From: an uncultured Prevotellaceae bacterium
GTDB taxonomy: Bacteria; Bacteroidota; Bacteroidia; Bacteroidales; Bacteroidaceae
DNA length: 33,991 nucleotides
NCBI GenBank assembly: GCA_902770195.1
Contig: CACXSA010000016.1
Span: 1 to 33,991, forward strand
Direction of reading: 5' to 3'
Part shown: piece by piece, positions 1-33,991 of the stretch
How the letters are laid out: each line of letters starts with the position of its first letter
Position numbering within the stretch: the first letter of the stretch is position 1
Program-made: the position numbers and the translations under genes
Notes under the pieces: model-generated
The model's database searches: none
The model's input: the letters and a program-made list of their open reading frames with translations, nothing else
What the model was told of the DNA's origin: nothing

Positions 1-63
1 GCGGTTATTGATGCCAATCCTAAGTTCCATAAACTCTATCAAATGTATAAATTAGTCGCTTGA
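1..63 (+). CDS. C-terminal end of an unidentified protein (partial)
   Basis: The window opens inside a frame that reads 20 codons to a TGA at 61-63; the last residues are KLYQMYKLVA. The frame is open from the first base, and it is followed by non-coding repeats and a terminator, as expected for the end of a plus-strand gene. The tail is too short to assign to a family. It could also be a chance open frame, since only 20 codons are visible. Confidence 0.4.
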   Translation, partial: AVIDANPKFHKLYQMYKLVA

Positions 64-110
64 TGAATGAATGAATATTCACTTGCGAAAGTTCAGTTAA
101 GTGATTTTAT

Positions 111-144
111 CAACCTATGTTCATTGGCTCACGAACATAGGTTG
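111..144. repeat. Perfect 12-bp inverted repeat with 10-nt loop
   Basis: CAACCTATGTTC at 111-122 is exactly complementary to GAACATAGGTTG at 133-144. There is no T-tract right after it, so it is not a typical intrinsic terminator. It lies just after the partial gene that ends at 63 and could be an mRNA 3' end structure or a protein site. The open frame across this region (67-300) runs through this and the following tandem repeats and I do not consider it a gene. Confidence 0.7.
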
Positions 145-155
145 TCTACCCTCAT

Positions 156-188
156 GAACATATCTGGGAAGTCCAACGAACATATCTG
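156..188 (+). repeat. Two direct copies of GAACATATCTG
   Basis: GAACATATCTG occurs at 156-166 and 178-188, 22 nt apart (two helical turns). The GAACATA core is also found in the right arm of the inverted repeat at 133-139, so three related cores sit at about 22-nt spacing (133, 156, 178). That regular phasing would suit a DNA-binding protein, but no regulator can be named. Confidence 0.5.
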
Positions 189-238
189 CATTTTTTGTCG
201 CATGTTTTCTGCCACCTCCGAACCATTCCGAGGGTATT

Positions 239-266
239 GCTACGCCTATGCTACGCCTACGCTACG
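239..266 (+). repeat. 11-nt tandem repeat, GCTACGCCTAY, about 2.5 units
   Basis: GCTACGCCTAT at 239-249, GCTACGCCTAC at 250-260 and GCTACG at 261-266. The 11-nt period is the same as in the unrelated array at 280-334. The region carries no convincing gene. Confidence 0.75.
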
Positions 267-279
267 ATATCTCTATAAA

Positions 280-334
280 GGAGCACTAAAGGAACACTAA
301 AGGAAGACCAAAGGAAGACCAAAGGAAGTCTAAA
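280..334 (+). repeat. 11-nt tandem repeat, GGARNNCYAAA type, five units
   Basis: Five back-to-back 11-mers can be read: GGAGCACTAAA (280-290), GGAACACTAAA (291-301), GGAAGACCAAA (302-312), GGAAGACCAAA (313-323) and GGAAGTCTAAA (324-334). GGA at the start and AAA at the end of each unit are invariant. The last A leads directly into the terminator stem. There are no spacers, so it is not a CRISPR array. Confidence 0.85.
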
Positions 335-377
335 AAAATCACGTAAATTGCTAAAGGATGCAACTTACGTGATTTTT
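334..377. terminator. Bidirectional intrinsic terminator
   Basis: AAAAATCACGTAA at 334-346 pairs exactly with TTACGTGATTTTT at 365-377 across an 18-nt loop. On the minus strand the stem ends in a run of seven T, 20 nt beyond the htpG stop, so it should terminate htpG. On the plus strand it ends in five T and could stop transcription from the gene ending at 63. Confidence 0.8.
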
Positions 378-396
378 ATGTAGAAATAAGGGCGAA

Positions 397-2457
397 TTAT
401 TTAATAAGATCTATGGAGCGCTTCAGGAACTTGTCGAGTGCTTCACCTTTGAGCATACCGTTCTGCAGAAGGGCCAAGTCAATCAACTGGTGGACAATGT
501 CGTTCTTTTCAGCAAAGCCATTCAGCACGTCCTGTTTCTTTTGCTTTTGTTCCTCAACGGCTTTCTCGGTTTCTGCCTTCATGTCTTTATCGTCCTGAGT
601 CAGTTCGTCAGCTTTCTTCTTCTCCTGTTGCTGACGGATGGCTGCCAAGCGTGCCTCCTGGCCCTTTAACTCGGCTTCAATAGGCTTCAAGGCTTCGTCG
701 GTATTTTGCTTGCAATCATCAAGGACACGCTTTACCAAGGGGTGGTCGCTGTTAAGTACAAGATTCAGAGAATCAGGCATTTGTGCGTAGAAGTTCATGC
801 CTTGCTGGAAACGGCTCATCTCCTTCATACGGCGCATCCATTCGTTCTGTGTAATAACCACAGGACGCTGGTTTTCGCCCAGGCTCTGGACTTCCACCAT
901 AAATTCTGTCTTCTCCATCTTAGGCATCTGTGATTTGAATACCTGTGACAGATTGGCAGACTCGTCTTCTGTCAGATTGGATTTGGGTGCATCGTCCTTC
1001 ACGATCAGTCGGTCAATGATATCGCTGTCAACACGGGTAAAGCGGCTCTTTTCGAACTTTTGCTCTAACATCTGAATGGCTGGCACATCAAGTTGTCCGT
1101 CAAGTAACAGCACAGAGTAACCCTTGTCCTTGGCTCCTTGTATGTAGCTGAACTGCTCCTCCTTGTCTGTTGCATAGAGGTAGATGAGATTGCCGTCTTT
1201 GTCCTTCTGGGCACCCTCGATGAGAGTCTTGTATTCGTCGAAGGTGAAATATTTGCCGTCAACGTCTTTCATCAGGGCAAATTCCTTTGCCTTGTCGTAG
1301 AACGACTCTTCGCTTAGCATGCCATAGTTGATAAAGAGTTTCAGGTCATCCCACTTCTCCTCATACTGTTTACGGTCTTCCTTGAAGATGGCCTGCAAAC
1401 GGTCTGCTACCTTCTTCGTGATATAAGTAGAGATTTTCTTGACCTCGCGATCGCTCTGTAGGTAGCTGCGGCTAACATTCAAAGGAATGTCCGGAGAGTC
1501 GATGACACCATGCAGTAAGGTCAGGAACTCGGGTACGATACCTTCCACCTGATCAGTCACAAATACTTGATTGCAGAAAAGCTGAATCTTGTTGCGCTGT
1601 AGGTCTATATTCGACTTGATGCGGGGGAAATACAGGATACCCGTTAGATTGAAGGGGTAGTCAACGTTCAAGTGAATCCAGAACATGGGTTCGTCGCTCA
1701 TGGGATAGAGTTCACGGTAGAACTTCGTATAATCCTCATCCTTCAGCGTTGATGGTGTCTTAGTCCAAAGTGGCTCCACATTGTTTATAATGTTGTCTTC
1801 TGCGGTATCCACCATTTTCTTTTCTTCGCTGCTCCATTCCTGTTTCTTGCCAAAAGCCACAGGAACAGCCATAAATTTGCAGTACTTAGTCAGCAGCTGC
1901 TGGATTTTTTCCTTTTCAAGGAACTCTTTGCAGTCGTCGTCCAGATAAAGGATGATGTCAGAGCCACGGTCCTCCTTCTCAGCCTCATCAATTTCGTATG
2001 CAGGACTTCCGTCACAGCTCCATTTTACAGCTTTAGCACCTTCTTTATAACTCTTGGTGACGATTTCAACTTTCTTTGAAACCATAAAACTGGAATAGAA
2101 GCCAAGACCGAAGTGTCCTATGATATTGTTGGCGTTGTCTTTATATTTTTCCAAGAAGTCGTTGACACCAGAGAAAGCAATCTGATTGATGTACTTGTCA
2201 ATCTCTTCCTCTGTCATTCCGATGCCTCGGTCAGAGATGGTGATGGTGCCTTTTTCTTTATCAACAGAGATGTGTACTGTCAAATCGCCTTGTTCACCCT
2301 TGAACTCACCTTGCTGAGCCAGTGTTTTCAACTTCTGCGTAGCATCAACGGCATTTGATACCATCTCACGCAGGAAAATCTCATGATCTGAATAGAGAAA
2401 CTTTTTGATGACGGGGAAGATGTTCTCGGTTGTAACCCCAATATTACCTTTTTGCAT
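397..2457 (-). CDS. htpG: HtpG, Hsp90-family molecular chaperone
   Basis: A 686-residue bacterial Hsp90, full length for Bacteroidota. It is a cytoplasmic homodimer that uses ATP to remodel client proteins. The N-terminal GHKL ATPase domain is clear: FLREMVSNAVDA (Glu31, Asn35, Asp38), SDRGIGMT (Asp76, Gly78, Gly80) and GHFGLGFYSS (114-123). The middle domain carries WIHLNVDYPFNLTGILYFPR and NVSRSYLQSD, both family hallmarks, and a lysine/glutamine-rich stretch precedes the C-terminal dimerisation domain. ATG at 2457 is chosen because the conserved N-terminus begins right after it. It is monocistronic, divergent from map, with its own terminator at 334-377. Confidence 0.97.
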   Translation of the reverse strand: MQKGNIGVTTENIFPVIKKFLYSDHEIFLREMVSNAVDATQKLKTLAQQGEFKGEQGDLTVHISVDKEKGTITISDRGIGMTEEEIDKYINQIAFSGVNDFLEKYKDNANNIIGHFGLGFYSSFMVSKKVEIVTKSYKEGAKAVKWSCDGSPAYEIDEAEKEDRGSDIILYLDDDCKEFLEKEKIQQLLTKYCKFMAVPVAFGKKQEWSSEEKKMVDTAEDNIINNVEPLWTKTPSTLKDEDYTKFYRELYPMSDEPMFWIHLNVDYPFNLTGILYFPRIKSNIDLQRNKIQLFCNQVFVTDQVEGIVPEFLTLLHGVIDSPDIPLNVSRSYLQSDREVKKISTYITKKVADRLQAIFKEDRKQYEEKWDDLKLFINYGMLSEESFYDKAKEFALMKDVDGKYFTFDEYKTLIEGAQKDKDGNLIYLYATDKEEQFSYIQGAKDKGYSVLLLDGQLDVPAIQMLEQKFEKSRFTRVDSDIIDRLIVKDDAPKSNLTEDESANLSQVFKSQMPKMEKTEFMVEVQSLGENQRPVVITQNEWMRRMKEMSRFQQGMNFYAQMPDSLNLVLNSDHPLVKRVLDDCKQNTDEALKPIEAELKGQEARLAAIRQQQEKKKADELTQDDKDMKAETEKAVEEQKQKKQDVLNGFAEKNDIVHQLIDLALLQNGMLKGEALDKFLKRSIDLIK

Positions 2458-2542
2458 ATACCTTATATTATTTATATTAACACTCTATCGTGGTATATGC
2501 AAATATCGTGCCAAATTAGATGAATAATACTCTGACTATCGT

Positions 2543-2550
2543 CAAAGATA
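2543..2550 (-). promoter_or_regulatory. Candidate -7 box of htpG (TATCTTTG)
   Basis: On the minus strand TATCTTTG matches the Bacteroidota -7 consensus TAnnTTTG exactly; it would give a leader of about 80 nt. No clear TTG lies 17-23 nt upstream, so the call rests on the -7 box. A weaker alternative, GATATTTG, lies closer to the gene. No heat-shock operator (CIRCE-like inverted repeat) is visible in the leader. Confidence 0.45.
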
Positions 2551-2585
2551 CTGTCGTTCGAGAATGAAAATAAACATTAATTTAT

Positions 2586-2616
2586 TTTGCATTCTTCTCG
2601 CTTATTCGTACCTTTG
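2586..2616 (+). promoter_or_regulatory. Promoter of the map operon
   Basis: TTTG at 2586-2589 and TACCTTTG at 2609-2616 with a 19-nt spacer match the Bacteroidota primary-sigma consensus (TTTG, 17-23 nt, TAnnTTTG). The map start codon follows 24 nt later. It faces away from the htpG promoter in the same intergenic region. Confidence 0.8.
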
Positions 2617-2639
2617 CATCCGAAAAACAAGAAAAGACA

Positions 2640-3491
2640 ATGAAGAGAAGATGGCATTGCAAACCAGGGGAACAGCCCACTGAGTTGGACAAGCGTATTA
2701 TGTATCTTGAGAATAAAGGTGTCTTGGTGCCAACGCGCGATTTGATAAAAACGCCCGAACAGATTGAAGGCATTCGTAGGGCAAGCGCGGTGAACACAGG
2801 CGTTCTGGATGCAGTAGGTGAAGTAATTCATGCTGGTATGTCCACGCTGGAGATTGATAAAATCTGTCGGGATTACTGCGAGAAATATGGAGCAATACCT
2901 GCATGTCTGAACTATGAAGGATTCCCGATGAGCGTTTGCACCAGTATTAATGAGGTGGTGTGTCATGGAATTCCCAAAGCCGAGGATGTCCTAGAGGAAG
3001 GCGATATCATAAATGTCGATTTCACCACGATATTGGATGGCTATTATGCAGATGCCTCGCGAATGTTTATCATAGGGAAAACAACTCCAGAGAAAGAACA
3101 GCTGGTCAAGGTGACGAAAGAATGTCTCGAAATCGGAATGGAGGCAGCCAAACCTTGGCATGGGGTGAACGAGATAGGACGTGCTATTGAGAAACATGCT
3201 AAGAAACATCATTATGGAGTGGTTCGCGACCTCTGTGGACATGGGGTAGGGGTACAGTTTCACGAAGAGCCGGAAGTCTGTCATTTTGCCCAACGTGGCG
3301 ATGGCATGATTTTGGTTCCAGGTATGGTGTTTACCATTGAGCCCATGATTAATATGGGGACGTGGAAAGTTTTTATTGATGCTGACGACCCTTATGGATG
3401 GGAGGTTATTTCAGAAGACGAACTGCCTTCAGCACAATGGGAACACACCTTGCTGATGACTGAGCACGGTGTGGAGATACTGAGTTACTAA
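2640..3491 (+). CDS. map: Type I methionine aminopeptidase
   Basis: A 283-aa cytosolic metallopeptidase that removes the initiator methionine from nascent proteins. The five metal ligands of the pita-bread fold are visible with the spacing of the E. coli enzyme: Asp127 and Asp138 (VDF...ADAS), His201 (CGHGVG), Glu234 (FTIEPM) and Glu268 (QWEHT). About 25 extra residues precede the catalytic domain (KRRWHCKPGEQPTELD), a short extension common in Bacteroidota copies. ATG at 2640 lies 24 nt after the -7 box. First gene of a likely operon with tsaD (42-nt gap). Confidence 0.96.
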   Translation: MKRRWHCKPGEQPTELDKRIMYLENKGVLVPTRDLIKTPEQIEGIRRASAVNTGVLDAVGEVIHAGMSTLEIDKICRDYCEKYGAIPACLNYEGFPMSVCTSINEVVCHGIPKAEDVLEEGDIINVDFTTILDGYYADASRMFIIGKTTPEKEQLVKVTKECLEIGMEAAKPWHGVNEIGRAIEKHAKKHHYGVVRDLCGHGVGVQFHEEPEVCHFAQRGDGMILVPGMVFTIEPMINMGTWKVFIDADDPYGWEVISEDELPSAQWEHTLLMTEHGVEILSY

Positions 3492-3533
3492 GAAAACTTA
3501 TCTGACTGGTTAAACAGGAAAAGATAGAAAGCG

Positions 3534-4559
3534 ATGAACGATATATATATATTAGGTATAGAGTCGAGTTGCGACGATACATCAGCAGCAGTATTAAGAA
3601 ATGGTGTGCTATTGTCGAACGTGACAGCGTCGCAGGCAGTACACGAATCCTATGGTGGCGTGGTACCTGAACTCGCCTCAAGAGCACATCAGCAGAATGT
3701 CGTACCTGTGGTTCATGAGGCCATTAAACGTGCTGGTATTACAAAGGAACAGTTGTCTGCAGTGGCTTTCACACGCGGTCCCGGACTGATGGGCTCTTTG
3801 CTAGTGGGTGTGAATTTTGCCAAAGGATTTGCGCGCTCTTTGGGTATCCCATTGATAGACGTAAACCATTTACAAGGACATGTGATGGCGCATTTTATCA
3901 AAGAGAGTGAAGACGATAACAGTCAGCCGCCACTACCATTTATTTGCCTGTTGGTTTCTGGAGGTAATTCGCAAATAGTCTTGGTGAAAGCCTATAATGA
4001 TATGGAGGTGTTAGGGCAGACCATAGACGATGCTGCTGGTGAAGCCATTGATAAATGCTCGAAGGTGATGGGACTAGGCTATCCGGGAGGACCTATTATC
4101 GATAAATTGGCGCGTCAGGGAAATCCTAAGGCCTATCAGTTCTCTGAGCCTCATATTCCAGGATTAGACTATAGTTTCTCAGGCTTAAAGACCTCTTTCC
4201 TTTACAACATGCGAAAGTGGGTAGAAGAAGATCCTGATTTTATCGAACATCATAAAGAAGATATTGCCGCTTCGTTGGAATGGACTATTGTTGACATCTT
4301 GATGAAGAAGTTGAAGCTGGCTGTCAAGCAGACCGGTATCAAACATGTTGCTGTAGCCGGTGGCGTGAGTGCAAATAATGGATTGCGGAATGCCTTCCAT
4401 GACTATGCGAAACGTTATGGTTGGACCATCTATATCCCCAAGTTTAGTTATACCACTGATAATGCCGCTATGATTGGCATTGTGGGTTACTACAAATTCT
4501 TGGATGGAGAGACTTGTCCCATTGATGCGCCAGCCTTCTCAAAGGTAACATTTAAATAG
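3534..4559 (+). CDS. tsaD: TsaD, tRNA N6-threonylcarbamoyladenosine transferase subunit
   Basis: 341 aa, normal length. TsaD is the ASKHA-fold subunit that, with TsaB and TsaE, transfers the threonylcarbamoyl group to A37 of ANN-decoding tRNAs. The N-terminus has the family signature LGIESSCDDTS. The metal-binding HxxxH is His112/His116 (NHLQGHVMAH), followed by LLVSGGNSQIV, the GEAIDKCSKVMGLGYPGGP segment, SFSGLKTS, and AGGVSANNGLR near the C-terminus. Expressed from the map promoter or jointly with the pncC-like gene 26 nt downstream. Confidence 0.97.
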   Translation: MNDIYILGIESSCDDTSAAVLRNGVLLSNVTASQAVHESYGGVVPELASRAHQQNVVPVVHEAIKRAGITKEQLSAVAFTRGPGLMGSLLVGVNFAKGFARSLGIPLIDVNHLQGHVMAHFIKESEDDNSQPPLPFICLLVSGGNSQIVLVKAYNDMEVLGQTIDDAAGEAIDKCSKVMGLGYPGGPIIDKLARQGNPKAYQFSEPHIPGLDYSFSGLKTSFLYNMRKWVEEDPDFIEHHKEDIAASLEWTIVDILMKKLKLAVKQTGIKHVAVAGGVSANNGLRNAFHDYAKRYGWTIYIPKFSYTTDNAAMIGIVGYYKFLDGETCPIDAPAFSKVTFK

Positions 4560-4585
4560 CAAATTATCAAATATATAAGTATATT

Positions 4586-5107
4586 ATGGATTTCGAAAGC
4601 AAGATTTTTAGCAGAGAGATAAGTCAGCTGCTGTGGGAAATGGATAAAACAGTAGGTACAGCAGAAAGCTGTACTGGTGGACGTATAGCAGAAGCTATCA
4701 TGTCAGTACCAGGAGCCTCAAAATACTATAAGGGAGGTATCATTTCCTATGTTGACGAAATAAAAATGTCGTTGTTGGGAGTGGATGCTAGTGTGCTGGA
4801 AGAGAAAACGGCTGTCTGTGAGGACGTTGCACGTCAGATGGTTATTGGTGCTTGCAAGGCCCTGAAAACAGATTATGCCATATCAGCTACAGGATATGCG
4901 GGTCCTGGTGGTGGTACAAGGGAGATCCCTGTAGGCACTATTTGGTTGGCATGTGGAACAAAAGAAAAGCAGGTTGCTGTGATGGTCCAGGAAGACCATG
5001 GACGTGATATTAATCTGGCTATTGCTACCAATAAAGCCATTCAATTATTCCTTGAATTTTTAAAATCTGAAATCCAATCTAATGAGGAAACAGAGAAAGA
5101 GGGTTAA
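4586..5107 (+). CDS. pncC: CinA C-terminal-type nicotinamide-nucleotide amidase
   Basis: 173 aa, corresponding to the CinA C-terminal amidase domain alone; the N-terminal molybdopterin-binding-like (COG1058) domain of full CinA is absent, as in E. coli PncC. The enzyme deamidates nicotinamide mononucleotide to nicotinate mononucleotide in NAD recycling. Diagnostic segments are TAESCTGGRIAEAI, YKGGIISY and SATGYAGPGGGTREIPVGTIW. It sits 26 nt after tsaD. The C-terminus is Glu/Lys-rich. The window also contains nadE, another NAD gene, but about 15 kb away. Confidence 0.93.
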   Translation: MDFESKIFSREISQLLWEMDKTVGTAESCTGGRIAEAIMSVPGASKYYKGGIISYVDEIKMSLLGVDASVLEEKTAVCEDVARQMVIGACKALKTDYAISATGYAGPGGGTREIPVGTIWLACGTKEKQVAVMVQEDHGRDINLAIATNKAIQLFLEFLKSEIQSNEETEKEG

Positions 5108-5127
5108 AAAAACTTAAATAGGGATTA

Positions 5128-5158
5128 TTTCTCATTTCTCATTTCTCATTTCTCATTT
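5128..5158 (+). repeat. 7-nt tandem repeat (TTTCTCA)4 plus TTT before rpmB
   Basis: Four exact TTTCTCA units at 5128-5134, 5135-5141, 5142-5148 and 5149-5155, followed by TTT. The array ends 9 nt before the TACCTTTG box of the rpmB promoter, so it occupies the place where the upstream TTG element would be. A change of one unit would shift the upstream promoter region by 7 bp. Confidence 0.9.
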
Positions 5159-5166
5159 AAAATGTG

Positions 5167-5174
5167 TACCTTTG
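5167..5174 (+). promoter_or_regulatory. -7 box of the rpmB-rpmG-DUF4295 operon (TACCTTTG)
   Basis: TACCTTTG matches TAnnTTTG exactly. Instead of a TTG element 17-23 nt upstream there is the TTTCTCA array. The leader to the rpmB start is about 50 nt. Confidence 0.7.
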
Positions 5175-5225
5175 CACCCTGTTTGGAGTAAGTTATAATT
5201 AAGGAACAAGTAAAAGTAGATAGAA

Positions 5226-5489
5226 ATGTCGAAAATTTGTCAAATTACAGGAAAGAAGGCACAAATTGGTAATAACGTGTCTCACTCAAAGCATCGCACA
5301 AAGCGCAGCTTTGACGTAAACCTGTTCAGCAAGAAATTCTACTATGTAGAGGAAGCTTGCTGGATTCAGTTGAAGATCAGTGCTGCTGGTCTGCGTATGA
5401 TTAATAAAGTCGGTCTGGACGCTGCCCTTAAGCAGGCTGTTGCCAAGGGTTATGTTGATTGGAAAGATATTAAAGTAATAGGAGACTAA
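5226..5489 (+). CDS. rpmB: 50S ribosomal protein bL28
   Basis: 87 aa, typical for Bacteroidota L28. The N-terminus [21 protein letters not shown] and the basic [17 protein letters not shown] segment are characteristic, and the C-terminal [11 protein letters not shown] is also family-typical. It is a component of the large ribosomal subunit near the E site. First gene of a three-gene operon; rpmG starts 5 nt after its stop. The copy has no CxxC zinc pair. Confidence 0.97.
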
Positions 5490-5494
5490 CAACT

Positions 5495-5686
5495 ATGGCA
5501 GGAAAGAAAGCAAAGGGTAACCGCGTTCAGGTGATTCTGGAGTGCACGGAGATGAAGGAAAGTGGACTTCCCGGAACAAGCCGTTACATTACGACAAAGA
5601 ATCGTAAGAACACTCCTGAGAGAATGGAATTAAAGAAGTATAACCCCATCCTGAAGCGCATGACTGTGCACAAGGAGATTAAATAA
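5495..5686 (+). CDS. rpmG: 50S ribosomal protein bL33
   Basis: 63 aa. [48 protein letters not shown] is the L33 pattern; the four zinc cysteines of the Cys-plus version are absent (one Cys only), so this is the zinc-independent type. Component of the large subunit. It lies between rpmB and the DUF4295 gene with 5- and 12-nt gaps. Confidence 0.97.
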
Positions 5687-5698
5687 TCTGTTTAAAGC

Positions 5699-5857
5699 AT
5701 GGCAAAGAAAACCGTCGCTACCCTCCATGAAGGCTCAAAGGATGGTCGCGCTTACACAAAAGTTATCAAGATGGTAAAGAGCCCAAAGACTGGTGCTTAC
5801 ATCTTTGACGAGCAGATGGTTCCTAACGAGGCTGTTAAGGACTTCTTTAAGAATTAA
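5699..5857 (+). CDS. DUF4295 protein (bL38-like ribosomal protein)
   Basis: A 52-aa basic protein (start MAKKTVATLHEGSKDGR, end VKDFFKN) encoded 12 nt after rpmG. The small size, lysine content and position match the DUF4295 family, which is tied to rpmG in Bacteroidota. From memory, this family was recognised as ribosomal protein bL38 in the Flavobacterium johnsoniae ribosome structure; I cannot check that here. The ATG at 5699 and TAA at 5855-5857 are unambiguous. It is followed by a strong terminator, so it closes the operon. Confidence 0.9.
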   Translation: MAKKTVATLHEGSKDGRAYTKVIKMVKSPKTGAYIFDEQMVPNEAVKDFFKN

Positions 5858-5877
5858 TTTAAAAAAATCTCTATATT

Positions 5878-5913
5878 AAAAGCTGAAACTGAATGTAGTT
5901 TCAGCTTTTTTTA
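5878..5913 (+). terminator. Intrinsic terminator of the rpmB operon
   Basis: AAAAGCTGAAACT (5878-5890) pairs exactly with AGTTTCAGCTTTT (5897-5909) around a 6-nt loop, with a T-run continuing past the stem. The ftsY -7 box begins within 6 nt, so terminator and next promoter are fused into one compact module. Confidence 0.92.
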
Positions 5914-5914
5914 T

Positions 5915-5922
5915 TAATTTTG
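5915..5922 (+). promoter_or_regulatory. -7 box of the ftsY operon (TAATTTTG)
   Basis: TAATTTTG fits TAnnTTTG and is 20 nt before the ftsY ATG. No TTG is seen at the usual distance; the upstream part would lie inside the terminator stem, where TTTC is the nearest match at a short spacing. Confidence 0.5.
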
Positions 5923-5942
5923 CACTCGTAATATATAGTGAT

Positions 5943-6899
5943 ATGGGTATTTTCGGATTTTTCAATAAGGAAAAGAAAGAGACGCTGGACAAAGGTCTGG
6001 AGAAGACAAAGACCAGTGTCTTCGACAAGCTGGCTCGTGCTGTGGCTGGCAAGTCAAAGGTGGATGACGATGTCCTGGATAATTTGGAAGAGGTGTTGAT
6101 AACCTCTGACGTGGGTGTGGAGACAACACTGAAAATCATAGAACGTATCGAGGAACGTGTAGCTCGTGACAAATATGTGTCCACGAGTGAACTAAATGCT
6201 ATTCTTCGTGACGAAATAGCGTCTTTGCTGACGGAAAACAATTCTGATGACAATGACAATTGGGATTTGCCTAGCGACCATAAGCCGTATGTCATTTTGG
6301 TTGTGGGTGTGAATGGGGTAGGCAAGACAACCACCATAGGAAAACTGGCTTGGCAATTTAAGCAAGCTGGAAAAAAAGTCTATCTGGGGGCAGCTGATAC
6401 TTTCCGTGCTGCCGCTGTCGAACAGTTGTGCATCTGGGGTGAGCGAGTTGGTGTACCTGTTGTTAAGCAACAGATGGGATCAGACCCCGCTTCTGTAGCC
6501 TTCGACACTTTGCAGAGTGCAAAAGCTAATGGTGCAGATGTCGTTTTGATAGATACTGCAGGTCGTTTGCACAATAAAGTTGGATTGATGAATGAGCTGA
6601 AGAAAATCAAGGATGTCATGAAGAAGGTTCTTCCTGATGCTCCTGATGAGGTAATGCTTGTGTTGGATGGCTCTACAGGTCAGAATGCTTTTGAGCAGGC
6701 AAAGCAGTTTGCTGCTGTTACTCAGATTACCAGTCTTGCCATTACAAAACTTGACGGAACAGCCAAGGGTGGTGTCGTAATTGGTATCTCAGATCAGCTT
6801 AAAGTCCCTGTGAAATACATTGGACTTGGAGAGGGAATGAAAGATTTACAGCTTTTCAATCGCCAGCAGTTTGTTGACTCGTTGTTTAAGAATGAATAA
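5943..6899 (+). CDS. ftsY: FtsY, signal recognition particle receptor GTPase
   Basis: 318 aa comprising only the NG domain, without the long acidic A domain of E. coli FtsY. It docks SRP-ribosome complexes at the inner membrane for co-translational insertion. The helical N domain occupies roughly residues 20-95. The G domain shows GVNGVGKTTT (122-131), AADTFRAAAVEQL, DTAGRLH, the TKLD specificity motif in TKLDGTAKGG, and GLGEGMKDLQLF at the C-terminus. The extreme N-terminus (MGIFGFFNKEKKE) could serve as an amphipathic membrane anchor. Overlaps rimO by 8 nt. Confidence 0.97.
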   Translation: MGIFGFFNKEKKETLDKGLEKTKTSVFDKLARAVAGKSKVDDDVLDNLEEVLITSDVGVETTLKIIERIEERVARDKYVSTSELNAILRDEIASLLTENNSDDNDNWDLPSDHKPYVILVVGVNGVGKTTTIGKLAWQFKQAGKKVYLGAADTFRAAAVEQLCIWGERVGVPVVKQQMGSDPASVAFDTLQSAKANGADVVLIDTAGRLHNKVGLMNELKKIKDVMKKVLPDAPDEVMLVLDGSTGQNAFEQAKQFAAVTQITSLAITKLDGTAKGGVVIGISDQLKVPVKYIGLGEGMKDLQLFNRQQFVDSLFKNE

Positions 6900-8211
6900 G
6901 AAACCGACCATAGATATCATCACCTTAGGGTGTTCAAAGAATCTTGTTGATTCCGAAACGCTGATGGGACTCTTTAAGGCCCACGGCTATCGTGTGACTC
7001 ACGACTCGGAGAATCCCCACGGTGATATTGCGGTGGTTAACACTTGTGGCTTCATAGAAGATGCAAAGCAAGAAAGTATAGATACTATTTTGGAATTTGT
7101 GCAAGCCAAAGAGGAAGGTAGATTGCAACAGCTCTATGTCATGGGATGTCTCTCTGAACGCTACCTGGCTGATTTGGAAGCAGAAATTCCTGAGGTTGAT
7201 GGATGGTATGGGAAGTTTAATTATAAAGAACTGCTGAATGATTTGTCAAAGAAATTGGATACACCAGAAAAATTCAATTTCCAAGATGTCCATCGCCATA
7301 TCACGACCCCTCGCCATTATGCTTATCTGAAAATCGCAGAAGGCTGTGACCGGCATTGTGCCTATTGTGCTATTCCTATCATTACAGGTAAGCATAGGAG
7401 TCGCCCGATACAAGAAATCTTGAATGAAGTACGCTATCTTGTCAGTCAGGGCACCAAGGAGTTTCAGGTTATTGCGCAGGAACTGACTTATTATGGAGTT
7501 GATATTGATGGTAAACAGCATATAGCAGAGCTGATAGAGCAGATAGCTGCCATTGAAGGTGTGGAGTGGATTCGTCTCCACTATGCTTATCCGGCTCATT
7601 TCCCATGGGATTTGTTACGAGTAATGCGCGAACACGACAATGTTTGCAACTATTTGGACATCGCCTTGCAACATATTTCCAACAATATGCTTTCGCGGAT
7701 GCAGCGTCATGTTACGAAAGAGGAGACGTATGATTTGATACGCCGGATGCGTCATGAAGTTCCTGGAATTCATATACGTACCACACTGATGGTAGGCTTT
7801 CCTGGTGAGACAGATGAGGATTTCCAAGAATTGACAGAGTTCGTGAAATGGGCGCGCTTTGAACGCATGGGTGCATTCGCATATTCGGAGGAAGACGGTA
7901 CCTATTCCGCAATGCACTATCCAGACGATGTGCCTGTTGAGGTGAAACAGCAACGTTTGGACAAACTGATGAGAATACAGCAAAATATAAGTGCTGAAAT
8001 AGAACAAGCTAAAGTCGGTCAAATCCTCCGTGTTATAATAGACAGACAAGAGGGCGACTACTGGATAGGTCGTACAGAATTCTGCTCTCCAGAAGTCGAT
8101 CCGGAAGTTTTAATCTCAAAGAGTGAGCATCTGAAGGTTGGAGCATTCTACAACGCTCGTATCACGGATGCAGAAGAATTTGATTTATACGCCACAACGA
8201 GATATGAATAA
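6892..8211 (+). CDS. rimO: RimO, ribosomal protein uS12 methylthiotransferase
   Basis: 439 aa radical-SAM enzyme that adds a methylthio group to the conserved Asp of ribosomal protein S12. The N-terminal UPF0004 domain has its three cluster cysteines Cys14 (LGCSKN), Cys52 (NTCGF) and Cys86 (MGCLSERY); the radical-SAM cluster motif is CDRHCAYC (Cys152, 156, 159). GSRPIQEI-like and TTLMVGFPGET segments follow, and the C-terminal 60 residues form a TRAM domain. The start at 6892 gives the expected MNKKPTIDIITLGCSKN; a longer frame begins at 6871 but has no family support. Starts inside ftsY and its stop overlaps the HU gene. Confidence 0.95.
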   Translation: MNKKPTIDIITLGCSKNLVDSETLMGLFKAHGYRVTHDSENPHGDIAVVNTCGFIEDAKQESIDTILEFVQAKEEGRLQQLYVMGCLSERYLADLEAEIPEVDGWYGKFNYKELLNDLSKKLDTPEKFNFQDVHRHITTPRHYAYLKIAEGCDRHCAYCAIPIITGKHRSRPIQEILNEVRYLVSQGTKEFQVIAQELTYYGVDIDGKQHIAELIEQIAAIEGVEWIRLHYAYPAHFPWDLLRVMREHDNVCNYLDIALQHISNNMLSRMQRHVTKEETYDLIRRMRHEVPGIHIRTTLMVGFPGETDEDFQELTEFVKWARFERMGAFAYSEEDGTYSAMHYPDDVPVEVKQQRLDKLMRIQQNISAEIEQAKVGQILRVIIDRQEGDYWIGRTEFCSPEVDPEVLISKSEHLKVGAFYNARITDAEEFDLYATTRYE

Positions 8212-8485
8212 CAAAGAGTTTATAGCAGAATTGGCGGAGCGTACAAAATATTCTCCGAAAGATGCCCAACGGCTGGTAAACAACCTGATTGATGCTATGG
8301 GTGACGCTTTTCAAGAAGGCGATGCTGTGCTTATCCCTAACTTTGGAGTCTTTGAGACGAAAAAGAAAATGGAGCGTATCATGATAAATCCTTCTACGGG
8401 GCAGCGTATGCTAGTTCCTCCCAAGTTGGTGTTGAATTTTAAGCCCAACCAGACATGGAGGGATAAATTGAAAGGAGGACAATAG
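8204..8485 (+). CDS. HU-family DNA-binding protein
   Basis: 93 aa, HU/IHF fold: two N-terminal helices (MNNKEFIAELAERTKYSPKDAQRLVNNLIDAM), the beta arm region with INPSTGQRMLVPP and a C-terminal FKPNQTWRDKLK. The NPSTG in the arm fits the HU/IHF family, whose arm proline intercalates at DNA bends. Start 8204 is used because it begins the domain exactly and overlaps the rimO stop by 8 nt (ATGAATAA); the upstream frame to 8138 is inside rimO. The next gene is another HU-domain protein 2 nt downstream, so the two may act as partners, possibly as a heterodimer. Confidence 0.93.
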   Translation: MNNKEFIAELAERTKYSPKDAQRLVNNLIDAMGDAFQEGDAVLIPNFGVFETKKKMERIMINPSTGQRMLVPPKLVLNFKPNQTWRDKLKGGQ

Positions 8486-8487
8486 TC

Positions 8488-9717
8488 ATGGGAAAGTTGA
8501 CAATACAGGAAATAGCCAAGGTACTGGTTGAGAGAAGCGGACTGAGTCAGAAGGATGCCAATCGGTTTGCTTCAGAAATGTTTGCTATTATCCAGCAGCG
8601 TCTTGAAGAGGACGAACTGGTGAAAATCAAAGGTCTAGGTACTTTCAAGATTATCAATGTTGAGGCTCGCGAAAGTGTCAGTGTTCGAACGGGTGAGCGT
8701 GTCGTGATAGATAGTCATGCCAAGGTGACCTTCACTCCAGATGCGGTAATGAAAGAACTTGTCAATAAGCCCTTCTCTCAATTTGAGACCGTTGTCTTGA
8801 ACGATGGAGTAGAATTTGATGATGTGACAGAGGATAGTGATGAGGACAATGCAAAGTCTGAAGAGAAAGCTGTTGTCACGGAAGAAGAATCTTCTGCAGA
8901 GGAAGTACCCTCAGGTGAAGAGTCCATAGTCGAGGAACAATCCATCGTCATGCTTGCTGACGTAGAGCCTATATCAGAGGAGCCTGTAGTCGAGGAGCCT
9001 GTAGTCGAGGAGCCTGTAGTCGAGGAACCTGTAGTCGAGGAGCCTGTAGTCGAGGAGCCTGTAGTCGAGGAACCTGTAGCAGAGGAACCTGTAGCAGAGG
9101 AACCTGCAGTCGAGGAGCCTGAAGCAGAAGTGACAATGTCTGGGAATTTTGATGTAGAAGAGAATGCTGAAGAGTCGTTGTGGAGAAAATGGCTACTACC
9201 CGTAGTTCTCGTCTTGGTATTAATGGGACTTTCAGCATTTGGTGGCTATTATTATGCAATGTATAAGATGTCTAGTCATAAAATAAATATTAAGGAAGAA
9301 AAAAAGACAGAGAAAGTGGTTCCCCTTTCAGAAACCACCGATAGTACCGTTGTTGTGAAAGATACCGTAGCTACTAAATCGCCCGAGAATACAGAAGAAC
9401 CTGATTTGAAGACAGAGTCATCCACAGTGAAAGATGAAACGGATAATAAAAAAGTAGTGGAAGATGCAGAAGAGGTAGATCCGTATGCGGCAAAAGACGA
9501 ACGAGTAAGACTTGGTGCTTACAAAATTATAGGTACTGCCGAGGAAGTTACTGTCCTTCCTGGTCAGACTTTCTATAGTATTTGTCGTGCACATTTAGGA
9601 CCTGATATGCAATGCTATGTGGAAGTCTATAACAACCTGCCCAGGGATCCAAAAATCGAAGTAGGTCAGGTTATCAAAATTCCCAAGCTTAAAATAAAGA
9701 AAAGGCGTAAAAGGTGA
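8488..9717 (+). CDS. Membrane-anchored HU-domain protein with EEPVV repeat and LysM-like C-terminus
   Basis: 409 aa. Residues 1-95 are an HU/IHF domain (TIQEIAKVLVERSGLSQKDANRFASEMF, GLGTFKI, VTFTPDAVMKELVN). Residues 96-163 are acidic; 164-213 are ten five-residue EEPVV-type repeats. A single transmembrane helix follows at about 236-258 after WRKW. Residues 260-345 are a charged linker, and about 348-400 form a LysM-like module (VLPGQTFYSICRAHLG, VEVYNNLPRDPKIEVGQVIKIPKL), ending in a basic KIKKRRKR tail. Predicted topology is HU in the cytoplasm and the LysM-like part in the periplasm. AGGAGG lies 14 nt ahead of the ATG, rare for this phylum. A terminator follows. Confidence 0.9.
   Translation: MGKLTIQEIAKVLVERSGLSQKDANRFASEMFAIIQQRLEEDELVKIKGLGTFKIINVEARESVSVRTGERVVIDSHAKVTFTPDAVMKELVNKPFSQFETVVLNDGVEFDDVTEDSDEDNAKSEEKAVVTEEESSAEEVPSGEESIVEEQSIVMLADVEPISEEPVVEEPVVEEPVVEEPVVEEPVVEEPVVEEPVAEEPVAEEPAVEEPEAEVTMSGNFDVEENAEESLWRKWLLPVVLVLVLMGLSAFGGYYYAMYKMSSHKINIKEEKKTEKVVPLSETTDSTVVVKDTVATKSPENTEEPDLKTESSTVKDETDNKKVVEDAEEVDPYAAKDERVRLGAYKIIGTAEEVTVLPGQTFYSICRAHLGPDMQCYVEVYNNLPRDPKIEVGQVIKIPKLKIKKRRKR
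8977..9126 (+). repeat. 15-nt in-frame tandem repeat, ten units (EEPVV-type)
   Basis: Ten units of GAGGARCCTGTAGTC or close variants encode EEPVV x6, EEPVA x2, EEPAV and EEPEA. The first three and units 5-6 are identical at DNA level, so the array has expanded recently by slippage or unequal crossover. Loss or gain of a unit keeps the frame and only changes the length of the linker between the HU domain and the membrane. Confidence 0.95.
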
Positions 9718-9727
9718 TGAATATTTG

Positions 9728-9764
9728 AAAGTTTCTTAAAATGTAAGTTTTAGGAAACTTTTTT
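9728..9764 (+). terminator. Intrinsic terminator after the HU-LysM gene
   Basis: AAAGTTTCTTAAAA (9728-9741) pairs with TTTTAGGAAACTTT (9748-9761) with one T-G wobble and a 6-nt loop, followed by a T-run. It separates the ftsY-rimO-HU operon from the Bat operon. Confidence 0.85.
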
Positions 9765-9784
9765 AATATTATTTAGGTATGGAG

Positions 9785-9818
9785 TTGTATGCAATAACGC
9801 TTGAAATGAGTACTTTTG
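9785..9818 (+). promoter_or_regulatory. Promoter of the Bat operon
   Basis: TACTTTTG at 9811-9818 matches TAnnTTTG; TTG at 9785-9787 lies 23 nt upstream of it, at the long end of the allowed spacing. The moxR start codon is 36 nt downstream. Confidence 0.65.
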
Positions 9819-9854
9819 CATCTTAAATAAGTAAATTGTAAAAATTCAAATATT

Positions 9855-10850
9855 ATGGCAGAAGCTATTGATATCCGCGAATTGAATATGCGGATAGAAC
9901 AACAAAGCGGATTCGTCACAAATCTTGTGACGGGTATGGATCGTGTAATCGTTGGTCAAAAACATCTAGTGGACTCTTTGCTGATTGGTCTGCTGAGCGA
10001 TGGTAATATCCTTTTGGAAGGTGTTCCAGGACTGGCAAAGACATTGGCTATCAAGACGCTTGCTCAACTGATTGATGCGTCATATAGTCGTATTCAGTTT
10101 ACACCAGACTTGTTACCTGCTGACGTTACAGGAACAATGATTTATTCGCAGAAAGACGAGAAGTTCCAGGTAAAGCGTGGACCTGTGTTTGCAAACTTCG
10201 TGCTTGCAGATGAAATAAACCGTGCTCCTGCGAAGGTACAGAGTGCCTTACTGGAGGCTATGCAGGAGAAACAGGTTACTATTGGAAGTGAAACTTTCAA
10301 TTTGCCAAATCCTTTTCTGGTGATGGCCACTCAGAATCCTATTGAGCAGGAAGGAACTTATCCGTTGCCAGAAGCTCAGATGGACCGTTTTATGCTGAAG
10401 GTTGTAATTGGCTACCCAACAATTGACGAAGAAAAGAAGATTATTCGCGAAAACATTGTTGGTGCATTGCCTACGGTAACTCCTGTTACAACTGCTGAGG
10501 AGATTGTCAATGCTCGTTCTGTAGTTCGGGAGGTTTATATTGATGAGAAAATTGAACAGTATATTGCCGATATTGTGTTTGCCACCCGTTTCCCTGACCG
10601 TTATGGATTAAAAGACATGAAAGACATGATTGCGTTTGGCGGTTCTCCTCGTGCTTCTATTAATCTTGCGAAGGCTGCTCGTGCCTATGCTTTCATCAAG
10701 CGCCGTGGTTATGTTGTTCCAGAAGATGTGCGTGCTATTGCTCATGATGTTCTTCGCCATCGTATCGGTTTGACTTATGAGGCTGAGGCGTCGAATGTCA
10801 CCAGTGAGGAAATTGTTTCGAAGATTATCAATAAGGTTGAGGTACCTTGA
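9855..10850 (+). CDS. moxR: MoxR-family AAA+ ATPase of the Bat operon
   Basis: 331 aa. MoxR ATPases act as chaperones that mature or regulate VWA-domain partners, and here the next genes encode such partners. Walker A is GVPGLAKT (56-63), Walker B is VLADEINRAPAKVQ (Asp119, Glu120), and sensor 1 is MATQNPIEQEGTYPLPEAQMDRFMLK. The C-terminal lid contains the GGSPRASINLAKAARAYA signature. It is the first gene after the operon promoter and terminator boundary. The 87-nt gap to the DUF58 gene is filled with inverted octamer arrays. Confidence 0.95.
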   Translation: MAEAIDIRELNMRIEQQSGFVTNLVTGMDRVIVGQKHLVDSLLIGLLSDGNILLEGVPGLAKTLAIKTLAQLIDASYSRIQFTPDLLPADVTGTMIYSQKDEKFQVKRGPVFANFVLADEINRAPAKVQSALLEAMQEKQVTIGSETFNLPNPFLVMATQNPIEQEGTYPLPEAQMDRFMLKVVIGYPTIDEEKKIIRENIVGALPTVTPVTTAEEIVNARSVVREVYIDEKIEQYIADIVFATRFPDRYGLKDMKDMIAFGGSPRASINLAKAARAYAFIKRRGYVVPEDVRAIAHDVLRHRIGLTYEAEASNVTSEEIVSKIINKVEVP

Positions 10851-10937
10851 TTTGACGATTGGATGATTTTACTATTTGACAATTGCTGCCGCAATAAATA
10901 GTCAAATGGTGAAATAGTGAAATAGTAAAATAGTAAG
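10851..10937. repeat. Head-to-head octamer arrays between moxR and the DUF58 gene
   Basis: The left half, read on the minus strand, is CAATTGT-CAAATAGT-AAAATCAT-CCAATCGT-CAAA; the right half on the plus strand is AAATAGT-CAAATGGT-GAAATAGT-GAAATAGT-AAAATAGT-AAG, ending at the DUF58 ATG. The halves meet at a small hairpin ATTGC-TGCC-GCAAT (10882-10895) flanked by ATTTGAC (10874-10880) and GTCAAAT (10901-10907). The array fills the whole gap: it starts right after the moxR stop. Same octamer family as at 31765-32199. Confidence 0.8.
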
Positions 10938-11807
10938 ATGGAGACTTCTGAGATAATAAAGAAAGTTCGGAAGATAGAAATCAAGGCGCGCGGTCTGAGT
11001 TCTAATGTCTTCGCAGGGCAATACCATTCTGCCTTCAAGGGTAGGGGTATGGCTTTCTCCGAAGTTCGTGAATATCAGTATGGCGATGATGTTCGTGACA
11101 TCGATTGGAATGTAACTGCCCGTTTCCATCGCCCTTATGTCAAGGTGTTCGAAGAGGAACGTGAACTTACTGTTATGCTGCTCATCGATGTTAGTGGTTC
11201 GTTGGATTTTGGTACTCAGCGGCAGATGAAACGCGACATGGTGACGGAGATAGCTGCAACGATAGCATTCTCTGCCATTCAAAACAACGATAAAATAGGT
11301 GTGGTGTTTTTCTCCGATCGTATTGAGAAATATATTCCGCCTAAGAAAGGTCGCAAGCATATCCTCTATATCATCCGTGAAATGCTCGATTTCCAACCTG
11401 AGTCGCGTCGTACTGATGTGAAACAGGCTCTTGAGTTCCTGACCAGTGTTGCTAAGCGTCGCTGCACGGCTTTTGTGCTGAGTGATTTCTACGTTCGTCA
11501 AGACTTCCTGCAGCCTTTGCAAATATGTAACCGTAAGCATGATGTGGTGGCTTTGCAGGTGTATGATGTCTTGGCTCGTCAGTTGCCAGATGTAGGACTG
11601 ATGCGTGTTGTAGATGCTGAGACGGGTCACGAACAATATATTGATACCGGTAGCCGCAGCCTTCGTAAGGCGCATGAGAACTATTGGAATCATCGTCAGC
11701 AACAGTTGCGTGAAACGATGAACAAGAGTAATGTCGATTTGGTTAGCATAGCAACCAACGAGGACTACGTGAAGGCATTGCTGATGTTGTTTAAACAAAG
11801 AAGTTAA
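10938..11807 (+). CDS. DUF58 / VWA-like protein of the Bat operon
   Basis: 289 aa DUF58 protein, typically encoded beside MoxR. The DUF58 core GMAFSEVREYQYGDDVRDIDWNVTARF is followed by a VWA-like fold with a MIDAS-type DVSGS (Asp84, Ser86, Ser88). No membrane helix is predicted, unlike many DUF58 proteins, so it probably acts in the cytoplasm as a MoxR client or adaptor. The function in the Bat system is not established. Start 10938 abuts the octamer array; the stop overlaps the next start by one base (TAATG). Confidence 0.92.
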   Translation: METSEIIKKVRKIEIKARGLSSNVFAGQYHSAFKGRGMAFSEVREYQYGDDVRDIDWNVTARFHRPYVKVFEEERELTVMLLIDVSGSLDFGTQRQMKRDMVTEIAATIAFSAIQNNDKIGVVFFSDRIEKYIPPKKGRKHILYIIREMLDFQPESRRTDVKQALEFLTSVAKRRCTAFVLSDFYVRQDFLQPLQICNRKHDVVALQVYDVLARQLPDVGLMRVVDAETGHEQYIDTGSRSLRKAHENYWNHRQQQLRETMNKSNVDLVSIATNEDYVKALLMLFKQRS

Positions 11808-12850
11808 TGAAAAGAGTAGTGTTATTGATCAGCCTGATAACCAGTACTTTGCTGACTTTCGCTCAGTCAGGTGTTGAAGTTAAGGTAGAACCAATAGAAA
11901 TGATGATAGGCGAGCAGGCGCAGGTCACGGTGACTGTTCAGGCGGGTAAGGATGATAAGGTGGAGTTTCCTACTTATCAGCCTCGTCAGCAGATTGTGGA
12001 AGGTGTCGAAGTAATTGCTGCTCAGCATCCGTCTGATAACATTTTACAATTGACGTTGACCTCTTTTGATGGCAACCTCTATTATCTTCCTCCCTTTAAG
12101 GTTAAGGTTAACGGCAAGACTATAGAAAGCAAGAGTTTAGCCCTTAAGGTTGTTGAGGTAGAAGTTGACACGACAAAGCTCGAGAAATTCTTTGGTCCGA
12201 AGGATGTTCAGGATAACCCATTCCAATGGAGCGATTGGTCCTTGCCGTTCTGGCTGAGCGTATTTATGCTGTTATTGTTAGCTGTTGCTTATTATCTCTA
12301 TCTTCGTTTACGTGACAATAAGCCCATCATGGTTCGCATCAAGATTGTGAAGCGTCTGTTGCCTCATCAGAAGGCCATGAAGGAGATAGAGCAGATAAAG
12401 GCTGACAAGATGGTTAACTCGGAAAATCAGAAAGAGTATTATACAAAACTGACAGACACGTTGCGTAAGTATATTGAAGAACGCTATGGGTTCTCTGCTA
12501 TGGAGATGACAAGTTCCGAAATCATCGAGCGTCTGACAACTGCAGATGATCAGCAGAGTCTTGGTGAGCTACGCCAACTCTTTATGACAGCAGACTTAGT
12601 CAAGTTTGCAAAATATTCAACAATGATTAATGAAAATGATGCCAATTTGGTGAATGCGATAGACTTCATTAACCAGACGAAGCTGGAAAATCAGCCCACC
12701 GAGGAAACTGTTAAGCCACAGTTGTCTGAAGAAGATCAGCGTTCTCAGAAGATACGTCGCGTTCTAAAGACAGTTATTGGAAGTGTGATTATCATCTCTG
12801 TCTTACTGTTCTGTTATGTCGTCTATAGCATATATCAACTATTGAATTGA
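11807..12850 (+). CDS. Bat-operon membrane protein with signal peptide (unnamed, BatD/DUF4381-like position)
   Basis: 347 aa. A signal peptide (MKRVVLLISLITSTLLTFAQS) leads into a periplasmic beta-rich domain to about residue 140, then a membrane helix at about 145-165 (WLSVFMLLLLAVAYYLYL), a cytoplasmic helical region with the pattern EYYTKLTDTLRKYIEERYGFSAMEMTSSEI, and a second helix near the C-terminus (325-345). The cytoplasmic motif is shared by proteins that sit between DUF58 and batA genes and resembles the C-terminal part of BatD. It overlaps the DUF58 gene by 1 nt and precedes batA by 9 nt. Confidence 0.85.
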   Translation: MKRVVLLISLITSTLLTFAQSGVEVKVEPIEMMIGEQAQVTVTVQAGKDDKVEFPTYQPRQQIVEGVEVIAAQHPSDNILQLTLTSFDGNLYYLPPFKVKVNGKTIESKSLALKVVEVEVDTTKLEKFFGPKDVQDNPFQWSDWSLPFWLSVFMLLLLAVAYYLYLRLRDNKPIMVRIKIVKRLLPHQKAMKEIEQIKADKMVNSENQKEYYTKLTDTLRKYIEERYGFSAMEMTSSEIIERLTTADDQQSLGELRQLFMTADLVKFAKYSTMINENDANLVNAIDFINQTKLENQPTEETVKPQLSEEDQRSQKIRRVLKTVIGSVIIISVLLFCYVVYSIYQLLN

Positions 12851-12859
12851 ATGTAAACA

Positions 12860-13858
12860 ATGGAATTTGCCAATAAAGAATATCTGTTTCTCCTGTTGCT
12901 TATCATACCCTACTTGGTATGGTATTTAATGTACAGGAAGAAAAGTGAGCCAACAATGCGTATGAGCGATACTTTTGCGTATCGCTATGCACCCCGCTCA
13001 TGGAAAGTTCGCCTGATGCCTTTGCAATTATTTTTACGTTTGGCGGTCTATGTGCTTTTGGTTATTATCTTGGCTCGTCCGCAAACACAAAACTCCTGGA
13101 AAAATAAGACTATGGAGGGTATTGACATCATGTTGGCTATGGACGTTTCTACTTCTATGTTGGCAGAAGATTTGAAACCTAATCGTATGGAAGCTGCCAA
13201 GCAGGTGGCTGCCGATTTCATCATAGGTCGTCCGAACGATAACATCGGATTGAGCATCTTTGCAGGTGAGGCATTCACCCAGTGTCCTATGACAACGGAT
13301 CATGCTTCTCTGCTTAATCTTCTTCAGAATGTACGTACAGATATTGCCCAGCGTGGTCTGATAGAGGATGGTACAGCTATAGGCATGGGACTGGCCAATG
13401 CCGTTTCACGCCTAAAAGATTCTAAAGCCAAGAGCAAAGTAGTCATTCTGCTTACCGATGGTTCCAATAACCGCGGCGACCTGTCACCAATGACAGCTGC
13501 TGAGATAGCTAAGAGTTTTGGCGTCCGTGTCTATACCATTGGTGTGGGCACCAATAAGGTGGCTCCTTATCCCATGCCTGTTGCAGGTGGTATTCAGTAT
13601 GTGAACATGCCTGTTGAAATTGATACTAAGACACTTAGCGAGATAGCCTCTGCAACCGATGGCGATTTCTATCGAGCTACCAACAATCAGGAGTTGAAGC
13701 AGATATACAAGGAGATAGACAAGTTAGAGAAGTCAAAACTCAATGTCAAGAAGTTCAGCAAACGCTATGAGGCCTACCAGCCCTATGCCATCGTTGCTGC
13801 CTTGTTGCTATTGCTAGAAATGCTTCTGCGGATAACAATATTCCGCAAACTTCCATAA
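12860..13858 (+). CDS. batA: BatA, VWA-domain membrane protein
   Basis: 332 aa. Two N-terminal membrane helices (about 8-24 and 55-75, ending ILARPQ), a von Willebrand factor A domain with a complete MIDAS (Asp95-Val-Ser97-Thr-Ser99, and LLTDGSNNRGD), then a C-terminal helix (about 312-330). The pattern of short N-terminal region, VWA and final helix is the BatA/BatB pattern known from Bacteroides fragilis, where the operon supports oxygen tolerance. Partner of the similar VWA protein encoded next; the 44-nt gap between them holds only AT-rich sequence. Confidence 0.95.
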   Translation: MEFANKEYLFLLLLIIPYLVWYLMYRKKSEPTMRMSDTFAYRYAPRSWKVRLMPLQLFLRLAVYVLLVIILARPQTQNSWKNKTMEGIDIMLAMDVSTSMLAEDLKPNRMEAAKQVAADFIIGRPNDNIGLSIFAGEAFTQCPMTTDHASLLNLLQNVRTDIAQRGLIEDGTAIGMGLANAVSRLKDSKAKSKVVILLTDGSNNRGDLSPMTAAEIAKSFGVRVYTIGVGTNKVAPYPMPVAGGIQYVNMPVEIDTKTLSEIASATDGDFYRATNNQELKQIYKEIDKLEKSKLNVKKFSKRYEAYQPYAIVAALLLLLEMLLRITIFRKLP

Positions 13859-13902
13859 TTAAAAAAGAAAAATCGTTAATAACAAAATACTTCATACATT
13901 CA

Positions 13903-15627
13903 ATGTTTCGATTTGAAGACCCTATATATTTATATGCGTTGGTGTTGATACCTGTGTTGGGTGTCTTGCGCTTTTTGTTGGTGCGCCAACAAAAGAAGCG
14001 CCTTCGTAAGTTTGGCGACCGAGACTTGATATGTCAGCTGATGCCTGATGTATCACGTTTTCGTCCTTTGGTAAAATATTCTTTGCTCCTTACTGCTCTT
14101 GCTTTGCTTATCGTCATGATAGCACGCCCACAGTTTGGCACAAAGATTAATCGTGAGAAGCGCACGGGTATAGAAACGATCATTGCCCTAGACGTCAGTA
14201 ATTCCATGCTGGCTGAAGATGTTGCACCTAGTCGCTTGGATCGTTCTAAGATGATGGTGGAGAATCTTGTTGATAATTTTACCAATGATAAGATTGGTCT
14301 CATCGTCTTTGCAGGTGATGCTTTCATCCAGTTACCTATCACTAGCGATTATGTCAGCGCAAAGATGTTCTTATCAAGTATCTCACCTTCCATGATAGCT
14401 ATTCAGGGAACTGACATTGCAAAAGCTATCTCAATGGCTACTCATAGCTTTACGCAGCAGGAAGGCGTCGGAAAGGCTATCATCGTGATTACAGATGGTG
14501 AAGATCATGAGGGTGGAGCTTTGGAAGCTGCCAAGGAAGCTAAGGATAAAGGCATGCGCGTTTATATATTAGGTGTAGGTTCTGTCAAAGGAGCTCCCAT
14601 TCCTACTGGTAATGGTGACTTTATGAAGGATAATACAGGCCAAACCGTTATGACAGGTTTGAACGAACAGATGTGTCGGGAAATAGCCCAGGCAGGTGGG
14701 GGCGCCTATATCCATGTAGAGAATAATAGTAATGCTCAGGAACAGTTAGACCACGAACTTAGTAAGTTGGCAAAGAAAGAAATAGAAAGTACTGTCTATA
14801 GTGATTATGACGAACAGTTTCAAGCTGTCGGCATTATCGTTCTTTTGCTGTTGATAGTAGAGATATGCATCCTCGACATCAAGAATCCTATGCTGAAACG
14901 CATCTCTCTCTTCAAGCGAAATACAAGTGCCCTGATGTTATTGTTGACCATCCTTTTCTCGTTGTCTGTTTGTCCGGCTAAGGCACAGAGTGACCGTCAG
15001 TTGGTCCGTCAGGGAAATAAGCAGTTCCGTTTGGGGAATTATGCTGAGGCAGAGGTGTCTTATCGCAAGGCAGTAGAGAAGAATCCCCGTAACTCACAAG
15101 CTTTATATAATCTTGGTAATGCCCTGCTCGGACAGCGGAAGGATTCTGCTGCTGTCAGCCAATTTGAACAGGCTGCCAAACAGGAAACCAATCCTATCAG
15201 AAAATCTCAGGCATATCATAATATAGGTGTTGTTTGTCAAGGACAGAAACAATATGCACAAGCCATAGAGGCTTACAAGGAATCCTTGCGTAACAATCCT
15301 GCCGATGATGAGACTCGTTATAATCTGGAACTTTGCAAGCGTCAGCAGAAGCAACAGCAGCAAGACCAGCAAAACCAGCAGAATAACGATAAGAAGGACC
15401 AGAAAGATAAGAAGGACCAGCAGAAGCAAGATCAAGACAAGAAGGATCAGCAGAAGCAGGACCAAAAGCAACAAGACCAGCAACAGCAGCAAGACAAACA
15501 GCAGATGAGCAAGGAGAATGCCGAGCAGATGCTCAATGCTGCTATTCAGGAGGAAAAGCAGACGCAGGAACGTATGAAGAAAGCCATGCAACAACCCAAC
15601 CGTCGCTCATTGCAGAAAAACTGGTAA
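13903..15627 (+). CDS. batB: BatB-BatC fusion: VWA domain plus TPR domain
   Basis: 574 aa, against about 340 for BatB alone. Residues 1-326 are BatB: two helices, VWA domain with MIDAS Asp97-Val-Ser99-Asn-Ser101 and VITDGEDHEGG, and a helix at 306-326. Met330 begins a second basic-hydrophobic, signal-like segment ending CPAKAQ at about 361. Residues 363-482 are three TPR-like repeats (GNKQFRLGNYAEAEVSYRKAV, ALYNLGNALLGQ, AYHNIGVVCQGQKQYAQAIEAYKES), which is BatC. Residues 483-537 are almost only Gln, Asp and Lys. No stop separates the halves. ATG codon 14890 could be an internal start for BatC. Confidence 0.9.
   Translation: MFRFEDPIYLYALVLIPVLGVLRFLLVRQQKKRLRKFGDRDLICQLMPDVSRFRPLVKYSLLLTALALLIVMIARPQFGTKINREKRTGIETIIALDVSNSMLAEDVAPSRLDRSKMMVENLVDNFTNDKIGLIVFAGDAFIQLPITSDYVSAKMFLSSISPSMIAIQGTDIAKAISMATHSFTQQEGVGKAIIVITDGEDHEGGALEAAKEAKDKGMRVYILGVGSVKGAPIPTGNGDFMKDNTGQTVMTGLNEQMCREIAQAGGGAYIHVENNSNAQEQLDHELSKLAKKEIESTVYSDYDEQFQAVGIIVLLLLIVEICILDIKNPMLKRISLFKRNTSALMLLLTILFSLSVCPAKAQSDRQLVRQGNKQFRLGNYAEAEVSYRKAVEKNPRNSQALYNLGNALLGQRKDSAAVSQFEQAAKQETNPIRKSQAYHNIGVVCQGQKQYAQAIEAYKESLRNNPADDETRYNLELCKRQQKQQQQDQQNQQNNDKKDQKDKKDQQKQDQDKKDQQKQDQKQQDQQQQQDKQQMSKENAEQMLNAAIQEEKQTQERMKKAMQQPNRRSLQKNW
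15349..15513 (+). repeat. Gln/Asp/Lys-coding low-complexity tract in the BatC part
   Basis: About 55 codons made almost only of CAR, GAY and AAR, encoding runs such as KDQKDKKDQQKQDQDKKDQQ. The opposite strand reads as a leucine/valine-rich open frame, which is only a shadow. The segment links the TPR domain to a short C-terminal helix and is likely disordered and variable in length. Confidence 0.8.
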
Positions 15628-15635
15628 CTCAAAGA

Positions 15636-18254
15636 ATGGATAATATGATGAAAAGATATCTTATTTTGGTAATATGTTTGTCCGTGGTGATGGTGACCAT
15701 GGCGCAACAGATTACGGGTCGTGCTCCCTCACAGGTAGCTGTAGGCGAACAGTTCCGCTTGTCTTATACTGTCAACACCGATGATGTGAAAGGGTTCCGT
15801 GCAGGTAACATTCCTGAAGAATTCGAAGTCTTGATGGGACCAAGCACCTCTACGCAGTCTAGTTATCAGTTGGTAAACGGACACATGTCCAGTTCGTCAT
15901 CTGTCACTTATACCTATATTCTGTCAGCTACCAAGAATGGCTCATTTACCATTCCTCCTGCACAAGCTCAGGTTGGTAGCAAGACCATTCATTCTAACGA
16001 GCTGCATATCAAAGTAAGTGGACAGGCACAAAGTAATGGACAAGGTGGTCGTCAACAGGGCAGGGCAGGGGAGGAAATCCGACCTGCAGGCAGTGCTATC
16101 TCAGGTTCCGATCTGTTTATCAAGGTAAGTGCTTCTAAGCAACATGTTCGTGAACAAGAACCTATCCTGCTGACTTATAAGGTTTATACGTTGGTAGGAC
16201 TTACCCAGTTGAATGGTAAGATGGCGGACCTTAAGAGCTTCTACACCCGTGAAGTACCTCTTCCTAACGAAAAGACCTTTAAGGTTGAGACTTTTAACGG
16301 ACGACCATATCGTACGGTAACATGGCAACAGTATGTTATGTTCCCTCAGGCAACAGGAAAACTTGAAATTCCCAGTATCACTTACGAAGGAATTGTAGTT
16401 CAGCAGAACCGTAACATTGATCCTTTTGAGGCCTTCTTCAATGGTGGTTCTGGATATATAGAGGTTAAGAAACAAATCAAGGCTCCTGGTATTACCATCC
16501 AGGTCGATCCTTTACCCCAGCGTCCAGCTAACTTCTCGGGTGGTGTAGGTCATTTCGATATCTCTGCCACATTGGATAAGACGCAGGTCAAGGCCAACAT
16601 TCCTGTGAAACTGCGTGTCACAGTCAATGGTGTCGGCAATATGAAACTGCTGAAACAACCCATTGTCAAATTCCCTAAGGATTTTGATAGCTATGATGCC
16701 AAGGTGACCGATCATACCAGTTTGAATACCAACGGCTTGGCGGGCTCTATCGTGTACGACTTCCTGGCGGTTCCCCGTCATCAGGGCGAGTTTGAGATTC
16801 CAGCAGTAGAATTTGTCTATTTTGATACCTCTTCAGGCAGCTATAAGACCCTAAAGACAGAATCCTTCCACCTCAGCGTGGCCAAAGGTGACGGAACTGG
16901 AACGGTTGCAACCTTCAATGGACAAGAAGATATTAAACTTCTGAATAGTGACATCCATTTCATCAAGACTGGTGATACGCATCAGCGGGCTATTGGTGAT
17001 TTCTTCTTTGGCTCTACCGCCTATTGGGTAATGTTAGCCGTTCTGTTGCTTGCCTTTATCTCCCTCTTTATTATCTTCCGTCGTCGGGCTATTGAAAATG
17101 CCAATATTGTCAAGCAACGCGCCGGAAAAGCCAATAAAGTGGCTGTTAAGCGCCTGAAGAAGGCTGCCCGCTTGATGAAGGAAGGCAAACAAGGCGACTT
17201 CTATGACGAGGTGTTACGGGCTTTGTGGGGCTATGTTGGTGATAAGCTGAGTATGCCTGTAGAGCAATTGTCCCGAGAAAATATCAGTCAGCAGTTGTCT
17301 GCTCATCAGGTATCGCCAGAAACCATCCAGCAGTTCCTTGGTGCTTTGGACGAGTGCGAGTTTGCACGTTATGCGCCAGGTGACCCCACAGGAAATATGA
17401 ACAAAGTATATGAAGCTGCTATGACAGCTATTACGAACATCGCCGATGCGGTGAAGAAAGGAGCGAAAAAAGATAATAAAAGTGATAGGAGTATGTCACA
17501 ACGCATGATCCTGCTGATAGCCTTCTCTTTGACCTCCAGTATTCTTCCTCTTGCTGCCGATGCTGCCGTTACAAAGGTTGACGCGGATAGTGCCTATGCA
17601 CATGAGCATTACCAGAAAGCTGCTCAGCAATATGAGCAATTATTGAAGAAAGGGGTTTCTTCCGAGTTGTATTACAATCTTGGAAACTGTTATTATCGTA
17701 TGGATAATTTCACTAAGGCAGTGCTTAATTACGAACGTGCTCTTATGTTGTCTCCTGGCGATGAGGATATCCGTTTTAACCTGCAGATGGCACGTTCCAA
17801 GACCATTGATAAGATTGTTCCGGAATCAGAGATGTTCTTTGTGACGTGGTATCGCTCATTGGTTCATCTGATGAGTGTTGACGCATGGGCCCGGATGGCG
17901 CTCATATCCCTTGTGGCAGCTATTATTCTGGCTTTGGCTTATCTGTTTGCGAATCCTGTATGGCTTCGTAAGGTAGGTTTCTTCGGAGGATTTTTCTTTG
18001 TTGTCATTTTCCTGGTGAGCAATCTTTTTGCCTGGCAGCAGAAACAAGCCTTTATCCATCGCTCTGGAGCCATTGTCATTCGTGCTGCCGTGAATGTCAA
18101 GAGTACTCCTTCTAAGAATGGTACCGACCTTTTTATCCTTCATGAAGGCACCAAGGTGAATATTACAGATGCAACGATGCGAGGTTGGAAGAAAATACGG
18201 GTAGCCGATGGTAAGGAAGGCTGGCTGGAGACCCAAGAGATTGAGATTATCTGA
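15636..18254 (+). CDS. batD: BatD-BatE fusion: oxygen-tolerance protein plus TPR-SH3 protein
   Basis: 872 aa, close to BatD (about 600) plus BatE (about 250). After a signal peptide (MKRYLILVICLSVVMVTMAQ) there are repeated periplasmic immunoglobulin-like domains to about 450 (start TGRAPSQVAVGEQFRLSYTV), a helix at about 462-484, and a cytoplasmic part with GDFYDEVLRALWGYVGDKL. At residue 620 a new signal-like segment begins (MSQRMILLIAFSLTSS, ending LAADAA), then TPR repeats (SAYAHEHYQKAAQQYEQLL, ELYYNLGNCYYRM), two helices at about 751-804, and an SH3-like C-terminus (VNVKSTPSKNGTDLF, GWKKIRVADGKEGWLE). ATAGGAGT precedes the internal ATG at 17493. Last Bat gene. Confidence 0.9.
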   Translation: MDNMMKRYLILVICLSVVMVTMAQQITGRAPSQVAVGEQFRLSYTVNTDDVKGFRAGNIPEEFEVLMGPSTSTQSSYQLVNGHMSSSSSVTYTYILSATKNGSFTIPPAQAQVGSKTIHSNELHIKVSGQAQSNGQGGRQQGRAGEEIRPAGSAISGSDLFIKVSASKQHVREQEPILLTYKVYTLVGLTQLNGKMADLKSFYTREVPLPNEKTFKVETFNGRPYRTVTWQQYVMFPQATGKLEIPSITYEGIVVQQNRNIDPFEAFFNGGSGYIEVKKQIKAPGITIQVDPLPQRPANFSGGVGHFDISATLDKTQVKANIPVKLRVTVNGVGNMKLLKQPIVKFPKDFDSYDAKVTDHTSLNTNGLAGSIVYDFLAVPRHQGEFEIPAVEFVYFDTSSGSYKTLKTESFHLSVAKGDGTGTVATFNGQEDIKLLNSDIHFIKTGDTHQRAIGDFFFGSTAYWVMLAVLLLAFISLFIIFRRRAIENANIVKQRAGKANKVAVKRLKKAARLMKEGKQGDFYDEVLRALWGYVGDKLSMPVEQLSRENISQQLSAHQVSPETIQQFLGALDECEFARYAPGDPTGNMNKVYEAAMTAITNIADAVKKGAKKDNKSDRSMSQRMILLIAFSLTSSILPLAADAAVTKVDADSAYAHEHYQKAAQQYEQLLKKGVSSELYYNLGNCYYRMDNFTKAVLNYERALMLSPGDEDIRFNLQMARSKTIDKIVPESEMFFVTWYRSLVHLMSVDAWARMALISLVAAIILALAYLFANPVWLRKVGFFGGFFFVVIFLVSNLFAWQQKQAFIHRSGAIVIRAAVNVKSTPSKNGTDLFILHEGTKVNITDATMRGWKKIRVADGKEGWLETQEIEII

Positions 18255-18276
18255 AATAGTTAAACAAAAAATTCAT

Positions 18277-18930
18277 ATGGAAGAACTGATTCAATTTGAC
18301 AAACACCTGCTGCTTATGGTTAATGGCAGCGACTCCGTATTTTTGGACTATGTAGTGATGACACTCACCAATGGTTTGACGTGGATACCCCTTTATCTGT
18401 CCTTGCTATATGTTGTAATCAGGAGCAATAAGTTTCCAAAAGATATTTTGTTTATCGTGGCAGCTGCAGGCTTATGTGTATTGTTTGCAGGTACCGTTGA
18501 TGATACGATTGTAAAACCTCTGGTTGCCCGTTGGCGTCCCACTCACGATCCTGAAATAGGATTGTTGGTCGATACAGTGGACAATTATCGAGGAGGAAAC
18601 TATGGCTTCTTCTCCGCACATGCCTGCAACACCTTCTCCATTGCCTTGTTCTTCTCGCTGTTGATGCGTCGTCGTGTGCTTACCATAGCTCTTATCAGCT
18701 ACTCTCTGGTCAACTGCTGGACACGACTATATTTGGGCGTTCATTATCCTGGCGATATTACAGTAGGACTTTTGTGGGGTGCAATCGTAGGCTATAGCAT
18801 CTATCGCCTCTATTGTCGTGTCACTATTCCTGCTTTATACAAAGAGCGCCTTTGTTATGTACCCGTTGTGGTATTCTTGCTCACGTTAGGTTATGCGCTT
18901 TGTCGAGCCAGTTATATAACCATGCAATGA
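18277..18930 (+). CDS. PAP2-superfamily membrane phosphatase
   Basis: 217 aa, several hydrophobic helices. The three acid-phosphatase motifs are KPLVARWRP (KX6RP), FFSAHACNTF (PSGH motif, with Phe-Ser-Ala-His) and TRLYLGVHYPGD (the SRX5HX3D motif with Thr for Ser). Such enzymes dephosphorylate lipid phosphates, for example undecaprenyl pyrophosphate or phosphatidylglycerol phosphate; the substrate cannot be read from sequence. ATG at 18277 (MEELIQFD) is preferred over the longer frame from 18208, which lies within the BatD-BatE gene. The stop overlaps the queA start (ATGA). Confidence 0.9.
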   Translation: MEELIQFDKHLLLMVNGSDSVFLDYVVMTLTNGLTWIPLYLSLLYVVIRSNKFPKDILFIVAAAGLCVLFAGTVDDTIVKPLVARWRPTHDPEIGLLVDTVDNYRGGNYGFFSAHACNTFSIALFFSLLMRRRVLTIALISYSLVNCWTRLYLGVHYPGDITVGLLWGAIVGYSIYRLYCRVTIPALYKERLCYVPVVVFLLTLGYALCRASYITMQ

Positions 18931-20156
18931 TGAAAACAAAAGAAATACAGATCAACGAATATAATTACGATTTGCCTGATGAACGAATAGCTAAGTTCCC
19001 TTTGGCAGAACGCGACCATTCGAAACTCCTTGTCTATAAGCATGGCACGGTGTCCGAATCCGTCTTCTACCAATTGCCTAGCCTCTTACCATCAGGAGCC
19101 TTGATGGTCTTCAACAACACAAAGGTCATCCAGGCACGCCTTCATTTCCGTAAGGAAACGGGTGCCTTGATAGAGGTTTTCTTGTTAGAGCCTGCGGAGC
19201 CTGCTGACTATGAGCAGATGTTCCAGACCACCTCTCGCTGTTCGTGGCTTTGTCTGGTGGGAAATCTGAAGAAGTGGCGTGAAGGTTCCCTTTCTCGCAC
19301 TATTACGATTCAAGAAGAGACCGTCACGGTGAAGGCTACTCGTCGAGGCGAACATGGCACCAGCCAATGGATAGACTTTGAATGGAGTGGGGAACGCTCT
19401 TTTGCCGAAATCATTGACGCTATGGGTGAGTTGCCTATTCCTCCCTACCTGAATCGTGAAACACAGGAGAGTGACAAGACTACCTATCAAACCGTCTATT
19501 CTAAAATAAAAGGCAGTGTGGCAGCTCCTACTGCAGGTCTTCATTTTACCACCCGTGTACTCGACGATCTTGATGCTCATGGTATTGAACGTGAGGAGTT
19601 AACCCTCCATGTAGGTGCAGGCACTTTTAAACCTGTCAAAAGTGATACTATCGGGCAACACGAAATGCATACCGAGTTTGTGGCTGTGCATCGCCATACC
19701 ATCGAACGTCTTATCGCTCATGAAGGTCAGGCAATTGCCGTTGGTACCACCAGTGTGCGCACCCTGGAAAGTCTTTATTATATGGGGTTGAAAGTCATGC
19801 TTAACCCTGAAGTCAAAGAAGAAGAACTCCATGTTAATCAGTGGGAACCCTATGGCGAAGAAACTGCGCCAAAAGAAAAATTGCCTAGCGCAATGGAAGC
19901 GCTGACAGCGTTAAGAAACTGGATGATTCGTCATGAACTGACCGTTCTTCACTCCTCGACACAGATAATCATTGCTCCCGGCTACGACTATAAGATAGTC
20001 AAGATGCTGGTTACTAATTTCCATCAGCCCCAATCTACGCTACTGCTTTTGGTTAGTGCATTTGTGAAGGGCGACTGGCATAAGATTTACGATTATGCAC
20101 TGGCTCACGATTTCCGTTTCCTGAGTTATGGCGACTCGTCTCTATTGATTCCTTAA
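18927..20156 (+). CDS. queA: QueA, S-adenosylmethionine:tRNA ribosyltransferase-isomerase
   Basis: 409 aa. It transfers the ribosyl part of SAM to preQ1 in tRNA, making epoxyqueuosine. Motifs: MVFNNTKVIQARL, YQTVYSKIKGSVAAPTAGLHF, LTLHVGAGTFKPV, VGTTSVRTLES, TNFHQPQSTLLLLVSAF and the closing YALAHDFRFLSYGDSSLL. It is about 60 residues longer than E. coli QueA (356), mainly in the middle (around ARRGEHGTSQWIDFEW) and near the Met-rich RTLES region. The start is at 18927 (or 18930); the longer frame from 18813 lies in the phosphatase gene and has no family match. Co-transcribed with nadE. Confidence 0.93.
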   Translation: MMKTKEIQINEYNYDLPDERIAKFPLAERDHSKLLVYKHGTVSESVFYQLPSLLPSGALMVFNNTKVIQARLHFRKETGALIEVFLLEPAEPADYEQMFQTTSRCSWLCLVGNLKKWREGSLSRTITIQEETVTVKATRRGEHGTSQWIDFEWSGERSFAEIIDAMGELPIPPYLNRETQESDKTTYQTVYSKIKGSVAAPTAGLHFTTRVLDDLDAHGIEREELTLHVGAGTFKPVKSDTIGQHEMHTEFVAVHRHTIERLIAHEGQAIAVGTTSVRTLESLYYMGLKVMLNPEVKEEELHVNQWEPYGEETAPKEKLPSAMEALTALRNWMIRHELTVLHSSTQIIIAPGYDYKIVKMLVTNFHQPQSTLLLLVSAFVKGDWHKIYDYALAHDFRFLSYGDSSLLIP

Positions 20157-20182
20157 AATCGAAAACTAAAAAATCTCAGATT

Positions 20183-22108
20183 ATGAAATACGGTTTCGTA
20201 AAAGTGGCTTCTGCCGTGCCTGCTGTGAAGGTGGCAGATGTAGAGTACAATGTAAAGGAGATAGAACGCCTCATAGCGCTTGCTGATGGCGAGGGTGCCG
20301 AGGTGGTATGTTTTCCAGAGTTATGTCTGACAGGCTATAGTTGCCAGGATCTCTTCAAAGAGCAACTCTTGTTGACTAAGGCAGAGGAAAGTATCATCGA
20401 ATTGCTTGATTTTACCCGTAAGTTGGATGTCATCTGCATTGTTGGCATGCCTGTTCAGAGCGGTGGTCTGCTCCTTAATTGTGCCGTAGTCATTCAGAGA
20501 GGAAGCGTGTTGGGCATAATTCCCAAGACTTATCTGCCTAATTATAGTGAGTTCTACGAGAAACGCTGGTTTGCCTCTGCTCAGGACCTGAATCCCTCGG
20601 AAATCTATTTGGCAGGCAATCCTGTTACACTTTCTGCTGAGCCAAAAATCTTCCAGACAGTCGGTGGTGTACGCTTTGGCGTAGAGGTCTGTGAGGATGT
20701 TTGGGCACCCATTCCTCCTAGCAATAATCTGACGATGGCGGGTGCAGAAATCATCTTCAATTGCTCTGCCAGTGATGAGCTCATCGGCAAGCACCGCTAT
20801 CTGCGCTCCCTGCTTGCCCAGCAGAGTGCCCGCACCATAAGTGGCTATGTCTATTCCTCATGTGGTTTTGGCGAATCTACTCAGGATGTGGTTTATGGAG
20901 GTAATGCCATGATTTTCGAAAACGGACGTGTTCTTACGGAAGGAGAGCGCTTTTCCTTCCAACCCCAGATACGATATGCACAGATTGATGTGGAACGACT
21001 CCGTACGGAGCGACATTCCAACTCCACCTTTATCAATGCCCAGCGTCATGCTCAGGCTCAGATTATCGAGGCGAAAGCTACCGTTGGCGATCATCCTTTC
21101 GAACTCATCCGCCCCATTGACCCTCACCCCTTCATCCCTTCAGATGCAGAGATGGCTGAGACTTGTGAGGAGATTTTGAATATACAGACCGCCGGACTTT
21201 CCAAGCGTCTTGTACATACCCATTGTCAGCACGTGGTGATAGGCATCAGTGGCGGTCTCGACTCCACCTTAGCCCTGTTGGTATGCGTGCGTACTTTTGA
21301 TAAGTTAGGATTAGACCGTAAGGGTATTGTGGGTGTCACTATGCCAGGCTTTGGCACAACAGACCGTACCCATGACAATGCTGCTTCGCTGATGCAGACG
21401 CTGAATATATCTCAGATGGAGATTTCTATTTCCGATGCTGTCACCCAGCATTTCAAGGATATAGGTCACGATGCTGCTGTTCACGATGCCACCTATGAGA
21501 ATTCTCAGGCTCGTGAGCGTACTCAGATTCTCATGGACCTTGCCAATAAGCTCAATGCCTTGGTGGTAGGAACAGGCGATTTGTCGGAACTCGCGCTGGG
21601 ATGGGCTACCTATAATGGTGACCACATGTCAATGTATGGTGTCAATGCCGGTATCCCCAAGACACTCATCCGGTATGTTGTTCGTTATGTCGCTATGTTG
21701 CCAGTCTTCAGTCCTCAGCGCGACACACTGATTGATATTGTCAATACCCCGATTTCTCCAGAGTTGACGCCAGCCGATGCGGAAGGTAATATCCAGCAGA
21801 AGACAGAAGACCTGGTAGGTCCTTACGAGTTACACGACTTCTTCCTTTTCTATTTCATGCGCTATGGCTTCCGTCCAAGCAAGATCTTCCTGATGGCTCA
21901 GAAAGCCTTTGGTGATACTTATGACAGGGAAACCATAAAGCATTGGCTCACAACCTTCTGTCGTCGTTTCTTCTCGCAACAGTTCAAACGTTCTTGTCTG
22001 CCTGACGGACCTAAGATTGGAAGCATCTCCCTGTCTCCCCGTGGTGACTGGCGTATGCCCAGTGATGCCAGCAGTACTTTGTGGCTCAAAGAGTGTGAAG
22101 AGTTATGA
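20183..22108 (+). CDS. nadE: Glutamine-dependent NAD+ synthetase
   Basis: 641 aa, two domains. Residues 1-270 are a nitrilase-type glutaminase: Glu in FPELCLTGYSC, Lys in IIPKTYLPNY and the nucleophile Cys170 in GVEVCEDVW. Residues 330-641 are the NAD synthetase domain with the ATP P-loop GISGGLDSTLALL, VGTGDLSELALGWATYNGDHMSMYGVNAG and KRSCLPDGPKIGSISLSPRGDWRMPSD. It amidates nicotinic acid adenine dinucleotide with ammonia tunnelled from glutamine. The stop overlaps the next start by 4 nt (ATGA). Confidence 0.97.
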   Translation: MKYGFVKVASAVPAVKVADVEYNVKEIERLIALADGEGAEVVCFPELCLTGYSCQDLFKEQLLLTKAEESIIELLDFTRKLDVICIVGMPVQSGGLLLNCAVVIQRGSVLGIIPKTYLPNYSEFYEKRWFASAQDLNPSEIYLAGNPVTLSAEPKIFQTVGGVRFGVEVCEDVWAPIPPSNNLTMAGAEIIFNCSASDELIGKHRYLRSLLAQQSARTISGYVYSSCGFGESTQDVVYGGNAMIFENGRVLTEGERFSFQPQIRYAQIDVERLRTERHSNSTFINAQRHAQAQIIEAKATVGDHPFELIRPIDPHPFIPSDAEMAETCEEILNIQTAGLSKRLVHTHCQHVVIGISGGLDSTLALLVCVRTFDKLGLDRKGIVGVTMPGFGTTDRTHDNAASLMQTLNISQMEISISDAVTQHFKDIGHDAAVHDATYENSQARERTQILMDLANKLNALVVGTGDLSELALGWATYNGDHMSMYGVNAGIPKTLIRYVVRYVAMLPVFSPQRDTLIDIVNTPISPELTPADAEGNIQQKTEDLVGPYELHDFFLFYFMRYGFRPSKIFLMAQKAFGDTYDRETIKHWLTTFCRRFFSQQFKRSCLPDGPKIGSISLSPRGDWRMPSDASSTLWLKECEEL

Positions 22109-22899
22109 GGGAGGTCATTACCAGTGCCCAGAATCCGAAGATTAAGCGCCTTCTTGAACTTCAGCAGAAGTCGCAGGCGCGTCGCAGTAGCGGACTCTTT
22201 GTCGTTGAGGGACGACGCGAGATAGAGCGTTGCATCAACAATGGCTATGTTGTCGATACGCTGTTCTGGTGTCCTGAGATTTTTGGTGCAGAGGAACCAC
22301 AGGTTGCCGATGCCCGTATTTTTCAAGTCACCACCGATATTTATAATAAGGTGGCCTATCGTGGCGGCACAGAAGGGGTTATTGCTGAGGTGGTAGTTCG
22401 TCCGTTCACACTTTCCGACCTCCAGCTTCCTCAGCGTCCGCTCGTCGTGGTGATGGAGAGCGTTGAAAAGCCTGGAAATGTTGGAGCCGTCTTGCGCTCT
22501 GCCGATGCTGCTAATGTCGATGCCGTCATCGTGTGCGACCCCTTGACGGACCTTTATAACCCCAATCTCATTCGTGCCTCCATAGGTGCCTTCTTCAGTG
22601 TGCCCTGTGTCGCCTGCACCTCCGAGCAGTGTATCCAGTGGCTCAAGGAGAACGGTATTCAGATTCTGACGGCGCAGTTGCAAGACTCCTGTTATTATTA
22701 CGAAGCAGACATGTGTCGCTCCACAGCTATTGTGATGGGTACCGAGGCAACCGGACTTACCGATAAGTGGCGTGAGGCTGCCGATGCCCATATCCGCATC
22801 CCTATGTTAGGCTGTGGCGACTCGCTCAACGTTTCCGTTTCTGCAGCCATTTTAATGTTTGAGGCTGTCCGGCAACGCATTTCTGTAGTCAGACGATAA
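22105..22899 (+). CDS. SpoU/TrmH-family RNA 2'-O-methyltransferase
   Basis: 264 aa. An N-terminal substrate-binding domain (NPKIKRLLELQQKSQARRSSGLFVVEGRREIER) is followed by the knotted SPOUT domain with its three motifs: KPGNVGAVLRSADAANVDAV, RASIGAFFSVP and VMGTEATGLTDKWREAADAHIRIPMLGCGDSLNVSVSAAI. This architecture (RlmB/TsnR-like) modifies 23S rRNA ribose; the exact nucleotide is not predictable here. Translationally coupled to nadE by an ATGA overlap. Confidence 0.92.
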   Translation: MREVITSAQNPKIKRLLELQQKSQARRSSGLFVVEGRREIERCINNGYVVDTLFWCPEIFGAEEPQVADARIFQVTTDIYNKVAYRGGTEGVIAEVVVRPFTLSDLQLPQRPLVVVMESVEKPGNVGAVLRSADAANVDAVIVCDPLTDLYNPNLIRASIGAFFSVPCVACTSEQCIQWLKENGIQILTAQLQDSCYYYEADMCRSTAIVMGTEATGLTDKWREAADAHIRIPMLGCGDSLNVSVSAAILMFEAVRQRISVVRR

Positions 22900-22919
22900 A
22901 AAATCATCATAAATGGGGA

Positions 22920-22950
22920 TTGCGAGAGTGAAGGTAATTGTTTACCTTTG
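22920..22950 (+). promoter_or_regulatory. Promoter of the porphyrin oxidase / TonB receptor operon
   Basis: TTG at 22920-22922 and TACCTTTG at 22943-22950, spacer 20 nt, a good match to the Bacteroidota consensus. The ATG at 22959 is only 8 nt beyond the -7 box, so the transcript probably has a leader of about 3-5 nt. Confidence 0.75.
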
Positions 22951-22958
22951 CACCCCAA

Positions 22959-24374
22959 ATGAGAGACCACGAAAATATTATAAAAGCGGAAGTAACGGTG
23001 ATTGGTGCCGGATTAACCGGACTAACCACCGCTTACTGGCTTAAGCGAAAGGGTATCGATGTGCAAATTATCGAGACCCAAAACCGTATTGGCGGACAGA
23101 TTCAGACCCAACACCATAACCATTATATTTACGAGACAGGTCCCACAACAGGCTCTGTTTCAACACCAGAAGTAGCTGAGCTAATGATAGACTTGGCTAC
23201 TACCTCTGGTGGGAAATGTCAGTTAGAAACGGCTCCCGACTCTTCGAAACGCCGATTGATATGGAAAGGTGACAGGTTTAGAGAACTGCCCTCAGGCTTG
23301 CTGAGTGCTATAACCACTCCTTTGTTCCGTTTTTCAGACAAGTTGCGTATTCTTGGTGAGCCTTGGCGCAAGCGTGGCACCAATCCTGATGAAAGCATAG
23401 CATCGTTAGCAGCCCGACGTTTAGGACGTTCCTTTGTGGATTATGCTGTTGACCCCTTTATTTCCGGTGTCTATGCCGGAAATCCCAATCAGCTCGTCAC
23501 ACGTTATGCATTGCCTAAGTTGTATGCCTTGGAGCGTGACTATGGTAGTTTTGTTCGTGGTGCTATTGCTAAGGCGAAGCAGCCCAAGAGTGATCGTGAC
23601 CGACTGGCAAGCAAGAAGGTATTCTCCGCTCTTGGCGGACTGAGTCATATTCCAGAGAGCGAGGCTGATTACATAGGAAGGGAGCGTATCGTTTTGGGCG
23701 CTAGTCAGGTGGAAGTCTCTTGTCTTGACACGATTAAGTGGGAAACGCGCTTTGTGGGTGTTGATGGACATGTCCAGCGTGTACAGAGTCAGTGGGTTGT
23801 CACAACGTGTGGAGCCTATAATCTCCCCTCATTACTGCCCTTTGTTGACCATGCATCTATGGAGCCCATCTCGCAGTTGGTCTATGCTCCAGTGATGGAA
23901 GTCAATGTTGGTATGGCTGATACTTTTGGTGGCGATTATTGTGCTTTTGGAGGCTTGGTTCCTACTGTTGAACACCAGCAGATATTAGGCATCCTGTTTC
24001 CTTCCGCATGCTTCAGCCAGCGAGCTCCGGAGGGTGGGGCACTGTTCTCTTTCTTCCTGGGAGGCATCAAGCACCCGGAGATGATGGAAAAGAGCGATGC
24101 GGAAATATGCAGCCTGGTAGAACAATGTCTGCATACCATGTTGAAATTCCCTGCAGTGGCAAAGCCCGATTTTATACACATTTCCCGCCATCAGCGTGCC
24201 ATTCCTCAGTATGGAATTGATAGTGGACGCCGCTTTGAGGCAGTAGCCCATCTTGAGAAAGCTTTTCCCGGACTTGTCCTTGGTGGCAATCTGCGTGACG
24301 GTATAGGCATGGGGCATCGTATCACCCAGGCCACAACTATTGCAAATAACATTATTAATAGTATCAATAGATAA
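22959..24374 (+). CDS. hemG: Protoporphyrinogen oxidase-like FAD amine oxidase (HemY/HemG type)
   Basis: 471 aa. The N-terminus has the FAD dinucleotide fold VTVIGAGLTGLTTAYWLKRKG and the IGGQIQT segment, then YETGPTTGSVSTPEVAELM, which is typical for oxygen-dependent-type protoporphyrinogen/coproporphyrinogen oxidases. The C-terminus has PGLVLGGNLRDGIGMGHRITQATTIANNI, where the flavin pyrimidine is bound. The likely reaction is six-electron oxidation of protoporphyrinogen IX, but coproporphyrinogen use is possible. ATG 22959 is the only Met before the dinucleotide fold. The TonB receptor gene starts 1 nt after the stop. Confidence 0.9.
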   Translation: MRDHENIIKAEVTVIGAGLTGLTTAYWLKRKGIDVQIIETQNRIGGQIQTQHHNHYIYETGPTTGSVSTPEVAELMIDLATTSGGKCQLETAPDSSKRRLIWKGDRFRELPSGLLSAITTPLFRFSDKLRILGEPWRKRGTNPDESIASLAARRLGRSFVDYAVDPFISGVYAGNPNQLVTRYALPKLYALERDYGSFVRGAIAKAKQPKSDRDRLASKKVFSALGGLSHIPESEADYIGRERIVLGASQVEVSCLDTIKWETRFVGVDGHVQRVQSQWVVTTCGAYNLPSLLPFVDHASMEPISQLVYAPVMEVNVGMADTFGGDYCAFGGLVPTVEHQQILGILFPSACFSQRAPEGGALFSFFLGGIKHPEMMEKSDAEICSLVEQCLHTMLKFPAVAKPDFIHISRHQRAIPQYGIDSGRRFEAVAHLEKAFPGLVLGGNLRDGIGMGHRITQATTIANNIINSINR

Positions 24375-24375
24375 A

Positions 24376-26760
24376 ATGAAAAAGATTGTATTGACAGTAT
24401 TGACGTTAACGGCCATGATGCCAGTGATGGCTGATCAGAATGTAGAGATGGCAGACTCCTCCCGCGTTTATGATTTGGATGAGGTAGTTGTCGTGTCACA
24501 GAATAAGGAATTTATGAAACTTCGTCAGCAGCCTATGAGCTCTACCGTGCTGACAGGTGTCGAATTAGGAAGCCTGGGAAGCCGTGACCTGAGGGATGTT
24601 GCCAGTTTTGTTCCTTCTTTCGTGATGCCCGACTATGGTGCACGCTTTACCTCTTCTATTTATGTCAGGGGTATAGGTTCCCGCATCAATAGTCCGTCTA
24701 TGGGAATCTATATCGACGATATTCCCTTGATGAACAAATCGACATTTAATAGTCATATCTATGAGTTGGATCGTATTGATGTACTTCGTGGTCCTCAAGG
24801 TACACTCTATGGTATTAATACCGAGGGTGGTTTGATACGACAATATACCAAGAACCCCATGAACTATCAGGGCACAAACATTCACTTGGGCATTGGCTCA
24901 CACTTCTATCGTAAGGCAGAGGTGGCTCACTATGCTAAGCTCAGTGACAAGTTTGCTTTCTCTGTAGCAGCCTTCTATGATGGAACCAATGGTTTCTGGA
25001 AAAACTCTCTCACTGGTGAGCGTGCTGACGATATGAACGAGGCAGGAGGACGCCTACGTATGGTATATCACCCTACAGAACGCCTGTCTTTTGACTGGAT
25101 GACGGATTATCAGTTTGTTCGTCAGAAAGCCTATCCTTATGGTATTCTTAATCCCGAGAGTGGTGATGTGCTGTCCGATCCGAACCAAGACCACCAGAGC
25201 AAATACAAACGTAACATGTTGACCTCTGGTCTGGCTATCAAGTATAAGGGCTATGGTTTCGATTTCTCCTCGAACACCAGCTATCAGTTGCTGAAGGACA
25301 ATTTGCTGATGGACAATGATTATAGCAGCATTGATTTTGTTTCTGTTGACCAGTATCAGTTAAGCAATGCCCTGACACAGGAATTTACATTCAAGAGCAA
25401 CAATCAGAGCCGTTGGCATTGGACATCCGGATTATTCGGTTCTTATCAGTGGTTGCGAACAGAGGCACCCAACAAGTTTGGAACATTCTTCCCCCAGATG
25501 CTGGAGATGCAGATTCAGGGTGCTATGCTGAAGAGCATGATGGGGCGTGGTATGACTCAGGAGCAAGCTATGTCAGCTATCGCAGCCCGTGGTGGCATCA
25601 ACATCGACATGGCGATGGACATTCCCTGCTTGTTTCATACTCCTCAGTTTAACCTGGGCATCTTCCATGAGTCGAACATAGACCTTTCGGACCATCTGAC
25701 GCTGACCCTCGGACTACGCTATGACTTTACCCAGGCTAAGATAGATTTCGATAGTCGTGGCCTCAGCATGAACCCCGTATTCTCTATTATGGGAATGACA
25801 ATAGCCCCCACCAAGATTTACACAGACTATATCGGTTCTGACAAGGCCAACTTCAACCAGCTGCTGCCTAAGTTCGGTCTGACTTATAAGTTCAACGATG
25901 GCAGCAACGTGTATGCCACAGTTTCTAAGGGCTATCGTGCTGGTGGCTTCAATGTCCAGATGTTTGGCGACATTATCCAGACCGACCTCCAGAAGGCTAT
26001 TGGTATGTTGCAAAGTGGTACTCCTGTCACTGAGGTTGTTATGGAGCATCATGGTGACGACTGTGCCCCCATCCTGGATGGTATCAAGTTTAAGCCCGAG
26101 GAGTCGTGGAACTATGAGTTGGGTACTCACCTCAATCTCTTCGACAACCTGATTCATCTGGATCTCTCAGGCTTCTACATGCAGATTCGTAACCAGCAGC
26201 TCTCGGTGTTCACTTCTGACTATGGATTCGGACGTCGGATGGTGAATGCAGGCAAGAGCTATAGCTGTGGTGTCGAGATGTCATTGCGTGGCAGTGCCCT
26301 CTCTAACCATCTCTCTTGGTCTATGGGCTATGGCTATACCCACGCAGCCTTTAAAGACTACAAGACAAAGGCCAGCAGTGCTGCCACAGCAGCAGAAATT
26401 GACTATAGCGACAACAAGGTGCCCTATGTGCCCGCCCATACCCTGTCAGCACTGGCTGACTATCGTTTCGATTTCACCGATTCTTTCGTGAAGAGTTTCA
26501 CTATTGGTGCCAATATGAGCGCACAGGGTAAGATATGGTGGGACGATGCCAACACCTATTCGCAGAAGTTCTATGCCGTACTGGGTGCTCATGCCTGCCT
26601 TGATTTAGACGTTTGCTCAGTCAATCTGTGGGCACGTAATTTAACGGATACCAAGTATAACACGTTCGCCTTCTCAAACAAGGCAACAGGTCAGGAGGTA
26701 TTTATGGCTCAGCGTGGTAATCCTTTCCAAATGGGTGTTGATGTAAATATCCATTTTTAA
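24376..26760 (+). CDS. TonB-dependent outer-membrane receptor
   Basis: 794 aa. Signal peptide (MKKIVLTVLTLTAMMPVMA), plug domain (DLDEVVVVSQNKEFMKLRQQPMSSTVL, a TonB-box-like start; YVRGIGSRINSPSMGIYIDDIP; LRGPQGTLYGINTEGGLI), and a 22-strand barrel ending in VDVNIHF with terminal Phe. There is no N-terminal carboxypeptidase-like domain and no SusD partner, so it is not a glycan SusC-type protein. A Met-rich loop (about 370-420, QIQGAMLKSMMGRGM) is unusual. The substrate is unknown; the co-transcribed porphyrin oxidase makes a porphyrin or heme-related compound, or iron, plausible. Start chosen at the signal peptide. Confidence 0.92.
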   Translation: MKKIVLTVLTLTAMMPVMADQNVEMADSSRVYDLDEVVVVSQNKEFMKLRQQPMSSTVLTGVELGSLGSRDLRDVASFVPSFVMPDYGARFTSSIYVRGIGSRINSPSMGIYIDDIPLMNKSTFNSHIYELDRIDVLRGPQGTLYGINTEGGLIRQYTKNPMNYQGTNIHLGIGSHFYRKAEVAHYAKLSDKFAFSVAAFYDGTNGFWKNSLTGERADDMNEAGGRLRMVYHPTERLSFDWMTDYQFVRQKAYPYGILNPESGDVLSDPNQDHQSKYKRNMLTSGLAIKYKGYGFDFSSNTSYQLLKDNLLMDNDYSSIDFVSVDQYQLSNALTQEFTFKSNNQSRWHWTSGLFGSYQWLRTEAPNKFGTFFPQMLEMQIQGAMLKSMMGRGMTQEQAMSAIAARGGINIDMAMDIPCLFHTPQFNLGIFHESNIDLSDHLTLTLGLRYDFTQAKIDFDSRGLSMNPVFSIMGMTIAPTKIYTDYIGSDKANFNQLLPKFGLTYKFNDGSNVYATVSKGYRAGGFNVQMFGDIIQTDLQKAIGMLQSGTPVTEVVMEHHGDDCAPILDGIKFKPEESWNYELGTHLNLFDNLIHLDLSGFYMQIRNQQLSVFTSDYGFGRRMVNAGKSYSCGVEMSLRGSALSNHLSWSMGYGYTHAAFKDYKTKASSAATAAEIDYSDNKVPYVPAHTLSALADYRFDFTDSFVKSFTIGANMSAQGKIWWDDANTYSQKFYAVLGAHACLDLDVCSVNLWARNLTDTKYNTFAFSNKATGQEVFMAQRGNPFQMGVDVNIHF

Positions 26761-26786
26761 TTAAAACGCAGCAAAATAGTTAAAGA

Positions 26787-26800
26787 CGTTAAATTTAACG
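26787..26800. promoter_or_regulatory. 14-bp perfect palindrome upstream of the kinase gene
   Basis: CGTTAAATTTAACG is self-complementary. Related half-sites flank it: GTTAAA at 26779-26784 and TTAACG at 26808-26813. It lies about 16 nt upstream of the promoter inverted repeat. It could be a regulator-binding site, but OmpR-class regulators more often use direct repeats. Confidence 0.5.
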
Positions 26801-26815
26801 GAAATAATTAACGAA

Positions 26816-26850
26816 TTGGCTTCTTCATATCAGAAAAAGTATTAACTTTG
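26816..26850 (+). promoter_or_regulatory. Promoter of the sensor kinase/response regulator genes
   Basis: TAACTTTG at 26843-26850 fits TAnnTTTG; TTG at 26816-26818 is 24 nt upstream. The ATG at 26859 is 8 nt after the box, so the mRNA is nearly leaderless. Confidence 0.65.
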
Positions 26851-26871
26851 TCGCTGATATGAAGAAGTCAA
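26816..26871. promoter_or_regulatory. 18-bp inverted repeat spanning promoter and start codon
   Basis: TTGGCTTCTTCATATCAG at 26816-26833 pairs with CTGATATGAAGAAGTCAA at 26854-26871; 17 of 18 positions are exact and one is G-T. The inner 14 bp are perfect. The spacer (20 bp) contains the -7 box, the left arm contains the -33 TTG and the right arm contains the ATG. Because the left arm is upstream of the transcription start, the structure acts at DNA level, as an operator or cruciform, not in the mRNA. Confidence 0.8.
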
Positions 26872-28415
26872 CTATTTGGGCAATAGCCATCATCATGGGA
26901 TTCTCATTCCTGGCACTGCTCTTCCTTCAGTTCTCCTACGTTGAGGAGATGGTGAAGATGAAGAAAGAGCAGTTCGATGAGAGTGTGAACCGCTCTCTCT
27001 ATCAAGTCTCCCGTAATATGGAGATGAATGAGACACTCAGATATCTGGAAAAAGATGTCAACGAAACCGAGCGCAGAGCCTTCAAGCAAGACTCTGTGAT
27101 GGTCGATGGTCTCGACGGCACCATTAAGCATTCCCACCAGTTTGCAGTAGCTGCCGACGATGGCACCGTCTATTCGTCGTTCCAGTTGAAGACCTTCGAG
27201 ATGAAGCCAGCCTCCGTCCCCAAGGCCATGATTCTCCGTAAGGACAAGAACTCGTTGGCGGATGCTGCCAAGACCATGCAGGAGATAGTCCGCAATCGCT
27301 ATGTCTATCAGAAAGCTTTGCTCGACGAGGTCGTTTATAACATCCTCTATACCGCCAGCGACAAGCCTCTGAAGGAACGTGTCAATTTCCGCATGCTCGA
27401 TCAGGACATCCGTACTGAGCTGATTAACAACGGAGTCAATATTCCCTATCATCTCACCGTTTCCACTACCGATGGACGTGAGGTGTTCCGTTGTCCCGAC
27501 TATAGCGACGAAGGCAAGGAATACACATATCAGCAGTTGCTCTTCCGCAACGACCCACAGTCGAAGATGGGTGTGGTGCGCATTCACTTCCCCGAGATGA
27601 ACTCTTACATCTTCTCCAGTGTACGCTTCATGATTCCCAGCATCATCTTCACCATCGTGCTGCTTATCACCTTCATCTTCACCATTGTGGTCATTTTCCG
27701 TCAGAAACGTCTCACGGAAATCAAGAACGACTTCATCAACAATATGACCCACGAGCTCAAGACGCCTATCGCTTCCATCTCGCTGGCTGCCCAGATGATG
27801 AACGATGATTCCATCACCAAGTCGGAGCAGATGACCAAGCACCTCAGTGGTGTCATCACCGACGAGTCGAAACGTCTGCGTTTCCTCGTGGAGAAAGTGC
27901 TCCAGATGTCCATGTTCGACAAGAAGAGCATTATCTTCAAGAAAAAGGAACTCGACCTCAACGAGATGGTGGAGCAGATTGCCCAGACCTTCGTGCTGCG
28001 TGTGGAGCATACTGGTGGAAAGATATATACGGAGATAGAAGCCATCGACTCTGCTATCTATGTCGATGAGGTACACTTCCAGAATGCTATCACCAACCTC
28101 ATGGACAATGCCGTGAAGTATCGCAAACAGGAAGAGCCACTCGATATCTACATCCGCACTTGGAACGACGAGCAGAAACTCTACCTCTCCATCCGCGACA
28201 CCGGACAGGGCATCAAGAAGGAGAACTTGAAGAAAATCTTCGACAAGTTCTACCGTGTACATACCGGTAATAAGCATGATGTCAAAGGCTTCGGACTCGG
28301 ACTGGCCTACGTCAAGAAAGTCATCGACCTTCATCAAGGTAACATCAAGGTTGAGAGCGAAGTGGGCAAAGGCACCAAGTTTACCATCTCCCTTCCTGTC
28401 ATCAAGGAAGACTAA
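26859..28415 (+). CDS. rprX: RprX-like membrane sensor histidine kinase
   Basis: 518 aa. One N-terminal membrane helix (about 6-24), a periplasmic sensor domain of about 240 residues, a second helix (about 265-290, IIFTIVLLITFIFTIVVIF), then HisKA with the phosphoacceptor His298 in NNMTHELKTPIAS, and a HATPase domain with N-box NLMDNAVKYRKQ, G1 RDTGQGI and G2 GFGLGLAYVKKV. It phosphorylates the regulator encoded next. The sequence resembles RprX of Bacteroides fragilis. The gene is read from a nearly leaderless mRNA and its ATG lies inside an inverted repeat. A long antisense frame (26904-28337) is only a shadow. Confidence 0.9.
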   Translation: MKKSTIWAIAIIMGFSFLALLFLQFSYVEEMVKMKKEQFDESVNRSLYQVSRNMEMNETLRYLEKDVNETERRAFKQDSVMVDGLDGTIKHSHQFAVAADDGTVYSSFQLKTFEMKPASVPKAMILRKDKNSLADAAKTMQEIVRNRYVYQKALLDEVVYNILYTASDKPLKERVNFRMLDQDIRTELINNGVNIPYHLTVSTTDGREVFRCPDYSDEGKEYTYQQLLFRNDPQSKMGVVRIHFPEMNSYIFSSVRFMIPSIIFTIVLLITFIFTIVVIFRQKRLTEIKNDFINNMTHELKTPIASISLAAQMMNDDSITKSEQMTKHLSGVITDESKRLRFLVEKVLQMSMFDKKSIIFKKKELDLNEMVEQIAQTFVLRVEHTGGKIYTEIEAIDSAIYVDEVHFQNAITNLMDNAVKYRKQEEPLDIYIRTWNDEQKLYLSIRDTGQGIKKENLKKIFDKFYRVHTGNKHDVKGFGLGLAYVKKVIDLHQGNIKVESEVGKGTKFTISLPVIKED

Positions 28416-28427
28416 TCAATAAATAAT

Positions 28428-28466
28428 AAAATAGTCAAATAGTAAATTGTCAAATTGTCAAATAAT
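28428..28466 (+). repeat. One-sided octamer array before the response regulator
   Basis: Units AAAATAGT (28428-28435), CAAATAGT (28436-28443), AAATTGT (28444-28450), CAAATTGT (28451-28458) and CAAATAAT (28459-28466), on the plus strand. The same octamers flank the four-helix gene and the DUF58 gene. No inverted arm is seen on the left; the array fills most of the 64-nt gap between kinase and regulator. Confidence 0.8.
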
Positions 28467-28479
28467 AAATTTTAAGGTT

Positions 28480-29178
28480 ATGGATGAAAAATTGAAAATT
28501 CTTCTTTGTGAAGACGATGAGAACCTCGGAATGTTGTTGCGCGAATACCTTGCTGCAAAAGGTTATTCTGCAGAACTCTGCCCAGATGGCGAAGCTGGCT
28601 ATAAGGCCTTCCTGAAGACCAAGTTCGACATCTGCGTACTCGATGTGATGATGCCCAAGAAGGATGGTTTCACCCTGGCTCAGGAAATCCGTCAGGCCAA
28701 TGCGGAAATCCCCATTATCTTCCTCACTGCCAAGACATTGAAGGAAGATATCCTCGAAGGCTTCAAGATTGGTGCCGACGACTATATCACCAAGCCCTTC
28801 TCGATGGAAGAACTCGTGCTCCGCGTTGAGGCTATCCTTCGCCGTGTTCGTGGCAAGCGAAACAAGGAGAGCTCTGTTTACCATGTCGGTAAGTTCCTGT
28901 TCGACACCCAGAAGCAACTGCTTGTCATCGGTGATAAGCAAACCAAGCTGACCACCAAGGAGAACGAGTTGCTGGCACTGCTATGCTCTCATGCCAACGA
29001 GATTCTTCAGCGCGACTTTGCCCTGAAGACCATCTGGATTGACGATAACTACTTCAATGCACGCTCTATGGACGTCTATATCACCAAGTTGCGTAAGCAC
29101 CTGAAAGACGACCCTCAGATAGAGATTATCAACATCCACGGTAAGGGCTATAAGCTCATCTCTCCGGAGGAAGATTAA
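28480..29178 (+). CDS. rprY: RprY-like OmpR-family response regulator
   Basis: 232 aa. Receiver domain: KILLCEDDENLGMLLREYL, acidic pocket residues Glu-Asp-Asp, phosphoacceptor Asp55 in CVLDVMMPKKDG, Thr in FLTAKT and Lys in ITKPFSMEEL. The winged-helix DNA-binding domain is at about 130-230 (TKLTTKENELLALLCSH, SMDVYITKLRKHLKDDPQIEIINIHGKGYKL). It resembles RprY of B. fragilis. The start at 28480 gives the domain start MDEKLKILLCEDD; a longer frame from 28447 runs through the octamer array. It pairs with the upstream kinase and is followed by a terminator. Confidence 0.93.
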   Translation: MDEKLKILLCEDDENLGMLLREYLAAKGYSAELCPDGEAGYKAFLKTKFDICVLDVMMPKKDGFTLAQEIRQANAEIPIIFLTAKTLKEDILEGFKIGADDYITKPFSMEELVLRVEAILRRVRGKRNKESSVYHVGKFLFDTQKQLLVIGDKQTKLTTKENELLALLCSHANEILQRDFALKTIWIDDNYFNARSMDVYITKLRKHLKDDPQIEIINIHGKGYKLISPEED

Positions 29179-29185
29179 AGAAAAC

Positions 29186-29217
29186 GGGCTGACCTTTTGG
29201 TCAGTCCATTTTTTTTG
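29186..29217 (+). terminator. Intrinsic terminator after rprY
   Basis: GGGCTGACC (29186-29194) and GGTCAGTCC (29199-29207) form a 9-bp stem with one G-U pair and a TTTT loop, followed by an A and a run of T. The pheT promoter overlaps this module. Confidence 0.85.
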
Positions 29218-29227
29218 TGTAATTTTG
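29196..29227 (+). promoter_or_regulatory. Promoter of pheT overlapping the rprY terminator
   Basis: TTTG at 29196-29199 (loop and right arm of the terminator) and TAATTTTG at 29220-29227, spacer 20 nt, match the consensus. The start codon is 32 nt downstream. The upstream element therefore lies inside the terminator hairpin. Confidence 0.65.
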
Positions 29228-29259
29228 CACGCAATTTCAGAATATAACATATCATTGCA

Positions 29260-31764
29260 ATGAATATTTCGTATAAATGGTTAAAAGAGTACGTTGATTT
29301 CGACCTCACCCCTCAACAGGTGTGCGATGCCCTGACATCCACAGGTCTTGAAGTCGATGCACTCGAAGAAGTTCAGAGTATTAAAGGTGGTCTGAAAGGA
29401 CTTTATGTAGGTAAGGTGCTGACATGCGAGATGCACCCCGATTCCGACCACCTGCATGTCACCACCGTTGATTTGGGCAAAGGTGAGCCCCAGCAGATAG
29501 TCTGTGGCGCTCCCAATGTAGCCGCAGGTCAGAAGGTCATCGTGGCTGATCTGGGTTGTGTGCTCTATGATGGCGACAAGGAGTTTGTCATCAAGAAGTC
29601 TAAGCTGCGTGGTGTCGAGTCGTTGGGCATGATTTGTGCCGAGGATGAGATAGGTATTGGCAACGACCACTCCGGCATCATCGTATTACCTGAGGATGCT
29701 GTAGTAGGAACCCCCGCCGCTGAGTATTACCACTTGGAGAGCGACTGGCTCATCGAGATTGATATCACTGCCAACCGTGCCGACGCCCTCTCACATTGGG
29801 GTGTGGCTCGCGACCTGTATGCGTGGCTGAAGCAGAATGGATACAAGACGGCTACCCACAAACCTGTGGTCGAGGATTTTGTTATCGACAATAACTCTCT
29901 CCCCATCGACGTGGAGATCCAGAACACCGAGGCCTGCAAGCGCTATGCCTGTGTGAGCATCACCGATTGCGAGGTGAAGGAGTCGCCCGACTGGTTGAAG
30001 AACAAGCTGACCACCATAGGTCTGCGTCCTATCAACAACATCGTCGATATCACCAACTATGTCATGATGGCCCTGGGTCAGCCCCTCCATTGCTTCGATG
30101 CCGATATGGTGAAAGGTCATAAGATTGTAGTGAAGACGATGCCCGATGGCACACCCTTCCAGACTCTCGATGGGGTAGAGCATAAGCTCTCCGATCGCGA
30201 CCTGGCTATCTGCAATGCCGAAGATCCCATGTGTATCGCCGGTGTGTTTGGCGGAAAGGGTAGTGGAACCTACGAGACCACGAAGAATGTCGTGCTGGAG
30301 TCTGCTTACTTCCATCCCACATGGATTCGTAAGTCAGCCCGTCGTCACGGACTCTCTACCGATGCCTCGTTCCGCTTCGAGCGCGGCATCGACCCAAACG
30401 GCACCATCGAGGCCCTGAAATATGCCGCCCAGCTTTGTAAGGAGTTGGCAGGCGGTAAGGTGTCTATGGACATCAAGGACGTCTATCCCGAGAAGATGCA
30501 GAATGCCGTCGTTGACCTCCAGTACAGCTATGTCCACTCCCTCGTGGGAAAAGACATCCCCGTGGAGACCATCAAGAACATCTGCGCCTCCCTGGAGATG
30601 AAGGTGCTCAGCGAGAGTGCCGAGGGCTTGAAACTCGAAATCCCTGCCTATCGTGTGGATGTGCAGCGCCCCTGCGACGTTGTAGAAGACATCCTTCGCA
30701 TCTATGGCTATAACAATGTGGAGATCCCCACCCAGCTTAAGTCCAGCCTCGTCATCAAGGGCGAAGAAGACCAGAAGCACAAGTTGGCCAACCTGGTCAG
30801 CGAGCAGCTGGTAGGTGCCGGCTTCAACGAGATTCTAAATAACTCGTTAAGCAAGTCGTCGTACTACGACGACATACAGGGCAAGACACTGGTTCACATC
30901 ATGAACCCGCTCAGCAGCGACCTCAACGTGATGCGTGGCACCCTCTTGTATGGTGGCTTGGAGAGCATCGAGCACAATGCCAAGCGTAAGAATGGCAATT
31001 GCCGCTTCTTCGAGTTTGGCAACGTGTACAAAAGGACAATAACCAATAACCAATATCCAGATAACCGTGATACAGCGGCTGAGGATGAGGCTATGAAAAA
31101 AGGTAATTGGTTATTGTTTAATGGTTATTGTGAAGAGAACCATCTGGGACTCTGGCTCACCGGTAAGCGCGTGGAAGGCTCGTGGGCTCATCCCGACGAG
31201 AATACTTCATTTGCTGAACTGGATGCCTTCGTTGATAATATCCTCGCCCGCATTGGTGTACAACCCGGCATGATTGTCCGTAAGAAGTCCGACAATGCCG
31301 TCTTCTCCGCAGGTCTCACCATCGAGAACCGTGGAGGTAAGAAACTCGTTGAGCTGGGTGTCATCACCAAGAAGCTGCAACGTCAGTTCGACATCGACAC
31401 CCCCGTCTATTATGCCGAGCTCAACTGGACAGCCCTCATGAAGGTTATCCGCAAGCAGAAAGTGGAGTTCACCGACATACCTAAGTTCCCCTCCGTCAGC
31501 CGCGACCTCGCCCTGCTCATCGACAAGAGCGTAGAGTTCCAGCAGATAGAGGACATCGCCCGTCAGACGGAGAAGAAGTTCCTGAAGAAGGTCGAACTCT
31601 TCGACGTCTATGAAGGCGACAAGCTCCCTGCTGGCAAGAAGTCGTATGCCGTCAACTTCATCCTTCAGGATGCCGAGAAGACGATGGGCGACAAGCAGAT
31701 TGAAGCCATCATGCAGAAACTCATCGCTCAGCTGACCGCCAAACTTGGCGCTCAGCTTCGTTGA
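29260..31764 (+). CDS. pheT: Phenylalanyl-tRNA synthetase beta subunit
   Basis: 834 aa; works as an alpha2-beta2 enzyme charging tRNA-Phe. Domains: EMAP-type tRNA-binding OB fold (about 40-150, GLYVGKVLTCEMHPDSDHLHVTTVDLG, VCGAPNV), the B3/B4 editing domain (about 205-375, NIVDITNYVMMALGQPLHCFDAD), B5 (about 400-480), the catalytic-like core (GNVYKR..., 540-700), and the FDX-ACB anticodon-binding domain (about 740-834, KFPSVSRDLALLID). pheS is not adjacent. Residues 592-625 are an extra segment coded by inverted heptamer repeats (see separate entry). Confidence 0.95.
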   Translation: MNISYKWLKEYVDFDLTPQQVCDALTSTGLEVDALEEVQSIKGGLKGLYVGKVLTCEMHPDSDHLHVTTVDLGKGEPQQIVCGAPNVAAGQKVIVADLGCVLYDGDKEFVIKKSKLRGVESLGMICAEDEIGIGNDHSGIIVLPEDAVVGTPAAEYYHLESDWLIEIDITANRADALSHWGVARDLYAWLKQNGYKTATHKPVVEDFVIDNNSLPIDVEIQNTEACKRYACVSITDCEVKESPDWLKNKLTTIGLRPINNIVDITNYVMMALGQPLHCFDADMVKGHKIVVKTMPDGTPFQTLDGVEHKLSDRDLAICNAEDPMCIAGVFGGKGSGTYETTKNVVLESAYFHPTWIRKSARRHGLSTDASFRFERGIDPNGTIEALKYAAQLCKELAGGKVSMDIKDVYPEKMQNAVVDLQYSYVHSLVGKDIPVETIKNICASLEMKVLSESAEGLKLEIPAYRVDVQRPCDVVEDILRIYGYNNVEIPTQLKSSLVIKGEEDQKHKLANLVSEQLVGAGFNEILNNSLSKSSYYDDIQGKTLVHIMNPLSSDLNVMRGTLLYGGLESIEHNAKRKNGNCRFFEFGNVYKRTITNNQYPDNRDTAAEDEAMKKGNWLLFNGYCEENHLGLWLTGKRVEGSWAHPDENTSFAELDAFVDNILARIGVQPGMIVRKKSDNAVFSAGLTIENRGGKKLVELGVITKKLQRQFDIDTPVYYAELNWTALMKVIRKQKVEFTDIPKFPSVSRDLALLIDKSVEFQQIEDIARQTEKKFLKKVELFDVYEGDKLPAGKKSYAVNFILQDAEKTMGDKQIEAIMQKLIAQLTAKLGAQLR
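31033..31132. repeat. Inverted heptamer (CAATAAC) arrays inside pheT, in frame
   Basis: Left: CAATAAC-CAATAAC-CAATATC-CAGATAAC at about 31037-31060. Right, on the minus strand: CAATAAC-CATTAAA-CAATAAC-CAATTAC at about 31102-31131. The core of about 40 nt between them codes a Glu/Asp/Ala-rich stretch (TAAEDEAMKKG). The segment codes about 33 residues inserted between FEFGNVYK and ENHLGLWLTGK; other Bacteroidales PheT proteins, as I recall them, have a loop of about 20 residues here. The insert keeps the frame and has no stop codon. Confidence 0.75.
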
Positions 31765-31800
31765 ATTTGACAATTTGACCATTTACTATTGGACCATTGG
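31765..31800 (-). repeat. Left octamer array of the four-helix gene cassette
   Basis: On the minus strand it reads CCAATGGT-CCAATAGT-AAATGGT-CAAATTGT-CAAAT. It starts right after the pheT stop and ends 1 nt before the ATG at 31802. The opposite orientation of the same octamers follows the gene. Confidence 0.8.
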
Positions 31801-31801
31801 T

Positions 31802-32167
31802 ATGACAGAGCTCGAATTAAAGGAAAGATTTAAACTTTTTTCCATTCGCATTGTCAAGATGGTTGATAGTATGCCAGATACAATTTCTGGGAAAGCGATA
31901 GGTTCTCAAGTGGTCAGGTCTGGGACTTCACCTGCAGCCAATTATCGGGCCGCATGTTTAGGAAAATCTGAAAAAGATTTCTTGAATAAATTGAAGATGG
32001 TGGAGGAAGAACTCGATGAAACAAATCATTGGATGGAGATTATCATGGAGACAGGTTTGCTGCCACGAAAAAGGGTAGAACCGTTACATGATGAGTGTGT
32101 CGAGTTGTTGAGGATAATTGTTAGTTCAAAAGTGAGTACACGTAAACACTTAGAAAGTAATAAATAG
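31802..32167 (+). CDS. Four-helix-bundle protein (23S intervening-sequence protein family)
   Basis: 121 aa, helical throughout. The family signature is clear: LKERFKLFSIRIVKMVDSMPDT, AIGSQVVRSGTSPAANYRAACLGKSEKDFLNKLKMVEEELDETNHWMEII and a final helix. These proteins are encoded in intervening sequences of 23S rRNA in Leptospira and Coxiella and as single genes in Bacteroidota; the diversity-generating retroelement protein Avd has a similar fold. The role is unknown. The ATG at 31802 is 1 nt from the left octamer array, and the TAG stop is inside the first octamer of the right array. A longer frame from 31745 overlaps pheT and is unlikely. Confidence 0.9.
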   Translation: MTELELKERFKLFSIRIVKMVDSMPDTISGKAIGSQVVRSGTSPAANYRAACLGKSEKDFLNKLKMVEEELDETNHWMEIIMETGLLPRKRVEPLHDECVELLRIIVSSKVSTRKHLESNK

Positions 32168-32199
32168 TAAAATAGTAAAATTGTAAAATTGTAAAATGT
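32162..32199 (+). repeat. Right octamer array of the four-helix gene cassette
   Basis: AAATAGT (32162-32168), AAAATAGT (32169-32176), AAAATTGT (32177-32184), AAAATTGT (32185-32192) and AAAATGT (32193-32199), followed by AAG and the yebC-like ATG at 32203. The first unit supplies the TAG stop of the four-helix gene, and the array is the only leader in front of the yebC-like gene. Confidence 0.9.
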
Positions 32200-32202
32200 A
32201 AG

Positions 32203-32934
32203 ATGGGAAGAGCATTTGAATATCGCAAAGCTGCGAAATTGAAGAGATGGGGCCACATGGCCAAGACATTCACCAAGATTGGCAAGCAGATTGCCATTGC
32301 CGTGAAGGCAGGCGGTCCGGAGCCCGACATGAACCCTGCACTGCGTGCTATCATCGCCAATGCCAAGCGTGAGAACATGCCGAAGGATAACATCGAGCGT
32401 GCCATCAAGAACGCGATGGGTAAAGACCAGAGCGACTACAAGGAAGTAACTTACGAGGGATATGGTCCTCACGGAGTAGCCATCTTCGTTGACACCCTGA
32501 CAGACAACACCACACGTACTGTAGGCGACGTCCGTTCCGTGTTCAACAAGTTCAATGGTAACCTGGGCACTCAGGGCTCACTGTCGTTCCTGTTCGATCA
32601 CAAGTGTGTGTTCACCTTTAAGAAGAAGGACGGCCTCGATATGGACGAGATGATTCTCGACCTCATCGACTATGGTGTAGAGGACGAGTTCGACGAGGAC
32701 GAGGAAGAGAACAGCATCACCATCTATGGAGACCCCTCCAGCTTCGGAGCTATCCAGAAGCACCTGGAGGAGAACGGCTTCGAGGTGACCGGTGCCGAGT
32801 TCACTCGCATCCCCAACGACCTCAAGGACGTTACTCCCGAGGAGCGCGAGACCATCGATAAGATGATTGAGAGACTCGAGGACTTCGACGACGTACAGAC
32901 TGTCTATACGAACATGAAGCCCGAGGGCATGTAA
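32203..32934 (+). CDS. YebC/PmpR/TACO1-family protein
   Basis: 243 aa, a full-length member: MGRAFEYRKAAKLKRWGHMAKTF, NPALRAIIANAKRENMPKDNIERAIKNA, EVTYEGYGPHGVAIFVDTLTDN, TVGDVRSVFNKFNGNLGTQGSLSFLFD and the acidic C-terminus with ERLEDFDDVQTVYTNM. The family was called a transcriptional regulator, but TACO1 and bacterial relatives are now linked to translation of proline-rich stretches; the role here is not shown. The acidic run EDEFDEDEEEN is typical. The gene follows the four-helix cassette. Confidence 0.95.
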   Translation: MGRAFEYRKAAKLKRWGHMAKTFTKIGKQIAIAVKAGGPEPDMNPALRAIIANAKRENMPKDNIERAIKNAMGKDQSDYKEVTYEGYGPHGVAIFVDTLTDNTTRTVGDVRSVFNKFNGNLGTQGSLSFLFDHKCVFTFKKKDGLDMDEMILDLIDYGVEDEFDEDEEENSITIYGDPSSFGAIQKHLEENGFEVTGAEFTRIPNDLKDVTPEERETIDKMIERLEDFDDVQTVYTNMKPEGM

Positions 32935-32938
32935 TGGT

Positions 32939-32982
32939 GGTTAATGGTTAACGGTTAATGGTTAACGGTTAATCATTAACGG
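32939..32982. repeat. GGTTAAY heptamer array at the convergent gene end
   Basis: Five plus-strand heptamers: GGTTAAT (32939-32945), GGTTAAC (32946-32952), GGTTAAT (32953-32959), GGTTAAC (32960-32966), GGTTAAT (32967-32973), then one inverted copy CATTAACGG (32974-32982). The array follows the yebC-like stop by 4 nt, and the inverted unit contains the stop codon of the minus-strand lipoprotein (32976-32978). It may also serve as the boundary between the convergent genes; no ordinary terminator is present. Confidence 0.85.
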
Positions 32983-33365
32983 TAGTCAGATTGATGGAAC
33001 GTGGCATCTAACAGCTGCGTTCCTTTTTTCTTGCCCGAATGATACACATAGCGGAAGCTATAGCCCGCCTCCTTATACAGTCGCAGGTGGGCACTGTTCT
33101 TAATCTCCTGCAGTAGCAAGTCGCGCGAATGGGCACCCTCCACCACTGCCGAGTCGTCCAGCTGTCCCGTCAGCGTATAGGCATACGTAATGGTGTGCGT
33201 CGCCTTGTCAAACGTCATGCTGTCCATCACCACATCCTTAGCCACAGGAGTAGGGCAGTGCTTCTCCGTATATTCCCTTGCCTCCCTCTCACAACGCTCT
33301 TCCAGCGACTCCTGACAACCCACTGCCATCAGAGCCGCTCCTATAAAAAGTACTATCTTCTTCAT
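32976..33365 (-). CDS. Small lipoprotein of unknown function
   Basis: 129 aa. A lipoprotein signal peptide MKKIVLFIGAALMAVGC has a lipobox AVGC with the lipidated Cys at residue 17; the start at 33365 is used because it gives the normal signal, though MRQRK at 33380 is possible. The mature part has two more cysteines (RCEREAREYTEKHC), then a pattern common to Bacteroidales lipoproteins of unknown role: DSMTFDKATHTITYAYTLTGQLDD, LREIKNSAHLRLYKEAG-like and YRYVYHSGKKKGTQLLDATF. It is divergent from a C10 protease gene; an inhibitor role is possible but not shown. Confidence 0.8.
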   Translation of the reverse strand: MKKIVLFIGAALMAVGCQESLEERCEREAREYTEKHCPTPVAKDVVMDSMTFDKATHTITYAYTLTGQLDDSAVVEGAHSRDLLLQEIKNSAHLRLYKEAGYSFRYVYHSGKKKGTQLLDATFHQSDYR

Positions 33366-33399
33366 CTTTCTTTGTCTCATCTTTTTTGAATAGCCATTG

Positions 33400-33428
33400 C
33401 AAAGATAAACATTTTTGTTCGTTTTCAA
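33400..33428 (-). promoter_or_regulatory. Promoter of the lipoprotein gene
   Basis: On the minus strand TTG (33426-33428), an 18-nt spacer and TATCTTTG (33400-33407) match the Bacteroidota consensus. The start codon is about 35 nt downstream. Confidence 0.7.
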
Positions 33429-33449
33429 CTAAGTTTATTAAAAAAGTTG

Positions 33450-33457
33450 TATATTTG
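33450..33457 (+). promoter_or_regulatory. -7 box of the C10 protease gene (TATATTTG)
   Basis: TATATTTG fits TAnnTTTG and is 24 nt before the ATG. No TTG is found at the right distance; the upstream element would lie close to the divergent lipoprotein promoter, so the two may compete. Confidence 0.5.
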
Positions 33458-33481
33458 TACCCAAATTAAAATAGACAATCA

Positions 33482-33991
33482 ATGAAAAGACTAGTATCAT
33501 TATTCATCATTCTTCTTTCAGGGATGACCCTGTTCGCTGCGGAAGTCAGCCAGCAGGAAGCAATGGAGAAGGCTCGTGCCTTCATGCAAAAACGCCAAGG
33601 CGGCTCAAAAGCGATGCATCGTGCACAGCTTTCCCTCAATATGCAGCAAACCGATGCCGGTACACAGCTGCTCTATGCTTTTAATATAGAGGGTGGGGGA
33701 TATGTTATAGCCTCTGGCGACGACCGTACCATACCCATCGTGGGCTATAGTCTGACGGGAAGTATTGACACCGACGACATGCCCGACAATATGCGCTCAT
33801 GGCTTCAGAGCTATGCCGACGACATTTGTCGTCTCAGCAAAAGCTACACAGCCTTTCAGCAGAACGAAGACACCGGGTTGGCACCCATTACTCCGTTGCT
33901 CCATACTACATGGTATCAGGTGAATCCCTACGACCTGATGACACCCGTCTATGAAGGCACGGAGAAGAGCAGCTGGAAAGGCAAGCACAGT
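33482..33991 (+). CDS. Streptopain-type (C10) cysteine protease, N-terminal part
   Basis: 170 codons are in the window and the frame stays open to the end. A signal peptide (MKRLVSLFIILLSGMTLFAAE) leads into a prodomain of the Spi/inhibitor I69 type (YAFNIEGGGYVIASGDDRTIPIVGYS, DNMRSWLQSYADDI) and then the start of the mature C10 domain, PITPLLHTTWYQVNPYDLMTP. The catalytic Cys and His lie outside the window, so activity cannot be judged. Relatives include interpain A of Prevotella intermedia and SpeB. Proteins of this type are secreted, often by a C-terminal sorting domain that is not visible here. Confidence 0.85.
   Translation, partial: MKRLVSLFIILLSGMTLFAAEVSQQEAMEKARAFMQKRQGGSKAMHRAQLSLNMQQTDAGTQLLYAFNIEGGGYVIASGDDRTIPIVGYSLTGSIDTDDMPDNMRSWLQSYADDICRLSKSYTAFQQNEDTGLAPITPLLHTTWYQVNPYDLMTPVYEGTEKSSWKGKHS

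Follow-up and report, generated by a model that had tools for sequence, protein, structure and literature searches.

The window, the 33,991-nucleotide stretch of DNA analysed here, makes up contig C16 in a draft genome of 3.01 Mb (86.6% complete). Its interval 31765-32201 is probably a member of a widespread family of short insertional elements, about 400-500 nt in size, that combine a PF05635 gene with inverted tandem-repeat ends. We propose that such an element would consist of a PF05635 gene, usually in sense within an operon gap, between ends made of inverted short tandem arrays, and that the repeat unit would be particular to each element, matched on both sides, and would travel together with the protein subfamily. 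It would spread as a hitchhiker, comparable to the intervening sequences (IVS) of 23S rRNA; its gene would be expressed by read-through of the host operon, its Avd-like protein would probably bind the snap-back ends of its own element, whether as DNA or as RNA, and copying or insertion would rely on other enzymes.

At the window locus, the stop codon of pheT (29260..31764, plus strand; TIGR00472) occupies 31762-31764, and directly after it, at 31765, a repeat reading places a left array of ATTTGAC-type units (31765..31800; AAATNGT on the minus strand), which ends at 31800 before the ATG at 31802 of a PF05635/TIGR02436 four-helix bundle gene (31802..32167, plus strand, 121 aa) identified by profile matches, predicted structure and fold search. 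The TAG stop of this gene (32165-32167) lies inside the first AAATAGT unit of a plus-strand right array of AAATNGTA units (32162..32201), and yebC, a YebC/PmpR family gene recognised by profile matches, begins at 32203 (32203..32934, plus strand); pheT and yebC are neighbours from the host operon and stand outside the element. The initial annotation had the arrays running from the pheT stop to the ATG and from the TAG to the next start, which is exact in its coordinates, and its view that they share one octamer family in opposite orientation was confirmed by inverted-pair comparison, the left and right arms being mutually inverted in three pairs of the repeat comparison. Within the subfamily of the window gene (31765-31800 and 32162-32201, with L106-L111), the eighth base of the unit appears by eye to be often C or G on the left and A on the right, so that the arms of this subfamily would be imperfect inverted copies. 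Rfam gave no match in 31000-33000, and across 31600-32300 a weak consensus scan found no promoter-like site on the gene's strand and two on the minus strand, with 1.6 expected, and a terminator scan found none. Other repeats occur in the window: an octamer array of AAATAGTC type in a single orientation just 5' of a response-regulator-like gene (28418-28470), a heptamer array (GGTTAAC/GGTTAAT) directly 3' of yebC (32938-32983), and a 15-bp minisatellite of about 10 copies within an open reading frame, where it encodes repeated EPVVE (8965-9121).

The arrays enclose a single gene, whose only Pfam match is to PF05635 (53.2 bits, cut-off 33.8), with none to a transposase family, and which matches TIGR02436 at 79 bits (cut-off 24). 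Its product is predicted as a confident four-helix bundle (four helices, pLDDT 94.9), for which Foldseek returned 2rld and 2gsc as the nearest structures (TM-score by query 0.79-0.84 for 2rld). A similarity in fold to Avd, raised by the initial annotation, is supported by the match to Avd 4dwl (TM-score by query 0.70, E 0.012), and a diversity-generating retroelement (DGR) reverse-transcriptase complex, 8ub7, was matched at 0.74, with sequence identities to the Avd and DGR chains of 13-18%. Homologues of the window gene found in named records all come from metagenome-assembled genomes (MAGs), whose labels are Prevotella, Bacteroidales or another Bacteroidia-type group. We infer that the PF05635 protein is a nucleic-acid-binding partner of the ends of its own element.

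Inverted arrays framing PF05635 genes are confirmed as a real and general feature, and the weight for this lies in the family-wide enrichment; the window locus taken alone is modest (inverted-flank score 21, with a score of at least 20 in 21 of 618 control genes). The score compares, by local similarity, the roughly 150 nt that precede a gene with the roughly 150 nt that follow it, the latter in reverse complement; its threshold of 18 was reached at 53 of 59 PF05635 loci, with 6 below it, versus 32 of 618 control genes from the same regions. These controls are mechanical open reading frames, and 10 of their 32 high scorers have a PF05635 gene no more than 200 nt away; among controls at least 300 nt from any such gene, 20 of 508 reach 18. 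Dinucleotide-shuffled flank pairs did so in 22 of 1180 cases, the same 59 loci in direct orientation in 6, and left and right flanks taken from different loci in 47 of 465 pairings; left and right arms match their own partner far better than the arms of other loci. Inverted flanks were found at 35 of 37 loci of the same genus, 5 of 8 from other families of the order and 13 of 14 from named MAGs. The set comprises 45 loci from the search of relatives (own genome included), taken from 67 matches over the cut-off, and 14 from named MAGs, taken from 16, the truncated L118 and L119 being left out. All five PF05635 genes found in the window's draft genome reach the threshold, and their units all differ: GTGAATA/GTGAACA; ATTGAACA; one resembling AGTGAAA, with extra sequence; GTAATGA/GTAATTA; and AAATNGT. 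Some arms, such as those of L067, L075 and L091, run past the tandem array into inner inverted sequence.

Beyond these relatives, 33 further loci of the phylum (30 for the top-scoring matches of a phylum sample and 3 from the relatives search) gave 22 inverted and 3 direct, with 11 of the 33 below threshold and 68 of 1056 cross-locus pairings above it. The plasmid sample, of which 12 of 39 records were used, contributed nine loci from Cyanobacteriota and one each from Gemmatimonadota, Pseudomonadota and Bacteroidota; nine of the 12 were inverted (cross-locus, 13 of 132), and two of the three misses (L318, L320) carry direct repeats instead. The expectation that other four-helix genes, scored against controls, would have flanking inverted arrays was thus borne out (53/59, 22/33 and 9/12). 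PF13366 (GxxExxY) genes were considered as a second cargo with a specifically inverted frame; 27 of 36 matches entered the flank test (L168 having almost no downstream sequence), and although these genes are framed by repeats, direct orientation (15/27) is nearly as frequent as inverted (17/27; cross-locus 38/702), and they are set aside as a lead only.

The repeat units follow the protein. Across 75 of the 92 loci, those above the arm threshold, we compared 2693 pairs without a detectable shared neighbour, taken as different junctions, and called arms alike at a score of at least 16 in the same orientation relative to the gene. At a protein similarity of at least 0.5, 75 of 166 pairs had like arms, as did 26 of 390 at 0.35-0.5 and 83 of 2137 below 0.35, with flipped arms alike in 8 of the 166 most similar pairs; a Mantel test of arm against protein similarity gave p 0.001. 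The association held without the window subfamily (33/113 versus 44/1310, p 0.001), where flipped arms were also weakly correlated (rho 0.105, p 0.01). The window subfamily, whose arms are AAATNGT-like or related, occupies four kinds of junction: pheT-yebC (L105-L109 and L118, with L119 cut by a contig end), a KDG-type kinase-KDPG aldolase junction (L110, with L111, L113, L114 and L117), methylmalonyl-CoA epimerase-mmdA (L112, unit AAATCGA), and a sugar kinase-hexonate epimerase junction (L116, with L115), the two kinases being distant relatives (about 31% identical). As judged from sequence, the arms are shown to travel with the gene, the repeat unit being matched left and right and following the protein subfamily across junctions, and template switching or gene conversion between the arms may maintain the match.

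Sites are polymorphic for the element at two junctions. Of the 80 genomes sampled from the genus, 72 yielded yebC, 70 junction regions were obtained and 68 were readable as pheT-yebC (left out of the count were L213, at a contig end, L217, with another neighbour, G033 and G068); the PF05635 gene is present at 1 of these 68, the filled one being that of the window's genome. The comparison of relatives proposed by the initial annotation therefore finds that the gene is not at this place in all of them. The gap in G007 (L125, G007:C5; 487 nt) holds a broken-looking PF13366 (PDDEXK_3) gene with inverted CAGATTAC-type arrays on either side, which fits exchange and is no proof of it, and that of G083 (502 nt) has array-like borders and a longest listed open frame of 58 aa. 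The remaining gaps are at most 211 nt where measured, several holding gene-less arrays of other units, and tblastn of PF05635 and PF13366 proteins against these junctions found no further copy or relic; a 3' remnant spotted by eye in L181 is only a suspicion because that search found no relic there. Two further genomes (G040 and G051; L146 and L149) have another hairpin-like stretch at the same junction, GGGTCTGAACAAGCGC ... CGCTTGTTCAGACCCC-like. At fadB-fadA in another genus, two of eight genomes are filled, one of them (G191) with its PF05635 match interrupted by a stop codon, and six are empty, their flanking alignments lying 11-68 nt apart. Filled and empty sites are too divergent here to place the ends to the base, and a target duplication was not observed. 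The proposal of a possible mobile cassette stands in part: gene and arrays behave as one insertable unit (1/68, with other loci framed likewise), no movement was observed, and exchange by recombination between arrays is conjectural.

Arrays also occur apart from the gene. The octamer pattern occurs 42 times in the window's genome and the backward control pattern once; this octamer lacks specificity for the PF05635 gene and is one of many units used by such elements. Between MoxR-type and DUF58 genes of the window, pattern search and folding revealed a gene-less inverted octamer array pair (about 10849-10937, plus strand) that folds as a single hairpin (z -4.2) and has the same layout as the framed PF05635 locus, minus the gene. 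Elsewhere in the same search, L025 (G000:C71, about 873-985) has back-to-back inverted octamer arrays with no PF05635 gene, apparently inside a long open frame or on its margin. In a comparison with 30 genomes, the gene-less element from the pheT-yebC junction of G015 was matched in 9, among them G015 itself (23 matches), G004 (28) and G008 (14), and not at all in the window's genome. In G004 many matches are facing pairs 100-200 nt apart, and one gene-less copy ends in GTTAAAGACAATAG and GCATTTGTCTTTAAC, sequences that closely resemble the ends of a G004 PF05635 element; a G007 match proved to be the downstream end of such an element. Of the 18 copies read from G015, 14 are flanked on either side by sense open frames, one is antisense and three could be assigned to neither; this count is soft, since long antisense frames are present at some copies as well. 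The dispersal of gene-less copies that share similar ends is shown for some genomes.

PF05635 genes tend to lie in sense with their surroundings. Both neighbours are co-directional with the gene at 49 of 58 loci versus 259 of 524 control genes, and both are opposite at 0 of 58 versus 58 of 524. The sense position is a strong tendency and no rule, because on one plasmid (L317) a PF05635-family gene lies antisense between two ribonucleotide reductase genes. On cyanobacterial plasmids, such genes are found inside CRISPR-cas operons, in the order cas6-gene-cas4 (L318, L321) and within a cas10-gene-cmr3-type order (L328).

Several other explanations of these arrangements have to be weighed. The modest score of the window locus and the controls that score about as high would suit chance similarity between low-complexity, A+T-rich flanks, but this is scarcely credible, being contradicted by the family-wide enrichment and by the specificity of the match for orientation and for locus. 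A more serious, still unlikely, explanation takes the arrays for general intergenic hairpins into whose tips the PF05635 gene inserts, so that the array would be a target and not the end of an element. Gene-less arrays are indeed frequent, two of the six empty fadB-fadA junctions (G117, G266) contain small gene-less inverted stretches, and IVS elements have replaced helix tips in 23S rRNA (PMC4990558); however, the likeness of arms follows the protein subfamily from junction to junction and holds for a single orientation, and the two fadB-fadA stretches differ in sequence from the filled sites.

It is improbable that these are old operon genes lost many times, with the arrays forming an RNA stem that insulates the gene or excises it from the transcript. 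The strong sense bias, the good folding of gene-less arrays and the excision of related IVS by RNase III (PMC4990558) agree with such a history, but a wobble test of arm mismatches on the transcribed strand detected no bias (73 versus 98, p 0.066), leaving selection on an RNA stem unsupported by wobble asymmetry, the arms of the window element are unpaired in the predicted minimum-energy RNA structure (whole stretch, z -3.77), and one subfamily occurs at four kinds of junction. We likewise doubt that the gene is passive cargo of a MITE-like system mobilised in trans by a Y1 (RAYT-type) transposase. Y1_Tnp (PF01797) matches are present in 9 of 10 genomes with these elements and the gene-less copies are MITE-like, but G008 (90% complete) has 11 PF05635 matches and no Y1_Tnp match, by which the Y1 transposase was rejected as a constant partner, and many of the Y1 genes (18 loci, L279-L296) have inverted palindromic flanks of their own, non-tandem and of another kind. 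Reverse transcriptase (PF00078) was rejected in the same role, being present in only 4 of the 10 genomes, and gave no match in the window's draft genome. No enzyme is consistently linked to PF05635 elements.

The insertional element that we favour resembles several known systems. The IVS of 23S rRNA have been described as parasitic elements that in some bacteria carry this protein's gene, and the Coxiella IVS, of 428 nt, is bordered by complementary sequences (PMC4990558); IVS with an S23p/IVP gene and our elements are alike in protein family, size, complementary borders and sporadic distribution (PMC4990558). Unlike them, the window element lies between the protein genes pheT and yebC with no Rfam match, and borders of its type are short tandem arrays that differ in each element. 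REP/RAYT systems and MITEs are similar at the level of the family, with a gene framed by inverted repeats and dispersed gene-less copies with similar ends, but here the framed gene is PF05635 and no transposase, and Y1 genes have other, non-tandem palindromes. BrickBuilt, a Porphyromonas gingivalis MITE that contains a minisatellite, is likewise an intergenic repeat element of Bacteroidales in which tandem repeats occur together with inverted ends, whereas its 23-nt tandem repeat is internal and its abstract mentions no PF05635 gene (PMC4596501). With the Avd of DGRs the likeness is one of fold (4dwl and 8ub7), in contrast to the low sequence identity and the lack of a reverse transcriptase match in the window's draft genome. 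STRR sequences are heptamers. They are described from filamentous cyanobacteria as hairpin-forming short tandem repeats (PMC2670836). We suggest a link to the arms of PF05635 elements on cyanobacterial plasmids, which look similar in outline.

Among the matches listed in a literature search by title and start of abstract, with most subscription journals and bioRxiv outside its coverage, none joins PF05635 genes to inverted short-repeat arrays, and there is a real chance that the PF05635-framed elements of operon gaps are a class of their own. More broadly, it is possible, if somewhat short of likely, that they represent an unrecognised mobile class in at least Bacteroidota and Cyanobacteria, with element-specific, co-inherited inverted arrays that are perhaps recognised by the protein, with sense sites in operon gaps, with gene-less derivatives that make up much short tandem repeat DNA in these genomes, and with the 23S rRNA IVS as its branch resident in rRNA. 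The matched inverted arrays give PF05635 genes a testable role, and they connect a parasite of rRNA with an element family of operon gaps that is a possible source of the short tandem repeats scattered through such genomes. The operon neighbours of a PF05635 gene, cas genes for example, may be its landing sites and no evidence of its function.
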